Assembly: GCA_035578175.1 (NCBI GenBank)
Contig: JAQMRL010000006.1
Location: 55,221,001 to 55,285,000, forward strand
DNA length: 64,000 bases
DNA from: Catonia carolina
Lineage: Eukaryota > Arthropoda > Insecta > Hemiptera > Achilidae
Reading direction: 5' to 3'
Translations under genes and position numbers: made by a program
The notes under the pieces: model-generated
The model's database searches: none
What the model was told of the DNA's origin: nothing
The model's input: the letters and a program-made list of their open reading frames with translations, nothing else
Shown: positions 1 to 64,000 of the stretch, piece after piece
How positions within the stretch are numbered: the stretch's first letter is position 1
How the letters are laid out: each line of letters starts with the position of its first letter

Positions 1-99
1 GGCTGCTTGTGGGATGGGCAGTGCATTCAATTTTCTGACACGTTATCATAAATTATCATAAGGATGGCAAGAAATTTTAATTTCAGATAGTCACGGGGG

Positions 100-665
100 G
101 ATGTAACTTGGGTTGCTTATAACACCACTGAAAGTAAACGGCAGTCGATAGAATGGAGCCACACTTCGTCCCTAGTGAAGGTTAAAAAAAAGCAAATCTT
201 GACAAGTTGAAAAATATTTTGGGACAGACAAGGCATTATACTCATAGATTTTTTTACTGTGAAATGAAACAATTAATAAAGATGTTTCTTGCAAGACTCT
301 TAACAAACTGCGTCGCGCAATACAGAACAAGTGCCGAGGAATGCTCTTAAAACGTGTGGTTTCCATTCATAATGCCCGACCACATACTGGGAATGTGACA
401 AAAAACCTCTGACAGGGCTTTGGCTGGGACGTTTTTGGCCATCCACCATACAGTACCAACCTCGCTCCTAGCGACACTTTCATCTCTTTCTGCATCTGAA
501 GTCTTGCCTTGGTGGTCAACACTTCAACAACAATGAAGAGCTAAAAAGAACATGTTACCACATGGTTGACAACACTCTATGTAGAAGGCATACAAAAACT
601 TGTATCACGCTTTGACAAATGCCTGCAAAATTTAGGCAGCTATATCGAAAAATAGTGTAAGGTTT
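100..665 (+). mobile_element. decayed mariner transposase remnant
   Basis: Conceptual translation in shifting frames gives mariner-like pieces: a start resembling RQSIEWSHTSS, which matches the equivalent part of the better copy at 39538-40451, and a degraded form of the HDNARPH motif (read as HNARPHT near 371-395). Several stops and frameshifts break the frame, so it cannot make transposase. Terminal repeats were not located. The assignment rests on the two shared motifs. Confidence 0.6.
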
Positions 666-789
666 GTATAGATTTTTTTAAAATAAATTGTTTTGTTATA
701 TCTGTGATTGTCTTTTTTTTTTATTAGCAAATGAAACTCACTTTCTGAATATACCTTGTATATATCAAAACAAACAAAATATATATGAC

Positions 790-1390
790 AAAATGTTGAT
801 TAACCCTTCGTTCTCATTGTATCCACCATTTTGTATTTTTCAGGAAAACCATTATATCATGTTAATGGATTGATTTTTCTTTATTAAAATTTGGTACAAA
901 TATTTGCACCTATGTACTATAAAAAAAATATGATCCATGCGTTTCTATATTTTTCAAAATGGCGACCAAATGAAATTTTCAAAACCGTTTTTCTCAAAAA
1001 CCATAACTTTTGTCGAAAGGCTTTTTAATATCTGAAATTTTAAGCTTAAACGTTATGAACCAAAAGATATTTCATTTTTTAAAATCAGAAGCAACTAAAG
1101 TTTTGCTATATCTCAGTTGTTTACCTTCTGATTTTCAAAAATGAAATATCTTTTTGTTCGTAACAATAACTCTAAAATTTCAGACAATAAAAAGCCTTTC
1201 GACAAAAGTAACATGGTTTTGAAAATTTCATTTGGGCCCGATTTTGAAAAATATAGAAATGCAAGGATTGTATTTACATAGGTGCAAATATTTTATACCA
1301 AATTTCAATGAAAAAAATTCAATCCTTCCACGTGATATAATGGTTTTCCTGAAATACACAAAATGATGGGTTAATCGACATGTTTTCATA
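790..1390. repeat. imperfect fold-back element
   Basis: The left half (about 790-1095) and the right half (about 1125-1390) are imperfect reverse complements around a centre near 1110. For example, the start reads caccattttgtatttttcag while the end has ctgaaatacacaaaatgatg, and both halves carry gtcgaaaggctttttaat or its complement. A related single arm lies at 47485-47685. This looks like a non-autonomous fold-back DNA element; no coding sequence is visible. Confidence 0.65.
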
Positions 1391-1399
1391 TGAAATATT

Positions 1400-1989
1400 T
1401 TGTTTATGTTGGTATATAGAATACAAAAATGAAGCGCACATTAAGGCATTTTGAAACACCCGATATATGAAAAACTAGACATTGCACCCTACTCCACTTG
1501 GGCTTGTTGCTTGCCTTTGAGGGGTGCAAAGTATATAAACTCATTGCTTTTCCCGATTTTTCTTTTCTTTATTGGGTGATGATGCTCCACCCAACTTGGG
1601 CGTAAGACTCAAGACTCACCCCCCAAGACTCTTTTCCAGGACACTTTAACTCTCTGCCACTTTCTGACAAATTAATACATCAGTGATGTTTTTCAGAAAA
1701 GAGGTTATAGGTTGTACATTCCATAACAAATCTTACGTTTGCGTTGGGTCTGGCAAGGGAGGCTAAGAACGAATGAAGTAGGGGAATGTGCATAGTGGTG
1801 TGCACAATGTATGCATCACAATCATACTGTAGTTAAAATTCTACCAAATAACATGAGAACAGATGTCCATGTTTCATTTTGTTATACTTTATTTCAACCA
1901 CTAATAACAAGTTGTTTGTGTTTTATTGTGAATACTTAAATCGTTAATTTCAAAGTGTTCTATTTACACACATATATATATATATATAT
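1400..1989. other. unassigned intergenic DNA
   Basis: No gene or recognisable element is seen. The stretch ends in a short (AT)n microsatellite at about 1972-1993. Confidence 0.4.
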
Positions 1990-2965
1990 ATAATTATATG
2001 AACAGCCTTGCTTTTACAAACGACCTAGCAATCATTTCTAGGAACACAGAAACAGAAATAGAACAAATCAATTTTTTAAAAAAACAAGCAGAAAAAGTAG
2101 GACTACAGATGTCCTTCAAATACATAAAAAAACATCAAAACAGCCCTGCGTCACATGAAGACACAGTATGGAAAAATTTGGAAAGTTGATAGCTTCAAGT
2201 TCTTCGGGGAGATAATACAACCAAAGACCAGTGAAAAGGAAACGAACAACAACAACAGACAAGGAAAGATGGCCGGTACGCTTTGAGGAACTCACCACTT
2301 GCATAAGAAGAAAGCACTCTCAAGACAAGCCAAGATTAGACATTATAATACCATGATAAAATCTGTTGTGTCTGTACGTGAGTGAATTACTTAGAATAAC
2401 TGGGTATGGTATAAAACTTAGAATAACCTTAGAATAACTGGGAAGGCTGGTCTGAGAGAAGATAGAATTTGATAAAGATCTTCCGCAAGATAACGGGTTC
2501 AAAGATAGTAGACAGACAATATAGATACAAGGTCGAGAAGAACTGTATAAGAAATATGAACGATTAGAAAAGAAGACTAAAATTTTACAGAAACCTGTAT
2601 AGGATGTATGACAACCGACTGACAAAACAAATTTTCAACTTTTAAGACACTAAATAATAAATCTAAGGTGTCCAATAAATAGTTAAGAAAAGTCAGAAAG
2701 GATATTGAGAAAACTAGAATAAGCCGAGAAAACCTAATGAACCAAGCCAAATTTAGACAACTAATTAAGGACTTTAAGGGATTCCATGAAGAGTAAAAAC
2801 AGAACACTGGGTGGACAGAAGAAAGGAGAAAAGCATACAGTGAATGAATGCTGAGAATGTGGTCTGCAAAATGAGGTTCCAGAAATGTCTAAGTCACCTC
2901 ACGTATTCTAAAATTGGCCCTATTTCAGGAAACAAAACGAATCAGTACAGTTTATCACATTATTA
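1990..2965 (+). mobile_element. non-LTR retrotransposon fragment (RT C-terminal part)
   Basis: The frame at 1998 translates to LAFTNDLAIISRNTETEIEQ, the degraded reverse-transcriptase active-site region (FADD changed to FTND) followed by the usual downstream helix. Beyond 2189 the sequence is broken by stops. The same sequence recurs at 32240-32690 and 28545-28790, inverted at 56590-57240, so this is a dispersed LINE family represented here only by dead 3' fragments. Confidence 0.65.
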
Positions 2966-3228
2966 GATATGTGTTTGTACATATTTCTTGATAGGGTGAC
3001 TAGTTCCACTAATTTTTCATTTCTATTGTAAATGGACTAAAGTTGCCACAAACTACAATAATGCACAACGTTTGCAAACTGGCTTCCGACACCAAACTGG
3101 TGACTATTTAACACCCACCTTTCTAAGTTGCACTACAAGTACAGCACATCAAGAAAGCAGTAATAGTGTTTCACAAATAAAGAGCTCTAAAAATAGATGT
3201 TTCATAAGAAACGAAGAATAAGACTTAC

Positions 3229-3337
3229 TCTGAGGTGGTTGTGCAATCCCAGGAGGAGGTAGTCGTGTACTGAAATTTGGCATGCCATGATGGGGTGGCA
3301 TTTCAGGTCCATTCCAACCACCTGCTCCAGGATAATT
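3229..3337 (-). CDS. RS-rich protein, third visible coding exon
   Basis: The acceptor TTCTTTACAG-like tract ending at 3338 and donor CAGA|GTAAGT bound 36 codons plus one base. The product begins NYPGAGGWNGPEMPPHHGMP and ends PPPGIAQPPQ, the same compositional style as the preceding exon. The next exon (needing phase 1) was not found between 1 and 3228 and probably lies off the window. Confidence 0.75.
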
Positions 3338-6300
3338 CTGTAAAATCAATATATATTTATCTTTAGCAATATAACTACTGTGCCTTGAGTATTATTCATA
3401 CTAACCCATTCATTCCCAATTTAAACTGCAGTTTACATTAACTTCAGCTGGCTTCTTTTTGACTGGACCACACAACATGACCACGCAGGATATGATTAAC
3501 GAAAGTTAATTGGCTCTGTGCTATGATCTACGTCACTACGCTCTGCCTTCATCTGCAGTCTCTAGTTCGTTAAGCTAGAGTAGTTCATTTGAACAACTGT
3601 TTCAACCAACGAATGTGACCACTGTTAAACATTATGCACTGTAAATGTGATCAACTAACTTGGAGCATACCAGTTCACATGTGAAATTCATTCACAGCAT
3701 TTAGTTGATAGAGAATATATTTAAAATATGAAAATATAAAGATCTACAAATAGATTGTTTAGAACAAAACAGTTGCCTGTGAACTGGTACTCCCATTCTA
3801 AAGTCACATGTAATCATATTAGGATGACAAATTACAGTCACTAATATACTTACACATGTGAAAAATTAATGGAGTAACAAAAAACAAAAAAATCATGGTA
3901 CAAGGTGTGGCAATTAAGTTCCAGGAATTCGTCAATGAAACACAAGCAAAATTTTATAATCGACCTTCACAATAGTCTCCCTTTAACTCTACACAATGAT
4001 TCGATACACTCTTGGTAATCCTCTGAAGTTACTCCAGTCATCAACTCGGTTACCGGTTCCTTGACCTCCTGTATGTCGCCATAATGAGTTCTCTTGAGAT
4101 GCAACTTCATCTTGGAGAATAAGACGAAGTGGGCAGGGAGCAATATCAGGCTTTAGGTGGTGCTGCAATGTTGGAATGTTGTTTCCCCCAAAAACTCTTG
4201 TACAATGAATGACGAATGGGTCACGGTGCAAGATTCGGCCATTCTCATTAAGTCCAAGCTGCACGCGTAAAATGCATGTTCCAGAACACCAACATAGAAC
4301 TGTCCAGTCACTATCTGGCCAGCAGGAACATATTCACAATGAATGATGCCGCAGATATATAAAAACAACGATCAACATTGCCTTCAGTCGCGATTTGAAC
4401 AACCTCGCTTTCAATGGTTGCTCTTCACCCTTTTCCACCCACTGCTGACTTTGTTTATGGGTCTCAGGGTCATATTCAAATATCCAGTGACAACCCAACT
4501 CATCCAATCTCTGCCGCGTTCTAAATACGGGACGATAAATCCTTGCTAACCTCGTTTGTAAAATGAGTCACTCCTTTCACAACGCCACTAAAAAGTTACT
4601 TTCAAAAAACATGCATAAAACACAAACCAAATGTGCTATAAACTTTAAACTTTGACTGCAACAAAGAGAAGGTCCACTACTGCCGGCCATATGTTTACGA
4701 ATGACGCAGTGTTGCCAATTCTCAAGTTATAACTAAATTCCCAGAACTTAATTGCCACACCTCGTATTTCAACCATACTTACTGGATTTGTAGGAGGTTG
4801 GTAATAATCTGTAGGAGCTCCAGGTGGATGGTACCGAGGACCCATAGGTCGATGTTGAGGAAGTTGATAATTCAGAGGTGGACGAAGATGTGGCATACCA
4901 GGTGGAGGCATCGCCGGTACTGTTCCTGGAGGTTGACAATCATCATATCGTGGTGGGAGTAATCTCCCATGAGGTGGAGGTAGTGGTCGATTTTCAACCA
5001 TTGGTTCAAACTGGGACATCCCAGGAGGAGGTCCAGGGATCCCACCCATGTTGTAACCATCCTGAAATTTATGAAGCATAAAACCATAAGTTTTTTGAAT
5101 CGTTCTTCACTAGCATCTTGCATCAGAACAATTTCATCAGCAGATAAATTACTAAAAGTAAAGATCTGGTGTGAAACACCCACACGAGTTTCTCTTGCCA
5201 ATTCAAATAACAAAAAATATAACCTAATATTAGTAATAAAACATTAGAAATAAAGAAAAAACTAATCTCATTAAACACAACCTAATTTTAATCATGAGTA
5301 AAAGACGCAAAATGAAAATCAACCTCAGTTTGGTTTAAAAATATGGAAAATCACTTTCACGCTAAACTAGGCTCTGTAGAGAAAAATAAAAGTTGTAGAT
5401 CTTTTAATTTCCTATAAATTTGATTTTATACACTTTTGTCGTAAAATTCACACTAAGGCTGAAATCTTAAAAAAATCTATTTTTTTACACTTTTTCATGA
5501 GAAAAAAACAGAAAATCGCTTATTACCGCTAAACTAAGCGTTATACAAAAAAAATGTTTGAAATAAAAGTTGTAGCATTTTAAATTCTCTACAACTTTTA
5601 TTATATCCTATCTTGTGGAGCATAAAAAATTGACAAAATAAGGCGATTTTCTAAAAAAAATTGGATGAGCAGTTTTTGAGAAAATCGCAAAAAAGTGAAA
5701 AACGACACGAATAAACTACTACTTCCAGTTCACGGATTTTGATCCAAATGTACACGTCGGGTCCTCTAGTGGTATCTGACTCAATTTTCAAGTTTCAATT
5801 CCGTACGATGTTCCATTCTTGAGATATTCTGCTCATACACACACAGACCAATCGCTAAAAACATGTTTCAGGGGGGTCTGAAAACGTGTAGATCCAGTGA
5901 AAACTCAATATCGAAAAATCGACATGAAAACAACACTTTCCTTGCTATAAATTCATATAGACAAGAGAAAGTAAAAATGAAATTTATTAATAGTTGCTCC
6001 TAAATTTAATGGACTAATTTGGGGGAGGGGGTCACAGATGTCCGTGATTGTGAAAACCATAGCAATTTTTACAACCATTCAAAAGTGTATGAATAATGAG
6101 ACCTATACTCAAATCATCGTAGGAAAGATATATTGAGTAAACGAACAGTGGTTATCAAATCAGCTGCTACAGAGTGTGACTCAGAAAAATATGTGACACT
6201 TTTAATGAAACCATCACAATGATAACTTATATGCACTTTTAACCAGATACAGAATTATAATCAGATGTTTTAATTCTATTTTATTGAATACAATTACTAA

Positions 6301-9300
6301 TGCTGCTATTACAGTAGCCTCTCACATTACGATCGTAATTCGTTCTGGAAGAACGATCGTAAGCGAAAATATTGTATTGCGAGACTGCATTCTTGCCCAA
6401 TCATTAGACCATATATACAATTCCACAAGAAATTTACATTATTAGCCTGTACATACAGATTATACATTCTTCAAATAGCGCTGATTTCAGTACAAATGAT
6501 TTGATAATAGGTATAATTATAAAAAAATGCATTTTTGAATTGTGTTTGATCTATCAGACACTTTAATGTCTTTTAAAACTGACTTTTGCTTTACAATTGT
6601 GGAAATTGTAGACTGGGAATAACCATACTGGCGAACCAATTCATTTATCCTAGCCCCTTCACCCATTTTCACTATAACTACAGTAACATACTCAGGAAAC
6701 ACGCCAAAACTACAAAGAATACGTATGTATAACAACACGACAGAGACTACGGCGCAGATGCTAAACCGATAACCAAGGTGATACGTGTAACACTACTTAA
6801 TAGTATGGGTGCTGTGACATAACTGAAACACAGAAACAACCTTGCGCTAATGATGGGAGAGTGCAGGTAGCATGGTTGAGGGTATCTTAACAAGAGGGAG
6901 GGAGTACATTCGATCAGAACTTCTTACTGTAGGGATGGACGATTTGCGGGTCAGGTGCACGTACGGCTCTGGGAATCCGATGACTAATTTGATGACACAT
7001 TGTAAAGTGAAATATCATAATGTGAGTGCATTTTTAAGTGAGGGTCCACTGTATTGAGTAACACTAACATTTATTTTACATTATTCAATGTGGGAATTTC
7101 ATTTCTAAAAAATAAATATGCACTTTCATTTTAATTACATTCTCATCCAATTTACCTACAACACTTTTTGTTCAATTGAGTTAAAACTAAAAATCACTCT
7201 GTATACATGTTTTATTATTGCATTATCAAGAGAAATACCTGTGAGTGTTTTTTACACCAGAATTTTTTAATGTAACAAACTGAAAAAAAAATCATTTTGA
7301 CAACAAAAAACCCGACATTAAGAAATTCTACCAGGATAGAATAATATTGCAAGAAGTGTTGCTAAGAAACAGCCCAAATTGGACTTAAAATTTTACTTTA
7401 CAAAAAATTTCTAAGACTTTAAAAATTCTACCGGGATTGGCATAATTTCCAAGAGGTGTTAATAGAAAAAAATCTCAATTGTGGGGAAGGTAACGTTTGG
7501 TCCGACAAATTTCGAAGACATAAAGAATTCTACCAGGACAGGCATAATGTTGCAGGAGGTGTTGAGTAGAAAATAATCTCTCAACTTGTGAGGATGACAC
7601 AATTTGAACTAAAAAAATTCTAAGATATTAAGAATTCTACCTGGAAGACATAATATTGTAGGAGGTAATAAATATAAAAAAAACAGCCTTCCAATTTTTG
7701 TGGAGAGATTTAATACACCAAAAAATTACTAAGACACTAATAATTCTACTAGGAGGGTATAATATTATAAGAGCTGTTGTTATTCTGTTGTGAATTGAAT
7801 TTATTTGAACTGAATTCTAAGACATTAAGAATTCCACCAGGAGAGTATAATGTTGTAATAGGCATTATTTAAAAAATAACCTTTCATTTTCTGCTTACAA
7901 ACAAAGCTAGGCATAAGCCTGTTCTGAACTCACATCCATTTCTTTTTAGGTCTTCCAATGTCTTTTCCCCTTAGAAGCTTATAGTTGGACTTGAACATGT
8001 ATCCTTTGACTAACATCCTTTCCATTTGTTGTCTCTAACCTTCACGATATTCTTTAATTTTCTCATTCAAGTTGTACCCATAACAGGCAGATGGAGTGGT
8101 AAATTATTTATTTTTTTATTTAGTTAAATATACATTACAATTTAATATTAAACTAAACTAAGCTGAACAAGTATACAATATTTTAAACTAAATATACTTA
8201 TACGCAAAAACTCTTCTTCACAAAGAGTTCTGTCCATGCATCGGAGTACACAGAACAAACCAATTTAATCACTTAAATACTTATTACTATTATAAAAATT
8301 ACTACTTTGGCCGGCCCATCGTGTAGTGGTCAGCGCAACTGGCTACTATGCCGGGGTCCCGGGTTCGATTCCCGGTCAGGTCTGGCATTTTTTTCATCTG
8401 TGAATCACCACATATCATTACCTACGCGCAAGCCCAAGGCTTATGTAGGCATCATCATCACTCAATAAAAAAAAAAAACTACTACAGTAAAATAAGTTAC
8501 AAGGATAACATTAAACAGAATTAAAAGAAAAATCTGGTAAGAAACACTCACACGACTTTCTTGCCAATGAAAATAATGAAAAATGTACCTAACATTACTA
8601 ATAAAACATTAGAATTAAACAAAAAAAATAACCACAAAAAACATAACCTAATTATAATCATGAGTGAACGACGCAAGCTGAAAATCAACCTTAGTTTGGC
8701 TTAATAACAATGGAGAAACACTCTTTCACGTTAAACTAGTTTCTGTAGAGAAAAATGTTAAAATGAAAGTTGTAGATCTTTTGATTTCCTATAAATTTTA
8801 TTATATACACTTTTGTGGTAAAATGCATACTAAGGCTGAAATCTTGAAAAACCCATTTTTTACGGATTTTCATGAAAAAAAAACAGAAAATTACTGATTA
8901 CCGCTAAACTAAGCGTTATACAAAGAAATGTTTGAAATTTATTTCAGTATTCCTGATAGTACTCAATAAATGAACAATCTCTGTATGTACAGATACAAGC
9001 AAATTACTTACACGGGCATCTGGAGCTGATGGAGGTTGCTGATGGGCATTAAAGCCAGGTGGACCATGGAAACCAGGATCTGAAGGTGGAAGTGAATCAC
9101 TAATATCATGAAGCCACGAGTCACTACCGCGTGGAGTAACGAAAGATGGTGGTGGTGGCCTGCCACTAACAGGAGGTGATAACGACCGTTCTCTAGACCA
9201 ATCCCTCGGTGATAACGAACGACTACTTCCACTTCTTCTTCTCCTTCTTGAGGGGCTACCCAAGTGAATTTCCCGCTCCCACATTGGTGAAGAACCTCTT

Positions 9301-11090
9301 CTATTTGGTGGCGATGAATCACGTCTAACTGGCGAATGTCTTCTCACTGGCGAATAATTCCGTCTGTCTGGTGAATAATTCCTTCTGTTTGGAGAATAAT
9401 CACGCCTACCTGCACGATACGGCTGTGATTCTCTTGGTTGTCTCACAGGCGACCTACTTGAACTACGCCGCCTTTCATAATATAAAGAACCGCCAAAATT
9501 ACCTCTCCCACCACGCCTATTATATGGTCTTTGTCTACCTGGTGACCAACGCCTTTCTGGACTTCGGCTCCTACCTTTTGATCTTGATCTGGACCGTTTC
9601 CTTCTACTACTATAATTAGGAGATCGACTGCGACTTCTCATTGAAAGATCACCTTTGTTTCTGGAGGATGGTGACAAACTACGTTTATCGCTTGGAGTTC
9701 TATCTCTTGCTTTATCAGTTGACTCGGGTTTATCATCAGCATCACTAAACATATCAATTTTGGGCGGTTTATCATCTGCATCAGATTTTTTGGATCTGTC
9801 TTGCTGTAATGTGTTTTTCTGAATAGCGGACTCTAATTTACCAAGGAGCATTTGTTTTTGAAGTTGTGGAGGTAATAATACATCAGTACTTTTATCAGGA
9901 AATTTTGATTTTCTTTCAGAGTCATCATCATCTTGCTTACCAAAAACATCAAGAGGCGACTTAGTATTTTTCTCTCCAATAAACACATTTTGTACCGATG
10001 AATTACTTTTTTCAGCAGACAGAGATTCAAAATCAAACATATCAATATTTTTATTATTTAATCCTGTTGAGGAACTCATTTTATTAAATAAATTACGTAA
10101 TTGGGACTCTTTATCGGTTTTATTTACGTCGTCACCTTCAATTCCCTTCATTTTTTCATTGATATCAGTTTTCTTGCCTCTATCAGTATCTCTATCTCTA
10201 GAATTAGAAGGCAAATCCTGTCTTCTACGATCTTGATCAGGCAATTGCCTTCTTCGGTCATGGTCTGGAGAGTCACGACGCCTTCGATCACGATCTGGTG
10301 AATCCCGAAATCTTCTATCATTTTCATTTGAACCACGTCTTCTTCTATCTAGATCTGGTGAGTCCCGTCTTCTTCGATCAAGATCTGGTGACTCACGTTT
10401 TCTTCGATTAAGATCTGGTGATCTTCTTCGATCGAGATCTGGTGACTCACGTCTTCTTCGATCATGATCTGGTGACTCACGTCTTCTTCGGTCATGTACT
10501 GGTGATTCGTGTCTTCGTCTATCAGGATCTGGTGAACTATTTTTCCTGTCTTTTTTAACTTTCGTTTGAGCCTCCCAACGTAAATATCGACTATTTTTTA
10601 CAACTTTACCAGGTTGATGTGGGATGTCTTTATGTCCCCCACTATTATATGATGAGGATGTCTGACGACCAGGCCGACGCTCATTGTAATTGCTCTTGTA
10701 ATTAGGATTATAATTCCCTCTATATGAAGCTCTCCCTCTTGTTGCTCGCCTTAGACCTCGTCCTCGCACATGGAAAGGCCTATTTTCACGCGAAGATGTA
10801 TAATGTGAACTCTCTTCATAAGTATCATCATAGTGTTTGACATTCGTCCTCGGTTGTTCCTCTTCTTCATTAAACGTATCATCCTCATCATTCTCAAGAT
10901 CCTTGAAAGTATGTAAATTACTTGGTTCTATATCAAAAATATCCATTTCAGTTAATTTCTGTAATTGGTTTTGTTTAGGTTTCCACTTAATTCGTTTCCT
11001 CTTTCGTGATTTTGAATCTACATCATCTAGAAACAGATCTTCTCCTAAATCACCAGCTGCGGCATTTACATCACTATTATCATCAGACAT
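3229..11090 (-). CDS. arginine/serine- and proline-rich nuclear protein, 3' end not found
   Basis: Three exons on the minus strand (11090-9012, 5061-4783, 3337-3229) join in frame through GT-AG introns with phases 0, 0 and then 1, giving at least 822 residues. Residues 1-85 are acidic with a basic cluster KSRKRKRIKWKPK at 27-39 (likely nuclear signal). An RG-rich stretch lies at 107-125. About a dozen tandem copies of SPDxDRRRR(E/D) span 185-293. A second RS domain with RRxYSP repeats spans about 475-660, and a proline/glycine/methionine-rich tail follows. No RRM, zinc finger or enzyme domain is visible. The composition suggests a pre-mRNA processing or mRNP factor, but I do not recognise the family. 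An 8-kb intron structure hosts mariner, Tigger, RepA and SINE insertions. The start is the first ATG after a probable 5' UTR splice acceptor at 11141. Confidence 0.8.
3447..3585 (+). repeat. dispersed MITE-like repeat, copy 1
   Basis: About 135 bp is closely similar to 18765-18910: both have gcaggata(t/c)gattaacga, ggctctgtgct and ccttcatctgcagtctctag. The 3' part forms an inverted repeat in the second copy. It carries no coding potential. Confidence 0.55.
3901..4764 (-). mobile_element. mariner element, degraded, TA target duplication
   Basis: Terminal inverted repeats read CAAGGTGTGGCAATTAAGTT at the left and CGAGGTGTGGCAATTAAGTT on the opposite strand at the right, flanked by TA (3899-3900 and 4765-4766). 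The minus strand encodes mariner catalytic-domain pieces: CGIIHCEYVPAGQ near 4350-4310 and later TSEDYQECIESL, with frameshifts between. It is 864 bp against about 1.3 kb for an intact element, so it is internally deleted and inactive. It sits in an intron of the RS-rich gene. Confidence 0.8.
4783..5061 (-). CDS. RS-rich protein, internal exon (93 codons, Pro/Gly-rich)
   Basis: The acceptor TTTCAG|GATGG at 5062-5063 and donor CCA|GTAAGT at 4782-4777 bound a phase 0-0 exon. It starts DGYNMGGIPGPPPGM and ends PTDYYQPPTNP; PPG and PPGMP repeats dominate. A mariner copy begins 12 bp beyond the donor GTAAGT. Confidence 0.8.
5164..5976 (+). mobile_element. RepA dispersed element copy
   Basis: It begins tctggtgtgaaacacccaca and ends near acaagagaaagtaaaa, colinear with the fuller copies at 44558-45460 and 59268-60192. 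It shares the gctaaact(a)gg and ctactacttcc blocks and a very short CA tract near 5837. No open frame. It lies in an intron of the RS-rich gene. Confidence 0.8.
6312..7051 (-). mobile_element. pogo/Tigger-type element with CENP-B-like HTH remnant
   Basis: The ends are CAGTAGCCTCTCACATTACG at the left and, on the other strand at the right, CAGTGGACCCTCACTTAAAA, both flanked by TA. The minus frame at 6517-6738 includes RINELVRQYGYSQSTISTIV and the following KQKSVLKD, which fits the first helix-turn-helix of CENP-B/Tigger transposases. Only this N-terminal part survives in 740 bp, so it is a deletion derivative. Confidence 0.7.
7310..7890. repeat. tandem array, about 105-bp unit, six degenerate copies
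   Basis: The phrase ttaagaattctaccaggaNag followed by ataatNttg(c/t)aNgaggtgtt recurs with attctacc-like starts at about 7325, 7426, 7527, 7633, 7743 and 7830, a spacing of 87-110 bp. Between them are A-rich linkers. It lies inside a large intron of the RS-rich gene. No protein is encoded. Confidence 0.75.
8312..8478 (+). mobile_element. SINE-4 family copy (tRNA-derived)
   Basis: A tRNA-like head (gtagtggtcagcgcaactgg as A box region; gggttcgattcccgg as B box) is followed by a tRNA-unrelated body and an A-rich tail. It is not a tRNA gene: no cloverleaf with a plausible anticodon arm and discriminator closes. A short actact repeat flanks both sides, a possible target duplication. Confidence 0.7.
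8530..8935 (+). mobile_element. RepA 5' half, truncated
   Basis: It starts aatctggtaagaaacactca and matches RepA up to the gctaaactaagcgttataca block, then stops abruptly about 80 bp from the exon donor at 9012 of the RS-rich gene. Confidence 0.75.
9012..11090 (-). CDS. RS-rich protein, first coding exon (693 codons)
   Basis: An open frame from ATG at 11090 runs to the donor CGT|GTAAGT (intron GT at 9011-9010), phase 0. The open frame continues into the intron to 8916 only by chance; that tail reads into a RepA copy. The exon holds both RS domains and ends in QQPPSAPDAR. Confidence 0.85.
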
Positions 11091-11141
11091 TACTGGGTAA
11101 TCATCTGGTTAATAAATTCTTTCTCACCCAATGGAATACAC
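11091..11141 (-). promoter_or_regulatory. probable 5' UTR exon segment with splice acceptor
   Basis: On the minus strand TTATTTATTTCAG precedes 11141, a good acceptor 51 bp upstream of the ATG at 11090. This implies a 5' UTR intron and a first exon further upstream (higher coordinates), which I could not place. The segment has no upstream ATG in frame. Confidence 0.45.
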
Positions 11142-11333
11142 CTGAAATAAATAAATAAGACAAATAAGCAACACAAAATTATATCAAATTAGCACAGTAC
11201 AAATACATGTAATATTTATCTATTCAGTCTGATAAAAATATAGATAAGCATTAGAACAGAAGATTTGGATTCGCAGGTCATTCAGTTACAGTATTCTCTT
11301 TTAAAAGACTAAAAGTAGAGCTTGTCTGACAGC

Positions 11334-12040
11334 TTAAGGGGGTAGTCAACTCAAGATAATGATTTTTTTAAATTTTGATTGTTTTTTGCATTTATTTGAA
11401 GTTTAAAATTTTCTGAATCACATTTTTTTTTGTTTTCTTTGTAAGTTGACAAAAAGTTATAAAAACATCTGTTTAAAATAAAGCTCACTAGCAAGGCAAG
11501 TGAAATTATTCCTTCAACTTTAAGTTTTCCGGAAATGTGGTTTTTGCATGATTGTACATTCTTGGGAATTAAATATTTTGGTTTGTATAGGAGATATTTG
11601 GAAGATGTTTTTTTTAAATGTTCATAATTTCTTGCTCTATTATCTGTGGAATGATTATTACAAAAACCTTAATACGGATTTAGTTAAAATATAATTTATG
11701 AATACATAAAATAAATGTTTTTGAAAATATGGTTTTTCTTCAATAAAATTCTTGTAAGAAAAAATACATACAAGCGCATACAACAAATAATAGACAGCAA
11801 TTTTCCGTATTTTGCTGCATAAGAATCATGTTTATATCTTTCTTGGTTCCTGAGATATTTAATTCCCCATAAAAGCCCGCTTTTCCAACCTCACCCTTAT
11901 ATTAGGGGCTGTAATTAATTTTTTGGCTTGGTTCAAATGGTAGATCATTACTAGTAAATTACTCTTTCATTTAAAATAAATAATGATAAATTATAGCCAG
12001 AAGTTTTCATTTTCATTTTCTGGGTTGACTACCCCCTTAA
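11334..12040. mobile_element. TTAA-flanked non-autonomous element (piggyBac-like) A
   Basis: The left end TTAAGGGGGTAGTCAACTCA and right end TGGGTTGACTACCCCCTTAA are inverted repeats of about 17 bp with TTAA at both edges, the target duplication used by piggyBac elements. The 707-bp interior is AT-rich with no open frame, so any transposase would act in trans. Confidence 0.65.
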
Positions 12041-13036
12041 GCTAGCTATACAAATAAAAGGGGGATAGTCTGTTTAACCCTTACACCTCTAATGGCCAAT
12101 ACATTTTTGTTAGATGTCTAGTGTGTAACTACTCAACAGTTTGTGTAATAGTGAAGGTCAATGTACACGATTGCACACCAGTAAACATTATAGTTAAATT
12201 GTAGTACCTGAATGTATGAGGAAGAAAGGAAGCTATTTAGAAACACAATCAGATTAGTGGGAAATTTTCTATTGATTTGTGAATGTTGTGGTACCACTGA
12301 ATACAATTTTGTTTTGAAGAAAACCATGTTAAGGCCTTATCTCATCTAAAAATAAAATTATAACTGCGTTTGAAAGCTTGAATGGTAGGGGTAGATATAC
12401 TGTCCAATAATGGTTCATAGCAAAACCAGATGAATTGAATACAACCTGAAAAAAATAATAAACCCTCAGAGATTCATAGAATAACCAATTTTCAAACATT
12501 CTTCACAATGAAACTAGGGTGTGTTCTACTTTATCTTTTTTAATTTTTTTCTATGTGCACGTGTTTACAAATTTCCATTTGATATATCAAATTTTTCACT
12601 AGACATTTTTATCAGGCTAAAAAAATAAAAATTATTCATTGCCAAATTTTGACAAAAACACGCGACCGCATAACTTACAACAAATTTTTCGTAAATTCGC
12701 TGTAACTGGCGTAAAAAAATGGAGTTTCATGTTTGTTTTTTTTAAAACATCTCTCAAAAATTTCAAATCTTTTGGATTAAAGATGAATAAAAAAAGCCAA
12801 GTCAGTTGGCACAATCTCGGAATTAGTGTTCGTAGAGTTAATATTCTTAAAACTATCAGTCGCATAAGGGTTAACAACACACTAGAATCCTGTTCTAAAA
12901 TGGCAGCAACTATAAAGTGTAACGATAATTTAACCCGATACGCACAAACTTTTAGTACATTCTAACTTAACAGCCATCATCTCGCCATAAAACTTATCTT
13001 TTTCATCCACCGTCCATCTGAAAAATTTGAAATCTA
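12041..13036. other. unassigned AT-rich DNA
   Basis: No convincing coding sequence. The segment 12210-12330 resembles (inverted) the sequence at 60205-60400, so part of it is a dispersed repeat. A run similar to ataaactaaagcaaaa motifs is not conserved elsewhere. Confidence 0.3.
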
Positions 13037-13784
13037 CAGGGTGATTCAAAACTACACGGCAATCTCTTGGTATCTCATTCTATAGCTAAAAATAAGAAAA
13101 AAAGTTCATATAAACATATGCCTGAAAACGCTTAGCAAGTTACGGCTAGCGAAAAATTTCACCTACAACTCTGTACCCTCGGTTAAGTAAGCCCGTATAA
13201 AAATGTTAAAGGTAGTTACAAAGATACAAATACGATTGTTTCTTATGTTTTTTAATCTGAAAAATTGAATAAAATTGGTTCCAGAGCTGTAAATGCAATA
13301 CTTTCAAAGATATCTTACATAAAACACAAGAATTGGTCCAAAGAAATAATACATTTTTGTGTTTAACGTAAGATTACTTCCATAAATGCTAAATAAAGGT
13401 GTATTTTTTCTTAAATAAATTTGTAGAAAATTTAATTCTGAAAAGATTCATGTGAATTACTCAGGAACAAAATGAGTAATAGATATTGAAATTTTGCTTT
13501 ATTTAAAATAAAAACAAACGCACATAAAACACTCATTCTTAACTGCATAAAATATTAACTAATATAGGGTGGGAGTAACAGCTGATCATTTATCAGCTGT
13601 TTTACCTTTAACATTTTTATACGGCCTTACTTCACCGAGGGTACAGAGTTGTAGGTGAAATTTTTCGCTAACCGTAACTCGCTAACTAAGCGTTTTCAGG
13701 CATATGTTTATATGAACTTTTTTCTTATTTTTAGCTATAGAATGAGATCCCAAGAGATTGCCTTATAGTTTTGAATCACCTTTA
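13037..13784. mobile_element. long-TIR non-autonomous DNA element
   Basis: About 175-bp inverted termini: the left begins CAGGGTGATTCAAAACTACA and the right, on the other strand, AAAGGTGATTCAAAACTATA. Both continue through caatctcttgg, catatgcctgaaaacgctta and ccgtataaaaatgttaaagg. A probable TA flank is present. The 400-bp centre has no open frame. Superfamily uncertain; Tc1/mariner-like MITE is my guess. Confidence 0.7.
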
Positions 13785-14010
13785 TATGGTACGTTCAAAA
13801 ATGTTTGACCGTTGTTTTAAAAAAAAATATCATTTAAATTGCGGTTTTTTTAATATTAAATACATACATATGTGATATGAACGTGTGGAGTAAAAAGAAT
13901 AAACTGCTGACACTTGTTGGCATGTTAAGTCAGTAAAAGAATAGCCCTTACTCTAAAAGTAACAACCGCATACCTGCAGCCTGCCGGAAACTAAAGGTAG
14001 CCCTACACGT

Positions 14011-14520
14011 ACAGGAAACCCTCAAGGAAAAAGCCTTCGGGATTTCCTGTACCAAACCTCAGTCCACACATGGAGAGGATTTTCCTGACTTCAGTGATTC
14101 CCAAATTTTTTCTTTACTTGAGCACATCATCTTTTGTTGCCATTGCATCCACTTTATTCAATTTCCCTAAAAATTTTGCATACACAACCTCCTTTTTATT
14201 TCTATCGTGGTAGTACTTTGAACTCACTTGCCACAAGCAAGGTTCATTCTCATATATTCTTATAAATTCTGATAAAAATTCTCAAGGCATGATGGAAAAT
14301 ATACGAACACAACATGACACTCACTTCCCAAATACTCAAGGTGAAGTGTCATCAACAAATACACGCAGCTAGAGACTGGTAAAATCCGGCCTTAAAGGTA
14401 AAAAACTGATTGATTTTTGTTCGGGATTTTTCGGCCCGTCCGGCTCAACACAGCCTCAAGGATATCACCACACACGTTGAGAAATTCCTCAAGGCCTGGA
14501 GTGTTCAGTCCAGGCCTTGT
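14011..14520. repeat. pair of short hairpins in unassigned DNA
   Basis: gtacaggaaa...tttcctgtac pairs at 14011-14054, and caaggcctgga-gtgttcag-tccaggccttg is a perfect 11-bp stem near 14491-14520. The shared cctcaagg words suggest both lie in one decayed DNA transposon, whose ends I could not define. Confidence 0.4.
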
Positions 14521-15082
14521 GGAAATCCCGCAACTTGCAGTACTGTATTTCAGTAATACATACTGGAGGAGATACCGGATGTCTAATACTATAATTTTTA
14601 CATAATTGAAGAGCTGGGTGGATGAAGGTGCTATGTAACATTTTTTTCAAAAATGTATTTTTTGTGATTGCTGAAGGTGGTAAGTGCATACTCTGTTACG
14701 TAGATGACATAGAACACTGTATATCTACAGTTTATGGAAATACTAGGGGATGAACGGACTACGTACAGCTGTATTTTAAGGTTTGTAGAGAAATAACATA
14801 TTAAGATCTTTTGACACCTTCTACCAGAATTCACAACAACCTAATAGACATCTTTAGAGTAATAACAGTAAAATGTAGTATTGAACACCTATCATCATCA
14901 TTAATATGCACTGTGTGTTCTTTAAAAATGTCTCTTATACAGATCTTTACGGCCATTTTATATTATTAAATTACCTTTAATCCATTTGTAGATGATACAG
15001 TGTACAATAAAGACTTATAGTTGATGAAAGTGTTGTATGCGTAAGAATAAAAGTGTTGTAAGGTGTTATATGAGTGCTATAT

Positions 15083-15602
15083 ATAAGTTTTTGCGCTAAA
15101 ATTTATATTAAAGCTGTAATCTTAAAAAAACAACGTTTTTACGTGAAAACAGCCTCACCGAGAATTTCAGCAAACATGGCGCCTACCCTATCTTGTAGAG
15201 AATAAAAAATTGAGTAAAATAGGCGATTTTAAAAAAAATCGTAGGACCAGTTTTTGAGAAAATCGCAAAAAACTGAAAAATTATACAAATAAACTACTAC
15301 TTCCGGTTGACCGATTTTGATGAAAATGTTCATGTCGCGTCCGGTAGTGGTATGTAACTTAAGTTTCAAGTTTCAAGTTCGTACGATGTTCCGTTCTTGA
15401 GATATTCTGTTCACACACACACACGCACACACACACACACACACACACATACACACACACACACAGACCAATCGCTAAAAACATGTTTTTTGGGTTCAGG
15501 GGGTCTGAAAACGTATAGATCCGGTGAAAACTCGATTTCGAAAAATCGACATGAAAACAATACTTTCCTTCCTATATATTCATATAGGCAAGAGAAAGTA
15601 AA
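15083..15602 (+). mobile_element. RepA 3' half with (CA)n
   Basis: It begins at the tttttgcgctaaaatttata block and runs through ctactacttccggttgaccg to the terminal aggcaagagaaagtaaaa. It contains a 50-bp CA tract at about 15412-15464. Confidence 0.8.
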
Positions 15603-15732
15603 AAAGTTCAAATTTTGAAATTTTTTAACTTTTCAATACTGTTATGTATGATATTGATTATTTCGAATTTTGGATAATTCAAACTTTTTTCCATTCCCCT
15701 TAAAGTTCAAATTAACAAAGTTGTACTGTATA

Positions 15733-16341
15733 TCTGGGAAGGAAAGTATCGTTTTCATGTAGATTTTTTTCAAAATCAAGTTTTATCGGTAATACACATT
15801 ATCAGCCTCCCTGAACAAAATAAGACATGTTTTTAGTGATTGGTCCCTACGTGAACAAAATAGTGTACAAAGTTGAAAATTTGAAGTTGGCTACCAAAAG
15901 GGGACCCGACAGAAACGTTTAAACCAAAATTGGTCAACCATAAGAAGTAGTTTATTCGTACGATTTTTCACTTTTTTTACAATTTTCTCCAAAACTGTTG
16001 CTACAATTACAAAAAAAACTTCATTAACTACATTTACATGTTCTACAAGATACAGCAAGTGCCATGTCTGCTGAAATTCGGGGGAGGGGGGCTGTGCTCT
16101 TATCATAAAACGTAGTTTTTTAAGATTATGACCTTGTAAGCTCTTTAGGACAAAGGAAATTAACAAACCTACAACTTTTATTTCAAACATTTTTTTTTCT
16201 TATGACGGCTTAGTTTAATCATCAATTAGTAATTTCCCATATTTTAAGCCCTTCAGGGTTTGATTTTCATTTACCATCATTCAATCATTTAAAATAAGGT
16301 TATGTTTTTCATTTATATCGTTAACTCATGATTAAACATAG
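15733..16341 (-). mobile_element. RepA copy, minus orientation
   Basis: ggaaggaaagtatcgttttc (complement of the RepA 3' end) opens the copy, and complementary RepA blocks follow in reverse order to ggttatgttttt near 16310. It is more diverged than the 44-46 kb copies and has lost the CA tract. Confidence 0.7.
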
Positions 16342-16394
16342 GTTATATTTTAAATTATTTACATAAGCAGGCAATTATTATGTATATAAATACA

Positions 16395-16916
16395 CATAAA
16401 AAATATAATAAATGAGGCAATTTAAAAAACAATCGTAGGAACCATTTTTGAGAAAATTGCGAAAATGAACTACTACTTTTGGCAAACTGATTTCGATGAA
16501 AATGTCCGTGTTGGATCCTCTAGTTTCTTTTTTTTTGTTTAACATCCGACTGTTCTGCAATTACTGCAAATGCAGACGGTGAAGGATGAAATGATTTTTT
16601 GTAACGTATGAAAATATGCCATGCCTGAATGGGATTCGAACCCAAGACCACATGATGAGAGGTGAGTACATTACCAACTACGCCAATGCAGCTGGCATAG
16701 ATCCTCTAGTGGTATCTTACTTAAGTTCAGAGTTTCAACTTCGTACAATATTCTGTGTTTGAGATATATTTTGTTCACACACATACAGACCAATCGCTAA
16801 AAACATGTTTTTTGGGTTCAGAAGGTCTGAAAGCATTTGTATATTCGGTGAAAACTCGACATAAAAACAATACCTTCCTTCCTATATATTCATATAGGGC
16901 AAGAGAAAGTAAAAAT
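16395..16916 (+). mobile_element. RepA 3' part, interrupted by a SINE-1
   Basis: RepA sequence runs from the aaaaatataataaatgaggc region to gggcaagagaaagtaaaa. It is split by the SINE at 16525-16699, with the 11-bp GATCCTCTAGT repeated on both sides. Confidence 0.8.
16525..16699 (-). mobile_element. SINE-1 family copy with 11-bp target duplication
   Basis: On the minus strand it has a tRNA-like head (gcattggcgtagttggtaat; B box gggttcgaatccc), then ggcatattttcatacgttac and a poly(A) tail. GATCCTCTAGT occurs at 16514-16524 and 16700-16710, a clean target-site duplication marking L1-type retroposition into RepA. Confidence 0.85.
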
Positions 16917-16919
16917 TAG

Positions 16920-18640
16920 TAGAAATGCTATAAGAAGCCACAATAGATAAAAAATGAACTAAACAGTTTAATGGATTGAGATATACTATTCACAGTTTTA
17001 ACAAAAGTAGGCGTACAAACAAGAGGAAGTACCTACTCGACAGAAGAGGCATGTATTTGATATTGTCCAAGGAAATTTATCTGATTTATTAATGCTGCCA
17101 TTTCAAACACATACTTATATATGTCAACATAAACCTATATGTTTAACTAACAAGGAATTACAGTTACCACATAACCACTGATTCAAGAAATTACTCTTTG
17201 GGGTGATAGCTATTTAAACCAAAACTCATATTAACACAGTGCTTAGATGATTAGACGGAAAATATGTTAGGTTACTACACTAATTATAAACCAACACCTA
17301 ACTAACTAATACATTATAACTAACAGTTACGCCAACTGATAACATTTTTATAATTAGAAGGACCAATTTTTGCAAATTTTTAACATGCGGTGATATACCT
17401 ATGCGGTTTCAGACCCATCGTTAAGCCGCTTTTAGAATAAGCCGGAAAGAAGCGTAACAGGCAAAGCTACCTAACTAACCTACCGTATTTCGGAAATAAT
17501 TTGACGTTATGAACCACAAGATACATAATCACATAATAAATGTAAATCACATCCTAAATCTTAGTGGTAAAGACGCCGAAACAGCAAATATCAAACAATT
17601 ATAATGGATTTAGAAATTCCCTCTCGTTTCTTTATAAATTTGTTTAATTACAAACCAACCCCATCTAAATTAAATAAAACTACTGACTCAAAAAGTAACA
17701 AACCAAATTCTAATGACGAAGCATATAAGTAACAGTACGTATAATTAATTATTAACAGCCAATCACTACCGTAAACTAGTAACTAATATAATAAACAAAA
17801 ACTGGAAACTATTCATCAAAACAATAACTCTGCATAATCAGCCATTCCCTTGTCAGTACTGCCACACACCACATTCAACATTGAGTACTGCTGTGTTTTG
17901 CAGGTAATAAATCGTAGAACGCCGGTACTGACTGAATTACAAAGATCGTAAACAGTGATTATTGAAATAATTACCCTAAAAATAGTTTCAGAACGGCCAT
18001 TAAAGTATAAAATACATTAAAGAGTTGGTTAACTCTTGCCAAAGGTGAGATGTTGTTTAATAATATCCAATTATGATTTAAAGACAGGATGAACATTAAT
18101 ATTTTCTTAAACAGATTTTGATCTATCTATCGGAAATCTATATTGGAAGTTTCTCGTAGACAAGGCTTCAAAATTAAATTCACTTCAGCTATGCAAAAAG
18201 TTCAGTCAGTTTTGTGGTGTGTATGGTGGCTGCCTGTATTAAATAGTCAGTGATACCGTATGTAACTTAATGTACAAGAAGTTAAAGTTTTGGCGTCTTC
18301 TGCTTAGTTCGACTTGGCTACGAACCTTTCTGGGGCGCTGTAATCGTCCAGTGTGCCACTAATTATTTAAATTATAAATTAGAAAATTAATTATATACCT
18401 ATTGGTCGGGTATAAATTTTAATATAAAAAATACAGTTTTTAAAACTACAAGTAATACAGGGTAAAAACTAAACACTCGCCAATGCAAACATTTATGTAA
18501 ACACCGTATTACTGGTGGTTTTAAAAACCTGAGTTTTAATAATATATTAAATTCTTTGAGTATACTCAAAGATTATGCGATTCTTAGAAGGAACTCACTA
18601 GGGTCGAAAAAGTAAAATAGATGCATAGGCCGAAACGAAC
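16920..18640. other. apparently single-copy AT-rich DNA
   Basis: I see no transposon family, no long open frame and no tandem repeat. As the longest repeat-poor stretch upstream of the minus-strand RS-rich gene, it may hold that gene's promoter and first non-coding exon, but no specific site can be named. Confidence 0.35.
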
Positions 18641-18670
18641 GGCAAACTGTAGTTAGTATTTATACCCCAA

Positions 18671-18905
18671 CGAACTAAAGACTGCAGATGAATTTAGCGA
18701 TAACAGCCAAGGTCGGGTGCGAGGTTGTCTCTTCGCTACGTTACACGCTGTTCCACTGAATTCCAGCTGACTTTTTTTAGGCTGTCATGCACAGCGGGAC
18801 CACAACGTGACGACGCAGGATACGATTAACGATAGTCAATTTGGCTCTGTGCTGTGGTGTAGTTCACTATGCTCCGCCTTCATCTGCAGTCTCTAGCTCG
18901 TTAAG
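18671..18905. repeat. dispersed MITE-like repeat, copy 2
   Basis: aacgaactaaagactgcaga at 18671 is the inverted counterpart of tctgcagtctctagctcgtt ending at 18903, forming about 26-bp termini. The right half matches 3447-3585. Confidence 0.5.
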
Positions 18906-19489
18906 CAATAGTAGTTCTAATTACTGATTTTGTTAGAACTCGTGCATTTTGCTGAGAACCGCGGAACAGATATGCGCCAAGAGAAAAATAATATAGAGAA
19001 AAATAATAAGGATATGCGCAATAATAAGGATAAGGATATGCGCACTATAATACGTTCACAAACAAAAGAACCTCCTAAAAAATGAACTCTACTGTGCAGA
19101 GAGAGAAAAAACGATGGATCCGTCACAATCTTTCTCTCTCGCACAGCCTGCCAGTAGAGGGGATCAGTTGAAAACAGTTCGTCTAGTTGTGCAATACTCA
19201 GAGCGCGAAGGTTCTTTTGATAGTTTTCTATCTATAGCAGCCGAACGTTCCGTTCCTCGTCTTTCCCATCACGTACAATCACGTAGGCATACGCAAACAA
19301 CCCTGTGATGCATCGTGCACAACATCAGTATTTACAAAACCCCTAAGCACCACTAGTATGGCACGAGCCATACTGTACTGCATGTAGCGCTGTGACCGCA
19401 ACGTCCGTTCTACAGCTCTCAGTAAAATGCCAAAGCTATACCGTTGTCTCATTAACAGAATTCTTTAACACTTGTCATCGTTAAGGCCG
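18906..19489. other. unassigned DNA with a CT/GA hairpin
   Basis: tgtgcagagagagaaaa and tttctctctcgcaca near 19094-19145 can pair as a stem. The short frames over it look like by-products. No gene is supported. Confidence 0.3.
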
Positions 19490-20857
19490 GGAGCACACAT
19501 GACCACTTGTGGCCAACAGGCAGTCACTCTGACCTGACACTTTCCAAGAATTTAGCATCATCTACTACTGTTATCTTAACTGTTAATACAAAGACTTCAC
19601 CGCCGACGGTGAAAACAGCAACGTGCTGGATACATCTTATGTGATTATCACGTCCATTTTATTTACTTTTGGAGAAGCTCAAAAAGATAAAGATAAATAT
19701 TTTTAAACACTTAAAGATGAGCATCACGTCGTTTGAGATCCTAAATTTGGTAAAAGATCAATTTAAACCTGAAAATACCCGAATGAGGATATAACATACC
19801 TCCTGTTGAAAGACTGGCAATTACGTTAAGGTTAGTAAAAATATATAATAATAAAAATAATTACTACTCTTAATAATCAGCGCCTCTGCTAATAGTAATT
19901 ACTTGAACAGTATTTTCATTATTTTAGTCACAAATTGCTGGGTGGGCTTCTATTTCCGAAATAAATAAACCAACATCGAACGAGTGATTCCAACTGGTTG
20001 TGACGTAGGCCTACCTATAGTTGTGCCATTCTTAGTTTGCTCCTACTGTCAACAAACAAAAGCCACCTACTACAAGGGGCACGCTAGAGTCTCCGACTTT
20101 ACGGATGTCGTATTCCTAATAAGTTAACTATTTTTTAAATTATAAGTACTTAAAGTACTAAAAACATCAGCCATGATATGATGTAGGCCTAACAATTTCA
20201 TTTATAAAAATACTTTTAAAAGTATTTTGTATTTAAATACTTTTGAAAGTATTTTGTTGTTACTTTTTAATCAGTGTGTACACATTTTGATATAATGTGC
20301 ATGCTCAGTGACGTCATTATTTGTTTATATTAGGAGCAAACTAACAGAGGCTGGACTGTACGTATTGTGCGTTGGAAAGCCGACCACCGGTGGCCGCCAC
20401 AAGAAGCGAGACATGGCCACTTCCGTATCTTGTGGCGCAGCGAACGCTGTGTGTGCGACGAGTCCATATCAGGTAAAGGTATCAGACGAACAAATGTCCC
20501 ATAGCCGAGCGAGTGAGAGGGAGATATGTGGCATAACTATGCATGCACTCAAAGGTCTTTACCGTTATAATCCAAATCTGAAAACATACTACAGTCCGGA
20601 GATAATATATACAGAATATCGCTACAGTCGTTATCTTGCTTGTTAGTTTACTGCATGCATAAACGCTTGCTCTCAACAATGAGTAAAATTAAAGACAATG
20701 TTATTGGAACGGCGCGTATGGCTTGTGCGAGTGAGAGCGTTATGCATTCTCTCACTCCCACGGCAAGGGGACATTAGTTCATCTGAATACTGTACGTATA
20801 AGAAAGGCCATCCCTCGCTTGTGGCAAACACCGGTGGTCGTGTGTGCACCCGGCCTA
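19490..20857. mobile_element. putative TIR DNA transposon, superfamily unknown
   Basis: The left end AAGGCCGGGAGCACACATGA and the right end, read on the other strand, TAGGCCGGGTGCACACACGA match in about 16 of 20 positions and continue with ccac(t/c). An internal related word lies near 20380. No transposase frame survives in 1.37 kb. Confidence 0.5.
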
Positions 20858-20865
20858 AATCATCA

Positions 20866-20953
20866 GCCGAAAGGCTTGTTTGAACCTCTAAAGGCTTTAC
20901 TAAGTAAAACGAGGAGTGAAGTGGTTTACAATTATTGCCTTCCTCATTTTTTA
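20866..20953 (-). mobile_element. SINE-3 3' fragment
   Basis: Complement of the SINE-3 tail: agccgaaaggcttgtttgaa, cctctaaaggctttacta and gaggagtgaagtggttta match the copies at 41619-42414 in reverse orientation. Confidence 0.7.
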
Positions 20954-21411
20954 ACACTTATTACAATAGTTAACATTTCCACCCCAGATGCTGGCGAAAA
21001 CGTAATTGTCTCGTTAATACACCTACAAACTACAGGTGCATATTCTTTTGTTCGACATAATTTCCTTCAGAGCGAGAGTACGACAATACTTTTAAAATCT
21101 GTTGCGCACACATTTGGAATAAAAATGGCTGATATTGGTTAATCTCTACTGCAGTTTAATACTTACTTAGTAGACGATTTATCGACTGTTTCTTTTTTTG
21201 TTGGGTTAATAATTCATTCTCCTTTCTTACACGCAGTGTTTTCAGTTTAATTAACAGCCCCGAACACGGATAGTCGAGAAAGCACAACTTCCTTAAACTT
21301 AAAGCACTTTTTAAGTTACAATCGCATAGAGATATCATAGTCTTTATTCTATGTATATTATATTCAGATAGTAAATACCATTCTTCAAATCTGTATGCAC
21401 AAGTTTCGAAT

Positions 21412-22678
21412 ACCTTGACAATTCGAATTGGCACCAGCAGGTTCGATGTATATCTACTCCGCTCTTCGGCCCTCGCCATGCAACGATGGTGCAGTCACAA
21501 AAGTATACAATCGCTACTGTAATGTTCGACTCACGCACGATCACTATGCTTTGTTTTCACTGTTGTTTTTAACCCTTAACTGGTGAGGTGGGGTCTGCCA
21601 AACCCCAGGGAATTTTCATTTTTTAACATTGGCAACAGTGAGAGTCAGATGACCTTGACGCGTTCAGTACCTTCAAGTTAGTTGGAGTTGAGCTCCCCTA
21701 CGATCTGTTTCCGTTCTAGTTTTTGATTTTATAGTCGGTACAAGTTAAAGTTGCTTTAGGGTCTGTCAGACCCCACCTCACCGTGAGTGTATTAGTTTCG
21801 TTCTCATAGTGATTTACAAAAATGGCGTCTGGAGATAAACAGTTTAGGGTTAACGACCCAGATTCAATGCAGAAGATGTCAAAAACCATACTGCCTGGAT
21901 TGTAGAGCTGATCTTTGCTCTATTTGTGGAGAAAACTGAGAGACGTTTAGTGTTTGTTCAGTGTAATAACAGCATATTTTTACAAACTTTAAAACCGTGC
22001 AGAATTTTTTAGTTTTATTTAAGAATTATTCTGATTTATGTGAATTGATTTTAAACTCATAATTAAAAGGTGTAAATATTTTTAAATTATCAAATATTTT
22101 TTTGTCTATTTTACATAGAATTTTAATAAACAATGTTTTTGAGTTCATTTTTCCGAGTACCTATAAAATAAAAAATATTTTTTTAAAATGGTTTAGCGAA
22201 GTGTTTTTTATTTCTAGCTCTATTCCTCTTTTCTATACCAGTTTAAAAATGTACTTAAGCCATTGCATAAAAATAAAAACATTTAATTTGTGTAAAAAAT
22301 GAAAAAAAATTGAGGGGTCTCACTGTGAGTGTTACAATAATACCACCTCACCAGTTAAGGGTTAATAATCTGTCAGACAAGATGATGTGACTAATTTGTT
22401 TAGTTAGTTGCGTGTGTCTGTAGAGTATAATTTAGTGAGTTTTTGCAGTTTAGTTCTTGAAATTTATAATTTAAATTTTTACTGGAACAAATTAAATACG
22501 TATTTTAAAACGAAATAATTATTTGTATGTTTGTACATTGAAACAAGGTTGTAGGCATTCGCGTACATTAAAATTTGTAGACCTTGTTGAAAGAATAGGT
22601 TATGGATATACTTTATGCGGAACTGTGTGTACACGTACAGCAAGAGTTATGCCAGTTCGAATTGTCCACAGTATACCA
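21412..22678 (+). repeat. dispersed repeat (host of a TTAA element), filled copy
   Basis: Outside 21569-22365 this matches 31670-32180 along its length: acaattcgaat, cctcgccatgcaacga, gtcacaaaagtatacaat, ctttgttttcactgttgtt, then tttagtgagtttttgcagtt and gaataggttatggatata. It is directly followed by the LINE at 22679. The nature of the repeat is unknown. Confidence 0.75.
21569..22365 (+). mobile_element. piggyBac-like element B, internally deleted, proven by an empty site
   Basis: The ends TTAACCCTTAACTGGTGAGG and CCTCACCAGTTAAGGGTTAA are near-perfect inverted repeats with TTAA at both edges; subterminal caccgtgagtgt / cactgtgagtgt words also mirror. The 797-bp element is absent from the paralogous repeat at 31670-32180, which has a single TTAA. 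Near 21880-21930 one frame reads YCLDCRADLCSICGEN, the CxxC...LCxxC pattern of the piggyBac C-terminal cysteine domain, next to an ATGGCGTCTGG start-like sequence, so this is probably a deletion derivative. Confidence 0.8.
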
Positions 22679-25213
22679 GAATGTACACTAAGATGCTGTT
22701 GAAAATAAAATGGCTGAAGAGTTTAGGGATATTGTGGAGATGAACAATCTTGATATAAAAGTTAAAGGTTATACAAGAATTACTAGTCACTCACAAACCA
22801 TAATAGATAATATTTTAACAAATATGGAGAGTTGTCTGGTTAGGTTAAGGGGTTCAGAGCTCTCTGATCACGGCTACCAAGTATTAGAGATTCAGGATTT
22901 AGGTAGTCATGTCCCAAATCAAAAAATTATTAAAGAATTTAGGCAGGAAGACCAAGGGAATATTAATTGTTTGTTACATAGTTTATCCAAAGAGGATTGG
23001 AAGACGGTTTTCAATTCATCTGACATTAATCAAAAATATCATAATTTTATTGAGACATTAAAATTTCATTATAATAATAATTGTCCAATTAAAAAGAAAG
23101 ATGTAAAAAATATTGTCAGTGAAACAGATGAGTGGGTCACAGGGGAAATTTTGCAAATGAGGTCTGAAGTTAGAGATGCATACTCAGATTTTCTTTCACA
23201 TAGGACTACCTTTAATGAACAAAGGTACAAAACTATTAAAAAACATTATGCCAGAGAAGTCCAGAGAGCTAAATGTAAAAAAACTGCTGAAGTTCTTCAT
23301 AATTCACCAAATCTAAACTCAGCAATATGGGAAATAATTAATAAGAATCGAGGTGTAGTTAGCAACAAAAGTTTTACTGACATACCTAATATTGTTAACA
23401 AAAACAATGAACTTATAGAGAATGGTATAGAAATTTGTAATTATTTTAACAAATATTACCAGGAAGTAGCTTTAAAACTTAAACAACAGATTAGGGAAAC
23501 AGTGGGATGTTATGATCCAAAAGGTAACAAGGTAGTTAATCAATTCTTATTTAGCCTAGTTTCAAGGGAGGAATTAGAATCAGTTATTGATAATTTGAAA
23601 AGTAAGAAAACATGTGGGTTAGATGGGATTTCTAGTATAATTGTTAAAGAATGTAAACATCTTTTAATTACTCCTCTCCTTCATTTGATTAACTTCTCAC
23701 TTGAAGCAGGTGTATTTCCAAACAAACTGAAGGAGGCAAAAATATTGCCTATATTTAAGAATGGAGATAGCCAGTTAGTTGAAAATTATAGACCCATAAG
23801 TATTTTAAACACAATCAGTAAAATTTTTGAAAAGGTAGTATTTATTAGGTTAATCAGTTTCTTGACTGGAAACCTAATTATCTCAGAGGATCAGCATGGT
23901 TTCCAAAAAGGTAGATCAACTAAAACTGCAATTGTTTCACTTGTGGAGCAAGTAGTTGATATATTGGACGCCGGGGAGAAAGCATTGGCAGTGTTTCTGG
24001 ATCTGAGTAAAGCTTTCGATTGTGTTGATCATGAAATTTTATTGAAAACACTAGAGTCATTAGGCGTTAGGGATGTAGAGTTGAAATGGTTTCAATCTTA
24101 CCTTATTAATAGATTACAGTGTGTGGAGTTAACTAGGGTTGTTAGAGGGAAACTTACAAAAGTTGTATCTGGAAAGCTTGAAGTCAAAGCAGGCGTTCCA
24201 CAGGGGTCAGTTTTAGGTCCAATTCTGTTTCTATTGTACATTAATAGGTTACCAGAAGTCATACCTAATGGCAGAGCTTTGTTGTTTGCTGATGATACTT
24301 CAGTAATCAGTAACAGTTCACTGGTAGATGCTCTTGAAGTAAATACACATGTTAACATAGAGTCCGTAGTGCAGTTCTTGAATCAAATGTTATTAACAGT
24401 TAATGGGAAAAAGTGTCAGTACTTGCAGTTCAAAAATAAACATAACGTTAAAGAAAGTAGAGAAGTGGATGTATTTATTCATAATAATAGTTTAGAGCAT
24501 GTAGAAACAGTGAAGTTCCTGGGCGTATCTCTAGATAGATCTTTGTCTTGGGACTTCTATACCAATCAAGTTTGTAGTAAAATATCATCTGGGGTATTTG
24601 CACTAAAACAAATCGCCAGATTAAATGATAAAAAATTACTAATGGCAGCTTATTATGGCCTCATTCTGTCTCATATCCGGTATGGTATTTTAGTATGGGG
24701 TAATTCTAGCATGGGTAATATGAATAGGGTTTTTAAAATTCAAAAGAAAGCTATTAGGTGTATGGTGGGAGCTAACCAGCTAACCTCATGCAGGCCACTA
24801 TTTAAGGAGCTTAAATTGCTTACAGTTCCCTGTCTCTACATTTTTGAGGTGATTATGTATGTTAGGCAAAATAATTTTATGCAGAATTTCAATGTTCACA
24901 ATCATAACACGAGAAACAGGAATGATTATTATGTGGCTAATCACTCCACAAAATTGTTTGAACAAAAACCTACTTATGCAGGGAGAAAATTCATAAATAA
25001 ATTACCCCAATCTTTAAAGCGTTGTGAGGATTTGAATTCCTTTAAAAAAAATTTAAAAAATTACTTGATCGGTGAAACTTTTTATAGCGTACAAGAATTT
25101 CTTTCTTGATAGTAGTGATACATAGTGTGTTTCTTATATGTATTCCAGGTGTTACATCTGACGACATGTCCTATACTCCTCCTGGAGTCTCCAGGGCGTA
25201 AAAAAAAAAAAAA
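22679..25213 (+). mobile_element. 5'-truncated jockey-type non-LTR retrotransposon
   Basis: An uninterrupted frame of 799 residues (22710-25109) is followed by a short 3' UTR and a poly(A) run at 25201-25213. It starts inside the endonuclease domain: the SDHGY motif is at residue 51. The reverse transcriptase follows, with LDLSKAFDCVDH at about 430, GVPQGSVLGPILF at about 495 and the catalytic FADD at about 526. The C-terminal region includes WGNSS and NRxFKIQKKAIR, typical of jockey/CR1-like elements. The upstream endonuclease and any ORF1 are missing, so it cannot be autonomous. The open RT frame points to recent insertion. A diverged fragment of the same family is at 52600-52995. Confidence 0.85.
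22710..25109 (+). CDS. reverse transcriptase (retrotransposon ORF2, N-terminally truncated)
   Basis: Product of the LINE described at 22679-25213. It would copy element RNA into DNA at a nicked target (target-primed reverse transcription). The key aspartates are present in LDLSKAFD and FADD. The first ATG lies inside the former endonuclease domain, so the start is nominal. No host gene function is implied. Confidence 0.8.
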   Translation: MAEEFRDIVEMNNLDIKVKGYTRITSHSQTIIDNILTNMESCLVRLRGSELSDHGYQVLEIQDLGSHVPNQKIIKEFRQEDQGNINCLLHSLSKEDWKTVFNSSDINQKYHNFIETLKFHYNNNCPIKKKDVKNIVSETDEWVTGEILQMRSEVRDAYSDFLSHRTTFNEQRYKTIKKHYAREVQRAKCKKTAEVLHNSPNLNSAIWEIINKNRGVVSNKSFTDIPNIVNKNNELIENGIEICNYFNKYYQEVALKLKQQIRETVGCYDPKGNKVVNQFLFSLVSREELESVIDNLKSKKTCGLDGISSIIVKECKHLLITPLLHLINFSLEAGVFPNKLKEAKILPIFKNGDSQLVENYRPISILNTISKIFEKVVFIRLISFLTGNLIISEDQHGFQKGRSTKTAIVSLVEQVVDILDAGEKALAVFLDLSKAFDCVDHEILLKTLESLGVRDVELKWFQSYLINRLQCVELTRVVRGKLTKVVSGKLEVKAGVPQGSVLGPILFLLYINRLPEVIPNGRALLFADDTSVISNSSLVDALEVNTHVNIESVVQFLNQMLLTVNGKKCQYLQFKNKHNVKESREVDVFIHNNSLEHVETVKFLGVSLDRSLSWDFYTNQVCSKISSGVFALKQIARLNDKKLLMAAYYGLILSHIRYGILVWGNSSMGNMNRVFKIQKKAIRCMVGANQLTSCRPLFKELKLLTVPCLYIFEVIMYVRQNNFMQNFNVHNHNTRNRNDYYVANHSTKLFEQKPTYAGRKFINKLPQSLKRCEDLNSFKKNLKNYLIGETFYSVQEFLS

Positions 25214-25830
25214 GATTTTTACTTTCTCTTGCCTAGGTATATGAATATATAGGAAGGAAAGTATTGTTTTCATATCAATCTTTCGAAATCGAGTTTTCAC
25301 CAGATCTAGGCCTACTTGTTTTCAGACCCCCTGAACCCAAAAAACATGTTTTTAGCGATTGGTCTGTGAGTGTGTGTCTGTGTGAACAGAATATCTCAAG
25401 AACGGAACATAGTACGAAAATGAAAGTTAGGCACTACTAGAGGACCCGGACTCGAACATTTTCATCAAAATCGGTCAACCGGAGGTAGTAGTTTATTCGT
25501 GTCATTTTTCACTTTTTTGCGATTCTTTCAAAAACGGCCCCAACGATATTTTTAAAAATCACCTCATTTACTACATTTTTTATGCTGTACCAGAAGGGTA
25601 GGCGCTGTGTCTGCTGAAATTCTTGGGGAGGCTGTTTTCTCGTAAAAAAAATTGGTATTTTTTAAGATTGCGGCTTTAAAATATGCATTTAAGCGCAAAA
25701 TGTATGTAATAAAAGTGTAGAGAATTGAAAATCCTACAACTTTTATTTAAAACATTTGTTTGTATAATGCTTAGTTTAGCGGTAATTAGCCATTTTTGTG
25801 TTTTTGTCACAAAAACGTGTAAAATAAATC
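25214..25830 (-). mobile_element. RepA copy, minus orientation
   Basis: It opens with tttttactttctcttgccta (complement of the RepA 3' terminus) immediately after the LINE poly(A) run. It continues through gattggtctgtgagtgtgtg, the CA tract on the other strand, to the gcttagtttagcggtaatta block near 25770. Confidence 0.8.
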
Positions 25831-26719
25831 TCAAAAGAAATCGTATAAAGAAAGGTGGGAAACATATTTTCGATCTTCATCTTTGCGGCAGTAAACTGCA
25901 GAAACATGTGATGTGGTATTGGTTAGTAAAAATGGATTTTACGGCAGGATTCCGGTCAGATTTGACATTTTTTCATAAAATGCTTTTTATCATCTGCATT
26001 AAGAGTAATGTGCTAAATAGTTGAATGTTAAACAAATGTTAAAGCATGAAAGTACATTCAAATTATGTTATTAAATAATGTTGATTTGCATCAAATATTG
26101 AATATGTACAGTTTTTGAATGCATGCTCAAAGTAAAGTTTAATACCCAGATCAACATATACGTTTTAATAATGTTTTGTGTATTTATTATGTCTTCAAAA
26201 AATGTTTGTCATATAATTTATTTTAAAAGTTATGGTAACAAATGTAGACATCATAAGTCAAACAGTAGTTAACTTTTTTACAACACATTTACTTCACTCG
26301 TAATGAATTATTAAGGTGTACTGTCAAACCGACCCTGTAATCAGAAAAATTATTTATTTTAGCAAGTTTTAAAATAATAAGTTCTTCAAAAAAAATTTTT
26401 GGAGAATACTTTCATTATGATTTCCCAAGAAAGTAATAAAAATTATTTAAATAGCTTAGTTGATCTATGAGCAATCCCAATCTCATAGATCTAAAACAAA
26501 TAGGCAATTCCACGACTGGTCTTACTTCGTGCAGAGCTCGTCACTCGGCTGAAGGAATGATATATTTACAGGGAAGCTTTAGGATGCCTCAGATTTGGAT
26601 AGGTTCAACAGTAATCAAAATCGGAATTGTCAATAAAAAGATTTTGGCATAAAGGGCCATCTAAACACAGCAATATATTGTAAAAATTTGATTTTCACCA
26701 ACCACATCATTACAACATA
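25831..26719. other. unassigned AT-rich DNA
   Basis: No family recognised and no coding sequence supported; the short open frames here have no motif. Confidence 0.3.
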
Positions 26720-27352
26720 CATTAGAACCTCTTTAAACCGGCACGTTTGGGATTCGAAGCTTGCCGGATTAAAGGAAATTCCGGACTATGGAGGTTATTT
26801 ATAAAAATACAGGAGTCGTATAAAAAATAACACAATTTGCACAAACTTTTACGGTATGTATTTATTATTTAAACATAGGTTATTTAAACAATATAAATCA
26901 ATATACAAGTACAGGAGACATATTAAAATGCATTTTTTAAGTACAATACATGATGAAATAAATTTGAATACAGTACAGTACTGTACTATTCGTGGTTTTT
27001 AGCAACAGCACTGGTAGATGGCTGGAAAAAAGAACTAATATCTACTTGTTTCTTACGACTAGTATTTTTTTTATTTAAAAAATCATTTTTTATTATATGC
27101 AAGTTCATAACTTCAGCCATACTGTATTGTTTATTTGACTCAGCAAATTTTACAAACGTGTAAAAAAGCGTACTGAGTTTACAAACTCAGAGCGTGACGC
27201 TTTGTGGCTCTTGAGTGTTGGCGGTAGCTGTCAGGTTGCTCACTTTACACTGTTCATTGTGAAGGCAATTCTATCATTTTTGTCTATTGCCGTTGATGCC
27301 GGATTATAGACAATTCCGGACTATAGAATGCCGGATTAAGGAGGTTTTACTG
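26720..27352 (-). mobile_element. pogo/Tigger-type element remnant
   Basis: The termini CATTAGAACCTCTTTAAACC and, on the other strand, CAGTAAAACCTCCTTAATCC are followed by GGCA, and TA flanks both ends. Subterminal ccggattaa/ttccggactat words repeat. On the minus strand a stretch reading FAESNKQYSMAEVMNLH and later VDISSFFP resembles the C-terminal tail of Tigger transposases. It is only 633 bp and inactive. Confidence 0.65.
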
Positions 27353-27639
27353 TATCGCATAATATGTGGATGGAAGGTCGCTACAATTGATTGGAGTTGG
27401 AGTGAGGTTGATGAAAAATTTCATCAATCTAGCAACGATATTGAAAGGTTAGAATGTGTAGATGGCAGCTCCAACTTAATCTAAAAACATTGTAACCACG
27501 CATCAGGTATGTATCATGGCTGAATTAGCATCTCATGAATTTTAACTAAGTTCATTGAGTTGTACCGGAGTTTCCCTTGCTTATGGCAAATCAAATGCAA
27601 GGACTATTCGGACCATGAGTCGGATCCCTGGTAACAAAA

Positions 27640-28105
27640 GATATGAGGTGTGCCAAAGAGGTGAAGATGAGGGTTGAAATGGTCAAGGAGGAAAAGACGG
27701 ATTTTGTGCAGTAGGCTTGATTTGGAATTGTGGAAGAGAAAAGCTTTTTTTGGAGTGTGGCCATGTATGGAATGGAGACGTAGACTTTCAGTTAGGAGGA
27801 TGAGAGGGGGTTCGAGGCCCTTGAAATGTGGATTTGGAGAAGATTCGCTGGATGGAAAGAGTTAGTAATGAGGAGGTGCTTTAGAGAGTGAGGTTGAAGA
27901 GGGAGCTGCTGGAGATGCTGAGACGAAGGAAACACAGGTGGCTGGGTCACTGGTTACAAAGAGAGTGTCTGATTGCAGACGTACTGGAGGGACCAGTTAA
28001 TGGAAGGAAGGCACGAGGGTGCAAAAGATACAAGATGCTTGATGATGTGAAATAGGGAAGAAGGTATGAGGAGGTGAAGAGGTTGGCACGGGATAGGGTG
28101 AGATA
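27640..28105 (+). mobile_element. LINE C-terminal fragment
   Basis: In shifting frames the sequence reads MWIWRRFAGWKELV, then LLEMLRRRKHRWLGHWLQR and VLEGPVNGRKARG. This is the WRRxL...RRxxWxGH...GKRxxGR pattern of the C-terminus of many LINE polyproteins. Several stops and shifts; dead. Confidence 0.6.
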
Positions 28106-28544
28106 AAAACCGAGTATAGAGACATGCTGTGAAACAGAACACGAGTGAATGAGTTAACATAATACACCCTATTTCCATACTGCACTCTATATTCTAATAA
28201 CAATAACATTTTTATACACCCATTGATGTTTACACACAATTTTAACACAACGCCTCCAATGTGTAAATAATATGAACATTAAGATTAAAGATAAGGTAGA
28301 AATGTTAATGAACAAACTATACTAAAATTATAATGTAATTATAATTTATTATTAAATAACAATATACAAATAAATAAACAAAATAATATTATTATACAAA
28401 AAACTACAACAAATACAGATCTAACATTGTTAAAATTTAAAAGTAATAACATAAAATATGATCAAGACTGCTTCAACATTTTAAAATAACAATTATGAAA
28501 AAGAAAACCAATAACACACCTATTTTAATCTATGCAATAATAAT

Positions 28545-28790
28545 TCAAAGAAGTCAGAAAGGAAATTGAGAAAACCGGGATAAACCGAGAAAATGAACCG
28601 AAGCAAATTCAGACAACTGATTATAGACTTTTAAGGGCTTCAATGAAAAACAAAAACAGACACTGAGTGGACAGAAAAAAAGGAGAAAAGTCTACAGTGA
28701 ACAAATGCTGAGAATGTGGGCTACGAAAAGAGCTTCCACAAATGTTTAAAGTTACCTCACGTGGTCTAAAATTGGCCCTATTCGAAAAAA
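28545..28790 (+). mobile_element. LINE 3' fragment
   Basis: agaagtcagaaaggaaattg, tgagtggacagaaaa and ctcacgtggtctaaaattgg match 2690-2930 closely. No frame is intact. Confidence 0.6.
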
Positions 28791-28904
28791 ATCATGCAAA
28801 ATGAAATACTGTTTTGAAATGTAAAAATAAACTTGTTTTTTTTCTAATTTCTTAAAAGTTTCACCTTGGTATCAATTGACAACTTTGGATTTGAAAGTGT
28901 AATA

Positions 28905-28985
28905 ATTTTCCAGACTCTAGATGGAAATTGAACCTGGAACCCCACCACTTTGTAGTGTACCGTGCTAACAACTGGGGGAAAGAAG
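28905..28985 (-). mobile_element. SINE-4-like tRNA-head fragment
   Basis: On the minus strand it has the tRNA-like arrangement ggttccaggttcaatttcc with an upstream gttagcacggtacact. It is a short diverged copy. Confidence 0.45.
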
Positions 28986-29066
28986 CGGCCATTTTAATTA
29001 ATTATTTTATTTTTTGTAGTTTAAAATTTTTGGTATTGTTAGAGAAATCATTTATAAGATAAATTT

Positions 29067-29385
29067 AACCCACTGGGTTGATCTAGTGGTAAGGTTATAG
29101 CCACAAGTCAGCTGTTCAACAGCTGATTTTTGGAGATGCAGGTTCTGTGGTTCAAATCCTCGTAATTAAAGACACTTTTATACGGATTTGAATACTAGCT
29201 AGTGGTTACTGGTGTACGGTGATAGTTGGGGTTCAATTAGCCATACTCTCTCAGAAATGGTCATCCTGAGTGAATACAAGACAAGACTACATTGCATTTA
29301 CATGTGACATATTTCATCCTCATCTCATTGGGTCATAGGGTTACTAATTGTCCTTAATTTAACAAATTTTGACACACACATCATG
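29067..29385 (+). mobile_element. SINE-2 family copy
   Basis: The head cccactgggttgatctagtg carries a tRNA-like A box, with gtggttcaaatcctcgtaat as B box. The body has cagctgttcaacagctgatt, tacggatttgaatactag, gttggggttcaattagccat and catcctcatctcattgggtc. It is shared with 38045-38350, 46690-46890, 47908-48232 and 50876-51789. Confidence 0.75.
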
Positions 29386-29727
29386 GATTAAAATAAAAAT
29401 TGAATGTAAAAGAAAAATGACAATCGCACTCTCAAATGGGATATTTCCTTTAGTTTGACACATTCTTTGGGTGCTTTCTTATCCTATCAGAGAATGTGGA
29501 TCATAAGAAATCCTATTTCTGACACTGCTGCCCAAGATAGGTTTTCACAGAGAAAAAATGATACCACTATTGCATGTTTCTTAACCAAGATGTTTTTCAA
29601 AATCCAGCACTTCTCTCTCCTCCAGCAGACGATATTTCTTTCCATGCACAATACAGTTTCACATCAATTACATGTAAATTGGGCAAAGTACAACCAAGTT
29701 ATGATTTCTAAAACTAGAAGCTGCTAT

Positions 29728-31189
29728 TAAACCCTCCACTTTGATTTTAAGGGGTGTGGATAAAATAAAATTGATAAAAATAAATGTTTTTGAAGATAAA
29801 ATCCACCTATTATTGAAGTATGGAAAGATCTCAAGAAATTATCAGAATAAAACATAAACATAAAATTTTGACTGAACTTAACAAAATATAAATAAAAGAT
29901 AATAGAATTTAAAAGCTTCCATGAAGTGCAAAAGCAGAACAAATAATGCGTAGTTACTCAAAATGATCTTTAAACCGATAAAAAGTAACACAAAAAATTA
30001 TCAACAATAAAAATTTACCAACACAAATAATCTTAATTCTTGGTAAATGAATACCACTACTACAGAACTCGATAGAAATGCAATTTTTTTGAATCAAATC
30101 CAAATCAGTAAGCTTACTAACAAAACAGCAACCTCAGATAATATAGCATTTAATGGCAAAAATAATTTAAATTTACTACAAAACGCTAAATTTTATGTAC
30201 AATCCTTTAAAATACAAACAAAACCTAACAAAAAAGAGAAAAAAATATACATTCCTCTTGCTGATCTTAAATTAACTTGTTGCAAAAGATTTTTAAAATA
30301 CAACAACAAAAACAAATTAAAAAGAAAATAATATAAAAATTCCCTTAAATTGTAAACATAAAAACCATAATAAAATATCTTTCATTAAAATTTAAAAATA
30401 AAATAGATTAAGTACAATATACTTTATAATAAATTATTATTATTATTTAATTACCCTAAACCTAAGATAATAATAGCTTATAATTATAAATAGAATTATC
30501 AGAAGAATACGAGAAGAGACTTTAAATATAATATTATTTAAATCAAGAAAATGCACGAAGATTAATATTTAAAACTCTGTTAATTTTCATAAAATTATTT
30601 AAGAATAAATAAAAAACTTAAACTATATTAAGTACATAATTCCAACATATGTTAAATAACCTCAAAAATACTGTAATAAAAATACTACTTCCTGTATGTA
30701 ATTACAAGTATTTTAATATCGCATTGCCAGTGCAGTACTGTATTAACTCAAAAATCAAGTTTTGAAAAAAACAAAAAAGTTTTTAAGAGTAAAAATATCA
30801 GGTGCTTACAAAAGCTGTTCAATAAAGTGCCATTTTTATATTGTCACAATGTTGTTAGTGATGTCTACTAATACATTATTAAGAAGTTTTGCTACAAACT
30901 CATTGTTGTAATTTAGGAAATAAAAGAAATAAAAATATTTTGAGTAAATACACTACTGCTCTGACAGTGCGATATACGCATTTCACTAAAAAGATACTTT
31001 AAAAATGTTTATAAATAATTTATTTAATGTTAACATAATATATGATAAATGATCAAGATATTCAGTTTCTAAATATAATTCAAATACCTAATAGTTATGT
31101 CATAAAAATATCATTTTAAAATCATTGTAATTACAATAGAACATTCAAAAATAAATCTTTATAATGCATCCTGCAGTTTTAAATATTTC
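29728..31189. other. AT-rich DNA, partly LINE-derived
   Basis: About 29728-29945 is a weak match to the LINE 3' fragment family (aagcttccatgaagtgcaaaa). The rest is over 75% AT with no recognisable feature. The 94-codon frame at 30047-30331 is lysine/asparagine-rich, as expected of chance frames in such DNA. Confidence 0.35.
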
Positions 31190-31253
31190 TATTTCATATA
31201 ATGAATTAATACAATAATTTCACTAACCTTCTTTTTAAACTGCGTCACCTTTA

Positions 31254-31321
31254 TTTCAATTTTCACTTACACGTGTTTCGGTGGATCCACCATCATCAGA
31301 GTAAATAACATATAATTGAAA
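31254..31321 (-). ncRNA. type I hammerhead ribozyme candidate (minus strand)
   Basis: Exact mirror image of the plus-strand motif in the left arm. The core lies at 31299-31293, and cleavage is predicted between 31268 and 31267 on the minus strand. All pairings are identical because the arms are identical. In any transcript crossing both arms, the ribozyme of one arm would compete with pairing to the other. Confidence 0.8.
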
Positions 31322-31455
31322 CTAAAAACATTATTTATTAAAAATCTATAGAAGATGATACATCTTCAGTCACTTGTATAAAAGTGTCACTTGTTTTATA
31401 CAAGTGACTGAAGATGTATCATCTTCTATAGATTTTTAATAAATAATGTTTTTAG

Positions 31456-31523
31456 TTTCAATTATATGTTATTTACTCTGATGATGGTGGATCCACCGAA
31501 ACACGTGTAAGTGAAAATTGAAA
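31456..31523 (+). ncRNA. type I hammerhead ribozyme candidate (plus strand)
   Basis: The core CTGATGA lies at 31478-31484, followed by one extra T (31485), stem II GGTG/CACC with loop GATC (31486-31497), and GAA at 31498-31500. Stem III is A-C-A-C (31501-31504) paired to G-T-G-T (31505-31508) with no loop. H17 is A31509, with predicted cleavage between 31509 and 31510. Stem I pairs 31510-31515 with 31472-31477 (one G.U), then after an 8-nt bulge (31464-31471) 31516-31523 with TTTCAATT at 31456-31463. The loop-free self-complementary stem III suggests activity as a dimer. The single extra base after A9 is a variant seen in some natural hammerheads. Activity is inferred, not shown. Confidence 0.8.
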
Positions 31524-31669
31524 TAAAGGTGACGCAGTTTAAAAAGAAGGTTAGTGAAATTATTGTATTAATTCATTATATGAAATACAATAGAACATTG
31601 TTAAGTTGGATCAATAAAGACAGATTTTCTACGATAACCAAATCAAGATTAATCATAGTAAACCTTGGA

Positions 31670-32180
31670 CAATTCGAATAGGCACTAGCAGCTTTGGTGT
31701 TTAGTTACTTTACTCTTCGCCCCTCGCCATGCAACGACGGTACAGTCACAAAAGTATACAATTGCTACTGTAATATGCGACTCATGCACGGTCACGACGC
31801 TTTGTTTTCACTGTTGTTATTAATAATGCGTCAGACAAAATGGTGTAACTAATTTGTTTTCATATATGATTTTCTGTTTGTTATTATATATTCAGACCAA
31901 TTTATTTAGTTAGTAGCGTGAATCTGTAGAATATAGTTTAGTGAGTTTTTGCAGTTTAGTTCTTGTAATTTATAATTTAAATTTTTACTAGGACAAATTA
32001 AATACATATTTCAAAAAGAAATAATTATTTGTATGTTTGTACATTGAAATAAAGGTGTAGGCATTTGCGTATATTAAAATTTGTAGATTTTGTTGAAAGA
32101 ATAGGTTATGGATATACTTTATGTGAAACTGTATGTATAAGTAGAGCAAGAGTTGTGCCAGTTCAAATTGTCCACAGTAC
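31670..32180 (+). repeat. dispersed repeat, empty-site copy
   Basis: Paralog of 21412-22678. At about 31829-31834 it reads tgttgttattaataatgcgt where the other copy has 797 bp of element B between two TTAA. It carries a private 40-bp insertion (ttttctgtttgttatta region, 31860-31905). Similarity stops at 32180. Confidence 0.75.
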
Positions 32181-32239
32181 AGAGGGGTAAATCATTATAA
32201 GTCAAAGGTTCGGGTATACTTTCACTAACCTAACTAATA

Positions 32240-32690
32240 TAACAAATATTAAAATAGACCCGCGTCACTTGAAGCCGGTAACATTTACAAAGTTGATAGC
32301 TTACCTTGATAGGTACCTCGGGGAGATAATACAACCAAAGAAAGACCAGTGAAACGGAAGCGAACAACAGATGAGGACAGATGGCTGATGCACTTTGAGG
32401 ACAAGCCAAGATTAGGCATTATAATACTGTGATAAAACCTGTGTGTCTGTGTGTGAGTGAGTGCATTAGAATGACCGGGAACGCTGGTCTAAGACAAAGA
32501 TCCTTTGCAAGATAATGGGCCCAAAGATAGTAGATGGACAATATTGGTTACAAGGTCAAGAAGAACTGTACAATTAATGGAAACAATTAGAAAAAGAAGA
32601 CTAAAATTTGACTGACACCTGTACAGAATGGATGATAACTGGTTGACAAAACAAATTTTTAAGACACTATGCAATAGACCTAAGATGTAA
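32240..32690 (+). mobile_element. LINE fragment
   Basis: Matches 2150-2660: ctcggggagataatacaacc, aagccaagatta(g)gcattat, acaaggtcaagaagaactgt. No open frame. Confidence 0.6.
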
Positions 32691-32699
32691 GATGTTTTA

Positions 32700-32840
32700 C
32701 ATTTGACTGCTTTGCATTTAATTGCTAATCCAGATGAAATGAGTGATGAAAAATGCTAGATATGATCGAAAATCAAACCTGGGACCCTTGGCATAGAAGC
32801 CAGTTCTGCTGACCATTATACCACTGGCCAGCTTTTCAAT
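32700..32840 (-). mobile_element. SINE-4-like copy
   Basis: On the minus strand gctggccagtggtataatgg is followed by tcagcagaactggcttctat and gggtcccaggtttgattttc, matching the heads of 8312-8478 and 38751-38930. Confidence 0.65.
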
Positions 32841-33095
32841 ATTGTAGAACAATCGATCCGTAAACCCATGTAACCTTGATTTATTATAGAGTCGATATTG
32901 CGAGCAGAACCAGTAAAAAGGGTGGTTTGATGGAAAACCCTCATGAACTTCTTGAATGGTAATTTTGACATTTTAATTTTCTCTTAGTACTGCAAGTTGT
33001 GCATTCATTTTAACCAAATTTTCAGAAGAACTGCAAAAAAATGACGTCAATGGTTCCAGTGGTTGGATCAACTAATTTAAAACATGTCATGGTAT

Positions 33096-33215
33096 TTTTT
33101 TTTTTTTTGTTTAACGTCCGACTGTTCTGCAATTACTGCTAATGCAGACGGTGAAGGATGAAAGATTTTTGTAATGTATGAAAATATGCCGTATTCGAAC
33201 CCAAGGTATGAGATG
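33096..33215 (-). mobile_element. SINE-1 copy, 5' truncated
   Basis: A T-rich run, then gtttaacgtccgactgttct, caattactgctaatgcagac and gtatgaaaatatgccgt match SINE-1 in reverse. The tRNA head is mostly missing. Confidence 0.7.
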
Positions 33216-33479
33216 GTAAAGGTCAGATATGTGAAGTAGGGATATTTATTAAAGATGATGTTAAATTATGGAAAGAAAATGTTTAATCCCCGCTGCTAAA
33301 GGCTTAACGAAGGAATTTTTTAATGGAGATGAGTTCAGTATCTTTTTTTACTTGATACCAAATAAAACACTGGTTTATAAAAATGAAGAAATGTCATGGT
33401 GGAAAAAAATTATGCACAGTGCATCATTTATAAACTAATTAATTATACGAATAAAAAGGTAGTCTGTAAAGATCACTTC

Positions 33480-33990
33480 TCATTAGAGATAGGGTTTATC
33501 TTTGTGTATCCCAACTGAGACGCTTTTCCATGATACAATGGCTCATATTTTAATAAATAAAGTAACGTTTGATACTGATTCTATGAGACATAGAAAACTC
33601 ACTTCTTTTTCCTGACGTTTCAAGAGCTGTTATTGGTCGTATTCTTCACAACCATTTAGGCTTCATAAAGGTTTATGCATGTTGGGTGCTGCAATTCTTA
33701 ATTAAATGTCACAAAAAAATCTGAATGGATCTATTTTGGAATTTCTGTTGCACTACACAGAAAAAAAGAGATGAATTCCTTAAAATTCAATAATCCGGAC
33801 TTAGTTCCTTCTGATTACCATTTGTTTGGGAAATTGAAAAAATTTCTTGATGGTAAGCAATTTCACGAGTGATGAACTTAAAAATCCTGTTAATTAAAGG
33901 CTAAATGAACTGGTAGCAAAAGAATGATGAGGGTATATTGAAATTGGTACATTGTTATGATAAATGTCTTAATTAATGTGGCGATTAAAT
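33480..33990 (+). mobile_element. mariner transposase remnant
   Basis: Around 33795-33830 the translation reads [14 protein letters not shown], the block holding the third catalytic aspartate of mariner, followed by KLKKFLDG and KQFHE before a stop. Upstream frames are broken. No terminal repeats were found. Confidence 0.6.
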
Positions 33991-34455
33991 AGAGAAGTAG
34001 TATAAGGTATACAGTTGAAGAGAAATAAAAAAATAATTATAAAATTTTCAGAATACATTTTTTAACAAAAGAATGGTCTTTACTTTACAGATATCCTTCA
34101 TATATCTTCTGGAATTAGTTTGATCTAATTAAAGGAGACCAACTTAACAAAGTTCTTTTAAATTTTGTGCTAATTCTCCGCTTCTATATGATGTAACTTT
34201 TAGAAATCTATCTTTCAAAGTACATTTTCAAGGAGGAAACATTAATAAATAATACCTTTTTAGAAATATTATAAAATAAGTAGTATTTACTTAAAAACTA
34301 GGTGATGTAAATATATTAGACTTTTTTTTAAATATCTTTTTAAAGAGTAACGAACAAGAGTAATGAAAGTGGATGAAATATTAACGATTAATAATATATG
34401 AATTATTGGTAACAATAAACAATTAAAACTGTATGGTTACTTTAAATTAAATATA

Positions 34456-34817
34456 CACTCACTCCCCGACTTACGTCCACTTGCATTTACAACAGAAATT
34501 AAAAGCTTTTTTTCCCTTGTAAAATGTTTAAAGTTTGTTATTTTTATGCTCCCACTAATCTTTGTTAAGTATGTGTAAATGTACCGAATTGTATTGTTAA
34601 GTAATATTAAATTTTGTAATCTAATTTTTTAAAATAAGTGCAAAAACAAAACAAGTGCAGTATTAGTTCAATATATGGGTACATTTACGGCTCTGTATTT
34701 TACAGTACCAGGATATTACCTCACAGTACATACATACATTTGACTTACGTCCGTTTACAAGTGGTTTTACGAGTGGTCAATCAGAACGAATTACAGCAGT
34801 AAGTCGGGGAGTGACTG
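34456..34817. mobile_element. pogo/Tigger-type MITE
   Basis: The left end CACTCACTCCCCGACTTACG and right end CAGTCACTCCCCGACTTAC (other strand) are flanked by TA (34454-34455, 34818-34819). The second internal copy, gacttacgtccgtttac, is subterminal. It is 362 bp and non-coding, and ends 90 bp from the MICU1 stop codon on the 3' side of that gene. Confidence 0.7.
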
Positions 34818-34906
34818 TACCATTAAGTTTATAATTTAATGGAATATAATTAATGACAATACAGATTTAATTAAAAATGGTAAATAATTAACGATAATTA
34901 AAATAT

Positions 34907-35061
34907 TTAAATATCTAATATAACAGGCCTTGTTTCTCTTGCACATTTTATGACAGATTGGATGAACTTAACGAATCCAGTATCTTTTGGTTTTTCTAAT
35001 CCTCTTAGTAAACGATTTTTCATAACTGCTACAAATTCTCGGTTACTTAATTGACCATCCA
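34907..35061 (-). CDS. MICU1: MICU1 terminal exon
   Basis: Acceptor CAATTTTAG. It encodes [40 protein letters not shown] and [10 protein letters not shown], then TAA at 34909-34907. The tail is short, as expected for the family. Confidence 0.9.
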
Positions 35062-38000
35062 CTAAAATTGAAAAAATAAACAAAGCCATATAAAATACAA
35101 AATACCATACAATATAAATACCATATTATATAAATTTGATTTTAAATGTTTCACAAATTGTAATATTTAATTAGTTTCATTGTTAATAACTTCATAAAAA
35201 AAACAACAAAAAATAGATTTTTAATACGTAGGTGTGTAATAATAGTCTCTATGCCACATCTTCTCAATAAGGATGTTAATTTCTTCATGAAATTTTGATT
35301 TAAAATAAAAACATAACCTATGTTATTAACGATGCAGAATGAAAAACATAACACAATTTTAATCATGAGTGAATGATGGTAAACAAAAATAAACGTCTGC
35401 AGAAGATAAAAATACAGAAAATCACAAATAGATGATGCTAAACTAAGCTCAGTAGAAAAAATTTTTAAATAAAAGAAGTAGATTTATTCATTTCCTATTA
35501 CTTTAATTTTATTCATTTTTGTCTAAAATTAAAACTAATCCCGCAACCTTGAAAAATTTCATTTTTTTACTAATTTTTATGATAAAAATACTAAAAAATC
35601 ACTATTTCCTTATGTATTTTAGGTAAATAAAATTCTGTTGAGCAGACACCAAATAAGCTTGCTGGTGTAGCTATGTGAACAGTTCGGATTTTAGTTGGTA
35701 GATTTCGTGTCTTATTACCAAACTGCCTACAAAATCACAGGCGCTGAACGATGTAAATTATCATCTATTAGCGACGTTAAAAACATTCCATTGTAAACAT
35801 GATTACAATGGAATGTTTTAACGCCTACATGATTTAACGCCTACCACATACAACATTACAGACTAATATTTTCAGATCAGCTGATATATAATGCCGCAAG
35901 AGCGATATGACTCTGATCACAGCTGATACAGCACTGACTCCCACCACTTGCTGAGGCAACCGAGCGCGCCATTACCAAAATAAGCCTTCTGCGCACTTCA
36001 TTTTTTTTTTTGGTTTAACTTCCGACTGTTCTGCAATTACTGCTAATGCAGACAGTGAAGGATGAAATGATTTTTTGTATTGTATGAAAATATGCCGTGC
36101 CTGAATGGGATTTGAACCCAAGACTGCATGATGAGAGGCAAGCATGTTACCAACTACGCCAATGCGGCCGGAAAAAAAACTGCGCACTTTAAAAAACTGA
36201 CAAGCTTATTTAGCATCCACTCTACTGTATACAATAAAGTATCGCTTAAAATACATCTTTGAAATAAATTTGAATTTGCTTAATGTGTTACAAAAATATA
36301 TGTTTTTCAAAAAAAATTACAAAATATATACAGTACTGAATTTTTAAATTCTGTAAAAACGTGGAAAAAATTATGCTGGGACATAATTCAACCCATATTA
36401 TATTTGAAAGCGTGGTATAACTGATGACAATGTTATAAACGGGGATCACTGTATTTTACAAAAATTCAATTTTACTATATACTGTACATACACTTTATTG
36501 GGTGGTTCCAATTGTTCATACAACCATCTTATTCTACTTGAAGATGGCTTTACAAGAGAAGTTGAAACATTGTAATAAAAACAACTGAAGATGCATTTTG
36601 ACCCAGCAATAAAGAAAATTACACTGTGTATAGTGTACCAACATAGATATTAATGGAAATTTGAGTTGTCGTAAACATAATGATATAAAAATAATTATTT
36701 ACATATACTTACAATTTTCATCGAATATTGTGAAGACAACGTTAATGACATGGTCAGTTAGATCCACATGAGCAACTGTTTTAGCGACATGTTTTAATGT
36801 GGCTAAATGGACAAAATAAACATAAAATTAATTACACATTACCATATTATACATTATTAAAATAATAATTCCGAAAGCCTAATTCCTCAAGTAAAGTTCA
36901 AGTTTGAACAAGTTGACACTTGTCAGTTAGCTTCCAGAGCCGGAAGAAAAAGGTCGTGCTTACTATTTCTGTCGCATATCATGAATTTCAAAAAATGCGT
37001 TGGCGTTAAATTTTGTTTTAAGTTGCAAAAATGTGCCAATGAAGCTTATGAAATGTTAAAATTAGTGCATGGCGATAATGTGGTACTTCTGAAGATTATT
37101 TACAAGTGGTATGTGCTATTTAAAGGTGGAAATGAGTTGATTGAAGATGAGCAAATTGTATTGAAAAATACAAATGATGGAATAGACAATCTCGTTCCAC
37201 CTGATTAATAGCACAATTAAGAGACATTGGATCATGCGATCTAAAGTCACCTGAAGAGTAAAAACGATGGGATAGAGTAACCTTGCTCTAGCCGATTTAG
37301 CACTACAGTTGTAAGCCATAGGCTCTCCTCTTCAGTTCAGTAGAGCAGATGCTCTACCTATACAAGGCCACCATGTGGAGGTCGCACCTCAAAATCTGGA
37401 CCTTACTGACCATTCCCGGCAGAAGCATTTGCCGGTTTTGATTCCACCAGCAGGAGAACGAGTCCCACACTCAAATAAACTATATATAAACATTTTTTTT
37501 TGAAGTAGAAAAGTGATGTTCTTAATAAATTAATCAAACATTGTTTGTGTTAGTCTGAATTCAAACTTTGAAAAGGAAGATGCATCCTTCAAAATATTTC
37601 TAGAAGCTTTTATAATATTACCGGATGAAGCGGTGTGTACTGGGAAAGTGCAAAGTTTGTAAGTTAAGAAAAAATAAAAAGAAAGCAGTGTAAAAGGTGA
37701 ATGTAAAAAGTTTTGTTAAAACTCATTATATTAAATAAATCAATCAGGGTCATCCAAAAAAACTGACATTCTGAAATGGGTCCATTTTAATAATTTGGGA
37801 AAACTGATTCTTTTGCACACTTAAAACATAAAATTAAACAATTACCTTGATCAATTGAAGCACCAGCTATGTGGTAAAATGTTAAGGCTGTATCGACGTC
37901 ATTGATATTATTTAAAAAGTGAAAGAACTTAAGATAATCATCCCTACTAATTCCTTGAGCATTCTCTTTGAACCTAGAGCCAAACAAAACACAGAGAATT

Positions 38001-41000
38001 ACTTTTAAGATTTTTCATTGTTGTTTAAATTTTTTTTAATCACTAATGTGTGTATGTTGCAATTTGTTCAATTCAGAACAATAAGCAACACCATGACCCA
38101 ATGAGATGAGGATGATGTGTATGACGTGTAAATGAGCTGCAGTATGGTTAGTTGAACCCCAACTATCAAAGTTACTTTGATGGTTGGGGTTCAACTAACC
38201 ATACTCTCTCAGGAATGGTTGCCCTGGGTCTGTAAAAGACAGCACCTGATTTACATGTCATACACATCATCCTCATCTCATTGGGTCATGGTGTAGCTCA
38301 GCTGTTGAACAGCTGACTTGTGGCAACAACTTTACCTCTAGACCAACCTGCTGGGACAATTAAATTTAAATAGTAACTTCCTTTAGGAGGGATATCTCCT
38401 GTAGTTGTCATCATCTCGCCTTAAACCCATTCCTCCATTTATCCTACTCCATCCAACCCCCTCCCAAAGTTCTCTCCTCTCCATGGCGTCATCCACTTCA
38501 TCTTTTAGGGCCATCAGGGTCAGACTCTCTTGAATTTCCCACTGGTCGCCAACGCCATCTGTGCTATCCATCTGGCTTTCTCACATGCCCATGCAATATC
38601 AACCTTGTTTCCTCAATGGAACATTGCTCTCCCCCCTTGTTCCTCTTCATACTTCCTCAGTAGTAACTCAAACCATTCTGGCCAACTCACATCTTCATCT
38701 CCAGAACTCCATCTTTATCGCATTAAATTAACCCCATTTCCTTCATTTACCAGGCTGGCCTACTGCCAAAGTGGTTAGCGCAACTGGCTTCTATGCTGGG
38801 GTCCCAGGTTTGATTCCCAGTAAGTTTTGGAACTTTTTCATCACTCATCTTCATCTATCTCACAGTCTGCATTAGCAACAATAGCAAAACCGTCAGACGT
38901 AAATAAAACAAAAAAAAGTTTCATTTACCACCCATCATCTCTTAGCCCAATAAGTCATTATGCTGCATGCTATCTTGCTAAATATTCTTATTTTTGTGTT
39001 TTTTTAATGGGCTGTCAAGAATATTTTGCGAGTACATAATAAAGTTATATATTTAACAGTTAAACAAAACACTTACACTTTCTTTACACGTTTTATGATG
39101 CGAGATTTTTTCTTTGGTGCATAACCAGCATACGCCAATAACAATTCAGTGAAATCAGCTTCTGATATATTACCATCTTCATTAGGATTCTTTCGTTGAA
39201 ACTGAAATCAAAAACAAATATAGTTAACCAATAAAAATTAACATACAAGTTTTGCAACAATATAAAAACTACAAAAATTTTTATTTAAATGTATACCTCA
39301 AGATTAAGAATTTCTCTTTGAAGTTGCTGTTGAAATTCAAGAAATTTTTCAATTGTTAATTTTTGATTCATTTTTGCGCCGAAGAAATAAGTGGTCAATG
39401 CAGAATTCACACCCTGTAAAGAAAATTTACATTAATATTTTCAAATACAAACTTATTTGTCACATATAATATTAAACAAAATACTAATTGTTTCAACAAT
39501 GTAAGCAGCTTGATCAATCTGAGAAACAGTTAATATACGAGGGCAATCCAGAAAGTAACAGACGTTTTGGCCTGGCGCGGCAGTGGGCGGAGCTAGCATC
39601 GCCATCTTGGCGTCAAGAGTGTTTCTACATTCAGTACACAACCAGGTGTGGTAGCTAGAGCATCGTACGTATTGAACTTTTTATACAGTGGAGTTTTAAA
39701 ATGAGTGCTGTGATTGAAAATCCCACCAGTTGTAAAGTGGAAACCATGTTATCGATCGTATCGTAACTAGTGACGAGACTTGCGTAAAGCACGTCAATTG
39801 TGAAACAAAACAGCAGTCGATGGAGTGGAGTCACACGCATTCGCCCAAGAAACCGAGAAAGTGTCTGCAGACGCTATCAGCAAGAAAAATCATGGCTACT
39901 GTGTTTTGGGATGCTCATGAAGTAATTTTCGTTGATTTTCTTGAACTAGGCCAAACAATCAATTCAGAGAGGTATTGCAAAACACTCAGAAAATTAAGAC
40001 GCACGATACAAAACAAGCGTCGGGGAAAACTTAGTGGGAAAGTTTTGTTTTTCCACGACAACGCCCATCCATACACGGCAAACATACTCAAGAGCTCTTG
40101 GAAGGTTTTGGATGGGAAGTTTTTAATCATCCGCCGTACAGCCCGGATTTGGTGCCGAGCGATTACCATCTGTTCCCAGCGATGAAGACATGGCTCGCTA
40201 TGCAACGCTTCGACACTGATGCTGAACTCCATGCCGGTGTAAACCAGTGGTTGAACTCGCAGGCGGCAGATTACTACAAAGAGGGCATTGAAAAGCTTGT
40301 ACCACGTTACGATAAATGCATTAATTTACTTGGCGATTACGTAGTAAAATAGCCTAAGTGTTAACCTTCAAAATGTATGCAATAAAAATTGGTTTTTTTA
40401 CTTAGTTTTTTTTTTATTTCAAAACGTCTGTTACTTTCTGGACAGCCCTCGTACAATATGATCAAGAAACGTAATTTCTACTTTCTCTTGCCCTATATGA
40501 AATAACTTACGGACAACTGGTAAACCGGATGTTATCACTACATAAAATATATTGACGTCCTGTTTTCCGGACGTTGGTACTAAAAGGGTTAAGGTGTCAG
40601 TTGGCCCTGAGAACAAACTCAATTTGCCGCCTTAAAGCATCAGTTGGCCTCAACGTGTTAAAATTAAGAATATTTTTAAATTTTACATTGTTTACCCATG
40701 AAAGTGATTCAAACCAGTTTTTTAATCATACCAATACCATAGTGATCAGTGATTTGAAATTATGTGGAAACTTTTAACCTCCAGTTTTGCAGCAGAATGG
40801 ACTACTAACATTGAGACTTTTTCATTGAGGTGGCCAAAAATATTCATTTATGAACATTTTTACAAAACTACAATAAAAATTAACACATGTGTTATAGCTT
40901 ACTTTAAAAGTATTTCCAGTATTAGCATGATCTCGATGTCTACTACCAATTGATGTCTGTTGACGAATCAATGTTGCAACTTTCTCAAATTCCTCAGAAT

Positions 41001-41063
41001 CAACGTCACCATCCCCATTTAAATCAAACATTCTAAATGCAATTTCAAAATGCCTTCTTGAAG
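34907..41063 (-). CDS. MICU1: mitochondrial calcium uptake protein 1, C-terminal half
   Basis: Six minus-strand exons (41063-40903, 39413-39297, 39201-39077, 37973-37846, 36802-36713, 35061-34907) join with consistent phases to give 257 residues and a stop. MICU1 sits in the mitochondrial intermembrane space and gates the calcium uniporter by Ca2+ binding. The first visible exon carries a canonical EF-hand loop, [13 protein letters not shown]. Then come [29 protein letters not shown] and the second functional loop [12 protein letters not shown], split by an intron. [11 protein letters not shown] near the end is diagnostic of MICU1 rather than MICU2/3. The N-terminal half (targeting peptide, first helical lobe) was not found up to 64000, so the gene is partial here. 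Introns host a mariner, several SINEs and RepA. Confidence 0.9.
35335..35612 (+). mobile_element. RepA 5' part, strongly diverged
   Basis: Contains aattttaatcatgagtgaat, gctaaactaagctc(a)gtaga and ttaaataaaag(a)agtaga in RepA order. It lies in an intron-3' region of MICU1. Confidence 0.55.
35780..35819. repeat. 17-bp stem hairpin
   Basis: aaaacattccattgtaa, loop acatga, then ttacaatggaatgtttt. The outer bases (gcg ... cgc) can extend it with a one-base bulge. Probably the centre of a small palindromic element. Confidence 0.6.
35999..36179 (-). mobile_element. SINE-1 copy with 10-bp target duplication
   Basis: Full-length in reverse orientation, from the T-rich run to caactacgccaatgcggccg. 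CTGCGCACTT lies at 35989-35998 and again at 36180-36189. Confidence 0.85.
36713..36802 (-). CDS. MICU1: MICU1 exon preceding the last EF-hand loop
   Basis: Acceptor TCCATTTAG, donor ATT|GTAAGT. It encodes [20 protein letters not shown] and VVFTIFDEN; the loop begins in this exon and finishes in the next. Confidence 0.85.
36900..37215 (+). mobile_element. mariner N-terminal fragment
   Basis: The frame at 36981 reads [20 protein letters not shown], then [20 protein letters not shown] and [12 protein letters not shown]. This is the first helix-turn-helix and linker of a mariner transposase. The catalytic domain is absent. Confidence 0.75.
37216..38044. other. intron DNA around the MICU1 exon at 37846-37973
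   Basis: Apart from the exon nothing is recognised. A run near 37300-37400 (caaggccaccatgtggagg region) is possibly an old retroposon. Confidence 0.3.
37846..37973 (-). CDS. MICU1: MICU1 exon, NINDVDTAL block
   Basis: Acceptor GGCTCTAG, donor CAAG|GTAATT. It completes the split valine and encodes [20 protein letters not shown], then [20 protein letters not shown]. Phase 1 out. Confidence 0.9.
38045..38350. mobile_element. head-to-head pair of SINE-2 copies
   Basis: The left half is SINE-2 on the minus strand (catgacccaatgagatgagg), the right half SINE-2 on the plus strand (cctcatctcattgggtcatg). They meet near 38172 at ggttggggttcaactaacca. The arms pair almost perfectly over about 95 bp. 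Confidence 0.75.
38390..38750 (-). other. CT-rich stretch, possible retroelement fragment
   Basis: On the minus strand a frame reads [20 protein letters not shown]. It looks like the degraded C-terminus of a retroelement protein and ends at the SINE-4 copy. Not enough to name a family. Confidence 0.35.
38751..38930 (+). mobile_element. SINE-4 copy
   Basis: ggttagcgcaactggcttct and gggtcccaggtttgattccc form the tRNA-like head. The tail resembles SINE-1 (cattagcaacaatagcaaaa, cgtcagacgtaaat), ending in an A-rich run. Confidence 0.7.
39077..39201 (-). CDS. MICU1: MICU1 exon, degenerate EF-hand region
   Basis: Acceptor GATTTCAG, donor GT|GTAAGT. It encodes [20 protein letters not shown] and then [20 protein letters not shown], ending in phase 2. 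The loop-like [11 protein letters not shown] lacks full ligands, as in the pseudo-EF hands of the family. Confidence 0.85.
39297..39413 (-). CDS. MICU1: MICU1 exon, SALTTYFFG block
   Basis: Acceptor TTTACAG, donor GAG|GTATAC. 39 codons, phase 0-0: [17 protein letters not shown], then [15 protein letters not shown]. This is a strongly conserved MICU1 segment between the EF-hand lobes. Confidence 0.9.
39538..40451 (+). mobile_element. mariner element, N-terminally deleted and frameshifted
   Basis: The ends CGAGGGCAATCCAGAAAGTA and, on the other strand, CGAGGGCTGTCCAGAAAGTA are flanked by TA (39536-39537, 40452-40453). The plus strand encodes [15 protein letters not shown] (first aspartate block), [12 protein letters not shown] (second) and, in another frame after a shift near 40100, [13 protein letters not shown] (third). 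It is 914 bp against about 1.3 kb: the DNA-binding domain is gone and the frame is broken, so no transposase. It lies in a MICU1 intron. Confidence 0.85.
40476..40600. repeat. short dispersed repeat, with RepA terminal scrap
   Basis: aacttacggac(a)ctggtaaacc and ttgacgtcctgttttccgga recur at 44205-44290. The preceding tactttctcttgccc is a RepA 3' terminus. Confidence 0.5.
40903..41063 (-). CDS. MICU1: MICU1 exon with first canonical EF-hand
   Basis: Acceptor AATGTTACAG, donor AAA|GTAAGC. It starts with two bases of a split codon and then [20 protein letters not shown]; the loop has D, N, D, V, D and E at calcium-ligating spacing. It ends GNTFK, phase 0. Confidence 0.9.
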
Positions 41064-41618
41064 CTGTAACATTTAAAAAAATGCAAAATATTAAAAGAAA
41101 GTTTGGCAAGAATAATTATAATAATTTTATATAAAATTTAATATGCCCTTAACAGGCAGAAGGAGTGTAAACCCCCTAAAGGGTAGTGACGAAATATTAC
41201 ATTTCTGTTAAAACACAAAATTATTTTTGCATTAGAACGTAATATTTCATCGCATACCGCTGGCAATGTGTACCAGCAGTCTTTTATAGTTCTCTTTTCA
41301 TCTGTTGGATTATAATAGTGCTTTTTGTCAAATCTTTCCATATTCAGTGACAATTCCAAGGCAACTAGTTGATGTTATTGCAGTTGTACAACCTACATAA
41401 TGTTGTCCATTGTTTGCTGGATGCTTATAATAGTTTTATTAAAAATAGTATTGGTTTCAATTTTTTGTTTTATTAATGTTAAAATAATTACTATAATAGT
41501 TTTTGAACAGGTAATTTTCTTAAATATACTTATAAAAATGTCACCAAAAAAATAAATAAATAAATAAAAATAATTATTCAGTGGAAAAAGATTAAGCAAA
41601 ATAACATTGCTTTTTTTG

Positions 41619-42011
41619 GCCATCATGGGCAGATGGAGTGTTAAATTAATTGCACTCGATCTGCTGGTTCCAGGGCTACAAAAAATAGTTCTGTTTATCA
41701 CATGATTAGCCAATTATACAACTGAACAATTTAAGAACAGAAGAGGTAGAGGTGTAAAAGACACTAGTCAGAGTTATCTCCTCTGAGAATAATGAATTTT
41801 ACTTTATAGCCAGACCCTGTAGTGAATGAAGTGAAGGTGTCATTTGCAGGGTGGAAAGTAGGTGCTTTTTGAAGGGCCTAGCATGCTGACAAGCATACTC
41901 TTTTAACTCAGTGAGGAAGGCAATATAGTAACCACCTCACTCCTCATTTTTACTTAGTAAAACCTCTAAAGGTTCAAAGCAGCCTTTCAGCTGTTGACCT
42001 AAACAACAATA
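41619..42011 (+). mobile_element. SINE-3 family copy
   Basis: gggcagatggagtgttaaat, gatctgctggttccagggct, gaggtagaggtgtaaaagac, tagccagaccctgt and cctttcagctgttgacctaa are shared with five other copies. The roughly 390-bp body ends in aacaacaata-type repeats. No tRNA-like promoter was recognised, so the SINE label is provisional. Confidence 0.7.
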
Positions 42012-42054
42012 ACATTACTTTGGGTTAAAAAAAATTAACCGTTAAGAGGTTAAA

Positions 42055-42414
42055 TTATTATTTGCACTCGATCTGCTAGTTCCAGGGCTACAAAAAAAAC
42101 AGTTCTATTTCACATGGTCAGCCAATTATATATAGCATTTAAGAACAAAAGAGATATAGGTGTAAAAGACACTAGCCAGAGACAGTATTATCTCCTCTGA
42201 GAGTAATGAATTTCATTATACAGCCAAACCCTGTGGTGAATTAAGTGAAGGTGTCATTTTGTAGAGTGGAAAATAGATGCTTTTCAGAGGGCCAGGCATG
42301 CTGATAAGCATACTTTTCCACTCAGTGAGAAAGACAATTGTAAACCACCTCACTTCTTGTTTTACTTAGTATAGCCTCTAGAGGTTCAAACCAACCTTTC
42401 GGCTGATAACCTAA
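42055..42414 (+). mobile_element. SINE-3 copy, tandem to the previous one
   Basis: The same body, missing the first 40 bp, starts 44 bp after the end of the copy at 41619-42011 and is about 85-90% similar by eye. A GA-rich microsatellite (42418-42470) follows its tail. Confidence 0.7.
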
Positions 42415-42417
42415 AAA

Positions 42418-42470
42418 CCAAGGAGAAGGAGGAGGAGGAGGAGGAGAACGAGAATGAGAAGAAGAAGAAT
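42418..42470. repeat. GAG/GAA-rich microsatellite
   Basis: aaggagaaggaggaggagga followed by gaagaagaagaa units, at the 3' tail of a SINE-3 copy. Confidence 0.8.
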
Positions 42471-43035
42471 TTATGGCTGAAGATCAAAGTTTACCTTTGT
42501 CAGTTAAAAATTTACTCTAACTTAAAAAAAAATTATAATAATACATACATGTTTGACAGAATTAATCATGTATTAACCAGGGTGAAACACTCTACAAAAA
42601 TATATTTACTGAAACAGGGTCAACAGCTTTAACACCTGTATAAGACAAAAAGCTGTTTATAAATCAATACTCTATGTTTACAGAAAATAGATACCTTTAA
42701 TTTCATTTTAATTTTTAACCTTGAATTATTTTATGCCGGTGACTAATCAACTCAATTTCTTTTTAAATATATGTATTCAGCAGCAAAAATGTTTAACTTT
42801 TAAAATTAAATTTACTACAACTATCTACTGCATAATAAATTATCAGAGTTGTGGTTAGAGTTTTTGTTTTGAAGTAATATTAACGTCTAATATTAACGTT
42901 AAAATCAGAAAAATTGAGTAATAAAGTAATTTTATTGTTTCAATTTTTTTTTATTCATATTGTGCCACTTTTAAATATAATCCCTAAATATGTCATGAAG
43001 ACTTAGATCAGGTAGGGAATTAACAGGAGATAATG
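42471..43035. other. unassigned AT-rich DNA
   Basis: No exon of MICU1 and no recognised element was found here. Confidence 0.3.
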
Positions 43036-43046
43036 ACAGTGAAGCA

Positions 43047-43194
43047 TTTTTTTTTTTTTTTTTGGTTTAACATTTGACTGTTTTGCAATTACTGCAAATG
43101 CGGACGGTGAAGGATGAAATGATTTTTGTAACGTATGAAAATATGCCGTACCTGAATGGGATTCGAACCCAAGACCGCATGATGAGAGGCGAGC
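43047..43194 (-). mobile_element. SINE-1 copy, 5'-truncated, 11-bp target duplication
   Basis: A T-run, then gtttaacatttgactgtttt to aagaccgcatgatgagaggc. ACAGTGAAGCA lies at 43036-43046 and 43195-43205. Truncation of the tRNA-head end fits incomplete reverse transcription. Confidence 0.85.
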
Positions 43195-43360
43195 ACAGTG
43201 AAGCAGATGAAACTTTTTTTTAAAGGTGAAAAACTGGGGCGGGTATAATTGCCTGTTATTCCGCACAAGGATATAGAGGGCTCAAGTGTAGAACGCACTT
43301 TTCACATTATAACATTAAAATCTTACTAATATTTCACATCTAATATAATACATAATGCCA

Positions 43361-43526
43361 GCCGCATTGGCGTAGTTGTTAATGTGCTCGCCTCTCATCA
43401 TGCGGTCTTGGGTTCGAATCCCATTCAGGCACGGCATATTTTCATACGTTACAAAAAATCATTTCATCCTTCACCATTTGCATTAGCAGTAATTCCAGAA
43501 CAGTCAGACGTTAAACAAAAAAAAAT
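43361..43526 (+). mobile_element. SINE-1 copy
   Basis: Near full length, from gccgcattggcgtagttgtt through gggttcgaatcccattcagg to a poly(A) run. It lies about 170 bp from the inverted SINE-1 at 43047-43194. Confidence 0.8.
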
Positions 43527-43964
43527 CACTAACATTCAGTACTCACACCACGTAGTACCAGGAACCAAAAAATCCTGCTTTGACCCAAAACTATATTAGA
43601 ATCTCATCAAAAAGTTTTCCTTAGATATTAATTATATTACGTTAAAACTCCAATTGGTTATATGGAGAAAGACAGAGGAATAGGTGAAAATGGGACTGGA
43701 GTGGAGGAATGAAGAGATTTAACCCTTTAAGTGCTGAAACAATATTTAAAAGTTTGATGTAAAGTGTCATTTAATTTGAATAAGGATGTACAAAAAGTGC
43801 CAGCCCTTGTTTCGAAAACTTGCAGATGTAAGCCTACCTCTGCTGACCAAACTTTATACGTTACAAAAAATAAATTTCCTGTTCAAAATAAATTTTTATT
43901 GTGTTCATAAAAAAAGAAATTGTTCTAACACTAAAAATATTCAAAATAGTTTTTTTTAGTTTAT

Positions 43965-44125
43965 TTAAAGTCGCATCGACAGCTTCGTCATTAGCAACAA
44001 CTGTGGGTTTTGGTACCTTAATGGTGATTTTAACATGTTAAAATTTCCAGCCGGGAATCGAACCTGGGACCTTTCACTTTGTAGGCTAGCGTGCTAGTCA
44101 CTACGCCATGGAGGCAGTTCCAAAA
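43965..44125 (-). mobile_element. SINE-4-like copy
   Basis: On the minus strand catggcgtagtgactagcac and gtcccaggttcgattcccgg form the head; the tail is close to the copy at 50703-50862 (ttgctaatgacgaagctgtc). Confidence 0.7.
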
Positions 44126-44159
44126 TAAATTATTCCATTAATTTTCGTTTAAAAGTTTT

Positions 44160-44362
44160 TGTGGAAATGTTCGGTTATCCGGACTTTGGCACTTTATGCG
44201 TAACTTACGGACATCTGGTAAACCAGATGTTATTACTACGTAAAAGATATCAACGTCCTGTTTTCTGGATGTTGGTACTGAGAGGGTTAAATAAAAGCAT
44301 TTCATTCTTCACCATCTGCATTAGCAGTAATTTCAGAACAGTCGGACGTTAAACCAAAATAA
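44160..44362 (+). repeat. short dispersed repeat followed by SINE-1 tail
   Basis: 44160-44287 matches 40476-40600. 44290-44362 is the 3' end of SINE-1 (ctgcattagcagtaatttca, gtcggacgttaaac). Confidence 0.6.
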
Positions 44363-44557
44363 AAACATGCAAAAAATAAATAAAATTTACTTTAAAATAT
44401 AATATCACAGATATAAAGCATCAAAATAAAAGTTATAAACATAAAAAAAACATACAAACATAAACTTAAACCTAATATCAGTTACAATAAAAAACACAAC
44501 ATTGACAACTTACAAAATTAAAATCTTACAAACTAGTATCACAGCAAAGAAAAAAAA

Positions 44558-45460
44558 TCTGGTGTGAAACACTCACACAACTTTCTCTTGCCAATATATA
44601 TAATTAACAATAAACCTAATATTAGTAATAAACAAAAAACTAACCTCAATAAACATAACCTTATTTTAATCATGAGTGAAAGACGCAAAATGAAAATCGA
44701 ACTCAGTTTGGCCTAAAAATATGGAAAATCAATCTTTCACGCTCAACTAGGCTCTGTAGAGAAAAATGCTTTAAATAAAAGTTGTAGAATGTCGTAAGTT
44801 GTAGAACTTTTGTCGTAAAATGCATTCTAAGGCCAAAATCTTAAAAAAATCGATTTTTCACACATTTTCATGAGAAAAAAACAGAAAATCGCTAATTACC
44901 GCTAAACTAAGCGTTATACAAAAAAATGTTTCAAATAAAAGTTGTAGGACTTTAAATTCTCTACAAATTTTATTATATACATTTTTGCGCTGAAATGCAT
45001 ATTAAAGCCGCAATCTTAAAAAACAATTATTTTACGCAAAAACAGCCTCACCAAGAATTTCAGCAAACATGGCGCCTACCCTATCTTGAAGAGCATAAAA
45101 AATTTAGTAAACCAGGCGATTTTAAAAAAAATTGTAGGACCAGTTTTTGCGAAAATCGCAAAAAAGTGAAAAATTACACGAATAAACTACTACTTCCGGT
45201 TGACCGATTTTGATGAAAATGTTTGTTGGGTCCGGTAGTGGTATGTAACTTAAGTTTCAAGTTTCAAGTTCGTACAATGTTCCGTTCTTCAGATATTCTG
45301 TTCACACACACACACACACACACAGACCAATCGCTAAAAACATGTTTTTTGGGTTCAGGGGGTCTGAAAACGTGTAGATCCGGTGCAAACTCAATTTCGA
45401 AAAATCGACATGAAAACAATACTTTCCTTCCTATATATTCATATAGGCAAGAGAAAGTAA
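44558..45460 (+). mobile_element. RepA full-length copy 1
   Basis: It starts tctggtgtgaaacactcaca with actttctcttgcca shortly after, and ends atataggcaagagaaagtaa; the two ends carry inverted ctttctcttgcc/ggcaagagaaag. Internally the block gctaaactaggctctgtaga...atcttaaaaaaatcga is repeated as gctaaactaagcgttataca...atcttaaaaaacaa, an internal tandem duplication of about 180 bp. The CA tract is 22 bp at 45302-45325. No open frame. Confidence 0.85.
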
Positions 45461-45510
45461 AATAAAAGTTACACAAAAAAAACAATATCACAGCCATAAG
45501 GAGATAAAAC

Positions 45511-46288
45511 ATTTGGTGTGAAACACTCACACAACTTTCTCTTGCCAATATAAATAATTAACAATAAACCTAATATTAGTAATGAAACATTAGAAATAAA
45601 CAAAAAACTAACCTCAATAAACATAACCTAATTTTAATCATGAGTGAAAGACGCAAAATGAAAATCAACCTCAGTTTGGCTTAAAAATACAGAAAATCAC
45701 TCTTTCACGCTAAATTAGGCTCTGTAGAGAAAAATGTTCTAAATAAAAGTTGTAGATCTTTTAATTTTCTATAAATTTGATTATATACTTTTTTATTATA
45801 AAACGCATACTAAGGCCGAAATCTTAAAAAAATCGATTTTTCTCACGTTTTCGTGAGAAAAAAACAGAAAATTGCTAATTACTGCTAAACTAAGCGTTAT
45901 ACAAAAAAATGTTTGAAATAAAAGTTGTAGGTTTTTAAATTCTCTACAACTTTTATTATATAAATTTTTTCGCTAAATTGCATATTAAAGCCGTAATCTT
46001 AAAAAAACTTTGTTTTTACGTGAAAACAGCCTCACCAAGAATTTCAGCAAACATGACACCTACCCTATCTTGTAGAGAATAAAAAATTGAGTAAATCAAG
46101 CGATTTTAAAAAAAATCGTAGGACCAGTTTTTGAGAAAATCGCAAAAAAGTGAAAAATTACACGGATAAACTACTACTTCCGGTTGACCGATTTTGATGA
46201 AAATGTTCGTGTCGGGTCCGGTAGTTGTATGTAACTTAAGTTTCAAGTTTCAAGTTCGTACGATGTTCCGCTCTTGAGATATTCTGTT

Positions 46289-46319
<31 letters not shown>

Positions 46320-46320
46320 G

Positions 46321-46377
<57 letters not shown>

Positions 46378-46510
46378 CAATCGCTAAAAACATGTTTTTT
46401 GGGTTCAGGGGGTCTGAAAACGTATAGATCCGGTGAAAACTCAATTTCGAAAAATCGACATGAAAACAATACTTTCCTTCCTACATATTCATATAGGCAA
46501 GAGAAAGTAA
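45511..46510 (+). mobile_element. RepA full-length copy 2
   Basis: Same structure as the copy 50 bp upstream, but the CA tract is about 88 bp with an embedded cgcgcgcg (46288-46375), which explains the 1000-bp length. High similarity implies recent insertion or duplication. Confidence 0.85.
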
Positions 46511-46689
46511 AAAGCAGTATAGGGGCCAAAAAATTAAATCATACACACATACAAATCAGATGAAAGTGTCGAGAAGCAACAAACAGGACATTAAATGGAT
46601 TTCAGTAGGTAAGACTAAGTCAAGTTGATTATGAAATTAAAAACAGATGTAAATAAAACTTCAATAAAAATACCAAAAAATTATAAGCC

Positions 46690-46890
46690 TTTTTTATCCC
46701 TAATGTATCTACGTTGGAATCTGTTCAATTCAGAAAAATAAGCAACCCCATGACCCTAATAAGATGAGGATTATGTGTATGATGTATAAATGAGGTGTAG
46801 TCTTGTACAGATTCAGGCCAACCATTCCTGAAAGAGTATAGGTAACTAAACCCCAACCACTTAAGTACACTGGTAAATAATGTCTATTAT
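46690..46890 (-). mobile_element. SINE-2 3' part
   Basis: Complement of the SINE-2 body: gttcaattcagaaaaataag, tgaccctaataagatgagga and aaccccaaccacttaagtac. Confidence 0.7.
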
Positions 46891-46907
46891 TCTAATCCAT
46901 ATAATTG

Positions 46908-47330
46908 TAACTCTGCCCATAACAGACAGGTGGAGTGTCAAATTATTTACACTCAATCTGTTCGTTGCAGGGCTAAAATAAATAGTTCTGTTTCTTATCA
47001 CATGGTCAGTCAATTAAATGACTGAATAGTCAATTAAATGACTGAATCATTTAAGAACAGAAGAGGTAGAGGTGTAAAAGACACTAATCAGAGTTATTTC
47101 CTCTGAAAGTAATGAATTTCACTATACAGCCAGACCCTGTGGTGAATGAAGTGAAGGTGTCATTTGCAGGGTGGAAAGTGAGTGCTTTTCGGAGGGCCTG
47201 GCATGCTGATAAGCATACTCTTTCAACTCAGTGAGGAAGGCAATGGTAAACCACCTTACTCCTCGTTTTTACTTAGTAAAACCTCAGAGGTTCAAATCAG
47301 CTTTTCGGCTGATGACCTAAACAACAACAT
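46908..47330 (+). mobile_element. SINE-3 copy
   Basis: Full body from ctgcccataacagacaggtg to cttttcggctgatgacctaa and aacaacaac, with a 15-bp local duplication of caattaaatgactgaat near 47015-47045. Confidence 0.75.
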
Positions 47331-47484
47331 AATTGTAACTTACTAGGATTTTCAACTATAAATAAACTAAAAAAAGATCTAATCAAGGGTTGAAGCTACG
47401 GTTTTCAACCACACAAGATAAATTTACAAACCTTATTAACTACAATTTGAGGTAAAAACATGAATATTGATAAAAAAATTTTTG

Positions 47485-47685
47485 ATTGAAATTTGGTACT
47501 AATATTAGCACCAATGTACTCTAAAAAATTAAAAAATACAATCCATGTACTTCCATATTTTTCAAAGTGGCAGCTAAATGAAATTTCAAACCCGTATTTT
47601 TCGAAAACTATTAGTTTAGGTGAAAGGCTTTTTATTATCTGAAATGTTAGACTTATTGTCATGAAAAAAATATATTTAAGTTTGG
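47485..47685. repeat. single arm of the fold-back element seen at 790-1390
   Basis: aaatttggtac(t)aatatt, ccatatttttcaaagtgg(c)and gtgaaaggctttttattatc match one arm at 880-1040. Confidence 0.6.
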
Positions 47686-47866
47686 CAAGGCCTTCGGGCC
47701 AGCCCAGTCAGTCAGCTGGTAGAAAGTCGCTATTATTTGTTAAGTAACACTGGTTGGGCAAGTGACTTTGTATGGTGACCAGCTGAAAGCCATCCATGAA
47801 CAAACTCTACTGGGGGTCCCCGTTCAAACTCACACCTAATCCACTTCAAAAAAAAAAAAAAAAAAT
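47686..47866 (+). mobile_element. poly(A)-tailed retroposon
   Basis: Begins ggcaaggccttcgggccagc and ends in an 18-bp A run at about 47846-47864. Only one copy is seen in the window. Confidence 0.45.
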
Positions 47867-47907
47867 ACAGCCAAAAGCAGCGATAAAATTGGGCAGTTGT
47901 CAATAAA

Positions 47908-48232
47908 CCCACCGGGTTGGTCTAGAGGTAAAGTCGTCGCCAAAATCAGCTGTTTAACAGCTGATTTTCGGAGACGAAGGTTCCTGGTTCAAATCCTAGT
48001 AAAGGTAGTTACTTTTATACGGATTTGAATACTAGACAGTGGTTACCGGTGTACTTTGATGGTTGGGGTTTAATTATTCATACTCTCTCAGGAATGGTCA
48101 GCCTGGGTCTGTACAAGACTACACCTCATTTCACGTCATACACATCATCCTCACCTCATTGGGTCATGGGGTTGCTTATTGTTCTAAATTGAACAGATTG
48201 CAACGTACACAAATTAGGAATAAAAAAAAAAA
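47908..48232 (+). mobile_element. SINE-2 copy
   Basis: cccaccgggttggtctagag, gttcctggttcaaatcctag, ggatttgaatactagacagt and cctcattgggtcatggggtt, then an A-rich tail. Confidence 0.8.
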
Positions 48233-48782
48233 ATTTAAAAGTTGTCAATAATGTACAGTTCCCAATAACAAATAAAAAAACAAGAAAGAAATATTGAAAA
48301 TCAGACAGTAAACAACTGAGATATAGCGAAAATTCGGTTGCCTTATTTTCTGTCCGGTTTCATCTTCTCCAGTAGAATAAAATTACGCTGGATGAAATTT
48401 TTCATTTAAATAAATTTAACATCTACCATAATGTTCTAAATCAAATTAATATTTTCCACAAATAACTCAAAAGAAAAATTATTATTTAAAAAAAATTAAC
48501 TGAAAATTGATAAAATTTAAAAAATAAATTTTTATAATAAATTTTAATTTTAATTATGAGTCATAATTATTTTACAAAAACAGAATTTGGAAATATATAC
48601 AAAAATTTATTCAAACTCTTTTTTTGAAAATACATAATTCATATTTAAATTAACACCTGATTTGGTGAATCAGGTTACAGTTGTCAGCAGGGAACACTGA
48701 CTGCTACAACATTCTTCCTCAAAAATTGAGAAAACATTAATAATTCTAAAATTTAGAAAAGCGTGCATTAAAATCACCAAAT
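48233..48782. other. unassigned AT-rich DNA
   Basis: Nothing recognised on either strand. Confidence 0.3.
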
Positions 48783-49140
48783 TATATTAGATTCATTTCC
48801 TTTTTTGGTTTTATGTCCGATTGTAAGGAACATTAAGGCTTTAATTCCTGTGGTGAATGAAGTAAAGGTGTCATTTGCATGGTGGATAGCTTTACAGAGT
48901 TCCCGACATCCTGATAAGCATACTTTTCCGCTCAGTGAGGAAGGCAATTGTAAACCACCTCACTCCTCATTTTACTTAGTAGAAAAGCTTCTAGAGGTTC
49001 AAAACAGCCTTTTGACTGTTCGACATAAACAACAAGGCTATAACGCAGACGGTTGATAGATGAAACTGTGAGAACTGACATGAATTGAACCCAGGATGCA
49101 CGGCATAGAAGCAAATTATGCTGACCACTGCACCATCACA
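48783..49140 (+). mobile_element. SINE-3 fragment followed by SINE-4-like fragment
   Basis: 48835-49036 matches the SINE-3 3' half (gtggtgaatgaagtaaaggt, gtaaaccacctcactcctca). 49060-49140 is a minus-strand tRNA-head fragment (aattgaacccaggatgcacg). Confidence 0.6.
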
Positions 49141-50200
49141 ATTGATTTCAGGTAGAATAATTTAAAAAAAATTTTAGACAAGTAAAAAACAATTGTGGTA
49201 ATGATGTTACTTTGAAACATTAAAGTTTAGTACTTATTAATGTATTAAACAAAAACTTTTAAAGATTTGAAAAACTGCATTACTTAAATGACTGTTTAAA
49301 GTAAAAATATAATTAATTTTTATACAAAATACATTTTTGTACACATAAAAAATTATTGAGGAAGAAGCATTTAAATAAACTGTAAACTTATTTTATATGT
49401 AGTATATAAATTTGTATTTCATTTTAGAAGGATATATATAATGGGAAATTTTTCATGAAAATAAACATTACATTAGAAAATTGATAAAATAAATGGTATT
49501 ATAAAAATAATACCTAGATAAATAATATTATTTCTGTTATTAAGAAAAAAGTAAATAAATAAAAATGTAAGGTTTTCATGTTATATTGATCCGTGCTACC
49601 ACCAGTTTTCTCGTCATTTAAGTGGAGTATAAAAGTAGTAAAGGGGTGAGAGAAAAAGAGAGAGATAGGGGTTGGGGGAATGAAAATCGGGAAACTTTCA
49701 TCCCCACTCTCATACATTTAACCCCACCACTTAAATCTGGTGCAATGCTCTAGATGGTATTGAAGTTCACACACAAATACAGAAATCAGATGTTTCACAA
49801 CGTTTCGACTAAATAATGTAGTCGTTCAATTTAATACGAACATGTAAACCACTAGGGAAAACACGATGCATTATTAGATTTAAAAATTTCATATTTTAAC
49901 AGAAAACAACGTTCTACACATCTCTCACCATCAATTTAAAAAAAATATATTAAATTCATTCAACAAATAGGTTATAAAACCTGGAAAACGACTTAAAACA
50001 AATTTTAAAAAATATATACATTAACGAGTGAGTTATGATAAAAATTTTTAATAATTATAAATTTTTTTATCACACTTTTATTAAAAATTCATCATCACAT
50101 TAAATCATATTACACAACACAATTTTTTCAAATTTCACACACTTTTTGATTTGGCAATTTTTTTTCAAATACACAATTTTCACCGACAACAAAAACAAAT
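49141..50200 (+). other. repeat-poor region, possible promoter of the plus-strand gene
   Basis: No transposon family was found. It precedes a candidate first exon at 50201. A GA-rich tract (gagagaaaaagagagagata near 49648) is present, a motif often seen near insect promoters, but no initiator or TATA element can be assigned. Confidence 0.3.
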
Positions 50201-50309
50201 ATGAATTCCAAACAAATATTTCATCAAGTAGTAAAAAAAATTTTGAAAATGGCTAGTGAGTATGTTAGAGAATATCAACAAAAATTTAATTTTGAAAAAC
50301 CGAAACGTG
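50201..50309 (+). CDS. candidate upstream exon or uORF of the sulfotransferase gene
   Basis: ATG at 50201 opens 36 codons (MNSKQIFHQVVKKILKMASE, then YVREYQQKFNFEKPKR) to a strong donor G|GTAAGT at 50310. If spliced to the acceptor at 53594 the frame closes three codons later, giving a 39-residue upstream ORF in the 5' leader of the sulfotransferase. Alternatively it is the first exon of another gene or a chance frame. No family is recognised. Confidence 0.3.
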
Positions 50310-50702
50310 GTAAGTATATTTTAAATCAAATTTAAATTTTTGATTTTTTTTTCAATAAATTAATACATTTAAATATGATGATTAATTTTCATATTTATGT
50401 AAGGTCTTTCACAACTTTTACATTGTTCCAAAAAATAATAAAGTATTAGTTTGGAAAACCATAAAAAATATTCTTGTGAATTAATTTTTTTTAGATAAAT
50501 TTTGATACTGTAAACTACAAAATCTTTTAAATCTAAACAGTGTTGTGAAGTTATAATTTCAAGTAGCTAATTCCAGAAACTTTTGTTTCAAAATCAACAA
50601 AAATTGGAAAAAATTTGAAAATTACAAGACATATTTTCTGAATTTTTGTTTCAAAAAAAATTCTTAACTCAATTTTTTTATCAAGATCTGATCACTAGCA
50701 TT

Positions 50703-50862
50703 CCTGAGGCATAGTGGTTAGCGTGCTAGTCTTCAAAGCGGAGGTCCCAGGTTCAATTCCTGGCAAGGGTCTGGAAATTATTACAATTCAAAACCCACCA
50801 TTCCAATTCTATAATCCACGGTAGTTACTAATGACCAAGCTGTGGATGCAATTTTAAATTAT
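50703..50862 (+). mobile_element. SINE-4-like copy
   Basis: ggcatagtggttagcgtgct and gtcccaggttcaattcctgg head, with body gtagttactaatgaccaagc. Close to the inverted copy at 43965-44125. Confidence 0.7.
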
Positions 50863-50875
50863 AATTTTTTTTTAA

Positions 50876-51789
50876 TCTCTTATATGTGTACATTGCAATC
50901 TGTTCAATAATTATGAACAATAAATAAGCAACCCCATGACAGAATGAGATTATGATGATTTTTATGATGTGTCAGGGTCGATTCACACACATCTGTCCGT
51001 CGCGTGTCAGTTCCAACATTCCGAGAAGTATCAGTCACAGAAAAATAATTTTTCTTAGAAAATTAAAGACACTGTTTACACTGAGCCGGCACCGTCCTGA
51101 ATCCGACACGTCAGTCTTGTAGCTGTCACCAAACCATCAAAATGATATTTCTTCTCGACAATATTTTTGTTTTTGACGGATGTGTTTGTCTCTATATTTT
51201 TTATTCTTTTGCATCATTAAATTAACAATAAGGATCGGTGATGATGAAAACCTGATAGAGTGTGTTCAAAAGTACTCTGTTTTATCAAATGCTAAGTATA
51301 TGGATAAATCTTTTAAAAATGATATATGGAAGAAAATTTGAATAGAACTTTGTTTCATCATCGGCTAATTCTTTAAATAATGTGATAAACTCTCCTCCTA
51401 TTTCTCTCTTTGTCCATGCTTCGTGAACCCATTTTTTTTTCTTCTGCATCCAAAGTTACGACTATAATAGCCAAATCCTCCATCGAAAACTCAATCACAA
51501 TAAAAAGGTAGGCATGGCACAGATAACAAATGACTGAATGGAGTTTGATGGAAGGAACTGTCATCATTTTTGACAGCGAGTGACCATATTGGTTCCTTTT
51601 CCGAACGGTGACGTGACTGATGTGTGTAAATCAACCTTAAATGAGGTATAAAGTTTTGGACAGACTCAGGCTGACGATTCCTGAGAGAGTATGGTTAATT
51701 GAACCCCAACCATCAAAGTACACTGGTAACCACTAACTAATATTCCAATCCATATGAAAGTACCTTTACTAGGATTTTCAACTTTGAAT
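50876..51789 (-). mobile_element. SINE-2 copy split by a PIF/Harbinger element
   Basis: 50876-50971 (tgttcaataattatgaacaa, ccccatgacagaatgagatt) and 51641-51789 (gaccattcc-like gacgattcctgagagagtat, gaaccccaaccatcaaagta) are the two halves of one minus-strand SINE-2, contiguous in consensus. Confidence 0.75.
50975..51637 (-). mobile_element. PIF/Harbinger-like element, deleted
   Basis: The ends GGGTCGATTCACACACATC and, on the other strand, AGGTTGATTTACACACATC are inverted repeats. The flanks TCA (50972-50974) and TAA (51638-51640) are consistent with a mutated 3-bp TAA duplication. On the minus strand near 51440-51330 one frame reads KKWVHEAWTKREIGGEFITL followed by FKELADDETKFYSNFLP, the N-terminal signature of PIF/Harbinger transposases. 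The 663-bp length shows most of the transposase is gone. Confidence 0.7.
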
Positions 51790-52599
51790 AAACTAAAAAA
51801 AAAAATCTTATGGGTTTAAGCTATGATTTTGAACCACATAAAATAAATTTAAAAACCTTATTTACTACAATTTATGAGGATAAAAACATAAATATTGATC
51901 AAAAATGTTAGATATTGAAAATATAAAAATATTTTTGGTTACAATAAGAGAAAAACTAAAGAAATTGAGATTTATACCCAAACCTATAAGCTACTACTGA
52001 AGAAAAAACACTAATTCAATGAGACTGAAAAGGTTCAAAATGTATTATAATCTTTTTAAGATAGCTATAGAACAGCTATAGAACTCCAAGCTATAGAACA
52101 GCTTGGAGAACTGCATCAAACCAGTCGAGAGACTGATGACCAAAAAAAAAAATCTTTTTGAGAAATCTCCTGATTCTCATAATTGATATTGGGAAAATTC
52201 CTTGATAATATCAATGGCTGATACAAAGAACCATGCAAGTTAGATAATAAAACACAATTTTTTGAATAACGAATAAACATGTAAGTTTATCAAATCTGAT
52301 TTGAAAAAGTGGTAAAGAAAGAGGAGAGATAATGAACTTACAGTGTTGCACATATGTTTACAAGATTACAGAGCAAAACACTGTGGTTGTACATACAAAT
52401 GTATGCAAACAACCATGCATGTTTGTGTGGCTAAAATGCATGCTAAAAAGTAACAGTTTTTTTTAAAATTAATTTAATAATAACACCCTCTTGTAGATAG
52501 TTTGTTTATAGATTAACATGCACCTACACATTTGTCTGAAAAATTTTTACGATTTAATAACAATGCCTGCTAATTTAACTCCATGATTTCCCCAATTAA
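51790..52599. other. intergenic DNA with one LINE-like 3' end
   Basis: aactgcatcaaaccagtcga, gagactgatgac and an A run (52142-52152) look like a retroelement 3' terminus. The rest is unassigned. Confidence 0.35.
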
Positions 52600-52995
52600 A
52601 TAAAATAAAGAAGTGGATATATTTATTTATACTAATAACCTAGAGCTTGTAGAAACAGTTCCTAGGAATATCACTAAATAGATATTTGTTTAGGGATTTC
52701 TAAACCGATCAAGTTTGTAGTAAAATATCATTTGGGGAATTTCTATTAAAACAAATTGTCAGATTAAATGATAAAAAATTACTTATGAAACCTTAACATG
52801 GTCTAATTCTGTCTTATATCTGCTATGGTATTTTAGTGTAGGGTAATTCTAGTTTGGATAAAATGTATACAGTTTTAAAAATTCTAAAGAAATCTATTAG
52901 GTGTATGATGGGAGCTAACTACCACAACAATATTGCAGGCCACTATTTAAGGAGCTTAAATTGCTTACAGTTCCCTCACTCTGTACTTTTTAATA
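52600..52995 (+). mobile_element. jockey-type LINE fragment
   Basis: Diverged copy of 24467-24860 of the LINE at 22679-25213: gatcaagtttgtagtaaaat, cagattaaatgataaaaaat and ggccactatttaaggagctt. Stops interrupt it. Confidence 0.75.
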
Positions 52996-53064
52996 GATAA
53001 TGTATGTGTTTTAATGTAAGTATTAATAAGATAATGTAATAATCTTCTTCTTTTACTTCACTTC

Positions 53065-53094
53065 AAGGTCTAGGTTTAGTGAAACCTAGACCTT
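53065..53094. repeat. perfect 13-bp hairpin
   Basis: aaggtctaggttt, loop agtg, aaacctagacctt. It lies in a minus-strand retroelement-like scrap (ttcctcggtcttccc region). Confidence 0.6.
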
Positions 53095-53636
53095 TTCTGG
53101 TACTTATCTCTTCCTCGGTCTTCCCATATCTCTCGTACCAATTGGTCTATAATTTTTGGCCTCTATTAGCATTCTCCCATATGGGAATCTGTTTAAGTAA
53201 CTGACCAATGATTGGCAATTCTTCTGTTTAACGACAAACAGTCCATTTCGTAAGGGTTAAAGACAAAAAAACTGTGTATTTTTGGGTGAATATTAGAAGA
53301 TAACACACTTATTGTAATAAGTAAGCTTGAAGTAGTAGGAGACGTGTAATAATAAAAGGTATTAACTTATATAAGTTCTTAACCGGTCCTTTACTTCCTC
53401 GGGAGTATCCCAGATTTAAAAAAAAACAAAAAAACAGTAGACACCCTAAAGTTTAACACAGCAAAAAATTAAAATTAAAAGTTAAAACCCAGGAGAAAAT
53501 GACAAAGTTTAATGTACTTTAAGGTTTCTAAGCCAATCAAAAGCACAAAAATTATATAATCAAATTAACATAAAATTGTGATTTATGTTGCAGAATATGT
53601 GTAAAGAGAAAATTAGAAAAGCACCAGAATGCTTGA

Positions 53637-53828
53637 ATGAATGTAAGCAGCATGAATCTTTCCCTAAGATATGCTCGTACCAGTTCACTAGCTAAATTTA
53701 GTTTATTTGTTCTATTTACGTTAGCCTACTGTTACTTCTCGTACTTATCAATGCCTTCACGATCTTCACACCACCATGCAGTTGGTACAAATAATCACCA
53801 TAACAACGGAAATAAAACTAAATTCTTG
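53637..53828 (+). CDS. sulfotransferase exon with signal anchor
   Basis: 64 codons from the ATG; acceptor TTATGTTGCAG before 53594, donor TTG|GTAAGT. It encodes the cytosolic tail, the transmembrane anchor and the start of the stem (HHHAVGTNNHHNNGNKTKFL). Confidence 0.8.
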
Positions 53829-56800
53829 GTAAGTAAAAAAAATCAATGCTTTTTCCCAATCAAAACTTTTTTATAGGTGAACAACCGAATTGATTTTCCT
53901 TTTACTGGATAAGAATAAAATACAATTAAAAATTATTATTATAAGAATTAAAAATTTATTATTACAAAAATTATTTTCAAGAATTTTTAGTGATTAATCA
54001 GATATAACACGAAAAGAGATAGCTATATTATCTGTTGTTAGAATTTTTCTTTTACTAAATAAGCAGGTAAAAAGTGTTTTTTGGGTCATCTGAAAAATGT
54101 GAACAAGTGAATTTATTTTCTCCAGTTACTGACTTTTTTTGTAACATAACACCTTAATCTACTAAGCTATTTAATTACTTTTTATACATTTATAACGTTT
54201 TAATCAACAACAAACAATACCACAGAACAACGAATTAATGTTCAGAACTTTAGTTTCTTTAATAAAAAACTATTTTGAAATTTAATGAAGTAATTAAAAA
54301 TTCTACAAAATATTTACAGTACGTGATACAAACGGACCCTCCCATATGCGGACATATTTCCAACCTATTTTCCAATTTTGGTTAGCGAAATGGTCAGCGA
54401 TGGAAAAGTGAAAGTTGCAACTGAAATGTTGTTTTTCAGCTCATGGGGCTTGTAAAAAATCTGCCTGGATGTAAAAAAAAAATCTATGACGATGAAGTCA
54501 CGCAGTGGTTAAGTGAACATGAAGTCAACAAAAGTACAGATAGTGATATCATAAGAATGGTGTACAATAGCGATGAGAAAATCTCTGAACCCAGACAAGA
54601 TGACAACTAAAGACTACAATGAGTCACTCTGAGGCATTCAAGATCATCAAATCTCAAATCAGTTATGTTCAATAACAACAGTTATGTTATGTTCAAGACG
54701 AAACAAGTGAAACAGAGTGATGACATTAAACAGATTGAGAGGCATGGTTTTTATCAGCCAAACCAATAGAAATGTCTAAAATAACAATCAACAACAAACG
54801 TGTTCATTATTTTTGGCTTTTTAGCAATACATAAATGTCCTTGTGATATCCAGATTTTTCCATACCCGGAAAATTGATTGTCTGGTCGCCTTATCAGTCC
54901 GGATGTGACAGGTTGTACAGTATTACCAAAAACATAACAATGGATAATGAAATATATACAATGAGAAAATTAAAAGATCTACAATTTTTATTTCAAGCAC
55001 TTTTCTCTACAGAGCCTAGTTTAGCGTGAAAGAATGATTTTTTTGTATTATTAAGCCACACTAAGGTTGGTTTCATTTTGCATCATTTACTCATAATTAA
55101 AATGAGGTTATGGTTTTTGAGGTTAGTTTTTTGTTTATTTCTAATGGTTTATTATTAATGTCAGGTAATAACAATAGTTAAATATTAGTAATAACATTAC
55201 GGTTTCACACCAGATTTGTTTATTATCTTTTAAAACTAATTTTAAAGTATTTGCCCACCGGTGAAGAACTTTAGGTGGTGCAGGGTTTTTAACAATAAAT
55301 GTTAATGTAATTCCAGATTCCAACAACTGAAGCACCTATAGACTGGAAGAAAACCGAACAAGATTTACTTGAAAGACAAGAACGATTACAAAACGTATGT
55401 AGAAGCGGTATAGTACCACAACTGAAACCAAATGCATGGGAATTTGTAATCGATGCACAACACTCATTAATCTGGTGTAACATATTTAAAGCAGCAAGTT
55501 CCAGCTGGATGTATAACTTTAATCTTCTAGGTAATTATTACAATATAAAATAAATCATTAATTAATTAAAATTAAGAATTATGATAAAACGAACAAGAAG
55601 TGAGTCATGGATTAGTACAAGACCACAGGAGAGTAGAGTACAAGCGGCAGAGATACGATTCCTGCGAAGAACAAAGGGTTGCAGTCGTAGGGATCATCTA
55701 AGAAATCAACTAAGGCGAGTAGCTGGTAACGTGCTCCCCTCTCATTATGCAGTCTTGGGTTTGAATCCCATTCAGGCACGGCATATTTTCATACGTTACA
55801 AAAAAATCATTTCATCCTTCACCGTCTGCATTACAAGTAATTGCAGAACAGTCAAGACGTTAAACAATTAATCAATGGAGGGAGGACGTAGAGAGAATGC
55901 CTGAGGGAAGGATCCCCCTCAGTGTTTAACAGTACAGATCGGTGGGAAGGAGAGATGTTGGGAGGCCACGCAAAAGATGGCAATAATTCAATAGTTTGTC
56001 ATTGTTGTGAGTCAGCACAAGCAGAAGCCTAATCCTTGATTGTGAGATAAAGAAGAAGACGAACAAGAATGAATTGGAAGAACATAATTCATTTTGGTTT
56101 TTGATCCTTCGGTAATAATTATAAACGTGGACTCAAAGTTTCCTAATGTTTTATTTGATTTTAAAATTATATTACATTTCTATTATTGACAGTAAATAAA
56201 ATATTTTTACTTATTTAATACTGCTATAAAACTGGTCATCAACTTAATTTGATTAAGGTCAGTTTAAAATATTGATGAGACTGCCACAGTCCGACCAACT
56301 TTTTACTTAGGCCTACCTTGCCGATAATAAAAATTTAAATATGGGAATCATAATAAATTTTAATACTAATTGTTGATTTTGAAAAGGTTTCAGCAATAAA
56401 ATATAACAACAGTTTCAAACTACTGTACACCCATACACCAAAGTTGTAGATTTTTGTATTTAGCAGCGTGGTGCAATCACGAGTTGCTTTCAGCCTAATT
56501 GCGACCGTAAGCCATCATACATATCATTTTCATCTCATTGGGTCATGGGGTATAAATAAGTGTTTTTGTAGTATCTTGTTCTGGTCTTCATGAAGGATTT
56601 TTCCAGTTTTGTTCTTTTCCACATAGAGCCAATTTTAGACCATTTAATAAAGTAACTTTAAATATTTCTGAAATATCTTTTTGAAGTCCACAAACCTTCA
56701 CCATTCATTCACTATACACTTTTCTCTTTCTTCCGTCCATCCAGTGTTCTGCTTTTATACTTCCTGGAAGCCAGTAAACTTCTTGAAGTCAGTAATGTTG

Positions 56801-59800
56801 TGTGAATTTAATTTGTTCCATTAAGTTTTCTTGGTTTGTTCTAGTTTTTTCAATAAACCACTTCTTGGTTTCTTTAAACCACTAATCTGACACCTTAGGT
56901 TTAAATAGACCTAAGTGTCTTGGTGTCTTAAAAGTTTGTTTTATTATCCATTCTAAAAAGGAATAAATATAATTTTTGTCTTTGTTTTCTGATACCTTCC
57001 ATTAATCATTCATTTCTCTTGTACAGTTCTTCTTATCATTTAATCATTCATTTCTCTTGTACAGTTCTTCTTATCCTTGTAACCTAGACAGTTTGTCAAC
57101 GGTATTTGAACCTACAATCTTGCAGACAATCTTTCTCTTAAATTTTTTTGCTTCTCTTTAGACCAGCCTTCCCAGTTATTCAAAATGATTCACTCAGATT
57201 TATCACAGTATTGTGATATCTGTTTTTGGCTCATCTTGAATGTGTTTCTTCATATACAAGTGGTGTTCTTCAAAATTTACCTTATTTTATATATTAAATA
57301 AATAAGAAATTAAATTATTTATGTTTTAATCTAATTATTTCAGGTGGTTATCCAGATATGTATCTTCAAATAATAAATAAAAATCCAATAAGTTTACTAC
57401 GAGCAAGATTTCCGAGGCCGACAATACATCAACTATTAACTTCATTACACACATCATTATCTTTTTTAATTGTACGAGATCCGTTCCATCGGCTACTATC
57501 AGCGTACCGTAATAAATTAGAAACAATACATTCACCATACTATCAACAACTAGCAAAATTCATTGTCGCAAAATACCGAGATAAAAATGGTAAAACAAAA
57601 GGTGGCCCTACATTTAAGGAATTTGCACATTATGTGGCCGATACGAAAAAAAGGCCAGATGAACATTGGGCACCTTTTTATAAATTTTGTACCCCATGCG
57701 CCGTTAATTTTACAGTTATTGCAAAAGTAAGTAATATTACATTTTTTAATTAATAATTTTCTATTAATATTACATCAAACCAAAACTCCAATGGAGGAAA
57801 AATTTATCCTATATTCCATTTGTCTGCCCATAACAGACAGGTGGAGTGTCAAATTATTTACACTCAATCTGTTCATCGCAGGGCTAAAATAAATAGTTGT
57901 TTTTTATCAAATGATCAGCCAATTAAATGACTGAATCATTTAAGAACAGAAGAGGTAGAGGTGTAAAAGACATTAATCAGAGTTATCTCCTCAGGAAGTA
58001 ATGAATTTCATTATACAGCCAGACCCTGTGGTGAATGAAATGAAGGTGTCATTTGCAGAGTGGAAAATATGTGCTTTTCAGAGGGCCCGGCATGCTGATA
58101 ATCATAATTTTCTACTCAGTGACGAAGGCAATGGTAAACCACCTCACTCCTCGTTTTACTAAATGAAACCTCTACAGGTTCAAACCAGCCTTTCGGCTGA
58201 TGACCTAAACAACAACAGTCCACTTGTATGGTGCGCCACTTCCTAAAAATGACAGAATAAAGTATTTTGGTCTCTACATCGACAAAAGACTAATGTGGAA
58301 CCAAAATGTTAAAGAAACACGAAAAAATTTGAACGCTAGACGTAAACAACTGTATTTGTTGATTTCCAGATCTTCTAAACTTCCACATCATCTAAAACTA
58401 CAAGTTTATAAGTGGTATCTTAGACCCGTTTGGATGTATAGCAGCCAAATTTACTGTTGTGGCAAACCGTCAGTCATTTTGAAAATACAACGCTTTCAGT
58501 CCAAACTGTTAAGACGGATAACTAGTGCTCCCTTTTACGTAACATACTATACACTACACACAGACTTAAACATCCCATACATCAATGATGTGTTCCTCCG
58601 CACATACACACGGTTTAAAAATAAATTACACAAAAATCAAAACTAGCTCATCATTGACCTAGACACACCAGATTTAAAAGAAAAACAAAATAAAATGTAA
58701 TTTATGCAAAGTCATGTGTTTTTGTCAAAATCTGGCAATAAATAATTTTAATTTTTTTTTAGTCTAGTATTATAAAAAAATGTCTAACAAAAATTTGATA
58801 TATTAACGTCCTAGGATATTAAAAAAAAAATAAGGAAGTTGCTTACCACACTATACAGCTATTCAAGCATAAATGAGAGTCAAATAAATATGGATGTCGG
58901 TGGTAAAAGGAAGGGGGAAAACTGCTTTCTTTGAGCTGAATTCATTGATCTATTCCTACAATTATTTATATGACATATGTTATATGAAAGCACGGAATTT
59001 TGTGAATATGTGCATACAGAAAAAAATTAGAAAAGATAAAGTAGAACACCGTAGTTTCATTGTGAACAAGTGTCTGAAAATTTGCTATTTTACAAATCTC
59101 AGAGGGTTTATTCCCTTCTTCAAGTCATATTCAATTCAAACGGTTTTGCTATAAGCAAAATTATTGAACAATATACCTACCCCTATCATTCAAGCTTTCA
59201 AACGCGGTTACAACTCTATTTTTTAATGAGATACGACCTTTACATGGTTTGCTTTTTAAAAAAAATCTGGTGTGAAACACACACAACTTTTTCTTGCCAG
59301 TGCAAATAATTAACAATAAACCTAACATTAGTAATAAAACATTAGAAATAACCAAAAAACTAACCTCAATAAACATAACCTAATTTTAATCATATATGAG
59401 ACGCAAAATGAAAATCGATCTCAGTTTGCCTTAAAAATATGGAAAATTACTCTTTCACGCTACACTAGGCTCTGTAGAGAAAAATGTTTTAAATAAAAGT
59501 TGTACATCTTTTAATTTCCTATAAATTTTATTATATACACTTTTGTCGTACAATGTATTCTAAGGCCGAAATCTTAAAAAAAATCAATTTTTCACACATT
59601 TTCGTGAGAAAAAACATAAAATTGCTAATTACTGCTAAACTAAGGTTATACAAAAAAATGTTTTAAAGAAAAGTTGTAGAATTTTAAATTCTCTACAACT
59701 TTTGTTATATAAATTTTTGCGCTAAAATGCATATTAAAGCCGTAATCTTAAAAAAAGTATGTTTTTACGAGAAAACACTCACCAAGAATTTCAGCAAACA

Positions 59801-60740
59801 TGACGTCTTCCCTATCTAGTAGAGAATAAAAAATTGAGTAAACCAGGCAATTAAAAAAAAATATCGTAGGACCAGTTTTTGAGAAAATCGCAAAAAAGTG
59901 AAAAATTACACGAATAAACTACTACTTCCGGTTGACCGATTTTGATGAAATTGTTCGTGTCGGGTCTGGTAGTGGTATGTAACTTAAGTTTCAAGTTCGT
60001 ACGATGTTCCGTTCTTGAGATATTCTGTTCACACACACATACACTCACAGACCCACAGACCAATCGCCAAAAACATGTTTTTTGGGTTCAGGGGGTCTGA
60101 AAACGTGTAGATCCGGTGAAAACTCGATTTCGAAAAATCGACATGAAAACAATACTTTCCTTCCTATATATTCATATAGGCAAGAGAAAGTAAAAATTGA
60201 AATTCAGTGGTACCACAACGTTCACAAATAAATAGAAAATTTCCCACTAATCGGATTGTGTTTCTAAATAGCTTACTTTTTCCTCATACATTCAGCTACT
60301 ATTTAACTAAAATTTTTACTGGTGATATTCACTATTACACTAACTGTTGAGTACTAACACACTCCTCATCTAACAAAAATATATTGACTGTTCGATATAT
60401 AAGGGTTAATATAGATTCTGCTGCTATGATGTTAACAAATCAATTAAATAATTAAACTATGATATTTTTATTAAACAAAATTTTTCTTTTTCAGTTAGAA
60501 ACGTTGTCACGTGATCAAAGGTATATCATCCAACGTCAAAACTTACAAAAAATATTAACTCCGAAACGACTACGTATACAAAATCGATCGAAAGGTGGTT
60601 TACATACAAAAGATTTAATAAAAAAATATTATTCGAAAATAGATAAAATATTACTAGATAAACTTATCAATATTTATGCAATAGATTTTCAAATGTTTGG
60701 ATATAATGCCACAAAATATTATGAAATAATAAATCCTTAA
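53637..60740 (+). CDS. carbohydrate sulfotransferase, CHST11-14 (chondroitin 4-O) family
   Basis: Four coding exons (53637-53828, 55317-55530, 57344-57726, 60495-60740) join in phases 0, 1, 0 into 344 residues. It is a Golgi type II membrane enzyme that transfers sulfate from PAPS to glycan chains. Residues about 18-38 (AKFSLFVLFTLAYCYFSYLSM) are the signal anchor, followed by a His/Asn-rich stem. The 5'-phosphosulfate loop is CNIFKAASSSW, and the 3'-phosphate site is IVRDPFHRLLSAYRNKLE. EHWAPFYKFCTPC and then KLETL match the family core, and FQMFGYNATKYYE closes the protein. The length fits the family. The CNIFK form in place of the usual proline before lysine may mark a divergent insect paralog. 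A second ATG at 53652 is an alternative start. Introns hold RepA, SINEs and LINE pieces. Confidence 0.9.
54315..54922 (+). mobile_element. decayed Tigger/jerky-type remnant
   Basis: The frame near 54500-54608 reads VTQWLSEHEVNKSTDSDIIR, then MVYNSDEKISEP, the acidic C-terminal region of Tigger transposases. The termini tacagtacgtgatacaaacg and, on the other strand, tactgtacaacctgtcacat are only weakly alike. It lies in a sulfotransferase intron. Confidence 0.5.
54965..55218 (-). mobile_element. RepA 5' part, minus orientation
   Basis: aaaagatctacaatttttat, ctacagagcctagtttagcg and catttactcataattaaaat to cacaccagatttg. It ends about 100 bp before the sulfotransferase exon at 55317. Confidence 0.75.
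55317..55530 (+). CDS. sulfotransferase exon with 5'-PSB loop
   Basis: Acceptor GTAATTCCAG, donor CTAG|GTAATT, phase 0 in and 1 out. IPTTEAPIDWKKTEQDLLER opens it; WCNIFKAASSSWMYNFNLL is the PAPS-binding loop with lysine retained. Confidence 0.9.
55590..56075 (+). mobile_element. LINE C-terminal fragment interrupted by a SINE-1
   Basis: 55600-55715 reads SWISTRPQESRVQAAEIRFL and RRTKGCSRRDHLRN. After the SINE, 55870-56075 continues RMPEGRIPLS, GRRDVGRPRKRWQ. These are consecutive parts of the same LINE C-terminus (xxAAEMRFLRR...GRPRKRW). Confidence 0.7.
55718..55868 (+). mobile_element. SINE-1 copy inside the LINE fragment
   Basis: agctggtaacgtgctcccct, gggtttgaatcccattcagg and ggcatattttcatacgttac to gacgttaaac. 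The first head bases are missing. Confidence 0.8.
56500..57240 (-). mobile_element. LINE 3' fragment, minus orientation, with SINE-2 scrap
   Basis: 56505-56560 is a SINE-2 tail (tcatctcattgggtcatggg). 56590-57240 is the complement of the LINE fragment at 2190-2930 (agccaattttagaccattta; ccagcccttcc-like accagccttcccagttattc). A 38-bp direct duplication (catttctcttgtacagttct) occurs at about 57003-57078. Confidence 0.65.
57344..57726 (+). CDS. sulfotransferase exon with 3'-PB site
   Basis: Acceptor TTATTTCAG, donor AAA|GTAAGT. It encodes GGYPDMYLQ through RDPFHRLLSAYRNKLE to EHWAPFYKFCTPCAVNFTVI. The Arg of RDPF and the Ser of LLSAYRN are the usual 3'-phosphate contacts. Confidence 0.9.
57824..58214 (+). 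mobile_element. SINE-3 copy
   Basis: tctgcccataacagacaggt to gcctttcggctgatgaccta and aacaacaac, in the last sulfotransferase intron. Confidence 0.75.
58215..58700 (+). mobile_element. jockey-type LINE, RT C-terminal fragment
   Basis: The frame at 58224-58646 reads IKYFGLYIDKRLMWNQNVKE, then KWYLRPVWMYSSQIYCCGKP and QRFQSKLLRRITSAPFYV, the post-RT region of jockey elements (YLGLxLDxxLxW ... LQRFQSKxLRxIxxAPWYV). 140 codons are still open; the upstream RT is missing. Confidence 0.8.
59268..60192 (+). mobile_element. RepA full-length copy 3
   Basis: Begins tctggtgtgaaacacacaca and ends ataggcaagagaaagtaaaa, colinear with 44558-45460. The CA tract is short and interrupted (60028-60060). Confidence 0.85.
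60495..60740 (+). CDS. sulfotransferase terminal exon
   Basis: Acceptor TTTTTCAG. 81 codons and TAA. LETLSRDQRYIIQRQNLQKI starts it, and IYAIDFQMFGYNATKYYEII ends it, matching the conserved YxxDFxMFxY region of the family. Confidence 0.9.
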   Translation, partial: LETLSRDQRYIIQRQNLQKILTPKRLRIQNRSKGGLHTKDLIKKYYSKIDKILLDKLINIYAIDFQMFGYNATKYYEIINP

Positions 60741-60939
60741 AAATAATAATACATGTTCGGAAAGTAAGAACCATTTTGAATAATTATTATAAAATTTTTT
60801 TCAACGTAGTTTCTGTAAATCTCAATTATCTGACGATGAAATCTTGTAACATTCCTTGTTACAAGATTTCACAAGGGCGAAGGGTTATAGGGCAGTTAAA
60901 TTCTGTCCTTTGGAATGATAAAATATGGAAGGAGACAAA

Positions 60940-61380
60940 GATAAATTTATCATGCTATCCTGGAGAGTGTGTGTACCTATGCTGTGGAAGTGTGGGTATT
61001 GACAAAGAGACAGAAGGATCGCCTAAAAGCGGTGCAGATGGATTTCTGGAGGCGGAGCTGTAGTGTGTCGCGATTCGATCGAATTCCGAATTTTGAAATT
61101 AGAAAAAGAATCGGCGTTCAAGGAAATATCATAGATACCATATCCCGGAAGCAATTAAAATGGTTTGGCCATTTGCAGAGGACGGAGGATGGTAGGTGGC
61201 CAAAGAGGGTATGGGAGTGGACGCCAGCCGATAGAAGAAAGAAGGGTTGGCTGGAAATTATATGGTTGGATATGGGGTACAGGAAGCAATGTCTTTGCGG
61301 CAGCTTTCCGATGCGAACTGGTAAGACAGAGAGAGAGATGGTATTTAGGAAGCAAGATACAGCTGGGGCTGTAAATCCTA
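60940..61380 (+). mobile_element. LINE C-terminal fragment
   Basis: The frame at 60969 reads YAVEVWVLTKRQKDRLKAVQ, then MDFWRRSCSVSRFDRIPNFE and QLKWFGHLQRTEDGRWPKRV. This is the common LINE C-terminus, 200 bp past the sulfotransferase stop codon; the gene's 3' UTR may run into it. Confidence 0.75.
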
Positions 61381-62535
61381 GCATTAATATACATATATAT
61401 ATATATAAATATATATTTCTTGTGTTAAAAAATCAGATAACAGAATGGATGTCACACTAAGTGGGTTTATAATTTTTTTTGAACATTGGAAACAATCGTA
61501 AATATAAAAAACACAAGACAATTCGATTGTTATGGCAACAGTGAAATGGATAAGAACCAACAAAACTAGTACATAAGCGAAAGGGTCAGAACAAAATTTT
61601 ACTTACTTTCCGGACATACCTCGGCAATAATAATATTTTCCGCCCATTTTAATCCTCTTGCATAATATAGATATAATTATAATAGATAAAATATATATTA
61701 TTATGAAAAACACAAAGTGCTATCTAGTTTAAAAGTTGTGTAAAAGTGCTTTTAAATAACATTATATTACATACATTCAGACCAATTTAAATATCATTCT
61801 AACTTTAGAACTACATAAATTTTTCAAATAAATAATTTTAAATTGTTTACATTTTAAAAAGTTAACATTATTTAAATTTCTAAACATAATACAATATTAT
61901 TGGAATATTTAACATATTATATTAGGACAATTTTTGAATTAAAAAATATTTACAGTATAAATTTTTAAAATATTTGCACTTAATTTTATTAAAAACATTT
62001 ATAACTTAGACCCCGTAATTAAAAATCAATAAAAATAAAAATTACGTAAGCTTGATAAAATAAAATAAAATTAGGCCTTAACGGCAAGTTTAAAAAAATC
62101 CTAATAAAATAATTAAACTGCTTAAATTATTGAGAAAAATAAATAAAATAAATATTTTTATTTAGTATATTATTATAATATAATATATATCAAATATATA
62201 TTCATATTATAAAGCTTTTGTTTTAAAAACAATGATAAGCCTTGCACTTTTAAGCTAGAAATTAAATATGCTCACAATTTCAGACCATACAATTGATTCA
62301 CATTACAATAAACCATGCCTAATTAAATACACAAAAGACTTAAATAAATATTTATAGCTTATTTTTTTATAATCTATGCACTAATATACTTAGTGATATT
62401 GACAAATAAATTTACTTGAGAAGCAATAATTTTATATTTTATTTATTTATCCTTGTTTGTTATTTATTACATAAAATTATTTCAAAATAGAACCTGTCTA
62501 TTGGAATCAAAATTCCATCTTAACAAGATATATAC
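61381..62535. other. AT-rich DNA downstream of the sulfotransferase
   Basis: An (AT)n run at 61389-61412, then over 1 kb of AT-rich sequence with many chance AATAAA words. No element or gene was seen. Confidence 0.35.
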
Positions 62536-62720
62536 AGCCGACCGCATTGGCGCAGTTGGTAACGTGCTCGCTTCTCATCATGCGGTCCTGGGTTCGAATC
62601 CCACTCAGGCACGGCATATTTTCATACGTTACAAAAAACCATTTCATCCTCCATTGTACAATAGTTACACCCCAACGTTGTCGCTAATGACCGTTGTAGT
62701 TGATGCAACGTTAAATAAAT
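62536..62720 (+). mobile_element. SINE-1 copy with alternative tail
   Basis: gaccgcattggcgcagttgg, gggttcgaatcccactcagg and ggcatattttcatacgttac, then a SINE-4-like tail (gtcgctaatgaccgttgtag, gatgcaacgttaaat), suggesting a chimeric SINE. Confidence 0.7.
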
Positions 62721-62755
62721 GAATTTAAAAAAAAAGATATACAGTAAAATCCCAT

Positions 62756-63312
62756 TTAACCCTTTATTAGTCTATGGTAAGTATTCTTACCACTGGCAAT
62801 AAGATCAATTTTTTTTAAGAATAAGCTATGCATTTAAACCCTATTGGCATTTTATGGTTTTATAGATGTTCTCTGGTAAGTAGGCTATCCACATTTTGCA
62901 ATTAGTGCGCAGCGAGCAGTTGCTTTATGAGTTACACGAATGTGGTAAGGGGATTCATTCCAGCGTACGCAACCATGTTGTTCTATTGTTTCTTTTGTAC
63001 AACACTTAGAAAATTTGAGTTTTTTTATGGGAAAGTAAGAATTCATGCTAATATAAAGTTGAGATAATTGTACACATTTTTCTGCTATATAGGACTACAA
63101 GTTGTTTTAATAAGCATTCTTACCACTAAACATTATGTGATTCCCATTTCAATAAACACTCCTTGGTAAATATACTTACCAGGGCTTAACATAAAAAAAA
63201 TCATACTGTTCTGGTACTAAAAATACATTATACAAGTCCCTATAAAACAAAATTTAACATTTTATTACAATATGGATATTTTCCCCCGTAATACTTCCCT
63301 ATAAAGGGTTAA
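62756..63312. mobile_element. TTAA-flanked non-autonomous element (piggyBac-like) C
   Basis: The ends TTAACCCTTTATTAGTCTAT and, on the other strand, TTAACCCTTTATAGGGAAGT have TTAA at both edges. The interior repeats the palindromic word ggtaagtattcttacc and variants near 62776, 62875, 63115 and 63165. 557 bp, non-coding. Confidence 0.6.
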
Positions 63313-63959
63313 CCAAAATATAAGAGGCGGACCCAATTTAGGATACAAAAAATTCTTTATAACACACAAAGACATACTTTTCGCATTTAAAAACAGTTAC
63401 AGTGAATATACAATATTTCTTATGACTGTTTATTAGTATTTATAAACAAATATACAGTAATTTCAAGCAAATAAAATTTAATATTGTGCAATATATTATA
63501 ATAGAGAGATAAATATTGAACAGATAACGGACAAAATGAGAAAAAAACCATTTGTCATTCTTCAGCCACTTAACCAGGATGCCAACAAGGCTTGTGAAGA
63601 AACTTCTCAAACAGCTCATGCAATAATAGTCACAGAATAGCTGGCTATGGGAGATAAACAACGATCTTAACACCCTAGGGATAACGTACAACATGATATT
63701 TTAAGACAAGAAGATGGACCAAAACTCAAGGACCCAAAAATTCAATTGCCACTAATAACCAGAAAAGTTCAATAATATAACATAACTGACGAGCAGAGGA
63801 GGGCCAGATCTGAGAATATGAAGATGTGGAATAGAAGAAAACACGTTAAACGATCCGCTAGACTGAAAGTTGAATACAGTGCTCTAATTGGGGCTTAAAA
63901 CTAAAAAAATATTTACTGTATCTAATTCAATTTCTGAAATATCATTTTGTTCAGGAGGT
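63313..63959. other. unassigned DNA at the window edge
   Basis: No gene is supported. The short frames lack motifs. Confidence 0.3.
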
Positions 63960-64000
63960 ATTTCGTTCACAAACCGACCAATCACAAAAACCATGTATTT
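63960..64000 (+). mobile_element. start of a RepA fragment cut by the window edge
   Basis: gttcacaaaccgaccaatca and aaaaccatgtattt match the post-CA block of RepA. Confidence 0.5.

Follow-up and report, generated by a model that had tools for sequence, protein, structure and literature searches.

The palindrome at positions 31146-31585 of the window (the whole 64-kb stretch of DNA analysed here) is a single insertion of a Penelope-like element (PLE), in which the two arms are probably separate cDNAs of the element's leader RNA, one per target strand, joined end-to-end. The arms are the pseudo-LTRs (pLTRs) of a high-copy PLE, and the type I hammerhead motif in each of them is, judged from sequence, very likely a genuine PLE motif of the 5' leader that overlaps an AUG. 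PLE hammerheads, inverted pLTRs, and tails are already in print. A literature search, with many subscription papers beyond its reach, returned no one-tail rule counted over many insertions, no pile-up of palindrome junctions at the putative RNA start, and no scarcity of junctions at the ribozyme cut.

Structure of the palindrome and identity of the element

The inverted arms (31187-31383 and 31394-31590) are 197 nt long each, differ by one mismatch, and enclose a loop of 10 nt. Including the tail, the loop, and the target duplications, the whole feature spans 31132-31599 and is wider than the 31254-31523 marked in the first-pass annotation. Positions within an arm are given as q numbers, where q1 is the innermost arm base (31394 in the right arm, 31383 in the left arm); on this scale, the predicted ribozyme cut is q116/117 and the tail q198-238.

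31132..31145, no strand: target-site duplication, left copy, TACAATAGAACATT, 14 bp, identical to 31586-31599
31146..31186, minus strand: PLE tail (q198-238), 41 nt, left arm only
31187..31383, minus strand: left arm, pLTR of the tailed side (the element's sense is the minus strand here)
31254..31321, minus strand: left-arm hammerhead motif, outer stem I to outer stem I, predicted cut 31268/31267
31384..31393, no strand: inter-arm loop, 10 nt
31394..31590, plus strand: right arm, pLTR of the tail-less side, last 5 nt overlapping the target duplication
31456..31523, plus strand: right-arm hammerhead motif, predicted cut 31509/31510
31484..31486, plus strand: AUG formed by A9, the extra U, and G10.1, 26 nt upstream of the predicted cut
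31586..31599, no strand: target-site duplication, right copy, identical to 31132-31145

Elsewhere in the window, three plus-strand frames were observed: an ordinary retroelement ORF of 805 codons with an RVT_1 domain (22692-25109, E 2e-34), a 149-codon frame with a Transposase_1 domain (39736-40185), and a 151-codon frame with a Sulfotransfer_2 domain (57298-57753), perhaps an exon of a host gene.

The first-pass annotation had proposed a genome search with the arm, which identified the arm as a PLE terminal repeat (pLTR) present in many copies. The source genome (1.47 Gb, 142 contigs) gave 686 first-look candidates; the 40 that were scored yielded 63 matches, mostly at 98-100% identity and often in inverted pairs, and 35 stretches around arm matches were retrieved for comparison. 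In longer copies, the end of a reading frame (..KKFYIGMTS.NFQVRYNEH..YSKYEKG and a stop) directly precedes the arm. Searching with this part turned up 7,135 first-look candidates; all of the 150 matches listed were at 99-100%. Five of the six longer loci retrieved contain an 825-codon open frame (822 codons counted from its first ATG), and the sixth contains one of 850 codons. Tandem units of 2,709 bp were found in loci L078, L081, and L082, and in tandem full-length copies the tail sequence continues into the long reading frame. The 825-codon frame has a C-terminal YIG part, and the longer frames contain an RYVDD stretch. Pfam scans of the element's own frame gave no RT or GIY-YIG match; among 35 homologues of the long frame, RVT_1 (PF00078) was found in 23, PF26215 in 30, and GIY-YIG (PF01541) in 3. 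P0001 is a GIY-YIG relative, a homologue from a beetle (P0019) is 29% identical, and the RT match in the PDB was 8bgj (E 3.5e-4). The defining traits of PLEs are thus found together: RT and GIY-YIG in one ORF, tandem copies giving pseudo-LTRs (2,709-bp units), and inverted pLTRs with a tail at one end (45/46 insertions) and a target duplication (39/46). In L079 (1094-6678), two long PLE copies lie head-to-head with frames of 825 codons each, both broken at q154 around a 37-nt loop and with no clear target duplication (5 bp). Among viral contigs, 20 pattern matches included no relative. In a genome-contig search, 80 of 93 loci were kept, bacterial by title; L084, the only one looked at, looks like a PLE, and its hammerhead scan was negative.

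The rotifer Pen families (PMC3846280) and PAc of Anolis (PMC11167929) resemble the element in having an RT with a C-terminal GIY-YIG, tandem and inverted pLTRs, target duplications, and a 30-40 nt tail that one of the inverted pLTRs may carry. They differ in that short palindromes made of pLTRs only, with 437 junctions at one site, occur here. Furthermore, the target duplications are mostly 12 bp here, whereas 8-10 bp or none are described for the rotifer cases in the available text of PMC3846280.

The hammerhead motif in the leader

Inspection and an architecture scan agree with the first-pass description of the motif: both arms carry CTGATGA-T-GGTG..CACC-GAA-ACAC.GTGT-A, and stem I consists of 6 bp (one G.U) plus 8 bp, separated by a one-sided 8-nt bulge. 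Its classification among the type I hammerheads of the sort found in PLEs also stands, as do the very short, self-complementary stem III and the location in a Penelope-like terminal repeat. Such minimal type I hammerheads of PLEs were reportedly described by Cervera and de la Pena in 2014. In the 64-kb window, the scan found the motif at these two places only, and 4 of 400 Markov control windows of 64 kb contained any motif match.

A second PLE family in the same genome, with frames of 841 aa, has the motif in all five of its short loci (L180-L184), in the form CTGATGA-T-GGATC..GATCT-GAA-AAGG.CCTT-T with a stem I of GTTAA/TTAAC; in three of these loci (L182-L184), an AT-repeat tract lies close to the pLTR. 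The type I core (CUGAUGA, GAA, U16.1, and H17) is present in both families, and each has a single additional U following A9. Because the stems came out misaligned in a MAFFT alignment, pairs were counted on anchors. Between the window copy and the second family, 9 of 13 stem pairs are changed on both sides, 2 on one side, and 2 are unchanged, and all of them pair; a fifth stem II pair was dropped from the count (10/14 before), as it would leave the window copy with a loop of 2 nt. Changes on both sides affect 4/5 pairs in stem I, 2/4 in stem II, and 3/4 in stem III, such that all three stems are kept by compensatory change while the core and the extra U are conserved. By chance, the motif arose in 4 of 20,000 shuffled pLTRs and in 7 of 20,000 when CTGATGAT was held and the flanks were shuffled. 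The co-variation around a constant core is what makes a genuine hammerhead very likely. Within the first family, the subfamily of L044 and L010 has indels in the stem I bulge and keeps the core.

The covariance check against Rfam that had been proposed earlier went the other way, as the hammerhead models gave no match in the window at gathering threshold. Relaxing the cut-off to E<=10 produced none either, whether in 31100-32400 or in a 91-nt piece of a sister copy, and the best sub-threshold Rfam matches were hairpin look-alikes (MIR8675, WsnRNA46). With no score above the curated threshold, the motif is not filed under an Rfam family. This result, the extra base after A9, and a monomer whose minimum-energy fold differs from the strict hammerhead are what could be expected if the likeness had arisen by chance within a real PLE repeat. 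We consider that very improbable, given a second family with the same core, the same extra U, a self-complementary 4-bp stem III, and compensatory changes in three stems, and given that minimal hammerheads of this sort have been reported from PLEs (PMC6155905, PMC7761336).

The motif shares with the PLE minimal hammerheads described in PMC6155905 and PMC7761336 its conserved core, the tiny stem III, and the location in the pLTR. Unlike those, stem III in both families here has 4 bp and is self-complementary and loop-less, so that all four pairs could form only between two molecules, and there is an extra U after A9. Metazoan retrozymes (PMC7229834, PMC7761336) also combine a type I hammerhead with short retroelement copies; the copies here are instead truncated autonomous PLEs, inverted rather than tandem. 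A retrozyme made of non-autonomous tandem hammerhead units was accordingly rejected.

The first-pass annotation had treated the extra T after A9 as the one deviation of the core. The base is indeed present, yet it need not be a defect, as it supplies the U of an AUG that lies 26 nt upstream of the cut. The hammerhead of Anolis PAc likewise sits at the start of the ORF, and its AUG precedes the cut by the same distance (PMC11167929). In contrast to PAc, the ribozyme AUG here opens a frame of only 8 codons, whereas the long frame starts at a separate ATG further on, within the tail. According to the accessible text of PMC11167929, the Anolis hammerhead cleaved only with the PLE protein present, and hammerhead mutants left insertion in vitro unchanged. 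The predicted cut 31509/31510 falls within GTAAGT (31507-31512, plus strand; GTA/AGT), a good match to a 5' splice donor (q114), and splicing to CTGCAG/G (q213, in the tail) would bring the ribozyme AUG in frame with the long frame. An intron is not claimed: the long frame has its own ATG, and the AUG frame of the second family stops before its donor.

The head-to-head arrangement had been read as an unusual ribozyme device, with one copy on each strand. This did not hold up, since inverted pLTRs with one tail are a known insertion form of PLEs (PMC3846280) and a palindrome transcript would hide both ribozymes. Such a transcript is predicted to fold as a long hairpin (-309 kcal/mol), from which the window copy is predicted to be silent as a ribozyme.

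Tails, target duplications, and inner junctions

Both outer ends could be paired for 46 distinct insertions among the retrieved loci; 47 further loci, some being the same place twice, had no pair within the retrieved DNA. Exactly one arm carries the tail in 45 of the 46, none has two tails, and one, an older copy in L022, has none. Five further pairs that are each split over two loci (L057/L058, L059/L060, L062/L063, L072/L073, and L076/L077) are also single-tailed. The flanks share a stretch of 10-14 bp in 39/46 insertions (12 bp in 26 of those), as compared with 0.6% of 2,070 cross-locus control pairings. The flanks of the remaining seven share 4-8 bp, although L027 and L035 among them reach 14 and 9 bp, respectively, when the boundaries are set differently.

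The inner end lies at q-2 to q+1, within ..TCAGTT.., in 37 of 68 arms; it was not resolved in 7 of the 68, and the loci had been chosen by a query favouring arms that reach q1. A genome-wide search with exact patterns, which is independent of that bias, found 437 junctions at the TCAGTT site, a few of them lying in pairs within ~100 bases. By the same kind of search, 2 junctions lie at the predicted ribozyme cut and 1 at a neutral site, the sole control for these counts (a second control gave 78 matches, many with TTTGACG, that resemble another subfamily, and was left unused). Exact patterns would miss diverged arms. The two junctions at the cut are palindromes joined at q114-117, four arms are broken exactly at q116/117 (two of them within one palindrome), and no ends at q113-116 were found by exact pattern search. 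TCAGTT resembles the arthropod initiator, and on this likeness it is read as the putative RNA 5' end of the element. RNA cut by the ribozyme seems to be no frequent template for insertion. In L040 (596-1243) and L003 (1097-1698), the outer arms enclose a concertina of short alternating arm pieces (for example, q-1 to q65 and q1 to q28), which looks like the product of repeated strand switching by the polymerase.

Origin of the palindrome

On the reading that we consider probable, the target would be cut on both strands, and each strand would prime its own cDNA from the element's leader RNA. One side would start reverse transcription at a distal site, which would give rise to the tail, and the other at a proximal site. 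Both cDNAs would run to the same kind of RNA 5' end, and the two run-off cDNAs would then be joined into the palindrome. In the window, the tail-less arm stops ~41 nt short of the tailed arm. The Anolis PLE protein was described to cut and extend both target strands and to initiate reverse transcription internally, at two sites between which the tail lies (PMC11167929). Important to note here is that its start sites in vitro were the same for the top and the bottom strand, so that any division between the two sides would be made within each event. The fuller version of two-sided priming, with a staggered cut of ~12 bp, distal and proximal starts divided per event, run-offs joined at the RNA 5' end with one tail, and ribozyme-cut RNA excluded, is plausible and put forward tentatively.

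A long near-perfect inverted repeat with a short loop could also stem from misassembly or represent a fold-back DNA transposon (MITE). We give this practically no credence, because the target duplications differ at 39/46 insertions, the tail is on a single arm in 45/46, the loops differ between copies, and longer copies have an RT/GIY-YIG frame; differing duplications and one-sided tails led us to reject both. The symmetrical terminal inverted repeats of a fold-back transposon are likewise missing, as one outer end is tailed in 45/46. More serious is self-priming, by which one cDNA would fold back at its end, copy itself outward, and stop at the inner edge of the tail. It would account for near-perfect arms and small loops, and palindromes of rotifer Penelope elements have been ascribed to it, with an antisense template in that case (PMC3846280). 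Furthermore, L031 and the first, older pair of L022 each have a private base common to both arms; in L031, the shared base fits a single source or self-copying. On the other hand, the arms of L010 are from different subfamilies (99% and 94% against the yardstick) and thus likely come from two RNA templates, which speaks against one arm being a copy of the other; L010 is the sole insertion of this kind among those compared, with a shared flank of just 8 bp of A/T. Unequal palindromes argue in the same direction, as the longer arm is tailed in L074 and L080 but tail-less in L018 and L048. Self-copying also leaves unexplained why the copy stops where the second start of reverse transcription would lie. 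It is thus a conceivable but rather doubtful route. With L010 on one side and L031 on the other, two-sided priming is favoured over self-priming, not proven.

The steps that complete PLE insertion have been called 'yet to be validated' (PMC11167929), and the role of the PLE hammerhead 'still a mystery' (PMC7761336). Hundreds of young palindromic junctions offer a record here, as their tails, duplications, and inner ends show where reverse transcription starts and stops. They favour two-sided priming and give little sign of ribozyme-cut RNA as a template, and with hundreds of like junctions in the same genome, the insertion route becomes testable.
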